NCBI GenBank assembly: GCA_000828835.1
Contig: AP014633.1
Coordinates: forward strand, 496,001-560,000
Direction of reading: 5' to 3'
Length of the DNA: 64,000 bases
Source: Thioploca ingrica
GTDB lineage: Bacteria; Pseudomonadota; Gammaproteobacteria; Beggiatoales; Beggiatoaceae
The notes beneath the pieces were generated by a model, which saw only the letters and a program-made list of their open reading frames with translations, was not told the DNA's origin and ran no database searches. A program made the position numbers and the translations under genes. Below, in pieces: positions 1 through 64,000 of the stretch (within the stretch, counting starts at the first letter, position 1; every line of letters begins with the position of its first letter).

Positions 1-650
1 GAATGAGTAATTTGAATATGGTCAATGTAATTACGGTTCCAAAGCGGTTCGAGCATCACATTCGCAAAACGAAACACCAGCACATTTTGTACCGTACTTT
101 TACCCAGATAATGATCAATCCGATAAATTTGATCTTCGTGCAAGTGACGAGACAATCGCTGGTGCAAGGCGCGAGCACTATCTAAATCATAACCAAATGG
201 CTTTTCAATCACGACTCGACGCCAACCCAGTTCTTCATTCAGTAATCCAACGTCACTCAAATTTTGAACTACCATTCCAAATTCAGCCGGTCGAATGGAC
301 ATATAAAAAGCAATATTGGTCGGAAAAATGGGATCGTCAATGATTAACGTTTTTAAGCGGGTATACATATTGAGATCAGTGAGATCACCCTGAAAATAAT
401 GTAAGCGTTGTTGAAAACGTTCAAATAGGGTTTCATTTAAGCCTTTGCGCGCCTTAGCAATTAACATTTCTTTCACTTCGGCAATCCATTTTTCTCGATC
501 CCAGGGGCGACGTCCACTGGCTAAAATCAGGGTTCCTTCTGGTAACAGACCAGCCACTTCCAAATGATAAAGAGCAGGCATCAACTTAACGCGAGCCAGA
601 TTGCCAGTCGCGCCAAAAATAACATAAGTACAGGGTTTATTCATCATCAT
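1..650 (-). CDS. zwf: Glucose-6-phosphate 1-dehydrogenase, N-terminal part (runs off window)
   Basis: Oxidises glucose-6-phosphate with NADP to 6-phosphogluconolactone, the entry step of the oxidative pentose phosphate and Entner-Doudoroff routes in the cytoplasm. Reading leftward from 650 gives about 216 open codons beginning [19 protein letters not shown], which holds the nucleotide-binding GxxGxxA loop of the family. About residues 168-185 read [14 protein letters not shown], and later come RIDHYLGK and [11 protein letters not shown], all characteristic of G6PDH; the RIDHYLGK stretch forms part of the substrate site. The C-terminal half lies beyond position 1. An AGGAAA ribosome site sits just before three consecutive ATG codons (650, 647, 644), so the exact start is uncertain by two codons. 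The stop of an upstream Uma2 relic overlaps the first ATG. Confidence 0.93.
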
Positions 651-754
651 TTTCCTGGTTGTTTCTCAATCAAATCGGGATCCACTCCTGGCGTCCGAAG
701 TTTTGCAGCTAATTGTTCAGCACGTTGGCGTTAGTAATCTGCTGCGTCTGCCAT
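647..754 (-). pseudogene. C-terminal relic of a Uma2-family protein with in-frame stop
   Basis: One minus-strand frame from 754 reads MADAADY, then a TAA stop at 733-731, then RQRAEQLAAKLRTPGVDPDL and a short tail ending at a TGA (649-647) that overlaps the zwf start. The segment after the stop looks like the usual C-terminal tail of Uma2/DUF820 proteins (alanine- and glutamine-rich helix, then GIDPDxL). No Uma2 core domain is visible upstream, so this is read as the truncated and mutated end of a lost gene. The assignment rests on a short stretch only. Confidence 0.4.
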
Positions 755-1105
755 GCTAAGATACCTTTTTTTAGAAATATTCTAATCATAGATGTTTTCT
801 GTTAAGTTATCAATTTTAGCCATCAAGCACCAGATTGGGGCAACTCATTTTTGGCATCTGAATTTCAAAACGCTTTCGCGTGCACACCGCCAACTGATGC
901 GCACCCTAGCAAACACCAACTGATTTAAAATCATTCACTTTTCCCGTCGAATCCACCCTCATTGCAGAACAGCCGAGTAGCTAAGTCGGGTGCGTGCCAG
1001 GTGAGAAACCAACTTGGCTTTATTTCTCATGACAGAGCATAATCTGTCCCTATTATCGAATTTAGCTTACAATAACTCCAAGTTTAGATCACGAGTGAAT
1101 TGATT
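755..1105. other. Intergenic region between zwf-side relic and Uma2 gene
   Basis: About 350 bases with no supported gene. The divergent promoters of zwf (minus) and the Uma2 gene (plus) should lie here. The part near 830-1030 is richer in GC than its surroundings and may be decayed coding sequence, but I could not match it to a family. Confidence 0.4.
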
Positions 1106-2014
1106 ATGTCAACTTACCCTTTAACTGAATTAACCTTATTACCGAACTTCTCCTTACCGACTCAAGACGAATTGCCCAGCGATGATGGTGTTCCGATGGA
1201 AACCGAACGACATAAAAAACAAATGGATTTATTGATTTATACCTTAGAGCCTCGGTTGCGACAACAAGGAAGTGGTTACGTGAACGGTAATATGTTTATT
1301 TATTACAGTTCGCAACAGAAACGTCACCAAGATTTTAAGGGCCCAGATGTCTTTGTCGTGTTAGGTGTCCCAACCAAGGAGCGCAAAAGTTGGGTCGTCT
1401 GGGAGGAAGGTAAAACGCCGGATGTTGTTATCGAATTATTATCGGAAAGTACGGCTAAATTCGATAAAACCGACAAGAAAACGCTTTACCAAGATCGCTT
1501 AAAAGTCGCTGAATATTTCTGGTTTGATCCGTTTAATCCGAATGATTGGGCGGGTTTCAAACTGAGTGGTGGCTACTATGAACCCTTACCGGTTGAAAAT
1601 GAACGCTTGGTAAGCCAGCGGTTGGAATTAGCCTTAATCCGTTGGTCAGGGACTTATCAAGGAATTGAAACAATTTGGTTGCGTTGGGCAACCTTAGCCG
1701 GAGAGTTATTATTACTGCCAGAAGAAGCGCAAACTCAACGGGCTGAGTTAGAAGCGCAACGTGCCAAGGTAGCTGAACAACGAGCTGAGGTAGCGGAACA
1801 ACGGGTTGAAGTAGCTGAACAACGAGTTGAGGTAGCGGAACAACGGGTTGAGGTAGCAGAACAGCAAGCTAAAGCCGAAGCTCAACGTGCTCAAGCAGCA
1901 GAACGACTGGCTCAAACGGCAACTCAGCGAGCCGACTTAGAACGCCAACGCGCTGAAGCTGCCGAAGTAGAAATGGCTCGTTTAAAGGCATTGCTAGCGG
2001 AAAAAAATAAGTAA
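1106..2014 (+). CDS. Uma2-family (DUF820) PD-(D/E)XK nuclease-like protein with coiled-coil tail
   Basis: Predicted restriction-endonuclease-fold protein of the Uma2 family, whose cellular role is not known. The core (about residues 25-195) has the family pattern: GPDVFVVLG with the acidic residue, PDVVIELLSEST with the glutamate, then DKTDKK and a YFWFDP segment. Residues of about 205-300 form a long coiled coil with near-perfect seven-residue repeats (VEVAEQR and variants, about five copies), a common Uma2 appendage. An upstream TTG at 1100 is in frame, but ATG at 1106 is preferred. Three further intact paralogs lie at 42.6, 43.4 and 51.2 kb. Confidence 0.85.
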   Translation: MSTYPLTELTLLPNFSLPTQDELPSDDGVPMETERHKKQMDLLIYTLEPRLRQQGSGYVNGNMFIYYSSQQKRHQDFKGPDVFVVLGVPTKERKSWVVWEEGKTPDVVIELLSESTAKFDKTDKKTLYQDRLKVAEYFWFDPFNPNDWAGFKLSGGYYEPLPVENERLVSQRLELALIRWSGTYQGIETIWLRWATLAGELLLLPEEAQTQRAELEAQRAKVAEQRAEVAEQRVEVAEQRVEVAEQRVEVAEQQAKAEAQRAQAAERLAQTATQRADLERQRAEAAEVEMARLKALLAEKNK

Positions 2015-2055
2015 AGTACCCATTTGGGAACTAAAAAAAGAACGATGGAAAATAA

Positions 2056-2700
2056 ATGTGTAATGTCGAAAATGTAAGTGTATTGCTGATAGATTTGGAT
2101 AACTGTCCGAACCAAATTGAACAATTAGCTCAAAATTTAGAAAAATATGCCAGAATTATTGTCTGCTACGGTAGCCAACCGCCCAAAATTTCACTTAATT
2201 TAGCACTGTTATTGGCTAACCCCATTTACCATAAACGCTTAGAATTTGTAGGAATGCAGAAAAGTGGCAAAAATGCCGCCGATTTTGGATTGTGTTTTTA
2301 TGCCGGGAGATTATCTGCACAAATGTCGGTTGAACAGACTGAATATCTTATTGTTTCCAACGATGCCGATTTAGATCACGCGGTGAATTTGCTCATTCAA
2401 CAAGGCTGTAAAGCCAAACGTATCGGTAATAAGCATACCAGTGAGTCCGCCATTTTGGATCTAACCATAATAGATGATCTACCACAAAAGATAACCCTGA
2501 TTGCTACAGAATATCGCTCTAAAAAGAGCGCTCATTTCAAGAGTCGTCCCGCTAAAAAAGCAACTTTATTAAATGATATTAGAGCTTTTTGCAGAAATAA
2601 ATTTCCCAATCATGAGCAAGAAATCTTTGATTTTCTAGAACAACAAGCTTATTTCAAAGTTGAAGGCGAAAAAATTATTTATTTAACAGGAGAGAAATAG
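2056..2700 (+). CDS. NYN/PIN-like domain protein, putative nuclease
   Basis: A 214-residue protein with a PIN-like fold pattern. The first strand ends in VLLIDLDNCP, with acidic residues as in NYN nucleases. A central stretch reads GKNAADFGLCFYAGRLSA, and EYLIVSNDADLDHAVNLL carries the further acidic residues expected for metal binding. The last 60 residues are basic and may bind nucleic acid. The ATG at 2056 has GGA about seven bases upstream. It starts 41 bases after the Uma2 gene and may be co-transcribed with it. Family members are predicted ribonucleases; the target is unknown here. Confidence 0.65.
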   Translation: MCNVENVSVLLIDLDNCPNQIEQLAQNLEKYARIIVCYGSQPPKISLNLALLLANPIYHKRLEFVGMQKSGKNAADFGLCFYAGRLSAQMSVEQTEYLIVSNDADLDHAVNLLIQQGCKAKRIGNKHTSESAILDLTIIDDLPQKITLIATEYRSKKSAHFKSRPAKKATLLNDIRAFCRNKFPNHEQEIFDFLEQQAYFKVEGEKIIYLTGEK

Positions 2701-2743
2701 AAACCGATATGGAGTGGATCAGCAATAACGCCGTCTGCCCATT

Positions 2744-3496
2744 ATGAATTGGAAAGATAATTTTTCTCAACAAGCAGCGGCTTATGCTCAATATCGTCCT
2801 CAATATCCTCCGGCGTTATACCAATTCTTGCAAAGAATAATTAAACGCCATCAGCTTGCTTGGGATTGTGGTACGGGAAATGGCCAAGTGGCCACCCAAT
2901 TAGCCATTTTCTTTGATAAAGTGATAGCTACCGACGCAAGTGCTTCTCAACTAGCCGTTGCTCAATCAGTTCCTCACTTGGAATATCGTCTTGCCAGGGC
3001 TGAAGATTCAGGACTATCTTCTCATTCAGTCGATTTAATTACCGTTGCGCAAGCAATTCATTGGTTTGATATAGAAGCATTTTATCGGGAAATCTATCGG
3101 GTGGCTCATGACGAGGCTATCGTTGCTATTTGGGGTTATGGATTGCTTACCGTTTCACCGGCGGTAGATGAAATAATCCGCGAGTTGTATACCAATACTT
3201 TAGGTCACTATTGGGATCCGGCCAGAAAGCATTTAGATGCGGCTTATCAAAATATTCCTTTTCCTTTTCAAGTGATTCCAACGCCTCGTTTTAAAATGCA
3301 ATTATTATGGTCTTTACCCGAGTTGATTGGTTATTTAAATACCTGGTCAAGTGTTCAAAAATTTATTATGGTTAATAATAGCAATCCGATCACGCAGATC
3401 GAGCCATTTCTGCAACGCGTGTGGGATAAACATTCCATTTTAAAACCAATTGTTTGGGACATTTATCTACAAGTGGGAAAAGTATTTGCTGCTTGA
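2744..3496 (+). CDS. Class I SAM-dependent methyltransferase
   Basis: A 250-residue soluble methyltransferase of the Methyltransf_11 type. It begins MNWKDNFSQQAAAYAQYRP, the usual opening of this subfamily. Motif I (WDCGTGNGQVA, about residues 41-51) forms the SAM-binding loop, an acidic residue follows in VIATDAS, and VDLITVAQAIHWFD (about residues 97-110) is the post-motif region. The substrate cannot be told from sequence; relatives are often annotated as trans-aconitate or ubiquinone-type methyltransferases without proof. It stands 43 bases after the NYN gene on the same strand. Confidence 0.85.
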   Translation: MNWKDNFSQQAAAYAQYRPQYPPALYQFLQRIIKRHQLAWDCGTGNGQVATQLAIFFDKVIATDASASQLAVAQSVPHLEYRLARAEDSGLSSHSVDLITVAQAIHWFDIEAFYREIYRVAHDEAIVAIWGYGLLTVSPAVDEIIRELYTNTLGHYWDPARKHLDAAYQNIPFPFQVIPTPRFKMQLLWSLPELIGYLNTWSSVQKFIMVNNSNPITQIEPFLQRVWDKHSILKPIVWDIYLQVGKVFAA

Positions 3497-3597
3497 ATGA
3501 GTGAACTGTAGCCTCACGGCTATTATAGAAACGAAAATTAATTCCTCTAAAGCAACTGGTTGTACCTGGTTTTCACCAAAACGATCCTATTTAGACA

Positions 3598-4968
3598 ATG
3601 TTATACGCTTATGAAAAATTAGACCTCAAACGGTTACGCAAAATCAAAATTGGTTCCTATCGGATAGAAGTGAGTAAACTGGAACTGGGTCAACCTGTTA
3701 TTAATAAAGGGTTGCTATGGATTGGTTTATTCATCGGTGGTCTCGTGGGATTATTAGGAGTCGGTTATTATTTTTTCTCCGATACCCTCTCAGCGATTCC
3801 GAATGAATCTAATCGTGAGGTGGCAAAGGTTCAGTTGCAGAATAATCATTCTAATCCAAACTTATTATCGACTTCGGAAACAACAACTTTATCTCAACCT
3901 AATCCATCGCCTATCAAAACAATTCCAGCAGCTACTTTAGTTAACCCGGTTGAAAATCAATTACATGCTCCAGTTCACCCGTCCAGTCAACCCCCGTTAA
4001 AATCGATTCCTATCCAACCACCAGAACCAGAACAACCTAAACTAACCCAGTTATTGCAGCAATGTGAAAAATATTTACAAGCGAATCATCTCACCACTGG
4101 AAAAGAGGGTAATGCGTTTGATTGCTATCAACAGGTTTTAGCGCAAGTACCCAACCAAGTTGAAGCCAAAAGCGGTTTACAACAGATTGAAACCCGTTAT
4201 CAAGATTGGCTCAGGGCTGCTCTCCGGCAAGAACAATATACTAAGGTGCATCGCTATTGGGAAAAGATCCAATTAGTTAATCCGCAATCCGCTATTTTGA
4301 CTCAAATAGAAACGGATTTACAACAAAAAATAACACGGGCTTTAGCTGCTAAGCAAGTAAGTCAAGCGAATCATTATTTAAAAAACTGGGCCAAACTAAA
4401 TCCCAACTCCTTGGTGTTACCTACGTTAAAACAAGATTTAGTCAGGGTTATTTCCGCTTGGGTGCAACAATGTGACCGACATTTGCAAGCTAATCGTTTA
4501 ACTATGGGAAAATCAGGAAATGCGCTGGAATGTTATCAACAGGTATTAACTCAGGATCCGAATAATAGCCAAGCCAAAGTCGGTTTAAAAAGCCTTGAAA
4601 ACCGTTATCAACAATTGATTGAGCAAGCTTTACAGCAAAAGAAATTAGCCAACGCCCGCCAATACTTAATGCGGTTGCAACTGATTAATCCCCAAGCAAA
4701 AAAATTATCCCAATTACGGCAGCGGCTCATCAAATTGGAACAACAATCGATTAGCGCAAAATCAGCCGTTATTGTTCCACCATCGTTGCCAGCAAAAGAT
4801 CCTGCTAAAATAATTCAGCCAATTCCTCACCCATTACCTCGAGTTTCACCCCCTTTTTTACCTATCTCATCTAAACAGTGTAGCGATATTTTTGTGCAAG
4901 AATCATTGGGAATAAGACCTTTAACGGACGAGCAAAAGCAATTTAAATTACGGTATTGTAATAAATAA
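3598..4968 (+). CDS. Single-pass membrane protein with internal helical repeats
   Basis: A 456-residue protein of unknown function. Residues 1-38 are a short cytoplasmic head. One membrane segment follows (about residues 39-62, GLLWIGLFIGGLVGLLGVGY), then a proline/serine-rich linker to about residue 150. The rest is helical and TPR-like, with an evident internal duplication: QCEKYLQANHLTTGKEGNA near residue 157 matches QCDRHLQANRLTMGKSGNA near residue 291, and both continue with CYQQVL. A short proline-rich stretch and a cysteine-bearing tail end it. No clear ribosome site precedes the ATG. The next gene encodes an OmpA-like lipoprotein, so the two may form an envelope-spanning pair; that is inference. 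Confidence 0.6.
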   Translation: MLYAYEKLDLKRLRKIKIGSYRIEVSKLELGQPVINKGLLWIGLFIGGLVGLLGVGYYFFSDTLSAIPNESNREVAKVQLQNNHSNPNLLSTSETTTLSQPNPSPIKTIPAATLVNPVENQLHAPVHPSSQPPLKSIPIQPPEPEQPKLTQLLQQCEKYLQANHLTTGKEGNAFDCYQQVLAQVPNQVEAKSGLQQIETRYQDWLRAALRQEQYTKVHRYWEKIQLVNPQSAILTQIETDLQQKITRALAAKQVSQANHYLKNWAKLNPNSLVLPTLKQDLVRVISAWVQQCDRHLQANRLTMGKSGNALECYQQVLTQDPNNSQAKVGLKSLENRYQQLIEQALQQKKLANARQYLMRLQLINPQAKKLSQLRQRLIKLEQQSISAKSAVIVPPSLPAKDPAKIIQPIPHPLPRVSPPFLPISSKQCSDIFVQESLGIRPLTDEQKQFKLRYCNK

Positions 4969-5065
4969 AATACTTGTTAATTGATAGCTTTCTGAGTTGA
5001 GCTAGTTTTATAATGAAACTGTTTTTGCATAGTAAATCCTCTAAACGGCCAGATGAGATTAAGAA

Positions 5066-6244
5066 ATGAGAATTATCGGGGTATTAAATAAAGTTATTTT
5101 TTATTTATTAGTTATCCATTTTCTAGTTTCATGTCAGTTTATTCCAGTCCAACCGGCTACCCCTACTTATTTGACATTAGATACCGCTATTCTTGCGCTA
5201 TCTCGCAATTTAATCAACCAATTACAACAACCTACGCAATCAGCGGCTTTAGTCATTAATCCTTTTGTCGCCATTGAAAGCGGTCAAGTGGTGCAAGCCA
5301 GTTTAGATATTGAAGCTTTATTTTTAGATGAAATACCAAAGCATTTTAATCAGTTCCAAGTGAGTCGCTTGACTCCGGAAAGCTTAAAAACAGCCCATTA
5401 TCTGCTCAACGGATTTATCAAATCTGAAGGCCATTTGAATGAACCGGGTAAGAAATATTATCAGGTAGTTGCTTCTATTCTTGATTTAACTCATCACACG
5501 ATTGTTGCTAGTAGCAAAATAGGGATTGTTAGTCCAGGATTAAATTATCAACCGACACCGAGTTACGAAGATAATCCTATGTATATTAAGGATAAGCTAT
5601 TGGATAATCTCATTAGCATGGTTGAAAGCTCAGTAGGAACCCAGGTTAATACGAATGCTTATGCAACGATAACAACGAAGGCATCACTCGCAGAGGCACA
5701 AGCGGCTTATGATAAAAATCAATATGAATTAGCCTACCGCCTATTTAAAAATATTGTCCAACTACCGAATGGTAAAGTGATGGAAGCTTATGGAGGTCTT
5801 TATAGCAGTGCTTTTAAATTAGGTAAACTTAAAGAAGCAGAGGAAAATTTTACCCACATGGTGGTGTTAGGTGTCAAAGCCGGTAGTTTACCAGTGAAAT
5901 TGTTATTTCAGCCCCAGTTAACGGAATTTTTAGCTGAACCCTCACTCAGACAACAATATACCATTTGGCTTAAACAAATTAGCCAGTACTTTAAGGAACA
6001 TCAGCAACAATGTGTTAATATTATTGGTCATACTAGTCAGTATGGTATATATGAATACAATAAACGGCTTTCTAAACGACGGGCTGAAAAAATTCAATCA
6101 CTCATGCAATCCATTTTTGCCGGGATTATCCATCGTTCCAAAACCATCGGTAAAGGTTCGGATGAAACGATTGTGGGGACGATACCCGATAGTGCTGAAA
6201 ATGCTATTGATCGGCGGGTGGAGTTTAGAGTGGCAGATTGTTAA
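5066..6244 (+). CDS. Lipoprotein with TPR-like middle and C-terminal OmpA-like domain
   Basis: A 392-residue exported protein. A hydrophobic leader ends in the lipobox LVSC (Cys near residue 23), so it should be lipidated and anchored to a membrane, probably the outer one. Residues of about 215-275 look like a TPR pair (AQAAYDKNQYELAYRLFKNI). The C-terminal 75 residues match an OmpA/MotB peptidoglycan-binding domain: GHTS near 317, YNKRLSKRRA, and the closing NAIDRRVEF. It likely ties the envelope to peptidoglycan. It lies 97 bases after a membrane protein with helical repeats. Confidence 0.75.
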   Translation: MRIIGVLNKVIFYLLVIHFLVSCQFIPVQPATPTYLTLDTAILALSRNLINQLQQPTQSAALVINPFVAIESGQVVQASLDIEALFLDEIPKHFNQFQVSRLTPESLKTAHYLLNGFIKSEGHLNEPGKKYYQVVASILDLTHHTIVASSKIGIVSPGLNYQPTPSYEDNPMYIKDKLLDNLISMVESSVGTQVNTNAYATITTKASLAEAQAAYDKNQYELAYRLFKNIVQLPNGKVMEAYGGLYSSAFKLGKLKEAEENFTHMVVLGVKAGSLPVKLLFQPQLTEFLAEPSLRQQYTIWLKQISQYFKEHQQQCVNIIGHTSQYGIYEYNKRLSKRRAEKIQSLMQSIFAGIIHRSKTIGKGSDETIVGTIPDSAENAIDRRVEFRVADC

Positions 6245-6287
6245 ATTAAATTTATCTTTCCAATGACCCTCGTAAATAAACTCAATC

Positions 6288-6557
6288 ATGATAATTGTAG
6301 ATAAAATAAATGACACCACTTTTAAAGTCACTATTAAAGGGAAGCCAATAACAACCCATGTAGTAACGGTTAGTTCTTCCTATTATGAAAAGTTAACGAC
6401 GGGTCAAATACCCGTAGTCACATTAATAGAAAAATCTTTTGAATTCCTACTGCAACGAGAGAGTAATACGAGTATTCTAAGTCGGTTTGATCTGCCCGTT
6501 ATTGGCCATTATTTTCCCGAATATGAATCCACTATTAAAAAATGTTTAACTAGCTGA
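6288..6557 (+). CDS. Small conserved protein of unknown function
   Basis: An 89-residue soluble protein. It has an N-terminal beta-rich part (DTTFKVTIKG, THVVTVSSSYY), then the helix VVTLIEKSFEFLLQRE and the motif SILSRFDLPVIGHYFPEYE. This last motif is shared, as far as I recall, by a widespread group of short uncharacterised bacterial proteins. It lies between the OmpA-like lipoprotein and the large hybrid kinase on the same strand. No function can be assigned. Confidence 0.65.
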   Translation: MIIVDKINDTTFKVTIKGKPITTHVVTVSSSYYEKLTTGQIPVVTLIEKSFEFLLQRESNTSILSRFDLPVIGHYFPEYESTIKKCLTS

Positions 6558-6645
6558 ATCAGTTAACAGTTATCATGGTTAATAGGTCAGTCTGTATTGA
6601 TAACTGATAAAATAGGTTGAGTTTAAATAAAAATAGAACTAATCC

Positions 6646-9600
6646 ATGTTCAGCAATTTTATTGTCAAATTATCCGGGAAAATACCGCTTCGTGTCATTA
6701 TCATTGTACCCTTTGTGATACAAATTCTAGCGACTATTGGCATGACCGGTTGGCTTTCTTTTCGTAATAGTCAAAAAGCGATTGAAGATCTCGCTACTCA
6801 GTTACGTGGTGAAATTACGGATCGTATTATACAACATATTGATACCAAAACTAAAACCGCTCATATCGCTAACCAAGTCAATATTGATGCTATTCGGTTA
6901 GGATTACTGAATTTAAATGACATTAATAAATTACAGTATCACTTCTGGAAACAAGTACAAAATTTAGGGGTAGTAACCTATGTTGGTCTGGGTACTGAAC
7001 AAGGAACTTATGTTGGTGCGCAATTTCTTAAAAATAATGGTTCCACTTTAGTAGAAATTTCCGATAAGACCACCAATGAACATCTCCAGATTTGGGAAAC
7101 AAATGAATCGGGACATCGGACTAAACTTCTCAAAACTTTGCCCAATTATGATCCGCGGAAACGACCTTGGTATCGGGCGGCGGTCAAACAGGGTAAACCC
7201 GTTTGGACTGATGTTTATTTTTCAAGCCGTCGGACCACACTCTCTGCTAATCAACCTTTTTATGATGAGCAGGGTAAAATCATTGCAGTAGCAACCGCTG
7301 AACTGGCTTTAGTTGAATTAAGTGACTTTCTGCAATCGCTACACATTGGGCAACAGGGTCAGGCTTTTATTATTGAACGTTCGGGTTTGATGGTAGCGAC
7401 CTCAACGAAGGAAGTACCCTATCATCTGATTCAATCTTCTCAAGAAGCTCAGGTACCCGATTCATTGTCACCAGAACGTCGCTATTCAGAATTATTGAAT
7501 AAAATTGAGCGCTTCAAAGCTATCGATAGCCAAGATACGATCACACAAGACACCGCCAGCTTTCTTAACCAATACTTTGGTGATCTGGTCAATATTGGTA
7601 AGGAAGGTAACTATCTGGATTTTAATTTAAATGATCAACGTTATTTTCTGCAAGTAAAACCTTTTATCGATGAACGTGGATTAGACTGGTTGATCGTCGT
7701 GGTCGTACCCGAACTGGATTTCATGAAACCCATTATTACGAGTGGGCATATTGTGTTGGGGTTGGTTCTGCTGGCTTCAGTTATAGCGATTTGGGTTGGT
7801 GTTGCTACCGCTCGATGGATTATTGAACCATTATTGCGCTTAAATCGTGCCGCCAAAGCCCTAGCAGCAGGAAAATGGCAACCCTTTTTAAAAGTAGAAC
7901 GTCAAGACGAGTTGGGTGAGTTAGCGAATTCTTTTAAGCGGATGACGAATCAGTTACAAGAACTGTTCAAAGCTTTAGAAACCAAAAATGCTGAGCTAGA
8001 ACAATTGGACCAATTAAAAGATGAATTTTTAGCAAATACTTCTCATGAATTACGAACCCCGCTGAATGGAATTATTGGCATTGCCGAATCTTTAATGGAT
8101 GGCGCTACCGGCACACTGTCTACTGCAACTCGCTCTAATCTAAATATGATAGTGATTAGTGGTCGGCGTCTCGCCAATCTTGTCAATGATATATTGGATT
8201 TTAAACAAAAACAAAAACACATCGAATTACAATGGGGTGCTGTCAATCTCCACGAACTGGTGGATTTAGTGTTGGCTATTAGTAAACCACTGATTGGTCC
8301 CAAAAAGTTACAACTGCTCAATGCCATTGCTACCGATTTTCCCTTAGCCTATGCAGACGAAAATCGGGTTGAACAAATTTTACTCAATTTAGTCGGTAAT
8401 GCGATTAAATTTACCCCCAGTGGCACCATTAAAATTACGGCACAATTACTTAACCAAGAAGATAAGTCATCAGCAACCGTTGCAGAATCTACCCCGATTA
8501 CCATAACCGTCGCGGATACCGGTATTGGTATTCCGGCAGATAAAACCACCCAAATATTTGAATCATTTGAACAAATAAGAAATTCTTCGGTACAACCCCA
8601 AGGTGCGGGTTTAGGTTTGGCAGTGGCTAAACAATTGGTGGCTTTACATGGCGGCGAAATTTGGGTTGAATCCACGATCGACGAAGGATCACGGTTTATT
8701 TTCACTTTACCGCTACTTCATGCTCAACCACCTTTCCCTGAGGTTGAATCAACGCCAAGTCAACTCAATGAATCACCCACGGTGTTAATACCCAAAATCG
8801 AAAGTGAGGTTGATTTTACCCCGATTCCATCAGGACAGTTGTTTATCCCGCCAGCGGCAGATGCCGTCGATGAACTGGGCAAAAAAGTAACTATAACCAA
8901 AAAAATATTGCCTTCACCGCGGGTACCTATTCCCTTTGATCCTCATCTGTTTACCATCATGATAGTTGATGATGAACCTATCAATTTACAAGTCTTGACT
9001 AATCATCTTACTTTATATCATTATGCAACTATTCAAGCCAACTCCGGTTTAGAAGCACTTAAACAATTAGAAGATGGAATCATCCCCGATCTAATATTAC
9101 TAGACGTGATGATGCCTCACCTCACCGGCTATGAAGTGACCCAAAGAATTCGACGCAAGTGGGAAGCCAATGAATTACCGATTGTGTTATTGACTGCTAA
9201 AAACCAAGTCGCTGATGTAATAACGGGTTTTGAAGTGGGCGCGAATGATTACCTGATTAAGCCGATTTCTAAGCCAGAACTGCTCGCTCGGATTAAAACC
9301 CATCTTCACATCAAACAACTTAAAGCAGAAACCCTGCGTCTCGCTGTCGAAAGTGAAAGGCGTTTAACTCAATTTCTGGAAGCAGTCCCCGTCGGGGTCT
9401 TTGTAACTAACGGTCATGGTCAACCTTATTATACCAATCAACGGGCACAACAACTGTTCGGTAAGGGGGTTATATCCGAAATTACTTCGGAGCAATTAAC
9501 TTCAGTCTATCAGTTTTATCTTGCTGATACTAATCAGCTTTATCCTAACGAGCATCAACCCACTATTCTGGCTCTAGCGGGTGAACATTCCACGATAGAC

Positions 9601-11799
9601 GATATAGAAATTCATCAAACCGATCAAATTATCCCTATCGAAGCTTGGGGGACACCTATTTTTGATGAAAGAGGTCAAATTGCCTATGCGATGATGGCTT
9701 TTCAAGATATTACCGAACGCAAACAAGCTGAAGCAGAACGAGAGAGATTCACCAATGAACTGTTTGAACTCAATCAAAAACTAGAAGAACATTCTCGAAC
9801 TCTAGAACAAAAAGTCGCCGCCAGGACTCATGAATTAAGAGAAAGTGAAGCGAATTTAGCCGATGCGCAACGCATGGCGCTGTTAGGCAGTTGGGTTTGG
9901 GATATTAAAACCGGTATAGTTATTCGCTCAGTTCAAGACTGTCGCAATTTTCAAGTGGAACTCAAAGAATGTGCTCCAACTTATGAAAATTTTGTCGAAC
10001 ATATTTACCCAGATGATAGAGAAATTATTCGTACCATCGTAGCCAACTGTATCGCCACTGAGCAAGCCACTGAATCTGAGTTTCGAGTGGTTTGGTCTGA
10101 TGGTCAAATTCGTACCATGCGTTCACGGACTGAATTAGAATTTGACCCGGTTGGTAAGCCCCTGCGGGTAAGAGGCTTTACCCAAGATATTACTGAACGT
10201 AAACGGATCGAGATGGCTTTACAAGATCAGTTTCAATTTATTGAAGATTTGTTGCAAGCTATCCCTAATCCCATTTTTTATGAAGATAATCAAGGTCGTT
10301 ATCAAGGTTGTAATCGCGCTTTTGAAGAATTGACCGGCTTTAGAAAAGCCAACATCATCGGCAAAACGAGTTTTGAACTCTGGTCTCCTCAAGAGGCAGA
10401 AGTTTATCACCAACACGATTTGGAATTATTAATTCATCCCGGCGTACAAGTTTACGAGTCTAAAATCCGCTATGTTGACGGTCATGATCATCATGTCATT
10501 TTCAACAAGGCAACCTATACTAACGCCGTGGGTGAAGTGATTGGGTTGGTTGGTGTCGTTACGGATATTGATGAACGCAAACGGACTGAAGAAGCCTTAC
10601 GATTAGCTCAATTTTCTCTGGATCGTTCTGCCGACGGTATCATTTGGCTCACCCCGGAAGGACAGTTTTTATATGTTAATGACGCGGCTTGTGAAGCACT
10701 CGGTTACCGCCGTGAGGAATTGTTATCCTTAACGGTGGCTGATATCAATCCCGATTTACAACCCATGGCGGTTTGGCAACAACGTTGGGAAACGTTAAAA
10801 CTGCAAAGTTTTCTCACTTATGAATCACGTCATCGTCATAAGAACAGCCTGGTTTTTCCAGTCGAAGTCACCGCCAATTATTTAGAATTCAATGGTAAAG
10901 AATATCTCTGCGCTTCCGTGCGCAATATCACCGAACGTAAAGAAGCGGAAGCTAAATTACAAGAAGCTAAAAGCGCTGCCGAATCCGCTTTGCAACAATT
11001 ACAAGCGACTCAGCAACAATTAGTCGAATCTGAAAAAATGGCTGCCTTAGGAAATCTAGTGGCTGGAATCGCTCATGAAATTAATACGCCCATTGGGATT
11101 GGGGTTACCGGGGCTTCTCGTCTCGAAACGCTTGCGAAAGAACTACAACAATTATATGAAAGCGGTAAAATGAAGCGGACTGATTTAGAAAAATATCTCA
11201 AATCAGCCCTCCAAGGAAATGAGTTAATCTTGAAAAATTTAACTCGTGCGGCGGAATTAATCCAAAGCTTCAAACAAGTCGCGGTCGATCAGTCCAGTGA
11301 ACAACAACGAACTTTTGCTTTAAAAGAATATTTACATGAAATTTTGATTAGCCTACATCCGGAATTTAAACGGACTAAACATCAAGTCTCGATAGTATGC
11401 GATGACAATATTACGCTGGTGAGTTATCCCGGTATTTTTTCTCAGATCTTCACTAATTTAATTATGAATTCACTTATTCATGGGTTTCAAGAGCGACTTG
11501 AAGGACACATTACGATTACGGTTATTAAAAAAGATAATCATCTCACCATGCACTATACCGATGATGGCAAAGGAATTCGTCATGATATTATCAATAATAT
11601 CTTTGAACCGTTTTTTACGACGAACCGGCAAGGTGGCGGCAGTGGTTTAGGATTACATATTGTCTATAACTTAGTCACTCATAAGCTCAGTGGCAGTATT
11701 CATTGTCACAGTATAGAAGGTCATGGTACCACATTTACTATTCAAGTTCCTCTCTCGGTTGCCAATCCTAATAGTCATAATAAATCGTTATCAAGTTAA
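6646..11799 (+). CDS. Multidomain hybrid histidine kinase (dCache-HAMP-HisKA-HATPase-REC-4 PAS-HisKA-HATPase)
   Basis: A 1717-residue membrane sensor kinase. The order is: membrane segment about 18-38; periplasmic dCache-type sensor about 40-355, with the FDPRxRPWY-like motif NYDPRKRPWYR; second membrane segment about 365-385; HAMP; a first kinase core with phospho-acceptor His467 (SHELRTPLNG) and ATPase motifs near 582 and 623; a receiver domain near 772-890 with Asp820 (LLDVMMP); four PAS domains, three of them closing with ITERK-type ends and one with DIDERK; and a second kinase core with His1477 (AHEINTPIG) ending in GGGSGLGLHIV. Two complete kinase cores in one chain is unusual. The sensor half is paralogous to that of the cyclase at 18.2 kb. 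The gene downstream is a receiver-kinase that could be its partner. Confidence 0.92.
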   Translation: MFSNFIVKLSGKIPLRVIIIVPFVIQILATIGMTGWLSFRNSQKAIEDLATQLRGEITDRIIQHIDTKTKTAHIANQVNIDAIRLGLLNLNDINKLQYHFWKQVQNLGVVTYVGLGTEQGTYVGAQFLKNNGSTLVEISDKTTNEHLQIWETNESGHRTKLLKTLPNYDPRKRPWYRAAVKQGKPVWTDVYFSSRRTTLSANQPFYDEQGKIIAVATAELALVELSDFLQSLHIGQQGQAFIIERSGLMVATSTKEVPYHLIQSSQEAQVPDSLSPERRYSELLNKIERFKAIDSQDTITQDTASFLNQYFGDLVNIGKEGNYLDFNLNDQRYFLQVKPFIDERGLDWLIVVVVPELDFMKPIITSGHIVLGLVLLASVIAIWVGVATARWIIEPLLRLNRAAKALAAGKWQPFLKVERQDELGELANSFKRMTNQLQELFKALETKNAELEQLDQLKDEFLANTSHELRTPLNGIIGIAESLMDGATGTLSTATRSNLNMIVISGRRLANLVNDILDFKQKQKHIELQWGAVNLHELVDLVLAISKPLIGPKKLQLLNAIATDFPLAYADENRVEQILLNLVGNAIKFTPSGTIKITAQLLNQEDKSSATVAESTPITITVADTGIGIPADKTTQIFESFEQIRNSSVQPQGAGLGLAVAKQLVALHGGEIWVESTIDEGSRFIFTLPLLHAQPPFPEVESTPSQLNESPTVLIPKIESEVDFTPIPSGQLFIPPAADAVDELGKKVTITKKILPSPRVPIPFDPHLFTIMIVDDEPINLQVLTNHLTLYHYATIQANSGLEALKQLEDGIIPDLILLDVMMPHLTGYEVTQRIRRKWEANELPIVLLTAKNQVADVITGFEVGANDYLIKPISKPELLARIKTHLHIKQLKAETLRLAVESERRLTQFLEAVPVGVFVTNGHGQPYYTNQRAQQLFGKGVISEITSEQLTSVYQFYLADTNQLYPNEHQPTILALAGEHSTIDDIEIHQTDQIIPIEAWGTPIFDERGQIAYAMMAFQDITERKQAEAERERFTNELFELNQKLEEHSRTLEQKVAARTHELRESEANLADAQRMALLGSWVWDIKTGIVIRSVQDCRNFQVELKECAPTYENFVEHIYPDDREIIRTIVANCIATEQATESEFRVVWSDGQIRTMRSRTELEFDPVGKPLRVRGFTQDITERKRIEMALQDQFQFIEDLLQAIPNPIFYEDNQGRYQGCNRAFEELTGFRKANIIGKTSFELWSPQEAEVYHQHDLELLIHPGVQVYESKIRYVDGHDHHVIFNKATYTNAVGEVIGLVGVVTDIDERKRTEEALRLAQFSLDRSADGIIWLTPEGQFLYVNDAACEALGYRREELLSLTVADINPDLQPMAVWQQRWETLKLQSFLTYESRHRHKNSLVFPVEVTANYLEFNGKEYLCASVRNITERKEAEAKLQEAKSAAESALQQLQATQQQLVESEKMAALGNLVAGIAHEINTPIGIGVTGASRLETLAKELQQLYESGKMKRTDLEKYLKSALQGNELILKNLTRAAELIQSFKQVAVDQSSEQQRTFALKEYLHEILISLHPEFKRTKHQVSIVCDDNITLVSYPGIFSQIFTNLIMNSLIHGFQERLEGHITITVIKKDNHLTMHYTDDGKGIRHDIINNIFEPFFTTNRQGGGSGLGLHIVYNLVTHKLSGSIHCHSIEGHGTTFTIQVPLSVANPNSHNKSLSS

Positions 11800-11967
11800 A
11801 ATAATTTTTATTATTTGTACTTAATAAATGGATTGGTTATGGCAAACTAATTGAATGATTGTTTAGAGATATCATTTATAATCGAGTAACCTCAACAATG
11901 AAATCAACCTCATTCAGAACAATAATTCTACCTCCCTTGAGTATTATTAAAAAATAAGGAGAACACT

Positions 11968-13284
11968 GTGACTGTTCAAGATAATAAACCGCTGTTTGTA
12001 GACGAGGAAGAACCGTTATTTCAAGAAGATGAATCTGCCGTCGCCGAAGAAAATGCAACCCTGACCGGCAGCGGTACTTGGGAAGTCGTCATCGTTGACG
12101 ATGAAGAAGATGTTCACCAATTAACTCGTTTTGTATTAGATGATTATGTTTATCAAGGCCGGAAAGTCAAGTTTCTGAGTGCCTATTCCGCCAAAGAAGC
12201 TAAACAGTTATTTCAAGACCATCCTAATCCGGCAGTGATTCTTCTCGATGTGGTAATGGAAACGAATGATGCTGGTTTAAAATTAGTTGAATATATTCGA
12301 GAAGTTCAAAGAAATCAATTTACGCGCATTATTTTACGTACCGGTCAACCCGGTTATGCTCCTGAAAAACAGGTCATTTTAAAATATGATATCAACGACT
12401 ATAAAAACAAAACTGAATTAACCGATCAAAAATTATTTACTATTATTACGGCTAGTTTACGTGCTTATTCTGATTTAATTACCATTGAATCTTATCGACA
12501 ACATTTAGAAGAAAAAGTGTTTGAACGTACCGTGGAATTACGACAAAAAAATGAGGAATTAATACAGATCAATCAAAAATTAATGCAACTGAATACTGAA
12601 AAAGATGAATTTTTAGGGATTGCTGCGCATGATCTAAAAAATCCCTTATCATCGATTCAATCACTGGCCGGTTTTATTAAAGGTTCTTTTGATAATCTAA
12701 CTAAAGAAAAAATTATCCAGTATGCTCATATTATTGAAGTGAGTTCGCAAAAAATGTTTGAGCTTATCAAAAATTTACTCGATGTTAATGCGATTGAATC
12801 AGGTAAAATGAATTTATCATTTCATCCTATTGATATACGATTTTTAGTGCAATATGCCATGAGAAATTATCTTGAAGCAGCCAAGAGCAAGAAAATAGAA
12901 TTACAATGTCATTCTCCAGAAGAAAAATGTCTCGTTTTCATCGATCAAACAGCCATGCTTCAAGTTTTAGATAATCTGATATCCAATGCCCTCAAATATT
13001 CTCCTCCGAATAAACGAATTTATCTACGTGTGGTTAAGAAGGCGAACACAGTTCAATGTGAAATACAAGATGAAGGCCCAGGATTAAGTGAAATGGACCA
13101 CAGTAAATTATTTGGTAAATTTGTGCGTTTAACACCCAGACCGACCAAAAATGAGCATTCGACTGGTTTAGGGTTATTTATTGTCAAAAAATTAGTGGAA
13201 AACTTACGTGGTCGAGTTTGGTGTGAGACTGAACTAGGTAAGGGTTCAACCTTCATTGTGGAATTTCCTCTCTCCAATGAATAA
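11968..13284 (+). CDS. Receiver-histidine kinase (REC-HisKA-HATPase)
   Basis: A 438-residue cytoplasmic signalling protein with no membrane segment. The receiver domain (about residues 33-165) has VVIVDDEEDVH and phospho-acceptor Asp94 (LLDVVME). A coiled-coil linker follows to about 210. A HisKA core has His221 (AAHDLKNPLSS), and the HATPase domain has DNLISNALKYS and STGLGLFIVKKL. The ATG at 11968 has a strong AAGGAG ribosome site. The receiver is of the type described with Rpf/c-di-GMP regulators, but no output other than kinase activity is present. It probably acts in a phosphorelay with the hybrid kinase just upstream; that partnership is inferred from position only. Confidence 0.9.
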   Translation: MTVQDNKPLFVDEEEPLFQEDESAVAEENATLTGSGTWEVVIVDDEEDVHQLTRFVLDDYVYQGRKVKFLSAYSAKEAKQLFQDHPNPAVILLDVVMETNDAGLKLVEYIREVQRNQFTRIILRTGQPGYAPEKQVILKYDINDYKNKTELTDQKLFTIITASLRAYSDLITIESYRQHLEEKVFERTVELRQKNEELIQINQKLMQLNTEKDEFLGIAAHDLKNPLSSIQSLAGFIKGSFDNLTKEKIIQYAHIIEVSSQKMFELIKNLLDVNAIESGKMNLSFHPIDIRFLVQYAMRNYLEAAKSKKIELQCHSPEEKCLVFIDQTAMLQVLDNLISNALKYSPPNKRIYLRVVKKANTVQCEIQDEGPGLSEMDHSKLFGKFVRLTPRPTKNEHSTGLGLFIVKKLVENLRGRVWCETELGKGSTFIVEFPLSNE

Positions 13285-13326
13285 GCGATCCGGCTCCGCT
13301 TTTGCCTACCTACACTCACGTTACCT

Positions 13327-13635
13327 TGAGCCAATAGCAGAATTCAAGAATATCACCTGTCAGAACTACTAAAATTACCCACTTCATCGTCTAGAAAATC
13401 TCCTCCCCGCTTAGAATACCTGAAAGTGGAAAATTTTCGTGCCCTCAAATCACTAGAACTCAAAAAAATCTCTCCAATGACCGTGTTTTTAGGGCCAAAT
13501 GGTAGTGGTAAATCCACGGTATTCGATGTATTTGCCTTTCTTTCTGAAAGTTTCACTTTAGGACTACGTCGAGCATGGGATAAGCGAGGACGGTTTAAGG
13601 AATTGCGGATGCTTTCGTACTACGTCAGGCGCTGA
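13327..13635 (+). pseudogene. Truncated AAA-family (AAA_21-type) ATPase
   Basis: The frame is open from 13330 without an ATG and reads [20 protein letters not shown], then a Walker A loop GPNGSGKST (about 13495-13521), then [20 protein letters not shown] and RGRFKELR. This is the start of a SMC-like/OLD-like ATPase normally of about 350-400 residues. Homology ends near 13605. The last codons to the stop at 13635 come from a different, GC-richer sequence that looks like a group II intron fragment. The Walker B and C-terminal parts are absent from the window, and the normal start codon also seems to be lost. Confidence 0.7.
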
Positions 13636-13755
13636 TGTTTCCGCGCGCTTGCCAGGGGTCGTTTCAACTTTCCGCCCGCCGGGCTTGAAGGTGTTTGACA
13701 CCCGATCCGATTTGTTTTCGCTAAGGCCCGTTGCGGTCAACTGAGGGGTAGGTAG
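13606..13755 (-). mobile_element. Probable degraded group II intron RNA fragment
   Basis: This 150-base stretch is clearly richer in GC than its neighbours and joins abruptly to the ATPase fragment. Read on the minus strand it contains the hairpin GGTGTCAAACACC, a segment reading GAAACGACCCCTGGC, and ACGTAGTACGAAAGCAT. I associate these with the catalytic RNA part of bacterial group II introns lying upstream of the intron-encoded protein. Neither the 5' GUGYG end nor domain V is visible, and no reverse transcriptase is present. If the reading is right, this is a relic that disrupted the ATPase gene. It could instead be another structured RNA or repeat. Confidence 0.33.
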
Positions 13756-13859
13756 TTACTATTTTTTTATAGTTAACAAGGAACTGAGATTAAGCATAAA
13801 CACAAATAACGCCTCTCCACGGCCATACCCATTACTTTGGCTTAGAAAGCAAACGCGTT

Positions 13860-14729
13860 TTAGGCAAATAAGGTCATGTTTTTCTTAAGTTTGTTAATGG
13901 CATTATTTTCTATTTGGCGAATCCGTTCTGCAGAAACTTGGTATTGTTCCGCTAATTCTTGTAATGTCGCTTTTTCTTCATTTAACCAACGTTTTTGCAA
14001 AATATCTTGACTTCGTTTATCTAATTTCGCCAAGGCGCGTTGTAACTGTCCATGACCTTGTTCTTCCCATTCATTTCTTTCGATGACCATCGCCGGATCA
14101 TAGCGATGATCTTCCAGATAAGATACCGGTGCAAAAATGTCATCTTCTTCGTCGCTATCAACGGGCGCATCAAAAGCAATATCTTGCATACTAAGACGTT
14201 TTTCCATCTCCAGAACATCTTTACTGCTAACGCCTAAATCTTTAGCGATTTCTTCTACTTCTTGGTAAGACATCCAACCTAAGCGTTTTTTCATACTGCG
14301 TAAATTAAAAAATAATTTACGTTGCGCCTTAGTCGTAACGACTTTAACAATGCGCCAATTACGTAAAATATATTCATGAATTTCCGCTCGTATCCAATGG
14401 ACTGCAAATGAGACGAGACGTACACCCAAAGTCGGGTTAAATCGCTTAACAGCTTTCATTAAGCCAATATTTCCTTCTTGAACTAAATCGGCTAGCGGTA
14501 AGCCGTAACCTCTATAACTATTGGCAACATATAACACAAACCGTAAATGTGACATCACGAGTTGACGTGCTGCTTCTAAATTACCTTTTTTATAAAAGCG
14601 TTCTGCCAATTCTCGCTCTTCTTCAACAGTGAGGATCGGAATGGATTTAACCGCATAAATATAGCTGTCAAGACCATGATCGGAAATAATTAATTGGGTA
14701 TTAAAATTTAAAGTTAGTGCATTTGACAT
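13860..14729 (-). CDS. rpoH: RNA polymerase sigma-32 factor (heat shock)
   Basis: A 289-residue sigma-70-family factor that directs RNA polymerase to heat-shock promoters. It has region 1.2/2 ([20 protein letters not shown], then [19 protein letters not shown]), the RpoH-specific box QRKLFFNLR near residue 138 that distinguishes it from other sigma factors, and region 4 with an HTH near the end ([19 protein letters not shown]). Length and order are normal for gammaproteobacterial RpoH. A GGAGG element lies about 11 bases upstream of the ATG. ftsYEX, its neighbours in enterics, are not next to it here. A start- or mRNA-structure-based thermosensor could exist but was not evaluated. Confidence 0.95.
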
Positions 14730-14905
14730 CGTTTCAGTGCCTCCGTTTGACGCTATTTTAGCACTCTATATTAGAGATTGCTAAATTAAATAGCAATATA
14801 AGGTTTATTCACTAAAAATCAAGTATTATTTTAGTTATCAGTTACCCGTTATCAGTGATATGCTAACTTAATTAATTATTATAACGAATAACTAAGTGAA
14901 TCAGC

Positions 14906-15619
14906 ATGACAATTTTTATTCAACCTATAGCAATTTTGATTCCGGCCAAAAATGAAGTCAACACCATAGGAAAAGTGATTGCAGCCATTAAAACTTGCTT
15001 AACAGACGTAACTGTGGTAGTCATCGATGATGCCAGTCAGGATGATACCGTTAAAATAGCACAATCTGCTGGTGCAAAAGTGCTATCATTACCTTTTTCA
15101 CTCGGTGCTTGGGGGGCTATTCAAACCGGTTTACGCTATGCCTTAAAACAGGAATTTAATACCGCTATCACCATGGATGCAGATGGTCAACATGAGGCAA
15201 ATTCCATTCCAGTATTGTTAGAGAGAATTGCTTCACCATCTTGTGATGTGGTTATTGGATCTTATCCACAAAGAGGCAGTGGGTTAAGGCAAATTGCTTG
15301 GGCTTTTTTTCGACACTTATCCGGTATCCCATTAACAGATTTAACATCCGGATTAAGAGCTTACAATCGAGCTGCGATTACTTTACTTGCTGCTCCAGCA
15401 GCCACTTTATTAGATTATCAAGATATGGGTGTGTTAATGTTATTGCATAAAGCCGGCTTACGAATCCAAGAAATACCGATTTTGATGTATCCCCGAACTA
15501 ACGGACATTCGCGTATTTTCAATTCTTGGTGGGCAGTGAGCCGCTATATGTTACACACAGCTATTTTGTGTCTGGCTAAAATAAAATCGGGCAAAAAAAC
15601 TCAATGTCATACCAAATAA
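14906..15619 (+). CDS. Family 2 glycosyltransferase (DPM1/polyprenyl-phosphate type)
   Basis: A 237-residue GT-A fold glycosyltransferase. It begins with IAILIPAKNEVNTIGKVI, has the donor-binding acidic pair in VIDDASQDDT (about residues 44-53) and the DxD-type motif MDADGQHE near residue 92. It ends with an amphipathic region and no clear membrane anchor. Such enzymes transfer a sugar from a nucleotide sugar to a lipid carrier or growing glycan; the substrate cannot be assigned. It overlaps the following DUF2304 gene by 16 bases, a pairing common for this family. Confidence 0.85.
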   Translation: MTIFIQPIAILIPAKNEVNTIGKVIAAIKTCLTDVTVVVIDDASQDDTVKIAQSAGAKVLSLPFSLGAWGAIQTGLRYALKQEFNTAITMDADGQHEANSIPVLLERIASPSCDVVIGSYPQRGSGLRQIAWAFFRHLSGIPLTDLTSGLRAYNRAAITLLAAPAATLLDYQDMGVLMLLHKAGLRIQEIPILMYPRTNGHSRIFNSWWAVSRYMLHTAILCLAKIKSGKKTQCHTK

Positions 15620-15954
15620 CTTCGTCTATCTTAGGGCTATTACTGGCTGGGATTATTTTATGGTTGATTCGCCGTGATCATCTACATTCTCACCATGCTT
15701 TGTGGTGGTTATTGGTTGCGCTCATTGTGATGGTACTGGGTATTTTTCCTCGCTTGATTGATTTTTTGGCCTACCAACTCGGTGTTAATTATCCACCGAC
15801 TTTATTGTTTATCTTGGGGATGGGAATGATTTTAATCAAAGTGATCTCGATTGATCTTCATCAATCTGATTTAGAAAGAAAAATACGCCGATTAGCACAA
15901 AAATTAGCGATCTTGGCAAACGAACGTGATCCGGATAATAACCCAGATGATTAA
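15604..15954 (+). CDS. DUF2304 small membrane protein
   Basis: A 116-residue protein with three hydrophobic segments (about residues 5-22, 32-54 and 62-80) and a charged C-terminal helix ending in DPDNNPDD. It overlaps the preceding glycosyltransferase gene. DUF2304 proteins are typically found directly after DPM1-like glycosyltransferases and probably anchor or assist them at the membrane; that role is inferred from this repeated pairing. Confidence 0.8.
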   Translation: MSYQITSSILGLLLAGIILWLIRRDHLHSHHALWWLLVALIVMVLGIFPRLIDFLAYQLGVNYPPTLLFILGMGMILIKVISIDLHQSDLERKIRRLAQKLAILANERDPDNNPDD

Positions 15955-16078
15955 AGTTTATTCTGGGTCAGCTATTAAAAATAATTACTTAATTTCGCTT
16001 TTAAAAAAAAATAGAATTTAAAATTCTAACTAATGAAAAATTACCATTTTATATTACGATTACCATGAGGAAAAAATC

Positions 16079-17845
16079 TTGACTAGCAAAATTTCTCAGA
16101 CTAACACTCATTCCAGTTTCTGGCCGTTATTGTTCCCTTTTCTCAGTTGGATAGGCTCACTGAATGCAAAAACGGTACGTGCTGATTTGTTAGCGGGTAT
16201 CACCGGTGCAATCATTGTATTACCACAAGGTGTCGCCTATGCACTCATTGCGGGTCTACCCCCTGAATACGGTTTATATGCCGCTATTACGCCAGCTATT
16301 ATCGCTGCCTTATTTGGTTCTTCTTGGCATCTTATTTCCGGACCAACTGTAGCGATGTCCATCGTGATTTTCAGTACCATCAGTCCCTTGGCTGAAACTG
16401 GGAGTGAACATTTTATTAAGCTAACCTTAACGCTAACTTTTTTAGCGGGTATTATCCAATTTGCTTTGGGGTTGGCACGGATGGGTACTTTGGTTAATTT
16501 TGTCTCCCACTCAGTTGTCGTTGGTTTCACTGCTGGGGCTGCCATAATCATCGCTGTCAGTCAACTTAAAAATGTATTTGGAGTGACAATACCTGCTGGT
16601 GAATCCTTTTTACACACTTTGGTAGTTTTAGCTAAGGAATTACCGCAGACCAATTTTTATGTGTTAAGTATTGCCCTAAGCACATTTTTGGTATCTTTCT
16701 TGTTTAAACGTTATTTACCACGTTGGCCAGGCATGTTATTCGCGATGATTGGCGGTAGCCTACTGGCCTTATTTTTTGGTGCTGAGGAACATCATGTCAA
16801 GTTAGTCGGCTCTTTGCCAGCCAGTTTGCCGCCCTTATCTTTACCAGAATTTTCCATGAATAGTCTACGCACCTTAGCGCCTGGTGCCTTAGCGCTGGCT
16901 TTATTAGGTTTAGTAGAAGCGGTTTCCATTGCACGTGCTGTCGCGACTCGTTCTCGGCAACTGATTGATGGTAATCAAGAATTTATTGGTCAGGGGCTAT
17001 CTAATCTCATTGGGGCATTTTTTTCTAGCTATGCCGCCTCCGGTTCATTCACTCGTACTGGCGTTAATTACGAAGCTGGCGCGAAAACTCCCCTAGCAGC
17101 AGTGTTTGCCGCTATTTCACTCGCACTCGTTTTATTACTGATCGCGCCATTGACGGCTTATGTTCCCATCCCCAGTATGGCTGGAATTTTGTTACTGGTC
17201 GCTTATAATTTAATCGACTTTCATCACATCAAGAAGATTCTTCAAGCGAGTCAATCAGAAACCGGCGTATTATTAATTACTTTTTTAGCTACACTCTTCC
17301 TAGAACTTGAGTTTGCTATTTATGTGGGAGTAATACTCTCTCTCATGATTTATCTCAATCGGACCTCCAAACCACGTCTAGTTAGCTTAGCACCGGATCC
17401 CGACGATGCTAATCATCGATTAATTAACATTGAAAAAAAGCCCCTTGCTGAATGTCCTCAATGTAAAATTATGCGAGTGGATGGTTCACTTTTTTTTGGG
17501 GCAGTCAATTATACAGCGAAGAAATTTCAGGAAATCAAAGAACCACACTTATTAATCATCGGTAGTGCGATCAATTTTATTGATGTGGCTGGCGCCGAAA
17601 CATTAGTACACGAAGCGGAACGTCGACTTGAGCTTCAAGGTGGACTGTATTTTACCGGTCTGAAAGCTTCAGTCAATAAAATTTTACAACGGGGTGGCTA
17701 TATCCATCATCTCAATTCGGATTGGCTCTTTGAAACTAAGAGTGAAGCGATTCAGGGCGTATTTAATCGATTAGATAAAAATCGTTGTCGAACTTGTACC
17801 GCACGCATTTTCCACGAATGTCAAAGTATTAAACCTATATCCTAA
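16079..17845 (+). CDS. SulP-family anion transporter with STAS domain
   Basis: A 588-residue inner-membrane transporter. The hydrophobic core (about residues 15-420) has the SulP signature GLPPEYGLYAAITPAIIAALFG near the start and many membrane helices. The STAS domain follows (about 455-560). Relatives carry sulfate, bicarbonate or other anions; sulfate would suit a sulfur bacterium, but the substrate is not shown. The C-terminus ends in a cysteine cluster (CRTCTARIFHEC), which is unusual. Translation must begin at TTG 16079, since GAGG lies eight bases upstream and the nearby ATG runs into a stop. An inverted heptamer repeat follows the gene. Confidence 0.9.
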   Translation: MTSKISQTNTHSSFWPLLFPFLSWIGSLNAKTVRADLLAGITGAIIVLPQGVAYALIAGLPPEYGLYAAITPAIIAALFGSSWHLISGPTVAMSIVIFSTISPLAETGSEHFIKLTLTLTFLAGIIQFALGLARMGTLVNFVSHSVVVGFTAGAAIIIAVSQLKNVFGVTIPAGESFLHTLVVLAKELPQTNFYVLSIALSTFLVSFLFKRYLPRWPGMLFAMIGGSLLALFFGAEEHHVKLVGSLPASLPPLSLPEFSMNSLRTLAPGALALALLGLVEAVSIARAVATRSRQLIDGNQEFIGQGLSNLIGAFFSSYAASGSFTRTGVNYEAGAKTPLAAVFAAISLALVLLLIAPLTAYVPIPSMAGILLLVAYNLIDFHHIKKILQASQSETGVLLITFLATLFLELEFAIYVGVILSLMIYLNRTSKPRLVSLAPDPDDANHRLINIEKKPLAECPQCKIMRVDGSLFFGAVNYTAKKFQEIKEPHLLIIGSAINFIDVAGAETLVHEAERRLELQGGLYFTGLKASVNKILQRGGYIHHLNSDWLFETKSEAIQGVFNRLDKNRCRTCTARIFHECQSIKPIS

Positions 17846-17858
17846 TGCAGTTTGAACG

Positions 17859-17979
17859 GTTATCAGTTATCAGTTATCAGTAATAATATTTATGAGTTAT
17901 CAACTGTTAAGTGATCGTTATCAATCCCTGTTTATCCATTATCAAACATTGATAACTGATAACTGATAACTGATATCAG
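17859..17979. repeat. Inverted arrays of heptamer TTATCAG
   Basis: Three consecutive copies of TTATCAG (17860-17880) face, about 70 bases on, three copies of the reverse complement CTGATAA near 17953-17975, so the region can fold into a long hairpin. Single or double copies of the same heptamer occur at about 6590-6600 and 14833-14850. The element sits in the 352-base gap after the SulP gene and could end its transcript or be a short mobile palindrome. No gene is visible in the rest of the gap. Confidence 0.7.
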
Positions 17980-18197
17980 CTGGGTGATTAAATTTATTCT
18001 AAGATTCTGGTATTATTCAATTTCATTCCTCTCAATTTATTAAAAAAATCTCACCTATTCCTCAGAATATAAGGTTATTTTTTCATTAACTTACCATCAA
18101 GTTGGCTTGAATTATGCCTCGTCAGTCACTTGATAACTAGGAGTTATCTATGATTATAAACTTCCTAATTTTAAAATAACTTAAAGCAGTTGAGGCT

Positions 18198-20387
18198 ATG
18201 CCAGGAACCTCTTTACTCCATTGGTTTTCTCGTCTATCTGGAAAACTTCCTCTACGGGTGGTTTTACTTGTACCATTCCTGCTCCAAATTTTAGCGATAG
18301 TCGGATTAATCGGTTATCTTTCCTTGAGTAATGGTAAAAAATCTGTCAATGAACTGACCACGGCATTACGCAATGAAATCACTGCGCGGATTGAACAACA
18401 TTTATTAAGTTATCTAAAAATTCCCCATTTGGTTAACCAACTTAATGCTGAAGCACTCCGCTTAGGGATACTCAATTTAACCGATCCTGCCACGATAGAA
18501 CGCCATTTTTGGCAACAATTACAAATATTTGACTCAGTGAGCTATATTTCTTTTTCCAGTATTCAGGGAGATTATATCGGTGCTGAACGTCGAGAAGATT
18601 ATAGTGTCCAAGCGGGTCAAGCCAAACATAATACCTTTTATCTCTACAGCAAAGATGGTGAATATTTAGCCGACGAACAAGGACGACGTAAAAAATTAAC
18701 CAATGCGATCAAAAATTATGATCCGAGAGAGCGTCCTTGGTATATTGACACAGTCAAGGCGCAAAAACCGATTTGGAGTGAGATTTATGCTCTCCTCGAT
18801 CCAACTAATCTAACCACTTCAGTGACTCAAACGGTCTCAGCTAATCAACCGTTTTATGATGACAATGGTACATTTCAAGGGGTTTTAGGAACTGATATTT
18901 TTCTGTCACAGTTGAGTGAATTTTTATCTGGCTTACAAATCGGTAAAACTGGGGAAACTTTTATTATGGAACGTTCTGGTTTAATCGTTGCTTCCTCAAC
19001 CACCGAAAAACCTTACCGTTTTAACCCCAACAATCCTAAAGAAGTGTTACGTCTTAATGCCCTTGATAGCCAAATGCCTTTAATTCGCTATCCAACCGAG
19101 TATTTATTAACCCACTTTAGCCATGATTTGAAGGAAATTAACAGCAGTAACCAATTGGAATTCAAGCTCAATGGTCAAAAACATTTTTTACAAGTCAAAC
19201 CACTTCAAGATAAACGCGGGATTGATTGGCTGATTGTGGTAGTCATTCCGGAAGCGGATTTTATGGAACATATCAATGCCAATACTCGCCTGACCGTGTT
19301 ACTCTGTGTCATTGCGTTAATCATAGCCATTATGGTTGGCTCAGCGACTTCAAGATGGTTAATTGCTCCCATTCGTCGTCTCAATTTAGCTGCTTCCAAA
19401 ATCGCTAAGGGTGAGTGGGAACAAGATTTACCGGTTGAACGTGCCGATGAAATTGGTGATCTCGCTAAATCATTTAAGATTATGGAAGAGCAATTACAAG
19501 CCGTCTTTGATAATCTGGCTAAGATCAATAAAGCTTATGAACGGTTTGTCCCACGGGAATTTCTCAGTTTCTTAAAAAAAGAAAGTATTATTGATGTTCA
19601 ATTGGGTGACCAAGTCCAACAAGAAATGTCGGTATTATTTTCGGATATTCGCGCTTTTACCAGTTTGTCAGAACGGATGACACCCGCAGAGAATTTTGAA
19701 TTTATTAACACCTATCTAAGTCGCATGGAACCCGCTATCATTGAAAATCATGGTTTTATTGATAAATATATTGGTGATGCCATTATGGCGTTATTTAGTG
19801 GTGGTGCCGATCATGCCGTTAAAGCCGGGATTACGATGTTACGCAATCTGGCTAGATATAATCTGATTAGGCAAACTGAAGGTCAAATCCCGATCCAGAT
19901 TGGAATTGGGATTAACACCGGCAGTTTAATTTTGGGAACGGTAGGGGGCTGTAATCGCATGGATGGTACAGTCATTTCGGACGCGGTTAATTTAGCTTCA
20001 CGGATTGAAGGATTAACCAAGATGTATAACGCCTTGTTGCTGATTTCCGAATATACCTATTCTGGTTTGCAAGAGCATTATGCGATTCGAAGGATTGGTC
20101 GAGTCAAAGTAAAAGGCAGATTACAACCAGTAGCTATTTACGAGGTTTTTGAAGGAGATTTTCTCCCGATTAAAGAGTTAAAAATGAAAACCTTATTAGA
20201 CTTTGAAACCGGATTGGTTTGCTATCAAAATAGAGAATTTATTGAAGCACAAAATTGTTTTAATCGCATTTTACATGTTCACCCGGATGATAAAGCGGCG
20301 CAACTTTATCTAAAACGTTGTCATTATTTTCAAAAATATGGCACTGATGGTGATTGGGAAGGTGTCGAGGTGATGGAGAATAAATAA
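18198..20387 (+). CDS. Membrane sensor class III adenylate/guanylate cyclase (dCache-HAMP-cyclase)
   Basis: A 729-residue receptor cyclase. A membrane segment lies at about 21-42, a periplasmic dCache-like sensor at about 45-355 (with NYDPRERPWYIDT), a second membrane segment near 361-382, then HAMP to about 440. The cyclase domain (about 475-650) has both metal-binding aspartates (LFSDIRAF and YIGDAIMALF). The lysine in GFIDKYIGD is the residue usually linked to ATP preference, so cAMP is the likelier product. A TPR-like tail follows (FEAQNCFNRILHVHPDDKA-type pattern). The N-terminal half is clearly paralogous to the kinase at 6.6 kb. Confidence 0.9.
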   Translation: MPGTSLLHWFSRLSGKLPLRVVLLVPFLLQILAIVGLIGYLSLSNGKKSVNELTTALRNEITARIEQHLLSYLKIPHLVNQLNAEALRLGILNLTDPATIERHFWQQLQIFDSVSYISFSSIQGDYIGAERREDYSVQAGQAKHNTFYLYSKDGEYLADEQGRRKKLTNAIKNYDPRERPWYIDTVKAQKPIWSEIYALLDPTNLTTSVTQTVSANQPFYDDNGTFQGVLGTDIFLSQLSEFLSGLQIGKTGETFIMERSGLIVASSTTEKPYRFNPNNPKEVLRLNALDSQMPLIRYPTEYLLTHFSHDLKEINSSNQLEFKLNGQKHFLQVKPLQDKRGIDWLIVVVIPEADFMEHINANTRLTVLLCVIALIIAIMVGSATSRWLIAPIRRLNLAASKIAKGEWEQDLPVERADEIGDLAKSFKIMEEQLQAVFDNLAKINKAYERFVPREFLSFLKKESIIDVQLGDQVQQEMSVLFSDIRAFTSLSERMTPAENFEFINTYLSRMEPAIIENHGFIDKYIGDAIMALFSGGADHAVKAGITMLRNLARYNLIRQTEGQIPIQIGIGINTGSLILGTVGGCNRMDGTVISDAVNLASRIEGLTKMYNALLLISEYTYSGLQEHYAIRRIGRVKVKGRLQPVAIYEVFEGDFLPIKELKMKTLLDFETGLVCYQNREFIEAQNCFNRILHVHPDDKAAQLYLKRCHYFQKYGTDGDWEGVEVMENK

Positions 20388-20646
20388 GGGTTAATGAAAC
20401 GTAACCCAACCTTTATTGATTCAACTACACGAGTTACCCAAGAAACGCCTTTACCGTAACTTCCCTTGATCTGGTTGTTGAGACCCCGATTTGGGAAAGT
20501 CTCTTACCATCAAATTTCAGGAAAGTATCACTAATCCTCTCCAGTCAAGACTAGAACGAGGATTCTTTAATGGATGACACGCCCTAATAATTCTGTCAAA
20601 CTTTTTTAAGTTAAGTATTGTTTACTCATCTTCAGGTTTTCCTAAC
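20388..20646. other. Intergenic region before Fe-S protein gene
   Basis: About 260 bases with no gene that I can support. The promoter for the Fe-S gene and the following FtsX-like gene should lie here; an AT-rich stretch at 20580-20635 is the likeliest place. Confidence 0.4.
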
Positions 20647-21708
20647 ATGTTAGAAGAATTACGTACCCATCTACAACAAGAACTCCGTATTCCAGCAATT
20701 CGTAGTGAACGTTGTGTACACGCTCATATTGAAACCGCATCATGTCGTGCTTGTGTGGAAAGTTGTCCTAAACAGGCTTGGCATTTAGATGATGATAGTT
20801 TAGGAATTGATGTCGAAGCATGTGACGGTTGCGGATTATGTGCGCCAGTTTGCCCACAAGGTGCTATTCTACATGCCCATGAACCTTTATTACGCCAATT
20901 CAATCAAACAGTGGTGGCACTCGCGGCTTGTGAGCACACCGGGCTGAATGGCGAAGGGATTATGCCTTGTTTACATGCCCTCGGGTTACATGATTTACTC
21001 AAACTTTATCGGCAAGGAGTACGTGGTTTGATGACGAGTATGGGCGATTGTGCACAATGTCCACGTCAGGTTAATCGTACTCATTTAGCAGATGTCTTAA
21101 CGACGGTTAATGCCGCTTTAACTCAGCGAAATTACCCGGCTTTTACCTATCAGGAATTACCGGCGGATGCTTGGCAAACACAACGACAACAGTTAACACC
21201 ACCCCGGTCGCAACAACAACTGAGCCGGCGACATTTTTTACGGCGTGGTTTGCAAAATGCGGTGCAGGAAACTTTAAAATGGCAAGGCTTATTGCCTCAA
21301 GATAGCGAGAAATTTTTACCACCGGGGACGCTACTCCCGAAAACAACAGAACCAGCTAATTTACCTTATGTTCCTCAAATTGATTCCAGCTGCTGTGACG
21401 GGTGTGACGCTTGTTTTAACGTTTGTCCACACGAAGTCTTGTTTTTAGACATTGATAATCCACAATACGTTATTGTGGCTGAACAATGTACCGGTTGCCA
21501 AATTTGTGTCGATGTTTGCAAACCACAAGCGATTCATATTGAACATTGGATGATACCCCAAGTGACTCATTTACCTTTACACTATCAGCGATGTCGTCGT
21601 TGTGGTGTGCCTTTTCATCGTCCAGTTGATTATGCGGCTAATCAAAACCTTTGTCATATTTGTAATCAAGTGAATCATTATCGCAACTTATTTCAAGTTA
21701 TTGACTAA
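20647..21708 (+). CDS. Multi-cluster 4Fe-4S ferredoxin-type protein
   Basis: A 353-residue cytoplasmic-type iron-sulfur protein. The N-terminal part has CRACVESCP and CDGCGLCAPVCP, giving a pair of 4Fe-4S sites. The middle has further cysteines (AACEHTG, DCAQCPR). A second ferredoxin pair follows near residues 245-290 (CDGCDACFNVCP, CTGCQICVDVCKP). The tail carries two CxxC pairs (CRRCG, CHICN) that suggest a zinc or extra Fe-S site. It probably transfers electrons, but no oxidoreductase partner is adjacent: the next gene, 23 bases on, encodes an FtsX-like membrane protein. No close family name is recognised. Confidence 0.75.
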   Translation: MLEELRTHLQQELRIPAIRSERCVHAHIETASCRACVESCPKQAWHLDDDSLGIDVEACDGCGLCAPVCPQGAILHAHEPLLRQFNQTVVALAACEHTGLNGEGIMPCLHALGLHDLLKLYRQGVRGLMTSMGDCAQCPRQVNRTHLADVLTTVNAALTQRNYPAFTYQELPADAWQTQRQQLTPPRSQQQLSRRHFLRRGLQNAVQETLKWQGLLPQDSEKFLPPGTLLPKTTEPANLPYVPQIDSSCCDGCDACFNVCPHEVLFLDIDNPQYVIVAEQCTGCQICVDVCKPQAIHIEHWMIPQVTHLPLHYQRCRRCGVPFHRPVDYAANQNLCHICNQVNHYRNLFQVID

Positions 21709-21731
21709 TTATATTAAATGAATTTATTGAT

Positions 21732-23528
21732 ATGAATACCTGGCAAAAATTAGCTTGGATTGAATGGTACCGAAGTTTTCGCTTAACTGGTAAAGATAAT
21801 CACGATTTTTTTTGGTTAGCAGTGTTGTTGTTTTTAACCTTGGCATTAGCCTTGTTGTTATGGGGAAGTCGCGAAGGGTTATTAAATAAATTTGTGGATG
21901 TCTCTTTGGGTCGCCTTGAAGGAGTTGGTATTCCAATTTGGGTGGCGGCTAATAATGAGGAAGGTTTAGATCGACAATGGCTGCAATCAGCGGGTATTCA
22001 ATTTTATCCTTATCGTGAAGTCGAGTCGTATGAAGCCAGTTTACCCGTCAATAGCCATCCGGTATGGGATAACAAAGTCCCTTTTGAAGGTTGGGCAGTT
22101 TCCTCAACTGATCCCCTTTGGCAATTGGGAATCAATAACCCAATTACTTCAGTCACAACAAAATCTTTTCCAGTACCCTTGGAAATGGTTGTAAGCGAAA
22201 GCTTGTTTAAACAGTATTTTAACTGTGCTGCTTACGTTGCGGCTGTACAACAACAATTGCCTTTCTGGTCGCCACCAGCCGCCCTAACCGAAGGAAATTC
22301 ACTGGCTTGTCTAGCCGATAATACCCTGTGGTTAGATGTCAAAGTAGGTACGGAACGACGTGAATTATTGCCTTTTCATATCCACTGGCAACCCCGCATT
22401 CCGACTATGCACCAACTGGCTTTTTTATTGCCATTAAGTACCTTACACGCCTTAAAAGTGTCTACTTATTTTACGAATTTGAAATATTATCCGGAAGCGC
22501 AACTCGATAAAAGCCATCGGATCAAAGAACTGATGTTGTGGACTGATACCAATGCAACGACTCCATCCGTCAAACAACTTGAGCATTGCTTAAAACAAGT
22601 TCAACTGATTGATAATAATCGAATTAGCTTGACTTATCCGTTACCCAGAACTTGGGTGATGTCTTGTATCAAGCAAAGTGGTATTCCCTTGCAAAGTGGC
22701 GATAAGCCATTGTCACCGCCTTATTTAACGATTACCGAAGAATCAGAAAGTCATTATTTTCAATATGATGATAAAGATTATTTGACTATCGCTTGTGAAT
22801 CGGATCAACCCCGTTGTCAACCTTGCGAAAAAGTGATTCAATCACCGGTTTGGCGTTCCTTAAAAACCACCATCTGTACTCAAACCCAAACGATTGCTGA
22901 TATGATTGCGTTAATTGGCAGTTACCAAAAAGCGCTAACTTATGTTAAAAATCGAGATGAATTAGCAACTTATTTAGAAAAAATCACTAATCTGCCTCAA
23001 AGTACCACCGATACCAGCAAAGCGCTTTATATCCATCCCACTTATCATGACGCGCATGTTCGCTTCTTATTTATCCAAAAAGTGCTAGAAATGTTAAAAA
23101 TGGTCTATAGCCCGTTTTTTTTTATATTATTACTTATTTTATTAGTGGTACAAATTGGTATTGTTATTACGCATCGTCAACATAATTACGGGATACTGCT
23201 AGCAAAAGGAATGTCTGGGCAACAAATTTACTCTCTCATTCTGATGCAAATTACTTTAAGTTTTATCATTGCTTGGAGCGGTGCGCTCTGGTTAATCGAA
23301 AGTGTCAGATATTTATTAAGTTGGCGTTTTGCGGATATCGTTACCCAAAAACCCTATATCGATCACTTATTAGTCAATAATTTTGATTTGCTACCACTAA
23401 CCTTTACTGATTATGGGCTAGTTAGTTTAATTATTTTGGGGATGTCTTATCTGATTGCTACCGCTATGTTAAAACGAATTATTTCGACGCAACCACTGGA
23501 ACCGGCTTATCTATTTAAATTACAGTGA
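21732..23528 (+). CDS. FtsX-like membrane protein of unknown function
   Basis: A 598-residue protein with one N-terminal membrane segment (about residues 28-45), a large periplasmic domain (about 50-445) containing several cysteines (CAAY, CLAD, CKQ, QPCEK), and three C-terminal membrane helices (about 455-480, 500-525, 560-580). This layout and the HRQHNYGILLAKGMSGQQIY turn match MacB/LolC-type FtsX permeases, where the equivalent turn reads RxxEIGxLRAxG. No ABC ATPase is adjacent. It follows the Fe-S gene by 23 bases and is probably co-transcribed with it. The C-terminal end overlaps the decayed IS1-type sequence on the other strand. Confidence 0.65.
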   Translation: MNTWQKLAWIEWYRSFRLTGKDNHDFFWLAVLLFLTLALALLLWGSREGLLNKFVDVSLGRLEGVGIPIWVAANNEEGLDRQWLQSAGIQFYPYREVESYEASLPVNSHPVWDNKVPFEGWAVSSTDPLWQLGINNPITSVTTKSFPVPLEMVVSESLFKQYFNCAAYVAAVQQQLPFWSPPAALTEGNSLACLADNTLWLDVKVGTERRELLPFHIHWQPRIPTMHQLAFLLPLSTLHALKVSTYFTNLKYYPEAQLDKSHRIKELMLWTDTNATTPSVKQLEHCLKQVQLIDNNRISLTYPLPRTWVMSCIKQSGIPLQSGDKPLSPPYLTITEESESHYFQYDDKDYLTIACESDQPRCQPCEKVIQSPVWRSLKTTICTQTQTIADMIALIGSYQKALTYVKNRDELATYLEKITNLPQSTTDTSKALYIHPTYHDAHVRFLFIQKVLEMLKMVYSPFFFILLLILLVVQIGIVITHRQHNYGILLAKGMSGQQIYSLILMQITLSFIIAWSGALWLIESVRYLLSWRFADIVTQKPYIDHLLVNNFDLLPLTFTDYGLVSLIILGMSYLIATAMLKRIISTQPLEPAYLFKLQ

Positions 23529-23534
23529 TTCTTT

Positions 23535-23673
23535 TATTTAATGATAAATTATAACGAGAAATTATCTGACGCAATGTATTGTTAAATCTCTCAATATGAT
23601 TAATTTTTCCGGTATTTCTCTCCACCACTTGGTGGCGAGTCTGAGGGAAAACTTCCTGATAAACTTTCCATTT
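23535..23673 (-). pseudogene. Relic of an IS1-family transposase C-terminus
   Basis: The minus strand reads KWKVYQEVFPQTRHQVVERN, then TGKINHIERFNNTLRQ, then an ISRYNLSLNK-like tail. This closely follows the C-terminal block of IS1-family InsB transposases (VYQAVFP, TNHIERWNNTLRQR). Only about 46 codons remain, the N-terminal and catalytic DDE region is missing, and no terminal inverted repeats are obvious. It fills the space between two convergent genes, the FtsX-like gene and the caspase-like gene. Confidence 0.75.
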
Positions 23674-23721
23674 AATGGTTTTAAATTGAAAATGGCTGAA
23701 TTTTTAATTTTTATTCCATTT

Positions 23722-25323
23722 TCATTCGTATTCTTTTATTCGCTGAATATTCGCTTGTTCAATTGGGGAAAGCAATGAACCAACGTCAGCAGATTGGGGT
23801 TGATACCAAGATTGTTTAGTAAAGTAATCTTTCATTTCACCGGGTTCAAATAGATAACCATGTCTGGCAAAGATCTCATTTCTCATGATCTTGAGTTCTT
23901 TAGTTGATTTCTTTTCTAAATCAGAATCATTCAAATATCGAGTTGAAGTTTCTGGGTATCGACCAGGTGTTTGAGCTTGAGTTGTTGCTGGCGAGGGGAT
24001 TGGAGTTTCTATCGGAGTGGAATGTGTATCACAACCCCCGAAACAGAATTCTCCACGTAAAGAAGAGTGATACCAAGGACTTTGTTCACCTTTGCTCTCA
24101 TTTTCAACGGCAATACCGACTTGTTTAAACATTTTCTCAACATCCCAACCCGGGGTTTTCATCGCTTTAACTAAGTGTTTGGTATATAAGCCGTTAGTAT
24201 CTTCTTCATTACCATCTGAAGCAATCGAATTGGGGGCAGTCGCATAGGCAATGAGGGTTCCATGAGCTTGCATGGTAGCTAACCCACGATAATTGCTGCC
24301 ACGTCCGCGTAACCAGGGGTTAACTCGACAAGCATCTAAAATCACGATATTTAAATTATTCTTAGCGGCTTCCATTTTACCCAACACTTGACCCGCATCA
24401 ATCGCTTTATATTTGACATCCGTTTCATCGGTAATGGCAGCGTCGGTGGGAATCAAGTAATTCTCACCATCGACTTGTAAGCCGTGTCCAGAGTAATAAA
24501 ATACCCCAATGCCTTTGTTAGCCGCGAGTAAAGTTGCAAATTCGTTGACAGTCGTTTCCATCCGCCGCTGATCAGCATCGAGAGCCGAGACGACTCTAAA
24601 CCCTTTGTTTTTAAGTAGTTCAGCGATAGCTTTGGCATCATTAATGGGGTTGTTAAGCGGGCTGTCAGCGTAATTTGCATTTCCGATCACGAGGGCAGTT
24701 CTTGATTCAGTCGATTCGGGTTTAATGACTTCGGTTGTTATTTGTTCAGCCAATTTTTTCGCCCATTCATTATCGGGAGAAATAGCGAGGAGTTCTTGAA
24801 GATATTTTTCCGCCGCTGAGTTATTTCCTAATTGAGAAGAAGTGGCAGCAAGACTGCCTAAGGCAATTTCTTGCTCACGTTGATTTGAGGCATTCTGATA
24901 GGCTTTTAAATATTCTTGATAGGCTGCTTTAGTTTTGCCTTGATCATTAAGAGAATTTCCTTGGTTAAGATGGGTTTGATAAGGCGTTACTAGCTCATCT
25001 GAAGTGATCTTATCGGTGTTATGAGGAGATATTTTAATATAATCTGCACTGGCGTAACCGATTTTGCCATTACTCAATTGAACTTTATACCAGGAATCCA
25101 CCGTTTCTAAAATGCGTAACCGTGAACCGTTTAATGCTTTAGCAATAATCTTCGTATCGGTACCCATGCCAGCGCGAATATTGAGGGCAGTATTTTCAGT
25201 GGTAACATTACCGTAGATTTCTTCAGTCGCTGCCACGGTGATTTGCCATCCCAGTGAGGTAATAAAACTGATAACAGTTGCTAACCTAAAGATCCGCTTA
25301 ATTAAATTAAATTGTGGCCACAT
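23722..25323 (-). CDS. Secreted caspase-fold protease with SH3b, TPR and YARHG domains
   Basis: A 533-residue exported protein. It has a Sec-type signal peptide (about 1-32), an SH3b domain (about 36-97, LNIRAGMGTDTKIIAKAL), TPR-like helices (about 112-195) and a caspase/metacaspase domain (about 205-430) starting ALVIGNANY. The catalytic dyad is intact: His280 in YYSGHG and Cys332 in ILDACR. The C-terminal YARHG domain (about 475-530) has IMRNEIFARHGYLF. Such proteins cleave after basic or acidic residues, and YARHG is an extracellular domain found beside peptidases. It is the last gene after the HepT-WD40 genes, 91 bases from the WD40 gene, and may be activated through the propeller protein. 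Confidence 0.9.
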   Translation of the reverse strand: MWPQFNLIKRIFRLATVISFITSLGWQITVAATEEIYGNVTTENTALNIRAGMGTDTKIIAKALNGSRLRILETVDSWYKVQLSNGKIGYASADYIKISPHNTDKITSDELVTPYQTHLNQGNSLNDQGKTKAAYQEYLKAYQNASNQREQEIALGSLAATSSQLGNNSAAEKYLQELLAISPDNEWAKKLAEQITTEVIKPESTESRTALVIGNANYADSPLNNPINDAKAIAELLKNKGFRVVSALDADQRRMETTVNEFATLLAANKGIGVFYYSGHGLQVDGENYLIPTDAAITDETDVKYKAIDAGQVLGKMEAAKNNLNIVILDACRVNPWLRGRGSNYRGLATMQAHGTLIAYATAPNSIASDGNEEDTNGLYTKHLVKAMKTPGWDVEKMFKQVGIAVENESKGEQSPWYHSSLRGEFCFGGCDTHSTPIETPIPSPATTQAQTPGRYPETSTRYLNDSDLEKKSTKELKIMRNEIFARHGYLFEPGEMKDYFTKQSWYQPQSADVGSLLSPIEQANIQRIKEYE

Positions 25324-25414
25324 GTTATATTAGTCTCCTACAAAGAAACAAACCCAAGCGGGTTAAAGTTTACCTTAACCCGTTGTTCTGATCCAAACTG
25401 AAAAATAGCTCGCT

Positions 25415-28168
25415 TTATTCTAAATAAAATTGTTGACGTTGTGTTGGCGTCAGTTGACCTGGAGCCAGTGTATGAGCGTAGTCAATTAAAGTTTGAGTCG
25501 CCGCAAACACCGGCCACAGACGAGCGGTTTTATCCTCAGAAGCGGTGAGAATATGCTGACCATCTGGACTAAAGCGGGCTTGTGTGACCGCATCTTCATG
25601 TCCGGAGAGGATGGCAATCACTTTCCCACTGTCAATATGCCATAACCGGGCGGTGTTATCGCGCGAAGCCGTTAAAAGATATTGACCGTTAGGACTGAAA
25701 TTAACGTCTACCACTGAATTGTGATGACCCTCTAATTGAGCGAGTTGTTCACCGGTGCTGGCTTTCCACAAGCGAATCGTTTTATCATCCGAAACGGTAA
25801 CAACACGTCGTCCTTCGGAATCAAAAATCGCCTGATTGACTGATTCAGTATGACCTTTCAGAACGACTAGTTGTTTACCGGTATAAGCTTCCCAAATATA
25901 AGCTGTATTTTTATCCCAGCCATTGGCGAGCGTGAGTATTTTCTGATTATCCGGACTAAAAACAGCATAATAAACTGAATCTTTATGTCCTTCTAAAACC
26001 ACTAATGGTTTCCCACTGCTGACTTCCCACAACCGAGCGGTTTTATCACGAGAGGCTGTGACTAAACGCTGACCATCCGGACTGAAAGCCGCATAATTCA
26101 CTTTATCTTGATGACCTTCCAGGACAGCCAATGGTTTACCACTGCTGACTTCCCACAATCGAGCGGTTTTATCATCAGCAACGGTAACCAAGCTGTGACC
26201 ATCTGGGCTGAAAGCGACGTAATTTACTTCCGCTTGATGTCCTTCAAATACAACAAGTTGCTTACCGCTGTTGGCTTCCCACAAGCGGACGGTTTTATCA
26301 CTCAAAGCGGCGACTATTTTTTGACCATCTGGACTGAAAGTCACGTACTTAATCGAACCTTCTGGTGGAGAAAATTCATTTAATAAACTCCCGCTAGCAG
26401 TTAACCATACCCGAATGGTTTGGTTATCAGCACTCAGCAGCCATTGATTATTGGAATTAACTGCAATGTGGTTAACACCTTGTTTATGCCCAGAAAGTAC
26501 CACCACTCGGTTGTCATTATCTAACTTCCATAGGCGAGCGGTGTTATCGCGAGCAGCAGAAATGATATATTGGCCATTGGAACTAAAAGTAACTTGTTCA
26601 ATGCTCCCTTCATGCCCAGCCAGTACACTAATAAGTTTGCCACTATAAGGATTCCAAAGACGCAGCGTTTTATCAGCAGAAGCGGTTAATAGATATTGAT
26701 CGTCAGGGCTTAATGCGATTTGCCAAATTTCACCTTCATGCCCAGATAATACAGCCAGTGGCATTCCAGTGTTCACTGCCCAAATTCGTGCGGTTTTATC
26801 GCGAGAGGCTGTGATCACCCGCTGCCCATCCCGACTGAAGAGCGCGTCAGTTACTTCACCATCATGTCCGCTCAATACCGCGAGCAATTTACCCGTCTCT
26901 ACTTGCCATAATCGGGCGGTTTTATCTGCGGAAGCGGTAATGAGTTGCTTGCCATCTGGGCTAAAAGCAGCTTTAGTGACCACATTTTCATGCCCAGTCA
27001 ATAAAGCAATTTGTTTACCGTCATTGACTTGCCAGAGGCGTGCGGTTTTATCTTCTGAAGTGGTCACGATTTGCTGACCATCCGGACTGAAAGTGGCGAA
27101 TAAAACTGGCCAATCATGCTGTAATCCTAAAATCGCTTTACCGGTATTGATGTCCCATACTTGAGCAGTACCATCTAATGAGGCGGTAACTAGGTGTTGA
27201 TTATCCGGACTGAAAGCCACTTGTGTTAATCCCAGTTGATGCCCTTCTAATACCTGCAATGGTTTGCCGCTATGGGCATCCCAAACCCGAGCGGTTTTAT
27301 CGTAAGACGCAGTAACTATCCATCGCCCGTCAGGGCTGAAAGCAGCCGCAGTAATTTTTTTCTGATGTCCATTTAATGCCGTGATGAGTTTACCACTGTT
27401 CACTTCCCATAAACGCGCCGTGTTATCCCAAGCAGTCGTGATGACACGTTGGTTATCTGGGCTAAAAGCCACCTGGCTGATCACGTTTTCATGTCCAGAC
27501 AATACTTGATATTCATGGAAAAGGGATTGAACAACCGCATTATAGAGTTGAGTTTCTGCTTCAGGGAGATAAGGTCGATTGGGCTGGGCTATCGTTTTAG
27601 GCAGGGCTTCCAAAGCGAGCAAAATGCTATTCGTTTGATATCCCGCTTGGCTTTGCTGTCGCGCTAACTCCGCTAATAGTAAAGATTGAGTACGTAAAGT
27701 TTGATTTTTTTGGGTTTCGAGGTCTTGTTGGGCTTGCTCTAAAGGCGTTTTTCCGGCGGGGCTTTGAACTGGAACTACCGTTGTTACGGGAATTTGGGAT
27801 ACTGCGGCTGCAATTTTATCGGTTTGCTTCACTTCCAAGATGAATAACAAGCCAAAACCAATAATGACCAATATAATTAACAGGAGCATAGAACCTAAAA
27901 TGGCTTGCTGTAACCATCGTGCTTGTTTTTGTTGTTGACTCTGATAGGCGGTTTCACTTTCGATTAACAAACGTTCTTCTTCTTCAGATAGGGCTTCCGG
28001 TGGCAACCATTGGCGGATTTTCTGTAAATGTGCTGCATTTAACAGCGTACCAGAGCGGTTCCAGTCTTCCAAACCGCGCTTTAAAGTATATTGTGCTAAA
28101 CCCCGTTCTAGGGTTTCTTGCGCTTGCCGCCGTTGTTCTTCGTACTCTTCATACCATTCTGTGTGCAT
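25415..28168 (-). CDS. Membrane-anchored 16-repeat WD40 protein, NTPase-less nSTAND-like
   Basis: A 917-residue protein. Residues 1-85 are cytoplasmic and helical (LKRGLEDWNRSGTLLNA, then WLPPEALSEEEERLLIES). One membrane segment follows (about 90-113), then a coiled-coil stretch (about 140-180), then sixteen WD40 repeats from about residue 215 to the end (LSGHExxVxxxxFSPDGQxx...DKTARLWxVxxGK), enough for two propellers. The juxtamembrane head strongly resembles the segment found between the NTPase and the membrane helix in large cyanobacterial nSTAND-WD40 receptors, but the NACHT/AAA part is absent. A GGAG ribosome site lies within the 19-base gap after hepT. The topology suggests the propellers face the periplasm, like the secreted caspase encoded next. 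Confidence 0.9.
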   Translation of the reverse strand: MHTEWYEEYEEQRRQAQETLERGLAQYTLKRGLEDWNRSGTLLNAAHLQKIRQWLPPEALSEEEERLLIESETAYQSQQQKQARWLQQAILGSMLLLIILVIIGFGLLFILEVKQTDKIAAAVSQIPVTTVVPVQSPAGKTPLEQAQQDLETQKNQTLRTQSLLLAELARQQSQAGYQTNSILLALEALPKTIAQPNRPYLPEAETQLYNAVVQSLFHEYQVLSGHENVISQVAFSPDNQRVITTAWDNTARLWEVNSGKLITALNGHQKKITAAAFSPDGRWIVTASYDKTARVWDAHSGKPLQVLEGHQLGLTQVAFSPDNQHLVTASLDGTAQVWDINTGKAILGLQHDWPVLFATFSPDGQQIVTTSEDKTARLWQVNDGKQIALLTGHENVVTKAAFSPDGKQLITASADKTARLWQVETGKLLAVLSGHDGEVTDALFSRDGQRVITASRDKTARIWAVNTGMPLAVLSGHEGEIWQIALSPDDQYLLTASADKTLRLWNPYSGKLISVLAGHEGSIEQVTFSSNGQYIISAARDNTARLWKLDNDNRVVVLSGHKQGVNHIAVNSNNQWLLSADNQTIRVWLTASGSLLNEFSPPEGSIKYVTFSPDGQKIVAALSDKTVRLWEANSGKQLVVFEGHQAEVNYVAFSPDGHSLVTVADDKTARLWEVSSGKPLAVLEGHQDKVNYAAFSPDGQRLVTASRDKTARLWEVSSGKPLVVLEGHKDSVYYAVFSPDNQKILTLANGWDKNTAYIWEAYTGKQLVVLKGHTESVNQAIFDSEGRRVVTVSDDKTIRLWKASTGEQLAQLEGHHNSVVDVNFSPNGQYLLTASRDNTARLWHIDSGKVIAILSGHEDAVTQARFSPDGQHILTASEDKTARLWPVFAATQTLIDYAHTLAPGQLTPTQRQQFYLE

Positions 28169-28187
28169 TTTTTTCTCCAGAATAAAG

Positions 28188-28637
28188 TCAATCAGTTAGA
28201 TATTGGCTACTATAGCGATGAACACGTTCTACTGCATCAAAAAGTGGCGGGCAATAATGCAGCACTTCGGTAAATATCGTTAACATGGCGTTAGGGTTAT
28301 ATTCATGTGCAATTTGATTCCTTAATTCACGAATTTCGACAAATCTATCGGCATCAGCAATTAATCCTTTTTTCTCCGCTCGATTAATACGATCTCTGAT
28401 GGTACCTGATTCATCTAAATCCAGTTGGTCAATCAGTCTAAATAGCTTTTGAATCAGCAAATCACTTAGGCGTGCAAACCGACTGGTGAGTGACTCAAAA
28501 TGTTCGAGTTCCTCAAGGGTGTAACTGGCTTTGCCGACAATCGCTTGGCAACGTTCATAAGAATAACGCAAATGTTCTCTAGCTTTATCCATTAATTCGA
28601 GTTCGGCTTGTAATAATAATAGCCGGTTAGGGTTCAT
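28188..28637 (-). CDS. hepT: HepT-like HEPN-domain toxin (type VII TA)
   Basis: A 149-residue all-helical HEPN protein. It contains RNQIAHEY near residue 108, a perfect R-x4-H-x-Y motif: in the characterised HepT family the Arg and His form the ribonuclease site and the Tyr is the residue AMP-modified by MntA. The ATG overlaps the stop of the nucleotidyltransferase gene by four bases (ATGA), the usual translational coupling. It reads on into the WD40 gene after 19 bases, so the toxin sits in an operon with a propeller protein and a caspase, which is not the usual setting. Confidence 0.88.
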   Translation of the reverse strand: MNPNRLLLLQAELELMDKAREHLRYSYERCQAIVGKASYTLEELEHFESLTSRFARLSDLLIQKLFRLIDQLDLDESGTIRDRINRAEKKGLIADADRFVEIRELRNQIAHEYNPNAMLTIFTEVLHYCPPLFDAVERVHRYSSQYLTD

Positions 28638-28918
28638 AATAATACCGCTTCTGCTAGCACTAATTGAACAAAGGGATCTGCGGAAGTTTCCGGAGCAATT
28701 ATCAAATCAATTTTTTGTTCACCTATGAGTTCATAAAGTTTAAGTTTAATTTGTCTTTGTGCAGTGAACCCTAAATGGGTTGATAACACCAGTAGATCGA
28801 TATCACCGCCTTTTTTATTATCATCAACTCGTGAACCAAACAGATAAACCTGTGCTTGGGGATCAAGCTGATAAATCGTTTGCTTAATCAAATGCCGATC
28901 TTGAGAACTAAGACGCAT
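28634..28918 (-). CDS. mntA: MntA-like minimal nucleotidyltransferase antitoxin
   Basis: A 94-residue minimal nucleotidyltransferase. LFGSRVDDNKKGGDIDLLV near residues 26-44 gives the GS-x9-DxD signature, and KIDLIIAP supplies the third acidic residue. In characterised type VII pairs this enzyme transfers AMP to the tyrosine of the HepT R-x4-H-x-Y motif and so silences it. The start chosen is ATG 28918 (MRLSSQDRHLIK); an upstream TTG at 28945 would add nine residues with no support. It is the first gene of the four-gene minus-strand cluster. Confidence 0.88.
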   Translation of the reverse strand: MRLSSQDRHLIKQTIYQLDPQAQVYLFGSRVDDNKKGGDIDLLVLSTHLGFTAQRQIKLKLYELIGEQKIDLIIAPETSADPFVQLVLAEAVLL

Positions 28919-28945
28919 ATTTTTATTAAAATCAGATAATAACAA

Positions 28946-29132
28946 ACCGTCTCGCCATTAACGCCAAATAAACGTTCCAGGGCATCAAAAGTAACAATGG
29001 ATTTATTATATTAGATTTAGTTTAGGTAAAAAATAAATCATTTAAGCATAAATTTTGGTATGTACTATAATGATATTAGTCCTGTCGCAACTTCTTAAGG
29101 AGGGGCTGCGGGTGATTGGGTAAGGTAAGTTA
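28946..29132. other. Intergenic segment upstream of divergent TA loci
   Basis: This segment separates the minus-strand mntA cluster from the plus-strand leader copy and VapC pair. It contains an AT-rich stretch at 28995-29070 suitable for the mntA promoter. No gene is supported; the codons just left of 28970 seem not to be coding. Confidence 0.35.
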
Positions 29133-29292
29133 GGAAGATAGCTGAAAAAAATCTCTTCCGACCGCTTGACTTTCAAATTACCGCAGGATGACAATAACTT
29201 CTGCTGATTTATAACGACTATTATATTATATAGAGGAACTTATTATGAACATTCATGACGGTAGGAAAACAAGCCGATATGCTAATGAGTAA
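29133..29292 (+). repeat. Leader repeat, copy 1, with a 15-codon remnant of the metalloprotease start
   Basis: This stretch matches 30027-30180 over about 140 bases with few changes, including TTCCGACCGCTTGACTTTCA and the ribosome site and start TAGAGGAACTTATT-ATG. The start at 29245 opens MNIHDGRKTSRYANE and then a TAA at 29290-29292, whereas copy 2 opens MTIHHGRKKSRAS and runs on for 1228 codons. The two copies lie 899 bases apart and bracket the antitoxin-toxin pair. Copy 1 is therefore a duplicated or orphaned promoter-leader with a decapitated reading frame. Confidence 0.8.
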
Positions 29293-29319
29293 CTAAACAG
29301 AAGGCCATTACATTATACC

Positions 29320-29574
29320 ATGCTAACCAAAAACCTTGATCTCACCGAAGCCCAGCAGCAATTTCCCGAAATCATTTCGTGGGTGAAAACCGGAATCGAA
29401 GTAATCCTTTACGAAAATAATCAGCCCCTAATCCGATTAACTCCCATGGCTATTCAATCGCTAGCGGCTGATGAACCCTTGTCACCACGCGTGTTAGGAT
29501 TACATGAAGGACAAGGTTGGATAAGTGATGATTTTAAAGAGCCTTTACCAGATGAATTTTGGTTAGGAACCTGA
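29320..29574 (+). CDS. Phd/YefM-like antitoxin
   Basis: An 84-residue protein opening with LDLTEAQQQFPEIISWVKTG, which is the DNA-binding Phd/YefM pattern, then EVILYENNQPLIRLTP, the usual beta-hairpin. The C-terminal 30 residues (GWISDDFKEPLPDEFWLGT) match the toxin-binding tail seen in antitoxins paired with PIN toxins. The stop codon overlaps the toxin start (TGATG). It should repress its own operon and neutralise the toxin downstream. Confidence 0.85.
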   Translation: MLTKNLDLTEAQQQFPEIISWVKTGIEVILYENNQPLIRLTPMAIQSLAADEPLSPRVLGLHEGQGWISDDFKEPLPDEFWLGT

Positions 29575-29963
29575 TGAACAAGTTATTATTAGATACTCAT
29601 ACCTTCCTGTGGATGGATCTGGAATCGAATCAACTGTTATCCAGAGCAAAAAGCCTCTTGCAAGAGAGATCCAATCGCTTACTGGTAAGTGTGGTAAGTA
29701 TTTGGGAGATAGTAATCAAACTGCAATTAGGCAAATTAAAACTCCAATACTCACTAACTGAATTGATTGAAAGTCAGAAACAAATCAACCATATTGATAT
29801 TTTACCGATCACTTTAGATCACGTTTTAGCCTTACCAAAGTTACCCAATCATCATAAGGATCCTTTTGATCGATTGCTCATTGCTCAAGCGATAGTGGAA
29901 CAAGCCGCCTTAATAAGCAATGATGCTTTATTAGCCAAGTATTCAGTAGAGGTAATTTGGTAA
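29574..29963 (+). CDS. VapC-type PIN-domain toxin
   Basis: A 129-residue PIN ribonuclease. The acidic residues are in place: LLLDTHTFLWM at the start, VSIWEIVIKLQLGKL with the second acid near residue 42, DPFDRLLIAQA near 96-106, and a final aspartate in ISNDALL. This subgroup usually pairs with Phd-like antitoxins. The start at 29574 overlaps the antitoxin stop by one base; an earlier in-frame start at 29559 is less likely. The pair lies between two copies of a leader sequence. Confidence 0.9.
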   Translation: MNKLLLDTHTFLWMDLESNQLLSRAKSLLQERSNRLLVSVVSIWEIVIKLQLGKLKLQYSLTELIESQKQINHIDILPITLDHVLALPKLPNHHKDPFDRLLIAQAIVEQAALISNDALLAKYSVEVIW

Positions 29964-30026
29964 CAAAATTGTCGGTCGGGTAGTGTTGAGCCAGCGTTGG
30001 TTAGCCAGCCTATGCCGACACTTGGG

Positions 30027-30180
30027 AAGGAAGAGGACTGAATAAAAAATTTATTCCGACCGCTTGACTTTCAAATGACCGCAGGAAGACAATAACTTCC
30101 TACTTATTTATAACGACTATTATATTATGTAGAGGAACTTATTATGACAATTCATCACGGTAGGAAAAAAAGCAGAGCAT
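30027..30180 (+). repeat. Leader repeat, copy 2, in front of the metalloprotease gene
   Basis: This is the second copy of the 140-base leader that is also found at 29133-29292. It includes the untranslated region, the ribosome site AGAGGAA and the first dozen codons of the secreted protein gene. Conservation spans both the untranslated leader and the codons, which points to a physical duplication rather than independent conservation of a promoter. Confidence 0.8.
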
Positions 30181-33100
30181 CTCTTGCTCAGTTCTTCTTT
30201 CCCCTATTTTCAATCTTTACAACTGCCTTATTTGGTTCTTCCGTCTTTGCAGCCACCATTATTACTACAATAGATAGTGAAGGAGATGTTGGTTTTGGCC
30301 CTTCCCTTGTTCTCAATAATAACGATAATCCAATCATCAGCTATCTCGATAAAACTAATAGTAATTTAAAAGTAGCCGTGTGTGGTGATACTACTTGTAC
30401 TATTAATAATACACTTACTTCAGTAGCAGTAGGAAATGTTGATTGGTATTCTTCCATTAAGTTAAATGCTCAAGGCTATCCAGTCATCAGTTACCTTGAT
30501 AAAACCAGTAATAACCTTAAACTAGCTGTGTGTGGCAATGTGATTTGCACCGTTAACAATAGTTTCAACCCCATAAATAATGCAGGAGAGAGTGGTGCCT
30601 ATTCTTCACTTACTCTTAATAATCAAGGCTATCCTGTCATCAGTTATATTGGTGTCGACAGTAAACTTAAATTAGCCGTTTGTGGAAATGCAACTTGCAC
30701 TGTTAACAATACACTTGTAAATCTTGGAGAAACTATCGGTTGGTATTTATCTCTCATCCTCGATAATCAAAACAGTCCCGTCATTAGTTACTATAGCGGT
30801 AATAGTCTCAAGTTAGCTAAGTGTAGTGACAGTATTTGTTCTACCAAGGAATTTAATATAATAGATAGTGTAGGGGATGTTGGCGATTCTTCTTCCATCA
30901 TTCTTAACAAGCAGGGTTACCCGGTTATCAGCTATTTTGATAAAACCAATAAGGACCTCAAATTAGCCATATGTGGTAATACTACTTGTACGGCAAATAA
31001 TACGCTTACTATAGTCGACGACGCTGGAGGAGCTGATATGACCGGAGCGGGTGGATTCACCTCTCTAGCTCTCAATAGCCAGGGTTATCCAGTTATTAGC
31101 TATTTTGATATAGACAATGGTGATCTTAAATTAGCTGTGTGTGGTAATGTTACTTGCACTATTAATACACTCACTACGGTGGATAGTACAGGAATCGTGG
31201 GTCGATATTCCTCCTTAGCACTTAATAGTCAAGGTAATCCGGTTATCGGCTATTACGATACAACCAACCAAGACTTAAAATTAGCCGTATGTGATAATCC
31301 TACCTGTTCCCCATTACCAGAAATAGACCTCCAAGGAAATAATATTTCCATTCCGAATGGAGACACCACCCCAATGGTCACCGATAACACCGATTTTGGT
31401 TCAGTTAATATTGGAGACGCTCCGACTAACACTTTTACTATCTTAAATATCGGGGTAAGAACTTTAAATCTAACGAAGGTGAGTTTATCGGGGAGCGGAT
31501 GTGAGCCATTTTCGATGATACTACCGACTTCCCTTAACCTTGAGCCAAACGAGTCTACTACTTTCCAAGTCACTTTTGCTCCAACCAGCGAAAGTACATT
31601 TAATTGCACGGTTAATATTGACAATAATGATAGTGACGAAAATCCCTATACATTTGCTTTAACCGGTAAAGGACAATCGACGCCGCCTATTCCATCACCC
31701 CCTCCAGCCCAGCCTTTACCCCCCACTATGAACCTCACCATCAACTTTGGCGGAACTGGTCATGGTCATGTCACCACTGATCCCAGTGGAATCGATTGTG
31801 ATAGCAACCAAGCTAAATGTTCCCATTCTGTTGATACCGCCAGTTGGATTAAACTGATTCCCACCGCAGCGGCTAATTCTAAATTTACGGGCTGGGGCGG
31901 TTTCCAAAGTGATTGCGATAATGGTGAATTGTTTATGAGCGGCTTTCGTTCTTGTACCGCGAATTTTGAGCTATTACGTTTTCCATTGACGGTAACCACC
32001 GTTGGTCAAGGTAAAGTGAGTAGTAATCCGGCTGGCATTGATTGTAGTCAGTGTGCTCATGATTTTGATACTGGGACAGAAGTGACGTTGACGGCGGTGC
32101 CAGGAGATGGTTGGCAATTTAAAGAGTGGAGTGGTGCTTGTGACAAGGCTGGTCATGTTAAAATAAACGTAAACAGACAATGCCAAGCTATTTTTGATAA
32201 AATAGTCTACTATTCTTACCCCCTCACCATTAAGCCAATGGCAGTAACTTCATGCAGCGAGGGAAATGGTACTCAATTTAATCCAAAATCTCGTCCGATG
32301 AGGGGTTCTGTTAAGTGGAGCTTTATTCTTTGTCGATTCCAAGACAGTGAAACACCACCCCGAGATGTAAATTACTACTGCAATATGCTGGTACGAGAAA
32401 AAACCGGAGGTATTGCCGATTACTGGCATGACATCTCCTATAACAATTTGGATACTAAAGGTTCAATTGTTGCTGGTTGGTATACGATACCCATGACCGT
32501 ACAGCGGGGACGAGAGATTGGACGTTGGGATAAAGTTAATGCTTGTCGGGATGCTGCGCGTACCGCAGTGGTTAACCCTTATACACCGCCTTCTGATCAT
32601 CGAGTTGGTATCATTACTTACCCTGATGTAGATATGTTTGGGTGGAATGGTGGAGCATTTCTACCCTATCAAGTTGATGTCGGGGGAGTCGCACATGAAG
32701 CTGGTCATGGTATTGGGCTTAATCATTCATTTTCTAATGATCCCAGTTACCGTAACGCCGATTGGGCCCAGATCGGAGAATATGACGATCCTTGGGATGT
32801 CATGAGTTGGGGCAATGCATTCCGTGTCCCAACGCCATTTGGAGATGGCCCGGTGGGATTGACAGGATTTCATCTAGACCGCATGGGTTGGTTACCCCGA
32901 CCGCGGATCATCACCTTCGGTGCTAACGGTGTAGGCAATGCTACACTCACTTTAGCTGCCATCAATCATCCAGAAACCCCAGGTCCCTTGTTGGTACGTA
33001 TTCCTTTTGACCCGGCTGATTTACAGCGGCATTATACCGTGGAATTCCGCCGTAAAATTCGATGGGATGCTGGGATACCTGGAGATATTGTGCTTATTCA

Positions 33101-33830
33101 TGAGATCCAGCGCCACGACGACGGTGTCTATTATGCTCACTTGGTCTATCAATTTTCTCCAAACAAACAACCTGCAAGGTCTCTTCTTGCTAATGGAGTA
33201 ACTATTCGGGTCGATAGTATCAACGCGTCTAGCAACACAGCGACAGTGACAATTACCAACGAAATAGTCAATCGCTGTGTCATGGGTTATGTTTGGCGTG
33301 AGGCCAACACCATAGATAAAGTATGCGTCACACCAACAATCCGTACCCAAACCCGTGAAGAGAATCGCTTGGCAGCGAGTCGTCGTAGCCCCACCGGGGG
33401 CCCTTATGGCCCAGACACTTGCAAGCCGAGCTTCGTTTGGCGGGAAGCCTTTTCAGGGGATCATGTTTGTGTGCCACCGGCCTCTAGAACACAGGCGCGA
33501 CAAGATAATGGAGAAGATCCGAATCGGCGTAATCCGGCTCGTTTTGCTTATGGGCCAAATAGTTGCAAACCGGGATACGTTTGGCGTGAAGCAGATAACT
33601 GGGATTGGGTGTGTGTGACACCAGAAGTGCGCGCTCAAACCAGGATAGACAACACCCTAGCAACTTCACGGCGTAGTCCAACAGGTGGATCTTATGGTAC
33701 AGATACTTGTTTAGCAGGTTTTGTTTGGCGGGAGGCATTTCCTAATGATCATGTTTGTGTTCGACCGGAAACGAGAACCCAGGCACGCAATGATAATGCT
33801 CAAGCCGGAACAAGATTACTTGTTCCTTAA
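30144..33830 (+). CDS. Secreted multidomain zinc metalloprotease-like protein
   Basis: A 1228-residue exported protein. A signal peptide ends near Ala36. Seven repeats with PVISYxD and LKLAVCGNxTCT (about residues 45-395) probably form a seven-bladed propeller. A choice-of-anchor/ASPM-SPD2-Hydin-like domain (about 415-512) and two InlB-B-type repeats (about 530-690) follow. Next is a peptidase-like region with HEAGHGIGLNH (His851, Glu852, His855, His861), an intact zincin zinc motif, followed by WDVMSWGN, which resembles a Met-turn. Four C-terminal repeats (GYVWREA, VCVTP, SRRSPTGG) end it. It likely acts at the cell surface or outside the cell. The next gene, 37 bases on, is another exported protein. 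Confidence 0.85.
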   Translation: MTIHHGRKKSRASLAQFFFPLFSIFTTALFGSSVFAATIITTIDSEGDVGFGPSLVLNNNDNPIISYLDKTNSNLKVAVCGDTTCTINNTLTSVAVGNVDWYSSIKLNAQGYPVISYLDKTSNNLKLAVCGNVICTVNNSFNPINNAGESGAYSSLTLNNQGYPVISYIGVDSKLKLAVCGNATCTVNNTLVNLGETIGWYLSLILDNQNSPVISYYSGNSLKLAKCSDSICSTKEFNIIDSVGDVGDSSSIILNKQGYPVISYFDKTNKDLKLAICGNTTCTANNTLTIVDDAGGADMTGAGGFTSLALNSQGYPVISYFDIDNGDLKLAVCGNVTCTINTLTTVDSTGIVGRYSSLALNSQGNPVIGYYDTTNQDLKLAVCDNPTCSPLPEIDLQGNNISIPNGDTTPMVTDNTDFGSVNIGDAPTNTFTILNIGVRTLNLTKVSLSGSGCEPFSMILPTSLNLEPNESTTFQVTFAPTSESTFNCTVNIDNNDSDENPYTFALTGKGQSTPPIPSPPPAQPLPPTMNLTINFGGTGHGHVTTDPSGIDCDSNQAKCSHSVDTASWIKLIPTAAANSKFTGWGGFQSDCDNGELFMSGFRSCTANFELLRFPLTVTTVGQGKVSSNPAGIDCSQCAHDFDTGTEVTLTAVPGDGWQFKEWSGACDKAGHVKINVNRQCQAIFDKIVYYSYPLTIKPMAVTSCSEGNGTQFNPKSRPMRGSVKWSFILCRFQDSETPPRDVNYYCNMLVREKTGGIADYWHDISYNNLDTKGSIVAGWYTIPMTVQRGREIGRWDKVNACRDAARTAVVNPYTPPSDHRVGIITYPDVDMFGWNGGAFLPYQVDVGGVAHEAGHGIGLNHSFSNDPSYRNADWAQIGEYDDPWDVMSWGNAFRVPTPFGDGPVGLTGFHLDRMGWLPRPRIITFGANGVGNATLTLAAINHPETPGPLLVRIPFDPADLQRHYTVEFRRKIRWDAGIPGDIVLIHEIQRHDDGVYYAHLVYQFSPNKQPARSLLANGVTIRVDSINASSNTATVTITNEIVNRCVMGYVWREANTIDKVCVTPTIRTQTREENRLAASRRSPTGGPYGPDTCKPSFVWREAFSGDHVCVPPASRTQARQDNGEDPNRRNPARFAYGPNSCKPGYVWREADNWDWVCVTPEVRAQTRIDNTLATSRRSPTGGSYGTDTCLAGFVWREAFPNDHVCVRPETRTQARNDNAQAGTRLLVP

Positions 33831-33867
33831 TATACCTGAAGCTTAACTTAACAATGAGGAGGCTCTT

Positions 33868-35928
33868 ATGAAAGGGCACATTATCATCCGATTAACATCA
33901 ATCTTAGTACTTATGTCTGTATTGTACCGACTCGTTATGGCTCATAACGATGAAGAACTTGATATCGAGAATGCGAAACCGCGTATTGGTATGGTATCTG
34001 AAATTGTTGCTAGACAGAAGTTAGCGACCTATGGTGTGACTGATGTGACAGAATTTAAGTTGACAGGAGACTTGTACATCATCAAAGCAACGTATGAAAA
34101 CAGACCGGTTGAGCTTGAAATGAATACACTTACTGGAGTGCTGACCGAGCCGGGAACTATAGTCCCATTGCCTGCGGCAACTTCAACACAAAGCCAAGTG
34201 ATCAATGATCGTCAGGTTAATTTATCTAAAGTAATAGAATTGACCAATATCCCAGGTACTGTAACACTGAGAGGTGTCGAGCAAGTAACAGGACAACCTG
34301 GAGAAATTATCCCTATACACTTGACGTTAATTAATAACGGACCAACAGCGGATATTTATAACTTAAGTGTCAGTGATTCAGCAGGTTGGCAATTAGAACA
34401 ATTATCCCCAATCGAAGTTGAAAGTCTTTATTCTGTTAATGCTACATTAAAAATTACTTTACCTACAATGTTGGAAGCTAGAAATGTTGTCACTGTCACC
34501 GCTACTTCCCTCACTGATCCAACCGTCAGCGCCACCACCGACATCACCGTAACAGTAGAAGACCCAACCACCTCACCACCACCTGATGATACCCTCTCTG
34601 GTACCGTCTACGATCAATCTGGCGCACCCGTCGCTGGAGCAACCTTAAAAATAGGCGATGAAACCCTCACCACCGACGAAAATGGCCATTGGCAGATTGA
34701 CAATTCCGCACTCACTTCGGGCACGCTCTACGATGCACAGGGTAATCCACTAGCCGGCGCTACCATCCAATTAGGTGACCAAACGCTCACGACCGATGCA
34801 GCGGGTCGTTGGGAATTAACCCAGCCAAACGCTACGGGAAACGATAATCCAAATATCCCAGCCGCTGATTTATTCTCCGCGCTACCGCCGCAAACGCCTA
34901 CCTGCTATGCCAGCGGCTTAGTTGATTGGATTTGTAACGCCAATGGGCAACAACTGACTGACTTGACCGTGGGACCAAGTGGCATGATTGCTTATGGTAC
35001 GTTAGTGGGTACCTTGACCAATCAAGGCTGGGTATCTAATTTGACTCTAGAACCCCAAAGCCGATTAACTGGCGGGATCGTCACCGGTTACCTCACCAAT
35101 CACGGCGAGATGGCGGACTTTGAATTCCGGGGTGCGGCCATTGTGGGTGGCACGCTAGCTGGAGATATTTTCAACACCAGTCAAGTTGGTGGCTATTTCC
35201 GCGATGTCCAGCTAGCGGCTGGTACTCATCTTCGTGGCGGTCAATTGGCGGGCGAAATCAGCGGTGATGCTCAAGCACCGGCTTTACTGGAAGACTTAGC
35301 AATCCAAGCGGGTAGTCATCTCCAATACGTCACCATTGGCGACGGTGTGAAGTTAGCGGCGGCGGTTACTTTGGGTGAAGGTGTGCAATTTAATCATCCG
35401 GGTGAGGATCCCAGGCTCGTTCCCAAACAACCTCCTCAAGTTGTAGCTTGCGACACGCAACTACCTTCACTGGGAGTGACTGCTATCAACGCGGCTGGCC
35501 AAGTGATTGAGACTCAATGTCAATGTGCTGGTGGTGTTTCAGTTAACGGCGGTTCCTTTGAGCCGACGGTTAAGATGCGATTAACTGATACGGTAGAAAT
35601 CCGTGGGACGGTATGCGTTGCGCCGGAACAGCTTGGCCAGTTAGCGGATTTGGTGGTGTATTTAGATTATCAGCCGTTGAATGCAGCCGCTGAGGAAAAA
35701 CGCCATTATATGCTTGATTCGAGTGGTGAAGTGTTACCGTGGGATAGCCAAGTCGCTCATTTAGTGGCTTTCCAACAAACGATGTTAACGGCGGTACAAG
35801 AAGTTCTGCTCTACCAAGGACAATTGGCGACTACCGGTAAATTAGAACTGTTTTTTGGTTATCGGCTGATGGACGGTACTTTGGTTTCTAATGAGAAAGC
35901 TATCGAGATAACGATTACGGATAAATAA
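33868..35928 (+). CDS. Exported multidomain protein with carboxypeptidase-regulatory-like repeats
   Basis: A 686-residue protein with an N-terminal signal peptide ending near VMA (about residue 25). Residues of about 30-90 look like a PepSY-type segment. Residues of about 120-235 form an immunoglobulin-like fold of the kind found in NEW3/CARDB domains (GQPGEIIPIHLTLINNGPTA). Two short carboxypeptidase-regulatory-like repeats follow (SGTVYDQSGAPVAGATLKIG and GTLYDAQGNPLAGATIQLG). The rest contains a repetitive beta-solenoid-like stretch and an unassigned C-terminal domain. AGGAGG lies before the ATG. It is probably co-expressed with the metalloprotease-like protein; its function is not known. 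Confidence 0.65.
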   Translation: MKGHIIIRLTSILVLMSVLYRLVMAHNDEELDIENAKPRIGMVSEIVARQKLATYGVTDVTEFKLTGDLYIIKATYENRPVELEMNTLTGVLTEPGTIVPLPAATSTQSQVINDRQVNLSKVIELTNIPGTVTLRGVEQVTGQPGEIIPIHLTLINNGPTADIYNLSVSDSAGWQLEQLSPIEVESLYSVNATLKITLPTMLEARNVVTVTATSLTDPTVSATTDITVTVEDPTTSPPPDDTLSGTVYDQSGAPVAGATLKIGDETLTTDENGHWQIDNSALTSGTLYDAQGNPLAGATIQLGDQTLTTDAAGRWELTQPNATGNDNPNIPAADLFSALPPQTPTCYASGLVDWICNANGQQLTDLTVGPSGMIAYGTLVGTLTNQGWVSNLTLEPQSRLTGGIVTGYLTNHGEMADFEFRGAAIVGGTLAGDIFNTSQVGGYFRDVQLAAGTHLRGGQLAGEISGDAQAPALLEDLAIQAGSHLQYVTIGDGVKLAAAVTLGEGVQFNHPGEDPRLVPKQPPQVVACDTQLPSLGVTAINAAGQVIETQCQCAGGVSVNGGSFEPTVKMRLTDTVEIRGTVCVAPEQLGQLADLVVYLDYQPLNAAAEEKRHYMLDSSGEVLPWDSQVAHLVAFQQTMLTAVQEVLLYQGQLATTGKLELFFGYRLMDGTLVSNEKAIEITITDK

Positions 35929-35950
35929 ATGAACTTGGTTCTCCATTAAA

Positions 35951-35985
35951 TCCCCCCCTCACCCCCCTTTTTCAAAGGGGGGGAA
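35951..35985. terminator. GC-rich hairpin between convergent genes
   Basis: A run reading CCCCCCTTT, a TTC loop and AAAGGGGGG forms a nine-base-pair stem (35962-35983) 35 bases after the secreted-protein gene. It lies between convergent genes and could serve both. This same C-run/G-run palindrome is a common dispersed repeat in cyanobacteria and sulfur bacteria, so it may be a repeat co-opted as a terminator. Confidence 0.6.
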
Positions 35986-36008
35986 TTTCTTTTCAACTTC
36001 TAAAGTGT

Positions 36009-36045
36009 GTAGGTTGGGTAGAGCGAAGCGAAACCCAACATTTAA
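36009..36045. repeat. Dispersed palindrome of the GTAGGTTGGG / CCCAAC type
   Basis: It reads GTAGGTTGGGTAGAGCGAAG, then CGAAACCCAACA, so TTGGGT pairs with ACCCAA around a GAGCGAAGCG core. Related elements lie at 40367-40396, 57549-57582 and 58950-58984. A partial copy (GTTGGGTTTCGCGC) follows at 36060. No gene is encoded. Confidence 0.7.
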
Positions 36046-36072
36046 AAGAGCAAGCCCTAGTTGGGTTTCGCG

Positions 36073-36924
36073 CTAGGGTAAAATAGCAAACACCCGGGCT
36101 GGAAATCCTGAACCACCTTTGGGTTTAGGAAAGGAAACGACTACCAATGCCCCGGCCGGCGGTACTTTGTCAAGGTTAGCCAGCAATTCAATTTGATAAT
36201 GATTTTGACTCAAAATGTACTTTTCTAACGAGTAATCTCCACGACTTGTCGCAATACCGGGATCGGTATCCGTGGGTTCATGACCGGAAGCCGTAATTTT
36301 CCTTTGTTCATATAAATATTTTAAGACTTCTAAACTCCAGCCTGGATAGTGAGCAATACCTTGCTCATCTTGGTTAGCCATAGCGATTGGATCAGGCCAA
36401 CGGTTTGACCAGTCAGTTCGCATGGCGACAAAGGCTTGTTCTGGAATCTTGCCATGTTGATTTTCCCAAGCAGCTACGTCTGCCATCGTGAGCGTATAGT
36501 CGGGATTAGTAGCCACTTTTTCATGAACATCAATAACCACCAGTGGCAGGATCATTTCTTTTAGATTAATTTGATCCACGCTTCGCAATCCTTTAACAAA
36601 ATGGACGGGGGGATCAACGTGAGTTCCCCATTGTCCAACGATAGAATAGCGTTGCGCAAAAAAACCTGACCCCAAACTACCTACCCCTTGTTCGTACCAA
36701 TACAGGGTTTCACGTTTCTCATCAGGAAAATTTGGCCAATGCGGAATACCCGGTTCAAAAGCATGAGTTAAATCTATAAAAACCTTATTTTGTAAGATTT
36801 GATAGAGTTGTATCAGTGTAGTGTCTTCTTTAATAGCAACCTTATAAATAAAGATAATAGCTAGAGAAACAATCAGCAGTATAGAGAGTATCCAGTTGCT
36901 AACAGTTACTTTAGTATTCATCAA
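36073..36924 (-). CDS. Cyclase-family (kynurenine formamidase-like) metal-dependent hydrolase
   Basis: A 283-residue protein. It carries an N-terminal membrane anchor (about residues 8-28), so the catalytic part should be outside the cytoplasmic membrane. The domain opens with FIDLTHAFEPGIPHWP and has GQWGTHVDPPVHF near residue 100, the metal-binding HxGTHxDxPxHF motif with the first His replaced by Trp or Gln. VAMRTDWSNRW and ASGHEPTDTDPG are further family blocks. Known members hydrolyse N-formylkynurenine or act on isatin or other cyclic amides; the membrane-anchored form and the altered first residue make the substrate unclear. Confidence 0.75.
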   Translation of the reverse strand: MMNTKVTVSNWILSILLIVSLAIIFIYKVAIKEDTTLIQLYQILQNKVFIDLTHAFEPGIPHWPNFPDEKRETLYWYEQGVGSLGSGFFAQRYSIVGQWGTHVDPPVHFVKGLRSVDQINLKEMILPLVVIDVHEKVATNPDYTLTMADVAAWENQHGKIPEQAFVAMRTDWSNRWPDPIAMANQDEQGIAHYPGWSLEVLKYLYEQRKITASGHEPTDTDPGIATSRGDYSLEKYILSQNHYQIELLANLDKVPPAGALVVVSFPKPKGGSGFPARVFAILP

Positions 36925-36997
36925 AAGCGGTTCTCCTCGTCTTAGACCTTCGAGATTTTGAACCTATCGAAGGTCGATGTTTCAAAAAAACAATGCT

Positions 36998-37543
36998 TTA
37001 TTCACTATAAACTTGGGTAGAGGTTTGCAAAATATTGGGTTTAACAACCCCAATTTGGGCTTCAGGGTGATTATTTTTAATGAGTTGGATGAATTGATTT
37101 ACTTGCTTGGTAGCTACATCGAGTATTAATAAAATCTCGCCTTGAGTAATTTTAGCTTGAAAACCGTCTAATTCGTGGTTAGGAATATCTCTAGCTACTA
37201 AAGCCGACACCAGAATACTAAATCCAATCCCGGTGGAAGTCGTAATGAAAATGACCACAGCCATGGTACCAACTCCCAGGGTTAAACCGGCCGGTGGAAA
37301 AAGCACAGTTAATATCCCACTCAATAGACCCGCAATACCACCCACAATAACACCTAATTCTAAGCCATAGGCTAATTCAGTTTTTTCTAACAAAGTGGCA
37401 CGAGGTAAATCATCCAGCGGAATATCATCACGAGCAACTACATGAATATCATGTCTGGCCAAACCAACTTGGTACTGCAATTCAGTAATTAATTGTTTGC
37501 AATGTGCCACCTCTGGCAACATCAGATAAAGTCTTTTACGCAT
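36998..37543 (-). CDS. DUF1269-type membrane protein
   Basis: A 181-residue protein. The N-terminal 70 residues are soluble (MRKRLYLMLPEVAHCKQLI), then two adjacent glycine-rich hydrophobic helices (about residues 80-125) and a C-terminal soluble part with QAKITQGEILLILDV. This matches the DUF1269 family, whose members are stress-associated or glycine-zipper-like membrane proteins of unknown role. It lies 73 bases upstream of the cyclase-family gene on the same strand and may be co-transcribed with it. Confidence 0.7.
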   Translation of the reverse strand: MRKRLYLMLPEVAHCKQLITELQYQVGLARHDIHVVARDDIPLDDLPRATLLEKTELAYGLELGVIVGGIAGLLSGILTVLFPPAGLTLGVGTMAVVIFITTSTGIGFSILVSALVARDIPNHELDGFQAKITQGEILLILDVATKQVNQFIQLIKNNHPEAQIGVVKPNILQTSTQVYSE

Positions 37544-37965
37544 GATTCCTCCTCAATTTAAAAACTAGCCAACCAGTAGACGTGTTTAAATACATTTTAT
37601 TCAAGCGGGTATTGCTATTTGTTAAGATCAATAACCATTTTTTTATAATTCCCTATTGAAATGGAGGAGATATAACCGAATTTTTAATTTGATATTAAGT
37701 AAAAATTAACTTGATAATAATGGCATAATCTGTTTTTTCAACCGATGGCATTATAATATAACTGCATTATTTTAGCTGAGTTGAGAGAGTCAATTTTTAT
37801 TAATAGTGAATAAATAAAATAAATTTTATAAAATAATAATATTTCTATTTAATTAATTATATATATTATAATATTACCCAATATAATTTTTCACTAGTTA
37901 ATACTTTTTTTTGGGTATTTTTTATAAAAAAAGCTAACTAAATTAAACTTATAACAGGACAAAAT
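37544..37965. other. AT-rich intergenic region before maeB
   Basis: A 420-base gap between divergent genes. It has no supported gene. The segment 37700-37940 is extremely AT-rich with many short runs of T and A, so it probably holds the maeB promoter and intrinsic curvature. The maeB ribosome site AGGA is at its end (about 37953-37960). Confidence 0.5.
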
Positions 37966-40311
37966 ATGACATATGATGACTTAAGCGCCAGTGCTCTTTA
38001 TTATCACCGTTTTCCTCAACCAGGCAAGTTAGCCATCCAAGCGACTAAACCGCTCGCTAATCAACGTGATTTAGCCCTGGCTTATTCACCCGGTGTTGCT
38101 GCCGCTTGTCAAGAAATCGTTCGAGATCCAAGGGAAGTGACTACACTGACTTCTCGTGGTAATTTGGTCGGTGTTATTAGCAATGGTACCGCCGTGTTAG
38201 GATTAGGTGCCATCGGTGCTTTAGCCGCTAAACCAGTGATGGAAGGTAAAGCGGTACTGTTTAAAAAATTTGCTGGCATTGATGTTTTTGATATCGAGAT
38301 TAATGAAACTGATCCAGATAAACTCGTTGATATTATCGCCGGCTTAGAACCCACTTTTGGCGCTATCAACTTAGAAGATATTAAATCACCCGAATGCTTT
38401 ATTATTGAGCAAAGATTAAAAGAACGGATGAATATTCCGGTATTTCATGATGATCAACATGGTACGGCCATTTGTGTTGGTGCAGCTATCCTGAATGGGC
38501 TACGGTTATTAGACAAAAACCTCGATGAAGTGAAATTAGTGACTTCAGGTGCGGGTGCTGCCGCTATTGCCTGCTTAAATTTACTCGTAGACTTGGGCAT
38601 TAAAAAAGAAAATATCATTGTGACTGATATTGCCGGCGTTGTCTACCAGGGTCGTCGTGAATACATGGATCCTTTTAAAGAACCTTATGCGATTAGAACC
38701 GCTATGAGAACTTTAGCTGAAGCGGTCGAAGGTGCGGATATTTTTCTTGGGTTATCGGTTGGTGGGGTACTCAAACCAGAGATGGTCGATAAAATGGTTG
38801 AACGACCTTTAGTTTTAGCCTTAGCCAATCCCATTCCCGAAATTATGCCAGAAGAAGTCCAAGCAGTGCGTCCCAAGGCGATTATTGCCACCGGTCGCTC
38901 TGATTATCCTAATCAAGTGAATAATGTGCTTTGTTTTCCTTTCATCTTTCGAGGTGCTTTAGATGTGGGCGCTACTCAAATTAACAAGGAAATGCATTTA
39001 GCTTGTATCCATGCCATCGCCGATTTGGTCACCACGAATGCGACTAATCTAGCCAGCGCCGGCGCTTCAGAAGTACTGGATGTGGCTTATGGCGGACAAG
39101 AACTGAACTTTGGTCCCGATTATATTATTCCTAAACCATTTGATCCGCGCTTAATTGCGGTTATTCCGCCAGCAGTGGCCAAAGCGGCGATGGATAGTGG
39201 TATTGCAGCTCGACCCATTAAAGACTTTGAAGCTTATAATGGTTGGTTAGCCCAATTCATGTTTCGCTCTGCTAACGTAATGAAAGGTATTTTTAACCGT
39301 GCCAAAGAAAATCCACAACGGATTATTTATTCAGAAGGCGAAGATCGACGGATATTACGTGCCGTCCAAGTTTTAATCGATGAAGCTTGTGCTCATCCGG
39401 TAGTCGTCGGGAGACACAAAGTCGTTAGTCAACGTATTAAACAATTACGGTTACACATTCGACCCGATGTTGATTTTGAACTCATTGATCCACAAACTTA
39501 TGCGAACCATCCGGAATTGGCTGAAGAATATCATGATATTATGGGTAGACGCGGAGTGTGGCCAGCACAAGCAGAAGTCGTGGTGCGAAGTAATACGACT
39601 GTTCTCGCTTTACTGCTCCTACGAAAAGGGATAGCGGATGCGTTAATAGCGGGTCCGGTGGATTCTTTTCGAGAACATTTGCGTCATTCCTTAAATATTA
39701 TTGGCTTGCGTGAAGGCGTCTCTTCTCCGGCAGCGATGCAACTCCTCATTTTAGATAAAGGGACCTATTTTATCGCTGATACTTCAGTTAATTACGATCC
39801 CAGTGCTCAACAACTCGCCGAAATCACTCAATTGGCGGCTAACGAAGTCACTAATTTTGGTATTACGCCTAAAGTCGCACTCGTTTCTCATTCAAACTTT
39901 GGCAGCATGGATAATCCTTCAGCCATTAAGTCGAGAGAAGCCTTAGCTTTAATTCAAGCACGGATGCCAGAATTAGAATGTGACGGTGAAATGCAAACGG
40001 ATGCCGCCCTGATTGAAGAAATTCGTCAACGTCTTTATCCGAAGTCCCCGCTAAAAGGGGAAGCCAATTTACTCATCATGCCCAATTTAGATGCCGCCAA
40101 CATTACTTTTAATGCAATCAAATCCTTGGCGGAAGGGGTGTCGGTTGGGCCGATTTTACTGGGTATGCGTAAATCCATTCATATTTTAAGCCGTATTGTG
40201 ACTACCAGAGGTGTGGTTAATTTAAGTACTTTAGCGGCAGTTGATGCCCAAGTAATCGCAGCGGCGGAAAAATTACCGGAAAAAAATCAAGCCGATTTAG
40301 TTTCATTGTAA
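37966..40311 (+). CDS. maeB: NADP-dependent malic enzyme with phosphotransacetylase-like C-terminus
   Basis: A 781-residue cytoplasmic enzyme that converts malate to pyruvate and CO2 with NADP reduction. The malic enzyme half (about residues 1-425) has the catalytic region AYSPGVA, the EDIKSPECF metal site, [10 protein letters not shown], and the nucleotide loop [10 protein letters not shown]. The C-terminal half (about 430-770) is the phosphotransacetylase-like domain ([19 protein letters not shown]) that acts as a regulatory region in MaeB enzymes and lacks known transacetylase activity. Length agrees with the family (about 760). AGGA precedes the ATG by seven bases. Confidence 0.95.
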
Positions 40312-40366
40312 CGAAAAAGTGATGTAGATTGGCACTTTCGCCGCTTCACCATATAACTGATTTTAT

Positions 40367-40396
40367 GTAGGGTGGGTAGAGCGCAGCGAAACCCAC
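40367..40396. repeat. Dispersed palindrome of the GTAGGGTGGG / CCCACC type
   Basis: It reads GTAGGGTGGGTAGAGCGCAG, then CGAAACCCACC. GGTGGGT pairs with ACCCACC around the GAGCGCAGCG core, as in the copy at 36009. It lies in the gap between maeB and the ATPase subunit gene and may end the maeB transcript. Confidence 0.7.
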
Positions 40397-40419
40397 CGTC
40401 AAATTGAGAAGAATTAGCC

Positions 40420-41814
40420 ATGAAAGAAAAAGAATATCGTATGACGACAGCAGTACGTGATGCCTTATTATTTTTGCAAGGTATCCCGGACGTGGCACTT
40501 GGAGATCGTGTGTTAGTCCGTGACCATCATGGCAACCAACGTAATGGCCAAGTCATACAAACGAGTAAAGAGATTGTTCTAATTCAAATTTTTGAAGGAA
40601 CTCGGGATTTAGATATAGAACATACTTGGGTACGATTTTTAGGTGAACCATTTGAGATACCTCTGTCTCCCGATTTACTGGGACGGATATTTAGCGGGAT
40701 TGGACTTGCCCGTGATGGTCGTCCACCGATTATTGCTAGCCTGAAGCGTAACGTCAATGGTTCTTCGGTTAATCCAGCCGCCCGGGCTTATCCGAGCGAA
40801 TTTATTCAAACGGGGATTGCCACGATAGATGGTCTCAATTCGTTAGTCAGAGGCCAAAAATTACCGATTTTTTCCGGATCCGGACTGCCGCATAATCGCT
40901 TGGCTGCCCAAATCGCGCGACAAGCTAAATTACCCGGACAAGAATCACAATTTGCTATCGTGTTCGCGGCGATGGGTGTTTCTTATACAGATGCCCGTTT
41001 TTTTCAAGAAGAATTTGAATCGAGTGGCGTATTAAACAATGTCGTCATGTTTATCAACCATGCGGATGATCCGCCTATGGAACGGCTAATTTTACCGCGT
41101 ACTGCTTTGACTGTTGCTGAATATCTCGCTTATGACCTGGATCTACACGTATTAGTCATCTTGACTGACATGACTCACTACGCAGAGGCATTGCGGGAAA
41201 TTGCCACCGCTAAAGGTGATGTCCCCGCACGGAAAGGTTACCCTGGTTACTTATATTCTGATTTAGCTGAAATTTATGAACGGGCTGGGCGGATCAAAAA
41301 TCGACATGGTTCTATCACGATGATCCCGGTGGTAAGTATGCCCAGCGATGATATTACCCATCCCATTCCCGATTTAACTGGTTACATTACCGAAGGACAA
41401 ATCGTGTTAAGTCGAGAATTACACAACCAGGGAATTTACCCACCCGTAAATATCCCACCTTCCTTATCCCGTTTGATGAAGGACGGCATTGGTAAAGATC
41501 ACACGCGTGACGATCATGGTCGGGTTGCTAATCAAGTCTATGCGGCTTATGCACGTGCTCTAGAAGTTCGTAACTTAGCTTCAATTATTGGTGCCGAGGA
41601 ACTTTCTGAACGCGACCAAGGTTATTTAAAATTTGCCGATGCCTTTGAAAAACGTTTCGTTGGTCAAGGTGAAACGACGGATCACAGTATTGGAGAAACC
41701 TTAAATCTCGCTTGGGAACTCCTCTCTATTTTACCGCCAGAAGCTTTAACACGAGTAAGTGATGCAGATATCGCTAAATATTATCTAGGATCTACCTCAA
41801 TCTCAGCCGAATAG
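40420..41814 (+). CDS. V/A-type ATP synthase subunit B (solitary)
   Basis: A 464-residue protein of the V/A-type ATPase B (non-catalytic) family. It has EFIQTGIATIDGLNSLVRGQ, and the degenerate nucleotide loop FSGSGLPHNRLAAQIARQA, which lacks the Walker lysine as expected for B. Blocks such as YSDLAEIYERAGRIK, MPSDDITHPIPDLTGYITEGQ and RFVGQGE are typical. No A, D, E, I or K subunits are in the flanking genes: maeB lies upstream and hicAB downstream. GAGAAG lies about nine bases before the ATG. It might be a split-off operon member or a relic; the frame is intact and full length. Confidence 0.88.
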   Translation: MKEKEYRMTTAVRDALLFLQGIPDVALGDRVLVRDHHGNQRNGQVIQTSKEIVLIQIFEGTRDLDIEHTWVRFLGEPFEIPLSPDLLGRIFSGIGLARDGRPPIIASLKRNVNGSSVNPAARAYPSEFIQTGIATIDGLNSLVRGQKLPIFSGSGLPHNRLAAQIARQAKLPGQESQFAIVFAAMGVSYTDARFFQEEFESSGVLNNVVMFINHADDPPMERLILPRTALTVAEYLAYDLDLHVLVILTDMTHYAEALREIATAKGDVPARKGYPGYLYSDLAEIYERAGRIKNRHGSITMIPVVSMPSDDITHPIPDLTGYITEGQIVLSRELHNQGIYPPVNIPPSLSRLMKDGIGKDHTRDDHGRVANQVYAAYARALEVRNLASIIGAEELSERDQGYLKFADAFEKRFVGQGETTDHSIGETLNLAWELLSILPPEALTRVSDADIAKYYLGSTSISAE

Positions 41815-41904
41815 AAGAATTTTAGAGTTGTTGACCAAGATATTCATTAAGTCAACCACTGGTGTAGAAAAGTGAGTCAGTCTTTGTTACTCACCTTTAT
41901 TCCT

Positions 41905-41948
41905 GTTTTGTAGGTCAGACTGAGCACAGTATCTCCAACCTACAAAAC
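41905..41948. repeat. Palindromic element with 11-base terminal inverted repeats
   Basis: The ends GTTTTGTAGGT and ACCTACAAAAC are perfect inverted repeats; the internal part reads CAGACTGAGCACAGTATCTC. The element straddles the 3' end of hicA, and the hicA stop codon lies within the right-hand repeat. It resembles in size the other short dispersed palindromes of this window, though its core differs. Confidence 0.7.
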
Positions 41949-42119
41949 TGATTTTAAAGGATACTTTTCACCGGAGTGATTGGGAATAGTCGTATAATGG
42001 TCAGAAACCGGGTTATACCAGATTTCATGGCTGCCAGCCGCTTGACGATCAAATTGAAAACCGAACTCCTTTAACCGCTTGATAATCTCACGATAACGGA
42101 AACCTGCTAACTTTCCCAT
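41940..42119 (-). CDS. hicA: HicA-like mRNA interferase toxin, C-terminally shortened
   Basis: A 59-residue HicA protein, a dsRBD-like ribonuclease normally held by HicB. It starts MGKLAGFRYREIIKRLKEFG and contains the catalytic His in AAGSHEIWY. It ends PNHSGEKYPLKSVL, whereas the family continues with a PxGTLRxIxxQA helix, so about 15-20 residues seem missing. The stop codon TAG is formed by the edge of a palindromic element (41905-41948), suggesting that insertion of the repeat truncated the gene. It may be inactive. It follows hicB by one base. Confidence 0.7.
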   Translation of the reverse strand: MGKLAGFRYREIIKRLKEFGFQFDRQAAGSHEIWYNPVSDHYTTIPNHSGEKYPLKSVL

Positions 42120-42120
42120 C

Positions 42121-42354
42121 TTAACTACCAATGATAAGTGAATAATCAAACGAGTTTGGTAAGGGCAAGAATTTAACTGCGGTATTTTGCCTTTCCTCTC
42201 GTGCTTCTAATAATTTGCGTATCACATCTCGGGCAATTTCCACTGCTTCTGCTACGGTACGTCCCTGAGCAACTAACCCCGGTACCTCTTCTGAAGTAGC
42301 TAAATATAAGCCTTCAGATAACTTCTCGATATGGATATTAACTAACCTTTCCAT
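42121..42354 (-). CDS. hicB: HicB-like antitoxin
   Basis: A 77-residue HicB-type protein with a partial RNase-H fold: VNIHIEKLSEGLYLATSEEV, then PGLVAQGRTVAEAVEIARDV. It lies upstream of hicA (the reverse of the best known E. coli order, but common). No separate DNA-binding C-terminal domain is present. The start chosen is ATG 42354 (MERLVN); the frame stays open to 42450, but that segment reads like repeat sequence, not HicB. Confidence 0.8.
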   Translation of the reverse strand: MERLVNIHIEKLSEGLYLATSEEVPGLVAQGRTVAEAVEIARDVIRKLLEAREERQNTAVKFLPLPNSFDYSLIIGS

Positions 42355-42622
42355 CAGTTTTTTTCCTCGAATTTCTATAAAGGGAGGGATTCTCTCCGCT
42401 TCGACGGAATTTCTGGAAACCCGCGAAAACATAAACCCATCAGAAAACAATCAACTAAAATTGAATTTCCTGGCGTCAGCTCAACCAATAAGCTATCCTT
42501 TTAATTGAAGTTATTGTACTCCAGCAACAAATTTTTTTACAACTGCCCCGTTTGAGAACGAGCCAAATAATATTTTTGGTGTTATGATTACTTTAAATCA
42601 CCAACCAGAAGAGGTGAGTAAC

Positions 42623-43306
42623 ATGGCCAGTTTACTAGAACTCGCTTTTCCAGAAATTGAATACCCAGAATCGGACGGACAACCCATCGGCGAGACCGAC
42701 TTTCATTTCACCACGATTATTTTGCTCATTCAAGCACTGCGAGATTACTTTGCGGACCATCCACAAGTGTATATCGCGGGCGATTTAATGTTTTACTATG
42801 AACAAGGTAATCCTCATGCTGTCAAAGCGCCAGATGTGTTGGTCGTTAAAGGTGTCCCTAAACACAAGCGCCGCGTTTATAAACTGTGGGAAGAGCAAAC
42901 CGTCCCTTGTACCATTTTTGAGATTACCTCCAAACAAACTGGTTCAGCGGATTTGACTACCAAGTATCAGTTGTATGAACGGCTGGGTGTGAAAGAATAC
43001 TTTTTATTTGACCCGTTAGCGGAATATTTACAGCCCCGCTTGCAAGGCTTTACTTTGGTTCAAGGACGTTATCAAGCTTTGCTTTTGTCTTTGGAAGGTG
43101 AGTTAATGAGTCGGGAGTTGGGTTTGATTTTGCGACCTCAAGGGGATTTGTTACGCTTGGTGGATTTTTATACTGGGCAGATGTTAGCGATTTCTAAAGA
43201 ATATGCTCGACGGCTGGAAGTAGCTGAACAAAGAGCGATAACTGCTGAAACTAAGATCATTGAATTACAACAAGAATTAGATAAGTTACGCGGTAAAAAA
43301 GGTTAG
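42623..43306 (+). CDS. Uma2-family (DUF820) nuclease-like protein, tandem copy 1
   Basis: A 227-residue PD-(D/E)XK-type Uma2 protein. Motifs: APDVLVVKGVPKHKRRVYKLW, TIFEITSKQT with the glutamate, then KYQLYERLGVKEYFLFDP with the following lysine and tyrosine. A short coiled coil ends it (AEQRAITAETKIIELQQEL). An ATG at 42584 is in frame, but GAGGTGAG just before ATG 42623 (MASLLELAFPEIEYPES) marks the real start. It is a near copy of the next gene, offset by 827 bases, including identical upstream sequence. Function unknown. Confidence 0.85.
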   Translation: MASLLELAFPEIEYPESDGQPIGETDFHFTTIILLIQALRDYFADHPQVYIAGDLMFYYEQGNPHAVKAPDVLVVKGVPKHKRRVYKLWEEQTVPCTIFEITSKQTGSADLTTKYQLYERLGVKEYFLFDPLAEYLQPRLQGFTLVQGRYQALLLSLEGELMSRELGLILRPQGDLLRLVDFYTGQMLAISKEYARRLEVAEQRAITAETKIIELQQELDKLRGKKG

Positions 43307-43449
43307 TCTGTTGTTGGGTTTCCTGATGTCAGTCCCATCGACAAGTTCCGGCCGCAGATTTTTTTACAACCACCTCGTTTGAGAACGAGCCAAATAATAT
43401 TTTTGGTGTTATGATTACTTTAAATCACCAACCAGAAGAGGTGAGTAAC

Positions 43450-44154
43450 ATGGCCAGTTTACTAGAACTCGCTTTTCCAGAAATTGAATACCCAGAATCG
43501 GACGGACAACCCATCGGCGAGACGGATTTTCATATCACCGCGACTTTGCTATTACTTCAAACGCTGCGAGATTATTTTGCCAATGACCCACAGATCTATG
43601 TGGCGAGCGATTTGATGTTCTACTATGAGCAAGGGAATCCACGGGCGGTTAAAGCCCCAGATATCTTCGTGGTCAAAGGCGTGGGGAAACACAAGCGCCG
43701 CGTTTATAAGTTGTGGAAAGAGCAAGCCGTACCCTGTACTCTTTTTGAAATCACTTCCAAGCAAACCGCTCAAGCGGATTTAACGACTAAATACGAATTG
43801 TATGAACGGCTGGGTGTGAAGGAATACTTTTTATTTGACCCGTTAGAGGAGTATTTAAAGCCTCGCTTACAAGGTTTTACTTTGGTTCAAGGACGTTATC
43901 AGGCTTTACCTTTAGCGGTTGAAGGTGAGTTAGTGAGTCGAGAGTTAGGCTTGATTTTGCGACCGCAAGGGGATTTGTTGCGACTGGTAGATTGTTATAC
44001 TGGGCAGATGTTAGCGACTTCTAAAGAATATGCTCGACGGGTAGAAATAGCTGAGCAAAAAGCCCAGTTTGAGGAAAACCGAGCTAATTTAGCTGAAATT
44101 AAGATCATTGAATTACAACAAGAATTAGATAAGTTACGAGGTAAAAAAGGTTAG
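43450..44154 (+). CDS. Uma2-family (DUF820) nuclease-like protein, tandem copy 2
   Basis: A 234-residue paralog of the gene before it. The first 29 residues from MASLLELAF are identical and divergence begins at HFTTII versus HITATL; motifs (APDIFVVKG, TLFEITSKQT, KEYFLFDP) are intact. The coiled-coil tail is slightly longer (EQKAQFEENRANLAEIK). It shares the same GAGGTGAG ribosome site before ATG 43450. The pair arose by a recent tandem duplication of gene plus upstream region, perhaps followed by gene conversion of the 5' end. Confidence 0.85.
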   Translation: MASLLELAFPEIEYPESDGQPIGETDFHITATLLLLQTLRDYFANDPQIYVASDLMFYYEQGNPRAVKAPDIFVVKGVGKHKRRVYKLWKEQAVPCTLFEITSKQTAQADLTTKYELYERLGVKEYFLFDPLEEYLKPRLQGFTLVQGRYQALPLAVEGELVSRELGLILRPQGDLLRLVDCYTGQMLATSKEYARRVEIAEQKAQFEENRANLAEIKIIELQQELDKLRGKKG

Positions 44155-44412
44155 GCGATTGTGGTTGGGCTTTCTAGCGTCGGCCCAAACCATACACACC
44201 ATTTTAGTAGTCAACTACAAAATAAAGGACTGTTGCAAAACTATAAGAACACCATCTCCCATTCCCGTCAAATATTTTTTGGTAACCCATTTTATGATAC
44301 AACCAACTGCAACCGCTTGCATTTGTGGCGAGAAGGGAAAATAGAGGAATTTTAGTTTAACTAAAGAGGATGGATTTCACTTCAGCAAAATCCATCTGCT
44401 GTGAATGATTGA

Positions 44413-46530
44413 CTAACTGAGTGTGGTTATGGGTAAATGACGGATCCGTTTTTGAGTGGCGGCAAAAAGCGCATTGGTTACCGCTGGTGCAATCGGTGGT
44501 GTTCCTGGTTCACCAATACCGCCTATTTTACCGCCTGATGCCACAATATGAACTTCAATCTGAGGCATCTCTGCCATCGTTAAGAGCGGATAGTCAGGAA
44601 AATTATTTTGTTCGACACGACCAGCTTTAATTGTAATGGCTTGTTTTAAAGCGCTTAATCCATAAACAATACTGCCTTGCATTTGCGCCTCAATCGTCGC
44701 TGGATTAACGGCTATACCACAATCAACGACGCAAACGACGCGATAGACTTTAAATCCGCCCGTCTTATCTACCGAGATTTCAGCTACTTGACCGACAATA
44801 CTGCCAAAAGATTGGTGAATAGCCATACCGCGAAATCGATCCGAAGCGATGGGTTTTTGCCAAGCTGATTTTTCAGCCAAGGTGTCCAGTACTTTAATAA
44901 ATTCAGGCTTATGGCTTAAGAGAGTACGACGTAATTGATAAGGATCTTTATCGGTCGCGTGCGCAATTTCATCGATTAAACTTTCGATAAAAAACGCGTT
45001 ATGTGAATGTCCCACGGAGCGCCAGAATCCCACCGGAATATGCGTATTTTTCATGACATAATCGGTATGTTGATGCGGAATGTCATAACTGAGGTCGGCA
45101 ATGCCTTCCACCGCCGTTTGATCGATACCGTTCTTAATTTGTTTGGGATTAATGCGCTGAAAAATAGAAGGGCCTACAATTCGACTCGTTAAAGCGAGCG
45201 GTATCCCTTTTTCATCTAAACCCACGGTAAATTTGGCTAGCATCGCTGGACGATAAACATCTTGCTGCATATCTTCTTCTCGCGACCAAATCACTTTGAC
45301 CGGTTGACCGATTTGCTTAGAGATTAAAGCGGCTTGAATGACAAAATCCACTTCAACACGTCGTCCAAATCCACCGCCTAAATAAGTGGTATGAAGCGCA
45401 ATTTGGTCTTCTGGTAATCCGGTGATTTTAGCAACAGCGGCTCGGCTCCATTCTTGTGCTTGAGTGGGTACCCAAATTTCAGCCGAATCTTTTTTGATGT
45501 CAGCCGTACAATTCATCGGCTCCATCGTCGCATGAGCCAGGAAAGGGACACTATATTCCACGGTCAACGTTTTGTGAGCGGTTTTCAGATTCGCCGCCAC
45601 ATCACCACTTTGATAAGCAACTGCGCCAGTTTCGGTTAAGCCTTTTTGAAATAATTGAGTAATCGTGGTACTGTCTTGTGAGTCCTGTTCGGTGAATTTA
45701 AATTGGACTTTCAGTTTTTCTAAACCGCTTTTCGCCTCCCAATAATTATCAGCAACTACCGCAATTCCGTTTGGCAGTTCAACGATTTTTAGTGTTTTCG
45801 CCGCCTCAGTATCGTAACTCTTTACACTACCACCAAACACCGGCGCTTGTTGTACTGCCGCAATTTTCATATTGGTTAAGCGCACATCAATACCAAATAT
45901 CGCGCTACCATCTACTTTCGCGGGGGTATCCAAACGTCGCATCGGTTTACCAATCAATTTAAATTGCTCAACCGATTTCAATGGCGGATTTTGCGGCGGT
46001 GAGAGTTTAGCAGCGGCTTCAGCCAATTGCCCATAAGTGAGAACGCGATGACTTTGCGGATGTGTCACTTTGCCTTGTTGGGCTTGACACGTTTCCGGCT
46101 TAACTTGCCAACGTTCAGCGGCCGCTTGAATTAGCATTATTCGAGCCGTCGCTCCCGCAATTCGTAATGACTCCCAACGACTCCGAATGCTGCTACTCCC
46201 GCCGGTAAGTTGTGCTCCTAACAGGGGATGTTTATAAGGCTCACTAATCGGTGCCATGACTATCCGAATTTTATCCCAATCTGCTTCTAATTCTTCTGCG
46301 ACTAACATGGGTAAGGCGGTATAAATACCTTGTCCCATTTCGGAGTGCGCTATCAATACGGTAACACTCTCATCCGTATCAATGCGTAACCAGGCATTCA
46401 TCTCCGTTGCCCGCTTCGGTTCGGCAGCCTCAACCCCACGCGGCGTGGTTGGCCAATAAAAACCAATGACTAAACCACCGACGATAGCAGTGGATGACGT
46501 TAAAAATTCTCTACGGGTTAGGGTGTTCAA
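44413..46530 (-). CDS. Molybdopterin-binding large subunit, xanthine dehydrogenase/isoquinoline oxidoreductase family
   Basis: A 705-residue periplasmic molybdenum hydroxylase subunit. The N-terminus TRREFLTSS is a twin-arginine export signal (about residues 5-35). Family blocks include AHSEMGQGIYTALPMLVAEE, GGSSSIRSRW, YLGGGFGRRVEVDF and GFWRSVGHSHNAFFIES, and it ends with an IGEPGTPPIAPAVTNALFA cofactor loop. It closely fits the IorB-type aldehyde/heterocycle hydroxylases that use a Mo-MCD cofactor. The 2Fe-2S partner, XdhC and the cofactor cytidylyltransferase are encoded just upstream in the same operon. The substrate is unknown. Confidence 0.9.
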   Translation of the reverse strand: MNTLTRREFLTSSTAIVGGLVIGFYWPTTPRGVEAAEPKRATEMNAWLRIDTDESVTVLIAHSEMGQGIYTALPMLVAEELEADWDKIRIVMAPISEPYKHPLLGAQLTGGSSSIRSRWESLRIAGATARIMLIQAAAERWQVKPETCQAQQGKVTHPQSHRVLTYGQLAEAAAKLSPPQNPPLKSVEQFKLIGKPMRRLDTPAKVDGSAIFGIDVRLTNMKIAAVQQAPVFGGSVKSYDTEAAKTLKIVELPNGIAVVADNYWEAKSGLEKLKVQFKFTEQDSQDSTTITQLFQKGLTETGAVAYQSGDVAANLKTAHKTLTVEYSVPFLAHATMEPMNCTADIKKDSAEIWVPTQAQEWSRAAVAKITGLPEDQIALHTTYLGGGFGRRVEVDFVIQAALISKQIGQPVKVIWSREEDMQQDVYRPAMLAKFTVGLDEKGIPLALTSRIVGPSIFQRINPKQIKNGIDQTAVEGIADLSYDIPHQHTDYVMKNTHIPVGFWRSVGHSHNAFFIESLIDEIAHATDKDPYQLRRTLLSHKPEFIKVLDTLAEKSAWQKPIASDRFRGMAIHQSFGSIVGQVAEISVDKTGGFKVYRVVCVVDCGIAVNPATIEAQMQGSIVYGLSALKQAITIKAGRVEQNNFPDYPLLTMAEMPQIEVHIVASGGKIGGIGEPGTPPIAPAVTNALFAATQKRIRHLPITTLS

Positions 46531-46559
46531 GGTAAATTCCTCCTACTAATTAAATTCAA

Positions 46560-47129
46560 TCAAATTGGGATTAAATCGAGTTTACTATCAATATCTTGAT
46601 GAATACCCGCGTCGTCACAAGGAAATAAGGTGATTTGCTCAGCATAGCGTTGTAATAAAGAACGGGCTCCCGGTTCACCTTGCAATTGACTTAATTCGGG
46701 GTACCAACGGTAATTAAAACCCACTGGATGACCTCGTTTGCCGCGATATTGGGGCGCAACTATCATTTTTTCTTGCCGCAGCAAAGTGACGAGTTGTTGC
46801 AAGGTAGTCATCTGAATAAAAGGCATATCCGCTAGCGCAATGACCCAAGCTTGAGCGGAAGAACTGGCAGTGACGCCGCAGGCAATACTGGCGCCCATCC
46901 CTTGAATCGCCTGTGGACACTCAATCACGGTAATGTGTTCCTGAAGTAACCACGTGCTTAACTGAGTTGACTGCGGTGATACCACGGCTAAAATTTTATC
47001 CGTAGCCAATTGTAATTGACGGGCTGCCATGATACCGATGGGTATGCCATTCGGTAACGGCTGACATAATTTATCACTCCCGAAGCGACGACTCTGTCCG
47101 GCTGCTAATAAAATTCCGATGATGCACAT
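46560..47129 (-). CDS. mocA: Molybdenum cofactor cytidylyltransferase-like protein
   Basis: A 189-residue NTP-transferase. It opens with [19 protein letters not shown], the nucleotide-binding signature, and has VIALADMPF near residue 97 with the catalytic aspartate and RGKRGHPVGF near 130. In this operon it most likely makes the molybdopterin cytosine dinucleotide needed by the neighbouring hydroxylase. It overlaps the xdhC-like gene by 56 bases and ends 29 bases before the large subunit. MobA-type guanylyltransfer is less likely in this setting. Confidence 0.82.
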   Translation of the reverse strand: MCIIGILLAAGQSRRFGSDKLCQPLPNGIPIGIMAARQLQLATDKILAVVSPQSTQLSTWLLQEHITVIECPQAIQGMGASIACGVTASSSAQAWVIALADMPFIQMTTLQQLVTLLRQEKMIVAPQYRGKRGHPVGFNYRWYPELSQLQGEPGARSLLQRYAEQITLFPCDDAGIHQDIDSKLDLIPI

Positions 47130-48060
47130 GATTTCGTACTGCAGTTAGCTCTGCCAAAATGGCAATCGCAATCTCGGGAGGAGAACGGCTACCAATGGGA
47201 AAACCAATCGGCGCATGCAATCGTTGTAAAGTCGTTTCAGTAATCCCCAATTCGAGCAAGCGTTGGCGGCGGCCATCGTTAGTGGCTTTGGAACCGAGCG
47301 CACCGACATAAAAAGCCGGCGACGGCAAAGCTTCCCACAAAGCTAAATCGTCTAAGTTGGGGTTATGAGTTAAGGTGATTACCGCGCTGCGTTCATCTTG
47401 AACCAACGCTTTGACGGCATCATCTGGCATCCGATGATCCAATTGAGTATCTTTCACGGCCCAATGAATGGCGTATTCCTGACGCGGATCACAGATGATC
47501 ACTTGATAATTTAAAGCCTGGGCAAATTCAGCGACATAACGTGCAATCTGCCCGGCACCGATAATGAGTAATCGCCAAATGGGGCCATATCGACAACGAA
47601 ATTGGTGGCCATCATAAAAAAAGTCTGTGGTTGCAGTTGCTCCCTCTGCCCAATCGACTTGACCACTGTTTAAATCGACTTGGCGTTGAATTAATTGACG
47701 ATGTTCTAACGCTGCTACTGCCGGTTGAATTTGTTCAAGTTGAGTTAAGGGTTCGATTAAGAGTTCAATCTGTCCACCACAAGATAAGCCAATTTGTTGA
47801 TTTTGTGCCGAAGTTATCCCATATTTGATCACAGTAGGATGTGTAAAAGCGTTGGCTTGTACTTGTTTCGCTAAATCTTCCTCCACACAGCCACTCGAAA
47901 CAAAACCTACCATTGAACCATCTCCCCGCACGGCTAATATCGCCCCGACTGTTCGAGGAGTTGCACCCCAGGTTTTAACCACCGTCACTAAAACCGCTGA
48001 CTGTCCTTGTTTTAACCATTCGAGTGCTTGTGCAAAAACTTCCAGATCCGAACTATACAT
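47074..48060 (-). CDS. XdhC/CoxI-family molybdenum cofactor maturation protein
   Basis: A 328-residue protein. It has the N-terminal XdhC_CoxI part ([18 protein letters not shown], then [12 protein letters not shown]), and the C-terminal Rossmann-like part ([17 protein letters not shown] and [19 protein letters not shown]). Such proteins bind the Mo cofactor, assist its sulfuration and deliver it to the hydroxylase. The start ATG overlaps the stop of the 2Fe-2S subunit gene by eight bases. The C-terminal 19 codons overlap mocA. Confidence 0.9.
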
Positions 48061-48496
48061 TAGCGGCTCGTTGAATAGCTTGACGAATTTTTAAATAAGT
48101 TCCACAACGACAAAGATTCGTCATGGTTTGATTGATATCCGCTTCACTCGGTCGAGGATTTTTAGCCAACAAGGCAGCGGCAGTCATGATCATCCCTGAT
48201 TGACAGTACCCACATTGAGGAACATCTTCTTCTATCCAAGCTTGCTGTAAAGGATGCGGTTTGTCTACAGCCAATCCTTCAATCGTCGTAATTTTTTTAC
48301 CGATCACCGTAGCAACGGGTATGCTACAAGCGCGCATCGCTTCACCATCTACATGTACAGTACAGGCACCACATTGCGCCATACCACAACCAAATTTAGT
48401 TCCCGTTAATCCCAGCGTATCTCGTAATACCCATAATAAAGGCGTATCAGCAGCGACCGTCACTTCATATTCTTGATTATTGACCATTAATTTCAT
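48053..48496 (-). CDS. 2Fe-2S small subunit of a molybdenum hydroxylase
   Basis: A 147-residue electron-transfer subunit with two 2Fe-2S sites: a plant-ferredoxin-like cluster ([15 protein letters not shown], then RACSIP) and a helical one ([11 protein letters not shown] and [11 protein letters not shown]). This fits IorA/CoxS-type subunits, which pass electrons from the molybdenum centre. The ATG at 48496 is chosen over 48520 because AGGAGG lies eight bases upstream. It is the first gene of the operon and precedes xdhC. Confidence 0.92.
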
Positions 48497-48718
48497 TATA
48501 AAATCCTCCTGCCAAATCAATCGATTCCGAAAAGCATAGATAATCCTACCGACTTTGTTGTTAACTCCCCGTTGTTTTAACTAATAGATGATTAAAATGA
48601 ATTATTGGTAAAGCCAATAATAGCAAACAGATTATGGTTCATAATAAGACAAACCCAAATGAGGTGCAACTTAGAATCCTGATTATGGTCAAATCAGTTA
48701 TTTTTTTTCTAACTACTG

Positions 48719-49357
48719 TTAGCTTATTCCTTGGCATAAAGGGACAAAACTAACTTCATCCAAAGTGTATTGTTCATAATGGTTGCGACGGGTACGAATA
48801 ATTTTTAGTAATACTTGATAACTATTTTGCGCTCCGACTGGAATAATGAGATATCCACCGACGGCAAGTTGCTCTAACAAAGCCTCCGGAACGCTTGCCG
48901 GGGCTGCGGTGACTATGATACCTTGATACGGTGCGTTTTCTGCCCATCCCCAATGACCATCACTGTAATGAAAGTGAATATTGTCTAACCCTAAAGAAGT
49001 TAGGCGATCATGCGCTTTTGTTAATAAATTTTTAATTCTTTCAACACTATAAACTTGGGGAACGAGTTGTGCTAATATCGCGGTTTGGTAACCACAACCG
49101 GTGCCTATTTCCAGTACCTTGTCCAAGTTGCCTTGCTCTAATAAGGCTTCGGTCATCCGCGCCACAATATAAGGTTGAGAAATCGTTTGACCATACCCAA
49201 TCGGTAAAGCGTGATTGGTATAAGCATGACTTGATAGTGCTTCATCAATGAACAAATGGCGTGGAGTAGTACGTAACACTTCCAAAACCATTGCGTTATT
49301 AATACCTTGATGTTGTAACTGTTGAATTAACCGTTCAGACGAATGTTTTGAAGCCAT
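48719..49357 (-). CDS. pcm: Protein-L-isoaspartate O-methyltransferase
   Basis: A 212-residue repair enzyme that methylates isoaspartyl residues in damaged proteins with SAM. It has [37 protein letters not shown], motif [20 protein letters not shown], then SVERI. RILVTAAP-like blocks ([18 protein letters not shown]) and GGYLIIPVG complete the family pattern. Length is normal. The usual gammaproteobacterial neighbours surE and nlpD/rpoS are not beside it in this window. Confidence 0.95.
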
Positions 49358-49617
49358 ATAAAGCCACGATGACCATGAAAAGTTGGGATAAGTTATTTAT
49401 TTTAACAAAATGCGCTGGAATCGCTAAGCAAAATGATTATACAAAATTAAATCAGGATTGTTTTTTTATTTATGAAGCATTATTTTGATTGAGTCAAGCC
49501 CCTTTTTTAGCAGCAAGCCAGGAATTTTATAGGCTAATTGATTAAAATTAAAATAAAACTGGATTAATAATTCGATACCATTCAGATAAAAATAAACAGC
49601 AAATATATTTTATTATC

Positions 49618-50124
49618 ATGGCATTACTTGAAATATTACACTTTCCGGATCCCCGCCTGCGTATTCAAGCCAAACCGGTTAAGCAAGTGGATGAGAATAT
49701 TAGTAAAATTGTTGATGATATGTTTGAAACGATGTATGAAGCACCCGGGATTGGTTTAGCGGCTACTCAAGTGAATATTCACCTACGAATTATTGTGATT
49801 GATCTCTCCGCCGAAAAAAATCAACCATTATGCCTTATCAATCCACTTATCCTTAACAGTGAGGGAGTCACTTGTACCGAAGAGGGTTGCTTATCCGTAC
49901 CGGGTATCTTTGAATCCGTCGAGCGGGCTGACCAAATTACCGTACAAGCTTTAAATCAACAAGGAGAATCCTACACGTTGACAACCGAGAATTTACTGTC
50001 CGTTTGTATTCAACATGAAATGGATCATTTACAAGGTAAGTTATTTGTAGACTATCTTTCCTTGATAAAACGGGAACGGATTCGGAAAAAATTACTTAAA
50101 CAAAAGCGGCAAGTTGCCGTATAA
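49618..50124 (+). CDS. def: Peptide deformylase
   Basis: A 168-residue metalloenzyme that removes the formyl group from nascent proteins. Motif 1 (GIGLAATQV), motif 2 (EEGCLSVPG) with the metal cysteine, and motif 3 ([17 protein letters not shown]) with the HExxH-like HEMDH are all intact. It lies 15 bases before fmt, the classic arrangement in proteobacteria. The frame starts at ATG 49618. Confidence 0.96.
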
Positions 50125-50139
50125 CGGTATAATTTAGCC

Positions 50140-51063
50140 ATGATTCCTAAACGAATTATTTTTGCCGGCACACCCCAATTTGCCGTTCCAAGTCTATTGG
50201 CACTATTACGTTCTCAACATCAAATCAGTGCCGTTTACACGCAACCCGATCGTAAAGCGGGCAGAGGTCTGCAATTACAAGCCAGCCCAGTTAAATTAAT
50301 TGCCTTAGAACAGGGGATTCCGGTTTACCAGCCCACTACGCTCAAATCTGCCGAAACGCAAGCTCAATTGCAGGCATTACAACCCGATTTAATGATTGTG
50401 GTGGCTTATGGATTGTTATTACCCAAACCAGTCCTCGAAACCCCGCGGTGGGGTTGTATTAATGTCCATGCTTCCTTGCTACCCCGTTGGCGTGGGGCAG
50501 CTCCTATTCAACGCGCTTTGCTAGCCGGAGATAAGGTCACGGGCATTACTCTAATGCAAATGGATATCGGTCTTGATACCGGGGCGATGATAGTGCAACG
50601 AACCTGTGAAATTCAACCCGATGATACCGGACAAACTTTACATGATAAATTGGCCAACTTAGGTGCACAACTGTTAGCTGAAACCCTCGATGAAATTGAA
50701 AGTTTACCCGTCACCTCGCAAGATGACCGTCAAGCAACCTACGCTAAAAAATTAGACAAAGCCGAAGCACAATTAGATTGGCAAAAACCGGCGGTGGTGT
50801 TAGAACGCCAAGTACGTGCTTTTAATCCTTGGCCCATCGCTCAAGCTCCGCTTTTAAATCAAACCTTGCGTATTTGGGAAGCACAGGCATTACCTGTCTT
50901 ACCAACGACCCAACCCGTGGGCAGTATTTTAGCTTGCCAACGACAGGGGATTGATATCGTCACAGCAGAGGGTATTTTACGCTTATTAAAGATTCAAAAA
51001 GCGGGCGGAAAGCCCATTTCAGTGAATGATTTTTTAAATGGCCATCCTGAGTATATCCGTTAA
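50140..51063 (+). CDS. fmt: Methionyl-tRNA formyltransferase
   Basis: A 307-residue enzyme that formylates initiator Met-tRNA. It has IIFAGTPQFAVPSLLALL, the catalytic block NVHASLLPRWRGAAPIQRAL (Asn, His) and GITLMQMDIGLDTGAM, and a C-terminal OB-like domain. It follows def by 15 bases. The usual third gene rsmB is not downstream; a Uma2 gene lies there instead. Confidence 0.96.
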   Translation: MIPKRIIFAGTPQFAVPSLLALLRSQHQISAVYTQPDRKAGRGLQLQASPVKLIALEQGIPVYQPTTLKSAETQAQLQALQPDLMIVVAYGLLLPKPVLETPRWGCINVHASLLPRWRGAAPIQRALLAGDKVTGITLMQMDIGLDTGAMIVQRTCEIQPDDTGQTLHDKLANLGAQLLAETLDEIESLPVTSQDDRQATYAKKLDKAEAQLDWQKPAVVLERQVRAFNPWPIAQAPLLNQTLRIWEAQALPVLPTTQPVGSILACQRQGIDIVTAEGILRLLKIQKAGGKPISVNDFLNGHPEYIR

Positions 51064-51205
51064 AGAAAGTCATACTCACTTGCGTTCAAGAATAAATGTT
51101 GGTCAGCAATCCTGGCTAGCAATATTTTAAAATCAGCAGCTATTTTATGGTAATATCTTGTAAAATAAGCAGATAAACATCGTGATAACGATAGGGAGAC
51201 TGTCT

Positions 51206-51703
51206 ATGAGTCAGGTAGCATTTGATGAAGTAGAAGAAGAGGATATAGATGTGGGTTCATTCAATCATGCTGTTGTACAGGCAAATTTAACCCATTTGTT
51301 AATGAATCTTGGTAAATATAGGGTATGCACTGAGTTAAGTTTAGAGGTTGGTCATGTCGATTTAAGTCAGTTTGATATTGATAACAAAAGTGAAGTCAAG
51401 CCCGATGTGTGCATCTACCTAAAACGGGGTTTAAGTATGCCCAATGACATTATTAAAATGTCTGAAATGCCCTTATTGGCTATTGAAGTCTTATCACCCA
51501 AGCAAGGCACTTACACTATTATTGAAAAGTTTAAATTGTATTTCGATTTAGGAATTAAATCATGTTGGCTAGTCAATTTCGCTATTGATGTTATAGCGGT
51601 CTATTCCTCAGCCACTCGTTACCAGACCTTCACTAGACGGGATAGTGAAGTCGTTGATGAAACGCTTGATATTCGACTACCCTTCGCTGATATTTTTGCA
51701 TGA
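51206..51703 (+). CDS. Uma2-family (DUF820) nuclease-like protein, short form
   Basis: A 165-residue Uma2 protein without a coiled-coil tail. Motifs: VKPDVCIYLKRG for the first acidic residue, PLLAIEVLSPKQGTYTIIEK with the glutamate and lysine, and KLYFDLGIKSCWLVNF. The start is ATG 51206, served by AGGGAG; an in-frame GTG at 51182 is unlikely. It is divergent from the three other intact Uma2 genes of this window. Function unknown. Confidence 0.82.
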   Translation: MSQVAFDEVEEEDIDVGSFNHAVVQANLTHLLMNLGKYRVCTELSLEVGHVDLSQFDIDNKSEVKPDVCIYLKRGLSMPNDIIKMSEMPLLAIEVLSPKQGTYTIIEKFKLYFDLGIKSCWLVNFAIDVIAVYSSATRYQTFTRRDSEVVDETLDIRLPFADIFA

Positions 51704-51820
51704 ATACACTTCAATTTATTAGGTTTCCTGTTATCAGCCTAACCTACAATTACTTGATGTCATGTATGGTATTACTCAATAAGTATTCCATTGTTTCAAA
51801 CAATTATTGATTCCCAGCCA

Positions 51821-51847
51821 AGTAGGGTAAGCATCGCCTACCCTACT
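51821..51847. repeat. Short perfect-arm palindrome
   Basis: AGTAGGGTA and TACCCTACT flank the loop AGCATCGCC. It forms a nine-base-pair hairpin in the 288-base gap between the Uma2 gene and the restriction operon. No other feature was seen in that gap apart from a CGCGAATCGCG motif near 51864. Confidence 0.65.
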
Positions 51848-51991
51848 ATCTGTTAAATTTTTTCGCGAATCGCGAATAATGGAATGCCTCCATGCGGGCT
51901 GTCCCGGTACCGTGATGGGTCGTGAAAGAGTTTTAAATTTAGCGTGATAAGATTATCTAGCGCATAAGTTTTATCTGGAATGTAGATAATA

Positions 51992-52654
51992 ATGCCCAAA
52001 CTCACTATTGAAATTTTACAACGCGAAGCACAAGCTTTTTCACGAACTGAATCGCATCATCAAGAAAAGAGTCTGTTTGGGATAACTGATGGCAAAGCAG
52101 TTGGCACCTATTTGGAACATAAATTCAAGAATTATTTGAGAGTCAAATATGATTTTGAAGAAGGAAACTCTGCCAGCGGAATAGATTTTCCTGGCTTACC
52201 GGTTGACATGAAAGTGACCAGTATTACCCAACCACAGTCATCATGCCCTTTCAAATCAGCACGGCAAAAAATCTATGGTTTGGGTTACTCGCTATTGGTA
52301 TTTGTTTATGAAAAGGCAGATAATGCCAAATCTAGAACGGCTACCCTGAATATTTTGCATACACTTTTTGTTAACAGTGATAAAACTGCTGATTTTCAGA
52401 TGACCAAAGGTTTGGTGAGCATTTTGGAAAACCAAGGCAACAGAGATGATTTAATTGCCTTTATGTTTGACAAGAACCTGCCAGTAGATGAAATTGAAGC
52501 GAACAAACTGGCTGATGAAATTCTGTCCAATCCGCCAAAGACAGGCTTTCTGACGATTTCAAATGCTCTGCAATGGCGGTTGCAGTATTCAAGAGTGATT
52601 GAGCGTGCCGGTCAGGAAGAAGGTGTTGTTCTGGTTTATCGAGCCAATTTATGA
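51992..52654 (+). CDS. Putative type II restriction endonuclease
   Basis: A 220-residue soluble protein. It carries a PD-(D/E)XK-like core: GTYLEHKFKNYL with a conserved Glu near residue 43, then ASGIDFPGLPVDMKVTS, where two aspartates and a lysine fit the metal site. Its stop overlaps by four bases (ATGA) the start of a DNA methyltransferase, the usual setting of a restriction-modification pair. The recognition sequence cannot be predicted. Its ATG is preceded by an AT-rich stretch without a strong ribosome site. Confidence 0.75.
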   Translation: MPKLTIEILQREAQAFSRTESHHQEKSLFGITDGKAVGTYLEHKFKNYLRVKYDFEEGNSASGIDFPGLPVDMKVTSITQPQSSCPFKSARQKIYGLGYSLLVFVYEKADNAKSRTATLNILHTLFVNSDKTADFQMTKGLVSILENQGNRDDLIAFMFDKNLPVDEIEANKLADEILSNPPKTGFLTISNALQWRLQYSRVIERAGQEEGVVLVYRANL

Positions 52655-54111
52655 ATACTCATATCGAGAAAAACAAGAAAATTGAATATGGAGATTTTCA
52701 GACACCTAAAGAACTGGCAGATTTAGTTTGCCAAAAATTAGTTGAAATTGACGTTTCACCCCATTGTGTCATCGAGCCGACCTGTGGTTTGGGTGCCTTT
52801 CTGGAGTCTGCGACGACAATATTTACTCACACGAATAAATTGGTTGGGGTTGAAGTTAATCTGGCGTATTTAAACCAACTCAAGGTGAGAAGTAAAATTT
52901 TTTCTCATCCAGAACGCCTGGATATCCGCGAGGGTGATTTTTTCAAATTTGAATGGAATAAGTTGCTGAAAGAATTGGATGGAGAAATCTTGGTTTTGGG
53001 GAATTTTCCTTGGATTACTAATGCCACACAAAGCGTAATCAGCGGTTCAAATCTACCCCATAAAACCAATTTTCAGAATCACAGCGGTTTTGATGCTATA
53101 ACGGGTAAAAGTAATTTTGATATTTCCGAATATATGCTTATTAAAGTGGCCGAGTGGTTTCAACATCGTCCAGGCTATCTTGCTATGCTGGTGAAAATAT
53201 CTGTAGCCAGAAAATTTTTAACTCATCTTTATAAAACCAATACCGGCTTATCTTATTCTGCAATTTACCGTATTGATGCAATGAAGCATTTTGGTGCGGC
53301 AGTAGATGCCGGTTTGCTTTATGCTCGTTTTGACCCGTCATTGCATAATTACGATTATGACGTTTTTGATTCATTGTCCAGCCAGTCTCATTATCGCGTT
53401 GGTCATCGGCATGGATTGACTGTAAAAGATTTAGACACCTTCGAAAAACTCGGTTATTTGTTAGGAAATTCCAACGAGAAATGGCGTTCTGGAATTAAGC
53501 ACGATTGTTCTGAAATTATGGAGTTGACGGAAAAAGATGGCAAATTATTTAATGGATTGAATGAACTGGTTGATATCGAGCCGAATTATGTTTATCCATT
53601 AATAAAAGGTTCTGATGTAGCCAATAATAGAATTTCAACAACCCATCGTTTTATACTCGTTACTCAAAAAACAGTTGGAGAACCGACCAAGCCAATCAAA
53701 ACCATGGCTCCTAAAACCTGGGCTTACTTAGAATATCATGCCAATTATTTAGATTCACGTCGAAGTAAAATTTACCAAAATAACCCCCGTTTTTCTATTT
53801 TTGGCGTAGGTTCTTACACCTTTTCTCCGTGGAAAATCGCGATTGGTAGTTTGTATAAAAATCTGAATTTTCGATTAGTTGGACCAACACAAAATAAACC
53901 GATTGTTTTTGATGATACGGTTTACTTCTTGAGTTTTGAGAATTATGAAGAAGCCAAGAAAGTCTTTGATTTTCTCTATTCTCAAGATACACAAAAGTTT
54001 TTATCGACTTTAGTTTTTTGGGAGGATAAACGTCCAATCAAAACCAGCATCTTGAATAGTCTGAAACTCAATGCACGAAAGGCTCTTATTCAACAGCTAC
54101 AATTGTTTTAG
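52651..54111 (+). CDS. Type II N6-adenine DNA methyltransferase
   Basis: A 486-residue modification enzyme. The block YGDFQTPKELADLVCQKL leads to SAM motif I (VIEPTCGLGAFLESA, about residues 44-58). Motif IV reads LGNFPWIT near residue 115, in place of the usual (D/N/S)PP(Y/F/W). The C-terminal half is a target recognition region. It protects DNA from the endonuclease encoded just before. The Phe in place of the first Pro of the catalytic tetrapeptide is unusual but the Asn and aromatic residues stay. Confidence 0.85.
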   Translation: MNTHIEKNKKIEYGDFQTPKELADLVCQKLVEIDVSPHCVIEPTCGLGAFLESATTIFTHTNKLVGVEVNLAYLNQLKVRSKIFSHPERLDIREGDFFKFEWNKLLKELDGEILVLGNFPWITNATQSVISGSNLPHKTNFQNHSGFDAITGKSNFDISEYMLIKVAEWFQHRPGYLAMLVKISVARKFLTHLYKTNTGLSYSAIYRIDAMKHFGAAVDAGLLYARFDPSLHNYDYDVFDSLSSQSHYRVGHRHGLTVKDLDTFEKLGYLLGNSNEKWRSGIKHDCSEIMELTEKDGKLFNGLNELVDIEPNYVYPLIKGSDVANNRISTTHRFILVTQKTVGEPTKPIKTMAPKTWAYLEYHANYLDSRRSKIYQNNPRFSIFGVGSYTFSPWKIAIGSLYKNLNFRLVGPTQNKPIVFDDTVYFLSFENYEEAKKVFDFLYSQDTQKFLSTLVFWEDKRPIKTSILNSLKLNARKALIQQLQLF

Positions 54112-54255
54112 CGTGAACGATGAGAGGTAAATGAGCTAAGTGAGAAGTGGCTCCCTGAATAAAACCAATCCCACTTAGAAAATCTTTGCTTAACAGAGTG
54201 AACCCATTGGAGTAGTTTAGGGGTGAATAGGCTACTTACCCAGAAGGTGTTGTTA

Positions 54256-54414
54256 TTATTCGGTGGCGCTACTTTCATTTTTCCACTCCTTGAGAGCTGT
54301 TTTAATCACTCGTTTAGCTTGGTTACGTTGGTTAGCTTTGGTTTTAATATGTACACCGCCTTTATGCAAGATAGGCAATCGGGCGAGCGGGTTTCTGATT
54401 TTTCTAATGGGCAT
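54256..54414 (-). CDS. Small basic protein overlapping the unknown 54.4-55.4 kb gene
   Basis: A 52-residue minus-strand frame that starts at ATG 54414 with a good AAGGAG ribosome site seven bases upstream. It begins MPIRKIRNPLARLPILHKGG and ends EWKNESSATE. Its start overlaps the last 11 bases of the larger upstream gene, which implies translational coupling. It is strongly basic (about one residue in four is Lys or Arg). It is a real gene candidate because of the ribosome site, coupling and unbroken frame; function unknown. Confidence 0.65.
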   Translation of the reverse strand: MPIRKIRNPLARLPILHKGGVHIKTKANQRNQAKRVIKTALKEWKNESSATE

Positions 54415-55372
54415 GATAAAGCTCCTTTTTAGTGAGATCTAATTTATACCAAAAGGGGTGATCTATTTTTTTCATGGCTTGACGAAATTTAGTGATTCTT
54501 TGTAAAAATTGCGGTGCTTCTAAAGTGGGATGAAAACAGAATTGTCGTGGTAACTGGGTATATAAAGAACGCGGCGGCTGACATTTTTTAATAGCACAGC
54601 CAGTTTCATAACTATGATAAAAAATGTTATGGATACCGAGTTCATCATGAATAAAATGGAGTGTCGCTGTTAACATCGCTTCATCCCACAATTGGGTATA
54701 AGGTTTGAGGATTTCATTAAAATATTTTTTTAAGTGTTGGCTATCACCTTCCATACCATCGATAAAAATTTCGAGGGGTTCATTATCGTTACTAGTCAAT
54801 ACTTCGCGCAGCTTTTCTTGAGATTCACGGATCCAATCACTTTGGATTTCTTCAATTAAAGCTTCATCGTCCTTAAAATCTAAATCGATACGTGCCCAAG
54901 CTAAGGTTTCACGAAAAAAATTTCGTTGTCCTCGTTTCATAATCGGATGACCGTTACATTTGAACATTGATTCTGTAGTGGGTTTCAGCAACTGGCGGTA
55001 GGGTTGTTCATGTTGGTTAGAAAAATTCAGTTGTAACACTAAATTGTAACCCGGTCGTGAAGTTTGTTGCCAAGTCCGTTGGTAACCGCCCCAAGTGCTT
55101 AGCGTAAGCAAAAAAGTATAGGTGGGTTTATCCCAAACCATATTAAATAGATATCGATTTAGCCAACCGGTGCTGGCGGTGGCAAGGGTTTTTTTTACCA
55201 CCGGGCGCTCGAGTAACCTTGCATAAGCGCTCCGTTTCAAATCAGCCACTTTTATCTCATGCTCAAGCAAGTGAGACAATAATATAAGGGCGTACCGATC
55301 TTTAAAGTAGTCAAATCGGGTTTTGCCTTGAGGTAAACAGGCGATAATTTCATTGACGCTGTCTTTGTCCAT
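54404..55372 (-). CDS. Unknown protein with EEIQSDW motif
   Basis: A 322-residue soluble protein. Blocks include FNMVWDKPTYTFLLTLSTWG, KRGQRNFFRETLAWARIDLD, LIEEIQSDWIRE (about residues 184-195), NIFYHSYETGCAIK and PPRSLYTQLPRQFCFHP. I know no named family for the whole. The EEIQSDW block resembles a motif seen in phage-type polyvalent proteins, which is weak evidence. GAGG precedes the ATG. It sits 153 bases after rtcB on the same strand and overlaps a 52-codon gene. Possible roles are unknown; RNA- or phage-related functions would fit the neighbours. Confidence 0.6.
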   Translation of the reverse strand: MDKDSVNEIIACLPQGKTRFDYFKDRYALILLSHLLEHEIKVADLKRSAYARLLERPVVKKTLATASTGWLNRYLFNMVWDKPTYTFLLTLSTWGGYQRTWQQTSRPGYNLVLQLNFSNQHEQPYRQLLKPTTESMFKCNGHPIMKRGQRNFFRETLAWARIDLDFKDDEALIEEIQSDWIRESQEKLREVLTSNDNEPLEIFIDGMEGDSQHLKKYFNEILKPYTQLWDEAMLTATLHFIHDELGIHNIFYHSYETGCAIKKCQPPRSLYTQLPRQFCFHPTLEAPQFLQRITKFRQAMKKIDHPFWYKLDLTKKELYHAH

Positions 55373-55525
55373 AACAACCTCGCAATTTAAGATGCTGTCG
55401 ATAAATAGAATGTAAATACCATGAGATATAACTAACTGTTAAATAAGAATCTTTATTCATATTAATTCTCCCAACCGAATAGGAAAGCAGAATGGATGAT
55501 TGATTCAATCCACTCTACCATTCAG

Positions 55526-57160
55526 TTAACCTTTAACACAGACCACTTGTTTTAGAGTATGCACAATTTCTACCAAATCATTTTGATTCTCCATGACTGC
55601 ATCGATTGATTTATAAGCGCCGGGAATCTCATCAATAACGCCTTTATCTTTACGACACTCTACACCTTGAGTTTGAAGGGCCATATCATTTTTATTGAAG
55701 CGGCGTTTGGCTTCAGTACGGCTCATTCTGCGGCCGGCACCATGTGCACAACTAGAAAAAGATTCAGGATTGCCTTTGCCTTGAACAATATACGATTTAG
55801 CGCCCATACTGCCGGGAATAATTCCCAACTCGCCTTCACCAGCGCGAATGGCACCTTTACGCGTGAGAAAAACTTGCTCACCAAAATGTTCTTCTATGGC
55901 AACATAATTATGATGACAATTAATGGCTTCCTTGGTTACCGTAAAAGGAGGTAATTCTCGGTGCAAGGCTTCCAGAATTAACCGCATCATTTCGCGCCGA
56001 TTGGATAAAGCGTATTCTTGCGCCCAATGCACCGCTTCGACATAATCATCAAAATGCTTCGCACCTTCGGAAAAGTAGGCTAAATTACGGTCGGGTAATT
56101 GTATCAGATGTTGTTCCATATCTTTCTTAGCTAAATCAATGAAATAGCGGCCAATCGTATTACCAATACCCCGACTACCCGAATGTAACATTACCCAAAC
56201 ATTTTGATTTTCATCCAAACACAATTCGATAAAGTGATTACCCCCTCCCAAAGAGCCTAATTGTTGAGTCCAGGTTTTGTGTATCTTCTTGAGCATTTTA
56301 GCAATAGTTGGATGTTGCTCAATAATTTTCTCCAAGCCACTATTCAAGTTTTTAATAGTAGAATTTTGTGCCTGGATGGACTTGTGCATATCAAATCCAA
56401 CCGGAACCGCTTCTTCAATAGCCAAGCGCACTCGTTTTAACGTATCGGGTAACTCACTGGCAGTGAGAGAGAGACGGGTGGCATTCATTCCGCAGTTATG
56501 TACAAATACCCCTGCTGAAAGAGCAAAGTTTCCATATTCAGGCACAGTGAGGCAATAAACATCTTGTCGTTGTTCGAGAGGTTCAACGGATTTAACTTGA
56601 TGATTATAACGATGTAAGTTCGGTTCTATCTCAAGGCGACTATAAAAAGGCATGAGAGAAGTTTTGGGGTGCAAGTCTTTAGCTTCACCCCACTGTCCAT
56701 TCCGTAACATAAATTGATGATCTGGAGTACAGATAATTTCTTCATCATTATCTAATATGACTTTCATCAAGGGTGCGTTGTTACGGGTTAACTTAGCAAT
56801 GGCTTTAGCACCAGTAATTTGACCCTGGCTATCAATGGCGTAAACCCAATGTTCACCACCTCGTTCAACCAATTCTTGAAGAGTTAATTGTGTACCATCA
56901 AGTAACGGTATTTTAGTTTCGCCCACAAAACAACCAATATCAACTCCAACTGCCGCTGGAATAATCGCGCCCTTCGTGGGAATCACCGCCCCGATGGTGG
57001 CACCAATTCCAGTATGCACATCGGGCATAGCTGCCACATGATGATGGATAAAAGGCAATTGAGAAATATTGTCCAATTGCTCCAGCGCACTCGATTCAAT
57101 TTCTTCAGTGTAAATTTTAACGGGTACTTTGCCCTTAGTTAGAGTCATTTTGACTGGCAT
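55526..57160 (-). CDS. rtcB: RNA ligase RtcB, interrupted by a mini-intein
   Basis: A 544-codon frame. It encodes an RtcB 3'-phosphate RNA ligase of about 398 residues after removal of an intein (residues 77-222). RtcB joins a 2',3'-cyclic phosphate or 3'-phosphate end to a 5'-OH end with GTP and manganese, used in RNA repair. Visible: AAMPDVHTGIGATIGAV, GVDIG/CGMNATRL at the intein site, GSLGGGNHFIELC, HSGSRGIGNTIGR, and the guanylylated His region SSCAHGAGRRMSR. Extein parts are full length and ungapped. The usual operon partner rtcA and regulator rtcR are not adjacent. A putative RNA with terminator precedes it. Confidence 0.95.
   Translation of the reverse strand: MPVKMTLTKGKVPVKIYTEEIESSALEQLDNISQLPFIHHHVAAMPDVHTGIGATIGAVIPTKGAIIPAAVGVDIGCFVGETKIPLLDGTQLTLQELVERGGEHWVYAIDSQGQITGAKAIAKLTRNNAPLMKVILDNDEEIICTPDHQFMLRNGQWGEAKDLHPKTSLMPFYSRLEIEPNLHRYNHQVKSVEPLEQRQDVYCLTVPEYGNFALSAGVFVHNCGMNATRLSLTASELPDTLKRVRLAIEEAVPVGFDMHKSIQAQNSTIKNLNSGLEKIIEQHPTIAKMLKKIHKTWTQQLGSLGGGNHFIELCLDENQNVWVMLHSGSRGIGNTIGRYFIDLAKKDMEQHLIQLPDRNLAYFSEGAKHFDDYVEAVHWAQEYALSNRREMMRLILEALHRELPPFTVTKEAINCHHNYVAIEEHFGEQVFLTRKGAIRAGEGELGIIPGSMGAKSYIVQGKGNPESFSSCAHGAGRRMSRTEAKRRFNKNDMALQTQGVECRKDKGVIDEIPGAYKSIDAVMENQNDLVEIVHTLKQVVCVKG
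56495..56932 (-). other. RtcB mini-intein (146 residues)
   Basis: The insertion begins with Cys77 (CFVGETKIPLLDG, block A), has TPDHQFMLRNG for block B with the Thr and His, and ends VYCLTVPEYGNFAL (block F) and VFVHN with penultimate His221 and terminal Asn222, followed by Cys223 of the extein. All residues for self-splicing are present. No LAGLIDADG or HNH endonuclease is inserted, so it is a mini-intein. After splicing the active-site motif DIGCGMNA is restored; its cysteine coordinates manganese in known RtcB. An RtcB intein at the equivalent site is known in Pyrococcus. Confidence 0.92.
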
Positions 57161-57201
57161 ACGGTCTATTCTCTCTGAGTTTGGCGAAGTGAAATGAAAT
57201 A

Positions 57202-57238
57202 AAAAAACCCTGACTAACAGTTGTCAGCCAGGGTTTTA
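57202..57238 (-). terminator. Rho-independent terminator upstream of rtcB
   Basis: On the minus strand AAAACCCTGGCTGACAACTG, then TTAGTCAGGG and seven T form a stem (CCC/GGG and TGAC/GTCA with a small bulge) with a U-tract. It ends transcription coming from the right and lies 42 bases before the rtcB start, so it either ends the putative small RNA or controls entry into rtcB. Confidence 0.75.
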
Positions 57239-57356
57239 ATATTGACCGGGAAGAAAACGACTCTGGAAGACAACTGTAACCATGCCTTCCAGTTCGTTAT
57301 ATGGAAGGCTATGTTTGAGTACGATGAAATCGTTGTAGCATGTGATTATTCTTCCC
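57202..57356 (-). ncRNA. Putative structured small RNA upstream of rtcB
   Basis: Read leftward from 57356, the transcript would begin GGGAAGAA and that octamer pairs perfectly with TTCTTCCC (57255-57248). Inside are two hairpins: ACGAT-TTC-ATCGT (57333-57321) and GCCTTCCA-10-base loop-TGGAAGGC (57309-57284). It ends in a terminator hairpin with seven T. A weak sigma-70-like promoter (TTATCA, 17 bases, TAACAT) lies just upstream. It lies on the same strand as rtcB, 42 bases before it. Bacterial Y RNAs are often encoded near rtcB, but no Ro/Rsr gene is here. It could instead be an rtcB leader with attenuator. Confidence 0.5.
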
Positions 57357-57628
57357 TTTTGATGTTAAACTATAAATAATAAGTTGATAACACACTAAAT
57401 ATTATAAATATACTAAATTAAGTATACTGAGTTACCCTAAAATGTCAAACTTTTTATTGGCGGACTTGCAATGATACAGTAGCCCACCTGAAATGAAGTG
57501 GAATGCGGGAAGCAGATTAGCTTGTCAGTCAAAACAGATGAGGAACGGTAGTCCTGGATTTCGCTGCACTTCATCCAGGCTACATTCGCTACTGCACCTT
57601 ACTTGCTACCCACCTTACTTTAATAATT
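57357..57628. other. Intergenic region between putative RNA and the 57.6 kb gene
   Basis: Contains an AT-rich promoter-like segment (57360-57440), then a dispersed palindrome at 57549-57582 (TAGTCCTGGATTTCGCTGCA, then CTTCATCCAGGCTA). No gene supported. Confidence 0.5.
57549..57582. repeat. Dispersed palindrome, CCTGGAT / ATCCAGG type
   Basis: CCTGGAT and ATCCAGG arms flank a core TTCGCTGCACTTC, which is the same core type, in the opposite orientation, as the GAGCGAAGCGAAACC elements at 36009 and 40367. It belongs to the same short-palindrome family. Confidence 0.7.
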
Positions 57629-58276
57629 CTAATGAGGCGGCATCGGAATAAACACCGGCACCTCTCCAGGAAAATGGTGAAATTGACGGATTTGGTTGTC
57701 ATTAGCATTAATCGGTTTGAGATGGATATAGTAATAATCGTTGCGTTCAATAATATGTTCGGTCGGTTCGGCTTCGGTGCTAACGAACAGGTTATTGTGT
57801 ATTTGGAGGTGCATATATCCTTTAAGAAGTTCAAAGTAATCGACCGGTAGATCTTGAGGTTTTACTATCCAATCAACAGTCACTTTTTGCTTTAAATTAA
57901 TAACGGTACCTTGTTTGAAGTGAGGATCACTGGTTGCTTCGATAGCGGGTACTTCTTGCCATTGTGAGCCCACTTGAATAAAAACGCGCACTTGCGGTAG
58001 CATTACAAAGATATCGTATTCTGGAAAAAGGTTTTCTATCCAGAGGGTAATTTGGTAGCGTCCATCGGGAGTGTAAACCACTTTGTCAAGGTCAGCGCGG
58101 ACATAAAACCATGCCTTTTTTTCCAGTTGAGATTGAACTTCTTGGCGTACTGCTAGAATATGTGCTTGATAAGCGCCAACCATGAAATCGAGAGCAATTA
58201 AGAGAAGGAAAATGATCAGAGCTACGCTACTGATTTTCGACCAATCAATCTGTTTAGCGGGATGATTCATTACCAT
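57629..58276 (-). CDS. Single-pass membrane protein, paralog A of the ABC operon
   Basis: A 215-residue protein with an N-terminal membrane segment (about residues 16-35) and an extracytoplasmic domain. It is a clear paralog of the preceding gene product: both have EKKAWFYVRADLDKVVYTPD- or MAWFYVRTDVDKVTYTAD-like text, LWIENLFPE, QWQEVPAIEAT or QWQEVKTTEAT, VDWIVK and MHLQIHN. The two overlap by seven bases. Together they close an operon with two ABC export units, so they may be its periplasmic partners. No family is recognised. Confidence 0.7.
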   Translation of the reverse strand: MVMNHPAKQIDWSKISSVALIIFLLLIALDFMVGAYQAHILAVRQEVQSQLEKKAWFYVRADLDKVVYTPDGRYQITLWIENLFPEYDIFVMLPQVRVFIQVGSQWQEVPAIEATSDPHFKQGTVINLKQKVTVDWIVKPQDLPVDYFELLKGYMHLQIHNNLFVSTEAEPTEHIIERNDYYYIHLKPINANDNQIRQFHHFPGEVPVFIPMPPH

Positions 58277-58890
58277 CTGGGTACGGTAGGAATAAACATC
58301 GGTGCTTCTCGTGGGAAGCCATTGATAGTTCGCAAATAGTCATCGTTACTGCCAATCGGTTTTAGGTGGAGATAAATCACATCATCCCGCTGCGCGACAT
58401 GTTCCTTCGGTTCTAATTCTGGACTCACCAGCATTTGACTGTGAAGTTGAACGTGCATGTAGCCAGGAAATGCTTGAAAATAGTTAGATTTGGTGATTTC
58501 CATGATCCAATCAACGGTAATGCGACCGGTTAAAGAAATAACACTACCTGCGGTTAAGCGGGGATCGCGGGTCGCTTCAGTGGTTTTTACTTCCTGCCAT
58601 TGTGAACCAATTTGGATGGCACCTTGCACTGAGGGCATCATCACGAAGACTTCGCGTTCGGGGAATAAATTTTCAATCCACAAAGTGAATTGATATCGGT
58701 TATCTGCGGTGTAAGTCACCTTGTCCACATCTGTTCGCACGTAGAACCAAGCCATTCTTTCTATTTCAGCTTGTGCTGCTCGTTTTGCGGCTATTAAGTG
58801 ATTTTGGTAAGTTCCGACTAACAGATCGATAGTCACTAAAACTAACGCCATGACTACCAGCCACCAAATTATCCGGTTTCGCTTGCTCAT
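58270..58890 (-). CDS. Single-pass membrane protein, paralog B of the ABC operon
   Basis: A 206-residue protein with a membrane segment at about residues 9-27 and an extracytoplasmic beta-rich domain. It is paralogous to the gene downstream along the whole length. Distinct blocks are EREVFVMMPSVQGAIQIG and LEPKEHVAQRDDVIYLHLKP. It lies 100 bases after the second ABC ATPase, with a dispersed palindrome between them. Function unknown; a link to the transporter is inferred from the shared strand and position. Confidence 0.7.
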   Translation of the reverse strand: MSKRNRIIWWLVVMALVLVTIDLLVGTYQNHLIAAKRAAQAEIERMAWFYVRTDVDKVTYTADNRYQFTLWIENLFPEREVFVMMPSVQGAIQIGSQWQEVKTTEATRDPRLTAGSVISLTGRITVDWIMEITKSNYFQAFPGYMHVQLHSQMLVSPELEPKEHVAQRDDVIYLHLKPIGSNDDYLRTINGFPREAPMFIPTVPRW

Positions 58891-58949
58891 TTGGAGACGA
58901 TTAAGCGGAGAGGCACGGATTTAAATTTTGAACAAACTGGAGTCATTTT

Positions 58950-58984
58950 AGGGTGAATTCGCTGCACTCTGATGACCACCCTAC
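58950..58984. repeat. Dispersed palindrome, GTAGGGTGG / CACCCTA type
   Basis: The segment reads AGGGTGAATTCGCTGCACTC, then TGATGACCACCCTAC. AGGGTG pairs with CACCCT around a core with CGCTGCACTCTGATG, related to the 57549 element. It lies between the second ABC ATPase gene and the two paralogous membrane protein genes. Confidence 0.6.
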
Positions 58985-58990
58985 GATTGA

Positions 58991-59698
58991 TTACGATTCA
59001 CTAATTTTGCCATCGCGTAAAAGCAGTCGACGCCGAGTCCGAGCGGATAATTCGGGATCATGGGTGACCATAACAATGGTATGGCCTTCCGCATTCAGCG
59101 CTTCAAATTGTTGTACGATTTCTAATCGCGTTTCGTGATCCAGATTGCCGGTGGGTTCATCAGCTAAAATCAGTAGCGGTTGATTAATCAGGGCACGGGC
59201 AATGCAAACGCGTTGTGCTTCGCCGCCACTCAGTTGATGGACTAAGTGATTGGCTCGTTTTTCTAAACCGACTTTTTGGAGTAATTCCAAAGCACGCTGG
59301 CGAACTTGCTTACGGTCACCAACAAAAGCGGTAGGTAACATAACGTTTTCCAATGCTGTTAGTGACGGGAGTAGTCGCGCTTCTTGTAAGACATAGGCCA
59401 CTTTCCGACGGCGGATAAGGAGTAAGCGTTGTTCTTTGAGCGTGTCGATACGTTCGCCATCGAGGTAGACTTCGCCGCTGGTGGGTTTATCAATTCCGCC
59501 GATTATATTTAATAAAGTTGATTTTCCTGAACCACTGGGTCCCATGAAGGAGAGATAGTCACCGGGCGGGATGGCGAGATTGATGTCATCCAAGGCATAA
59601 ACAGAATGATCGCTTAGTGGATAGACTTTGGAAATATGATTTAACACCACCAATGGTTGAGAATTGACAGCAACTTTGACGGCAGAGTTAGTATTCAT
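58991..59698 (-). CDS. ABC transporter ATPase, MacB/LolD type (second unit)
   Basis: A 235-residue ATPase. Walker A is GPSGSGKST, the signature motif is LSGGEAQRVCIARAL, Walker B is [12 protein letters not shown] and the H-loop reads IVMVTHDPE. This MacB/LolD/FtsE subgroup pairs with FtsX-type permeases and uses ATP to pull substrates from the inner membrane or to move periplasmic partners, not to import solutes. It lies 13 bases after the permease gene before it in the operon (59711-60928). Confidence 0.92.
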   Translation of the reverse strand: MNTNSAVKVAVNSQPLVVLNHISKVYPLSDHSVYALDDINLAIPPGDYLSFMGPSGSGKSTLLNIIGGIDKPTSGEVYLDGERIDTLKEQRLLLIRRRKVAYVLQEARLLPSLTALENVMLPTAFVGDRKQVRQRALELLQKVGLEKRANHLVHQLSGGEAQRVCIARALINQPLLILADEPTGNLDHETRLEIVQQFEALNAEGHTIVMVTHDPELSARTRRRLLLRDGKISES

Positions 59699-59710
59699 CG
59701 GTTAATTTCC

Positions 59711-60928
59711 TTATTGCGCACGAAATGCGGTAGCGACTGAAATCCGTGAGGCATGGAGTGCTGGCAACAGGGTGGCGAGCAAGCTGGTGATAATCGCCGC
59801 AACGACGGCTAAGAGAGGTTCCCACCAGTGTAATTCGATAATTGCACCTGACAATAGCCACGGTCCCACGCCAAACGCAATGCCAACGCCCAGCGCATAG
59901 CCAATTAAACCACCAAGGATCCCGAGCGCAATGGATTCATAAGCAAAAGTTCGCATCAATTGCCAACGGGAGGCGCCGAGCACTTTGAGCAAGCCAATTT
60001 CGCGAATCCGTCCGTGCATAGTTCCCATAATCATGTTAAATACTGCCATACAAGCCATCAACAGTGATAATCCCACTAAAGTGAGAATAACGTGGGTGAC
60101 ATTGCGAAAAATTTTATGTTGAGCTTGAGCGATTTCTCGTTGTGAAGTGGCGCGAACACCCACTACTTTTTTATTGATAGCTAATTCAGCATCCCCAACC
60201 GGGCAATAATTGCACATCGCCCTCACATTAATCAAAGAAACCAACCCTTGTTTACCGAATAGCTTTTGTACGGTTGGTAATGCGCTGAAAATCATGTAAT
60301 CATCGGGTGAATCGGTCTCACGGAGAATACCACCCACTTTGAAGGACTGACCATTGATATTGACTTGGTTTCCGACTTTAACGCCAGTGATAGCCGCAAA
60401 CACTTTACCGACCATGACTTCTTTCGGATCGTTCATGAGATTGCCCGAGTCCACTTCCCACCAAAAGCGCGTTTGATATTCAGCCACTGAATCTACTCCC
60501 GCTACCACCACCCGTCGATTCAGGACGTTAGTTTCTTCATAAAGGCGAGGAGCAAAAATAGCGGATTGAATTTGTTGTTCGCCACCAAATGGAATACCTG
60601 ACTGTAACACGAGTCCACCCATCCGTTCCCAGCCCGTTTTGATAGCGGCATCGTAAATAGTACGAATACTTGGAATAGCTTCTTCTGGAATATAATGACC
60701 ACTGCCGATACCAAATGATTGCAGGCTAGTATCCATCGTGGTTGCCGGTAAGATAGTAAGACTATGTCCATAACGGGCAATGGTGAGCAGTAAGTCTTTT
60801 TGTCCAGCCGAACCCACTAAAATAGTGGCTACCAATAAGGCAACACTCAGTGCAATGCCACTGGCGGTATACAAGGTGCGGATTTTGCGCCGTCCAATTT
60901 CTCTTAAAGCCAGCTGATATAGTCTCAT
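59711..60928 (-). CDS. ABC transporter permease, FtsX/MacB type (second unit)
   Basis: A 405-residue membrane protein with one N-terminal helix (about 17-40), a large periplasmic domain (MacB_PCD type, about 45-265) and three C-terminal helices (FtsX domain) with GRIREIGLLKVLGASRWQLMR just after the first. Its periplasmic part has a CNYCPVG cysteine pair near residue 240. The start overlaps the preceding ATPase gene by four bases. It works with the ATPase that follows. Confidence 0.88.
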   Translation of the reverse strand: MRLYQLALREIGRRKIRTLYTASGIALSVALLVATILVGSAGQKDLLLTIARYGHSLTILPATTMDTSLQSFGIGSGHYIPEEAIPSIRTIYDAAIKTGWERMGGLVLQSGIPFGGEQQIQSAIFAPRLYEETNVLNRRVVVAGVDSVAEYQTRFWWEVDSGNLMNDPKEVMVGKVFAAITGVKVGNQVNINGQSFKVGGILRETDSPDDYMIFSALPTVQKLFGKQGLVSLINVRAMCNYCPVGDAELAINKKVVGVRATSQREIAQAQHKIFRNVTHVILTLVGLSLLMACMAVFNMIMGTMHGRIREIGLLKVLGASRWQLMRTFAYESIALGILGGLIGYALGVGIAFGVGPWLLSGAIIELHWWEPLLAVVAAIITSLLATLLPALHASRISVATAFRAQ

Positions 60929-61590
60929 TGCAATCGGCCTTTCTTCATCTGTAAAACGCGATCAGCACGCTGTGCTATGTCAAGGTTATGGGTGACCATG
61001 ATCAAGGTTGCTTGGTGTTGACGAAGGTTGGTTAACAGCAATTTCATGATTTCCGCTTCGGTTTCTTCGTCTAAATCCCCAGTGGGTTCGTCTGCGAGAA
61101 TCACGATGGGATTATTGATCAGTGCCCGAGCAATGGCTACGCGTCGCTGTTGTCCGCCAGAGAGTTCGTTGGGATAAGCATGAAGTTTATCAGCTAGACC
61201 GACCTGTTGGAGTAGTTGTTGCGCTTTCTCTTGATTAGCCCATTGCAGACCTTTGGGATTAAATAAACAAGGTAACATGACGTTCCCAAGACAGGTGAGT
61301 GTGGGGATCAAACTAGCAAATTGAAAAATAAAACCAACTTTGGTATTGCGAATTCGTGCTCGGCCACGATCGTTTTTTGCCCAGAGATCCTCATCCTCAA
61401 TGAGAACGACACCACCAGTCGGTCGCATTAGACCACCCATCACACTCAATAAGGTTGATTTGCCGCTGCCAGAATGTCCAATGATAGCCACAAATTCTCC
61501 CCGTTTTACGGAAAGATTAACATTTTGTAGTGCTTCAATAGATTCGGTACCAAAATGATAAATTTTTTGTAATTCCTTGACTGTAAACAT
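60925..61590 (-). CDS. ABC transporter ATPase, MacB/LolD type (first unit)
   Basis: A 221-residue ATPase with GHSGSGKST (Walker A), [15 protein letters not shown] (signature), [12 protein letters not shown] (Walker B) and LIMVTHNLD (H-loop). Its start codon ATG overlaps the permease gene before it by one base and its stop overlaps the next permease by four bases, so translation of the four genes is coupled. The two ATPases of the operon are related but not recent duplicates. Confidence 0.92.
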
Positions 61591-62795
61591 TATTCACCTG
61601 CTCGAATGGCTTCGTAGGGATCGACGCGGCTGGCTGCAACCGCCGGATACATCGCGCCGAATATGCCTACCATAATTGACAAAGTGATCGCTGCTAGGGC
61701 CAACAGCGTGATATCAGACCAGGCTGGCCACAAAAACGGAATATTTAAGGATTCTAAGTGAAATCCAATGGTTCGACGGTATATCCGCATGAGCACAGCA
61801 CCCAACATGACGCCTAAGACACCACCCGCTGCCGTTAACAAACCTGCTTCCACCATGACTAATTGAAAGATGTGCCGTTTTCTAGCACCAATGGCGCGTA
61901 ATAAACCCAGTTCTTTTTTACGTTCATTGATGATAGTGGAGAAAATTGCACTGATCATTAAAATATTCGCAATTATCAGCACCGCACTAAGAAATACCGT
62001 ACCGGTGAACAAGGCGGCGAGATTTTGACGCACTGAGGTCACGATATTACCGGCAGAAATGACTTTGACTTCAGGATAGCGGCTGATGGCGAAACGGACG
62101 ACATTAACCGGTGCGGTTCTTTCCAGTTGCACCAACAAGGCGGAAACCTGCCCTTTGGCAAATCCGAGTGGAGCAACGTCGGTAAATTTCTTTGCATTCT
62201 CGGCGAGTTCATAAGCTTTTTCGATTTGAATAAAAATAGCATTGTCATACAGCCCAATTCCCGTTCGGTCCAGCTTGCCATAAACCGTGAAATATTGTCC
62301 ATAAAAATAGACACTCCCACCCAATTGATAAGGGTTATTAGCGCCAACAATGGCATCCGTTAGCTTCAATTCTCTAGGTAATTTTTGATTGAGCCAAGGC
62401 ATGACCGTAAAATCATTGTGTGGATCAAAGCCCACCAGAAAGGCATTACCAATGATACAGTGTGAACCTTCCGCAGTGGTTAGAAACAATTGTGGAGTGA
62501 CTTGACGAATTCCTTTGAGGGTACGCAACCGATCAGCTAAGGACAGATCCATATAAAATGTGGACGGTTCCCCGGTTAGCAAGGCGGTTTTCATACCCAC
62601 CAAAGCCCCTTTAGGAACAACCAAAAGATCAGCGCCAAATTTGGAGAAACCCAGATCTAAACTGCGTTCTACTCCCCACATTACCGTAGCGGTTGAGAAT
62701 ACAGCGCCGCCCGCTATAGCTACAGCGAGTACCAGTGCGTAAGTACGGAAAGGTTTACGCAGTAAATTTTGAATAGCTAGCCCCATTAGGGTCAT
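61590..62795 (-). CDS. ABC transporter permease, FtsX/MacB type (first unit)
   Basis: A 401-residue membrane protein. The layout is one N-terminal helix (about 18-38), a periplasmic domain starting SLDLGFSKFGADLLVVPKGA, then three C-terminal helices with NERKKELGLLRAIGARKRHIF between them. The start ATG 62795 follows a GGAG site. It is the first gene of the operon, which continues with its ATPase, a second permease and a second ATPase, and two paralogous membrane proteins. LolC- or MacB-like roles are possible; the substrate is unknown. Confidence 0.9.
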   Translation of the reverse strand: MTLMGLAIQNLLRKPFRTYALVLAVAIAGGAVFSTATVMWGVERSLDLGFSKFGADLLVVPKGALVGMKTALLTGEPSTFYMDLSLADRLRTLKGIRQVTPQLFLTTAEGSHCIIGNAFLVGFDPHNDFTVMPWLNQKLPRELKLTDAIVGANNPYQLGGSVYFYGQYFTVYGKLDRTGIGLYDNAIFIQIEKAYELAENAKKFTDVAPLGFAKGQVSALLVQLERTAPVNVVRFAISRYPEVKVISAGNIVTSVRQNLAALFTGTVFLSAVLIIANILMISAIFSTIINERKKELGLLRAIGARKRHIFQLVMVEAGLLTAAGGVLGVMLGAVLMRIYRRTIGFHLESLNIPFLWPAWSDITLLALAAITLSIMVGIFGAMYPAVAASRVDPYEAIRAGE

Positions 62796-62849
62796 AGTGT
62801 TATCTCCAAGCGTAACCGTTCAGTCATTTTTGTAGTAGGTGCAGTTTCT

Positions 62850-62910
62850 CGTTCCCACGCTGGAGCGTGGGAACGTCCAGCTCCAGCGTGGGAACGGCAT
62901 GGGAACGTCC
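62850..62910. repeat. REP palindromes left of the RAYT gene
   Basis: CGTTCCCACGCTGGAGCGTG, then GGAACG (62850-62875) is a near-perfect palindrome with a CTGGAG centre. A second, partial unit (CTCCAGCGTGGGAACG, 62881-62896) and a third fragment (GGGAACGTCC) follow at once. The same palindrome recurs on the other side of the transposase gene. This is the usual REP arrangement of RAYT loci. Confidence 0.85.
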
Positions 62911-62920
62911 AACGTCCAGG

Positions 62921-63463
62921 TCACGTATTGAACCAACCGGTGAATACCGGCAGTAACCCTGGTAATCCAACATAATTTCTTGCACTTGAATAACGCCAAT
63001 GTTCAGGTTGGTCCACATAACCCCGCTTAACTGGATTATTATGCAAGTAAGTTAATTTTTGCCTTAACATTTCCTCGTTTTGAAGAAGCTGTGGATGTGA
63101 ACCCTCTTCCCAAACTTGATAGTCACGGTCAATTTTATGATTCTTCTTATTGAAATGAAGTGGGTGGAGAATTCTATCCACTCGGTTGGCCTTTAAATAC
63201 TGAATAAGTTGTTTAGCTGTGTAAGCCTTAAATCGGTGTACTTCTTTAGGTAAATCTTCTGCTTGGGCAATCCAGTGGAGATGGTTTTCTAAAACGACGT
63301 AGCCGTATAGTCTAAGTTGATGATGGGTTTGTAGATAAGACCAGCAGTCTAAAATAATTTGGACACTACCAGGATGAATAAACAGCGGTATCCAATTTAA
63401 CACGGTGTCGGTGAGGAAGTGAGGAAGTTGGTCTTCATAAATAGTGTAGCGGGAACGTCCCAT
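62921..63463 (-). CDS. REP-associated tyrosine transposase (RAYT, Y1 family)
   Basis: A 180-residue Y1 HUH transposase. It begins MGRSRYTIYEDQLPHFLTDT and has the metal-binding HxH in VVLENHLHWIAQAEDL. FKAYTAKQLIQYL carries the probable catalytic tyrosine, and LTYLHNNPVKRGYV and EHWRYSSARNY are family blocks near the end. The start is taken as ATG 63463, since the frame upstream to 63685 reads through REP sequence. RAYTs are thought to mobilise or maintain flanking REP palindromes, which lie on both sides. It separates the beta-propeller gene from the ABC operon. Confidence 0.9.
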   Translation of the reverse strand: MGRSRYTIYEDQLPHFLTDTVLNWIPLFIHPGSVQIILDCWSYLQTHHQLRLYGYVVLENHLHWIAQAEDLPKEVHRFKAYTAKQLIQYLKANRVDRILHPLHFNKKNHKIDRDYQVWEEGSHPQLLQNEEMLRQKLTYLHNNPVKRGYVDQPEHWRYSSARNYVGLPGLLPVFTGWFNT

Positions 63464-63502
63464 AGGTTTTTGTGAGCAGTTAAAAGTGAAAGAGTGATAC
63501 AC

Positions 63503-63562
63503 ATTCCCACGCTGGAGCGTGGGAACGAGAAAACGAGAAAGCTGGAGTGTGGGAACGAGAAA
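63503..63562. repeat. REP palindromes right of the RAYT gene
   Basis: ATTCCCACGCTGGAGCGTGG, then GAACG (63503-63527) is the same palindrome as at 62850. A decayed unit GCTGGAGTGTGGGAACGAG follows (63541-63559). Together with the left-hand copies they bracket the transposase gene. Confidence 0.85.
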
Positions 63563-63590
63563 AACTGTCATCCACCGTATGGAACTGAGT

Positions 63591-64000
63591 TTAGGTGGTC
63601 GTACAGCGGCTAATCCGTAAATCTTCCAAGGTTCTTGGTACGATGACACTATCATGATGTCCAGCAGCACTGGGCAAAAATCCAATCACCTCGTCAGTTG
63701 CGGTTTCCATAATGGCAATAGCGGAAGTGGTCTTTTGATAGCCGCTAATCACGCCGATAACCCATTTGCCATCATAAGTCATGCCCATGGTGTGCATATC
63801 TGGGCCTAAATCAACTGATTTGAGTAATTTCCAATTAACGGCGTCAATGACAGCAATGCCATTCGGGGTTGGAGATGGCCACCATAAGGTCACGTAGCAC
63901 TTTTTGCCATCGGGTGTAAACACCATGTGGAAGGTGTTAGGATAGGAACCTCGCCAGTTGGGATCTTCAACAATGGCCGTTTTTTCCCATTTGGTGGGAT
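63591..64000 (-). CDS. YncE-like beta-propeller protein, C-terminal part (runs off window)
   Basis: The frame is open from the window edge and reads PTKWEKTAIVEDPNWRGSYP, then HMVFTPDGKKCYVTLWWPSP, then GIAVIDAVNWKLLKSVDLG and further blades. These are the IDxxxxKV and TPDGKxxYVT patterns of YncE/surface-layer-type seven-bladed propellers. The start lies beyond 64000. The end, SAAGHHDSVIVPRTLEDLRI and a short tail, stops just before the REP-transposase unit. It may be shortened, but the family's usual end cannot be judged from this window. Confidence 0.75.
   Translation of the reverse strand, partial: PTKWEKTAIVEDPNWRGSYPNTFHMVFTPDGKKCYVTLWWPSPTPNGIAVIDAVNWKLLKSVDLGPDMHTMGMTYDGKWVIGVISGYQKTTSAIAIMETATDEVIGFLPSAAGHHDSVIVPRTLEDLRISRCTTT

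Follow-up and report, generated by a model that had tools for sequence, protein, structure and literature searches.

Results

A folded leader with a short open reading frame precedes rtcB

What is the strongly folded RNA directly ahead of rtcB in Thioploca ingrica, and how would it act on the gene behind it? The window (the whole 64,000-nucleotide stretch of DNA that was analyzed) carries both on the minus strand. An earlier note had described this RNA as an outer octamer pair, two perfect inner hairpins and a U-tracted terminator with a plausible promoter upstream, and each of these elements is present in its place (Table 1). The 201-nt stretch has a folding energy of -57.1 kcal/mol compared with -32.9 ± 4.0 kcal/mol for its shuffles (z = -6.0), and 0 of 200 shuffles folded as well. 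Promoter-like sites in the region show no excess (5 versus 7.2 in shuffles) and terminator-like sites hardly any (4 versus 2.6), so these two parts rest on their quality and position. The element is single-copy in the 4.81-Mb genome by DNA search, the other match being just a 34-base AT-rich piece.

Two features were absent from the earlier note. The first is a leader ORF of 10 codons behind the 5′ octamer, which is Shine-Dalgarno-like (S); the predicted peptide is MLQRFHRTQT with Gln at codon 3. The second is the complementarity between segment C and segment D, the 5′ half of the terminator, and this complementarity is the core of the mechanism. The pairings A:B (the 8-pair inner hairpin), B:C and C:D compete ahead of the terminator D:E, an arrangement typical of leader-peptide attenuators. 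The other inner hairpin, the 5-pair ACGAT/ATCGT, is probably incidental because it lies inside the leader codons and is absent from more distant relatives, whose upstream regions were read by eye.

Table 1. Features of the rtcB leader and the genes behind it, in window coordinates.
Feature	Position	Strand	Remark
Promoter-like site, TTGACA-16-TATACT	57448-57421	minus	consensus match only, 11/12 bases
-35 element, TTGACA	57448-57443	minus	spacer to -10 of 16
-10 element, TATACT	57426-57421	minus	
S, octamer GGGAAGAA	57356-57349	minus	Shine-Dalgarno-like, of leader ORF
Leader ORF, ATG CTA CAA CGA TTT CAT CGT ACT CAA ACA TAG	57341-57309	minus	
Segment A, GCCTTCCA	57309-57302	minus	first base is the G of the leader TAG stop
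Segment B, TGGAAGGC	57291-57284	minus	partner of A or C
Segment C, ACAGTTGTCTTCCAG	57277-57263	minus	partner of B (terminator freed) or D (antiterminator)
S′, octamer TTCTTCCC	57255-57248	minus	able to pair with Shine-Dalgarno S
Segment D, CTGGCTGACAACTGT	57231-57217	minus	terminator 5′ arm and loop, complementary to C
Intrinsic terminator D:E	57237-57201	minus	15-pair stem and U tract; rtcB start codon 40 bases past it
rtcB, 544 aa	55526-57160	minus	intein at residues 84-222
322-aa gene of no known family	54404-55372	minus	153 bases downstream of rtcB

We consider it highly probable that the element is a ribosome-controlled (leader-peptide) transcription attenuator of rtcB. This reading is drawn from the sequence, through the parts, their conservation, their covariation and a predicted fold switch, and from it we infer that the ORF is translated, that transcripts terminate or read through in vivo, and what the physiological signal is. 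RNA polymerase would start near 57414, judging by the promoter-like site, and a ribosome would load on the leader ORF. During smooth translation the ribosome at the stop codon would cover A, B:C would form, and D would be left free to build the terminator D:E, keeping rtcB off. A stall at the early codons, whether from damaged or uncharged tRNA or from a damaged or inhibited ribosome, would hold the ribosome on S and off A; A:B would form and C would be freed. Freed C would pair with D, no terminator would form, and rtcB, probably with the next gene, would be transcribed. With no ribosome loaded, S′ would pair with the Shine-Dalgarno sequence and the terminator would be favored again.

The proposed attenuator is conserved ahead of rtcB in the family

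RtcB is present in 35 of the 42 family genomes by protein search, and the attenuator precedes rtcB in 22 of these 35. A covariance model matched 20 of the 42 genomes at E ≤ 1e-3 with the best match directly before rtcB in each; two extra model rows are the opposite strand of two places already counted, and two genomes (G009 and G014) were added to the 20 by reading their upstream regions. In the other 13 rtcB-bearing genomes no such element was seen among the contigs and rtcB copies that were read. At the DNA level, a search of 57 relatives recovered an 87% identical copy upstream of rtcB in the sister species and fragments ahead of rtcB in five others; one more match (G012) lies away from rtcB. 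Two rtcB upstream regions (L019 and L020, of G027 and G003) show by eye a promoter-like site and, immediately behind it, a terminator hairpin, without an intervening leader ORF, and a second rtcB (L035, of G018) has directly upstream, again by eye, a run of near-identical TTATAACGAATCCTTGTAGTTGTTG-like repeats.

Twenty-five attenuators were collected, 22 from the family and three from outside it (L115, L119 and L124). A leader ORF of 8-13 codons stands at the matching position in 25 of 25, a count that is partly selection because the 25 were picked by eye for showing the design. The start codon is ATG in 23, GTG in one and TTG in one. The invariant or nearly invariant columns of the 22-sequence alignment A2 fall nearly all in S, the start, the stop, A, B, C, D, E and the U tract.

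The alternative pairings covary

The earlier note had looked to compensatory changes in relatives as the measure of its fold, and among the 22 sequences such changes are present in C:D, A:B, D:E and B:C. Covariation was computed on alignment A2, whose rows are related by descent, against 500 column shuffles; another alignment (A3), which mixes 22 true with 22 spurious matches, was excluded from all counts. In the antiterminator C:D, 9 of 13 pairs change on both sides, and the share of paired cells is 86%, compared with 17-46% when the partners are slid by 1-3 columns. Two-sided changes occur in 4 of 8 pairs of A:B (93% of cells paired), 7 of 15 pairs of D:E (94%) and 4 of 7 pairs of the weaker B:C (89%); C:D has columns in common with both B:C and D:E, so the counts are not independent. 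The covariation score exceeded all 500 shuffles for C:D, A:B and D:E and was reached by 15 of 500 for B:C. Some measures do not stand out: the number of pair types in C:D (308 of 500 shuffles as high) and in A:B (93 of 500), and the two-sided pairs of D:E (66 of 500). B:C is weaker throughout, with 12 to 95 of 500 shuffles as high on four measures and 2 of 500 on a fifth.

S:S′ is poorly paired on alignment A1 (60.8% of cells). The MAFFT alignment of all 22 sequences misregisters the leader start codon in some rows, and the Shine-Dalgarno pairing was therefore judged by partner swapping. The mean pairing energy of S:S′ was -14.0 kcal/mol with a sequence's own partner and -9.7 kcal/mol with swapped partners; for C:D the values were -13.2 and -10.4 kcal/mol. 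For both pairings 0 of 20,000 permutations, which ignore kinship, were as good. Among all candidate partners, a sequence's own one ranked first in just 7 of 25 rows for S:S′ and in 9 of 25 for C:D.

Ribosome position shifts the predicted fold

The transcript to the end of D was folded in silico with the ribosome footprint held unpaired, using the 22 family leaders plus L115, L119 and L124. Pairing of D with the C region had a mean probability of 0.63 when codon 3 occupied the A site, compared with 0.10 for the stop codon in that site and 0.20 in the absence of a ribosome, and it was higher at codon 3 than at the stop codon in 25 of 25 leaders. The difference between these two positions averaged 0.53 for the real sequences and 0.14 when the C-to-D linker was shuffled. 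Shuffled linkers matched the real value of their own sequence in 38 of 500 cases overall and in 5 of 20 for the window's leader. Once complete, the RNA has the terminator as its preferred equilibrium fold in nearly every ribosome state, so the switch must be kinetic and decided by timing.

The leader codons are Gln-rich and mixed

Gln accounts for 36 of 202 codons (17.8%) in the 22 family leaders compared with a 4.7% background (codons 2-13 of 41 window ORFs). At least one Gln occurs in 19 of the 22 leaders, and it occupies codon 3 in 11. Ala and Val are absent from these leaders, and codons starting with G make up 5% versus 25%. Outside the family, 20 detector matches reduce to 18 distinct leaders when near-duplicates are counted once; Asn, with 24 of 183 codons, and Gln, with 22, are the most enriched there, and G-starting codons make up 14% versus 29%. 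The leaders are related by descent, which the p-values for both sets ignore. The G-poverty may just keep the leader ORF unstructured. A single sensed amino acid is not supported: the codons are mixed and none is present throughout the 22 family leaders. The lack of an amino acid common to all leaders favors a general stall sensor, and our best reading is a sensor with a bias, Gln-rich but of mixed codons, that would couple RNA repair to translation trouble.

A more specific version is speculative and, in our judgment, unlikely to be right. The leader ORF would be a bait: with Gln codons foremost, and Asn and His codons besides, it would sample the tRNAs destroyed by anticodon nucleases and other RNA-cutting toxins, and the lack of those tRNAs would halt the ribosome and turn the ligase on. 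Less probable still is an amino acid-specific attenuator of the trp or his kind that senses charged tRNA-Gln, or tRNA-Gln and tRNA-Asn, with rtcB answering starvation for that amino acid. The Gln excess in the family leaders, its frequency at codon 3 and the Asn and Gln enrichment elsewhere speak for it. Against it, Gln is wholly absent from 3 of the 22 family leaders, its position and the codon mix vary, the Gln counts are inflated by the shared descent of the leaders, and the regulated gene encodes an RNA ligase rather than an amino acid enzyme.

The leader matches no known RNA family

The earlier note had offered three guesses about the RNA: a Y-like RNA, a repair-linked RNA and an attenuating leader of rtcB. 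Of these the attenuator agrees with the evidence and the Y-like RNA does not. No Rfam family matched the folded RNA at its gathering score, which sets aside the other known RNA families as well; the best sub-threshold match is rli38, a Listeria sRNA, with 34.9 bits of the 49 needed (E = 0.0028). Y RNA and YrlA were rejected because no Rfam Y RNA matched and TROVE/Rsr was not found in the genome. A tRNA search of the window found none. A stable trans-acting small RNA of any kind with its 3′ end at the terminator, lying near rtcB by accident, would account for the strong fold with its terminator, and according to the earlier note Rsr and Y RNAs adjoin rtcB in some bacteria. We regard it as very improbable. 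The compensatory changes fit mutually exclusive pairings beside a leader ORF that recurs among relatives, which argues for a ribosome-controlled attenuator and not a stable small RNA, and all 20 of the 20 model-bearing family genomes have the match before rtcB. The terminated leader may nevertheless be stable and have a side function.

Riboswitches and protein-read leaders also use antiterminator and terminator alternatives, but a reader other than the ribosome, a protein or small molecule such as RtcB itself or broken RNA, has equally little to recommend it: the ORF with its Shine-Dalgarno sequence, its 8-13 codons and its stop near A recur while the ORF sequence changes, and the conserved columns of A2 lie in the switch parts and not in an unpaired core.

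The design recurs outside the family with other letters

RtcB was found in 66 of 185 sampled genomes of the class. Among 17 fetched upstream regions of E. coli-type genes, L115, L119 and L124 carry the complete design in other letters, and L117 is possibly a decayed version of it. In named genomes the scan covered the 80 best rtcB loci from a longer, capped list; three of the 80 had too little upstream sequence, leaving 77 that were scored. A terminator-like site was detected in 42 of these, a leader ORF with it in 40, and 21 passed the fold-switch score. The corresponding numbers for 268 control upstream regions of other genes at the same loci were 11, 6 and 2, with the cut of 0.25 fixed ahead of the control run. 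The 21 positives are calls of an automatic detector, not individual hand analyses, and L183 among them is a family member counted above. The positives include Marinobacter (L196, L204 and L211), Thiofilum flexile (L212), Steroidobacter (L218), Agitococcus (L222), Kangiella (L239), Microbulbifer (L251), Massilia (L252) and Hahella (L256). The detector is insensitive, since three family members received 0.10 (L180), 0.07 (L181) and no score (L182). Thiothrix (L199) and Paucimonas (L240) appear by eye to be additional cases. As judged from sequence features, the design in other letters precedes rtcB elsewhere in Gamma- and Betaproteobacteria.

Acinetobacter leaders fit the idea and not the exact wiring

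The available text of an RNA-seq study of tigecycline-treated A. baumannii gives rtcB and the gene directly downstream as the two most induced genes, at 252-fold, and its authors raise the possibility of a toxin-antitoxin system or of a reaction to blocked tRNA (PMC7652931). Minocycline raises rtcB 2.6-fold according to the accessible part of another report (PMC9741440). A. pittii (L259), A. lactucae (L246) and three further loci (L241, L243 and L249) combine a leader ORF with a terminator and an antiterminator of the CGAAUGC/GCAUUCG type. The difference in C:D probability between codon 3 and the stop codon is small in these leaders (0.03 for L241, 0.27 for L243, 0.10 for L246, 0.02 for L249 and -0.01 for L259), so the fold model does not explain the Acinetobacter wiring. 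In L241, L243, L246 and L249 the region around the leader start is able to pair with a downstream element, and both sides change together (GACAUC/GAUGUC, ACAAC/GUUGU and CGACA/UGUCG), which suggests a variant wiring. The A. baumannii induction, together with leaders taken from Acinetobacter loci other than A. baumannii, supports the general idea of the attenuator and not its exact wiring.

rtcB contains an intein and is followed by a gene of no known family

The rtcB intein is in-frame and was recognized by Pfam Intein_splicing; the sister genome (G001) has no intein. In nine other family genomes the rtcB matches are split at about the same place within one longer frame. The 322-aa gene behind rtcB is probably on the same transcript. 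Its product matched no Pfam or NCBIfam family. In 19 of the best 80 named loci, tblastn places a homologue on the rtcB strand and at most about 0.7 kb from that gene; 7 of the 19 have a detected attenuator. The predicted structure is confident (pLDDT 85.9) but gave nothing under E = 0.001. Its top PDB matches are for the most part GNAT acetyltransferases, the best at E = 0.034, and its top viral matches are large phage proteins of unclear name, the best at E = 0.0033. The protein is a possible partner of RtcB. Farther along, positions 51992-54111 of the window hold a restriction endonuclease (NCBIfam NF052465, above cut-off) followed by a DNA methylase-like gene (a weak Pfam N6_Mtase match under its cut-off); the two probably form a type II restriction-modification pair.

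Discussion

Attenuators of the trp and his operons combine a short ORF with the A:B, B:C, C:D and D:E logic and a U-tailed terminator. The rtcB leader shares this logic, and its predicted state with no ribosome resembles the untranslated off state of the trp attenuators. It differs from them in having no run of codons for one amino acid and in preceding a gene for RNA repair, not for biosynthesis.

The nearest system is PA5471.1-armZ of Pseudomonas aeruginosa. According to the available parts of two papers, armZ is controlled by leader-peptide attenuation through ribosome stalling, and its inducers are ribosome-targeting antibiotics and tRNA damage from loss of Cca (PMC12057347, PMC13041342). 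In the same excerpts ArmZ rises when PA5471.1 carries an early stop at codon 3 or when the leader region is deleted (PMC12057347, PMC13041342). As given there, the early-stop result fits the attenuator model, and the deletion is uninformative because it removes more than the ORF. Both leaders would attenuate a gene of the RtcB superfamily and both have Gln at codon 3, which these sources describe as important in PA5471.1 (PMC12057347, PMC13041342). The targets differ, ArmZ being the anti-repressor of an efflux operon and the window's RtcB a standard RNA ligase. The ArmZ-like protein of one relative (L167) belongs to the release_rtcB subfamily TIGR03073 (612.8 bits), and the window's RtcB falls below the cut-off of that subfamily (154.1 versus 271.8).

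We do not claim homology with the PA5471.1 leader, because the leaders before ArmZ-like genes of other Pseudomonadaceae are a different 13-mer. Twenty regions from other Pseudomonadaceae were compared; 18 have a leader, L167 starts too near the gene, and L176 lies before a standard rtcB. The 18 ArmZ-like genes have 13-codon leaders such as MQALITLCRSRLA, and 16 of the 18 share LITLCRSRL. The window's MLQRFHRTQT differs from these 13-mers, so that only a shared principle is claimed, with PA5471.1 itself either outside the compared leaders or not recognized among them. The ArmZ-like leaders (L158-L166, L168-L175 and L177, of which L175 and L177 deviate) have hairpins downstream. With 18 such genes carrying a 13-codon leader, the PA5471.1-type leader seems widespread in Pseudomonadaceae.

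The rtcBA operons of E. coli and Salmonella encode the same enzyme under the sigma-54 activator RtcR, whose CARF domain senses RNA, whereas the window has a sigma-70-like promoter and a predicted cis RNA switch. The accessible text of two reports links the RtcR-controlled enzyme to RNA damage and ribosome-targeting drugs (PMC12606134, PMC7790460). Among the 42 family genomes RtcR occurs in two (G016 and G030), whose rtcB upstream regions were read and have no attenuator; it was not found in the window's genome or in any attenuator-bearing family genome. RtcA occurs in 13 of the 42, and in the window's genome the copy (C1:3211577) lies 2.7 Mb from rtcB. TROVE/Rsr occurs in three (G023, G060 and G061), all attenuator-bearing. 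In Anabaena, the available part of the report describes rtcB as repressed by TrcR and released under translation stress (PMC10272220); TrcR is a DNA-binding repressor, unlike the RNA switch of the window. A search of titles and abstract beginnings in the open PMC literature found no description of an rtcB attenuator, the armZ paper being the nearest, and none appears in the available parts of PMC1586002 or PMC8297930.

For bacteria that lack RtcR, a stall-sensing attenuator would be a simple answer to the problem of timing RtcB, with failing translation itself as the signal. It is a possible mechanism for the 252-fold rtcB induction that tops the A. baumannii tigecycline response in the available text (PMC7652931). 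The armZ system would be one instance of a broader control of RtcB-type genes by leader peptides. If the leader ORF is a bait for damaged tRNAs, RtcB would be regulated by its own substrate damage via translation, in place of RtcR, and the design would have arisen or been rebuilt many times, in unrelated sequences, across Gamma- and Betaproteobacteria. The attenuator by itself would make the repair target of RtcB testable with a reporter, because the toxin or drug that flips the switch would name the damage.
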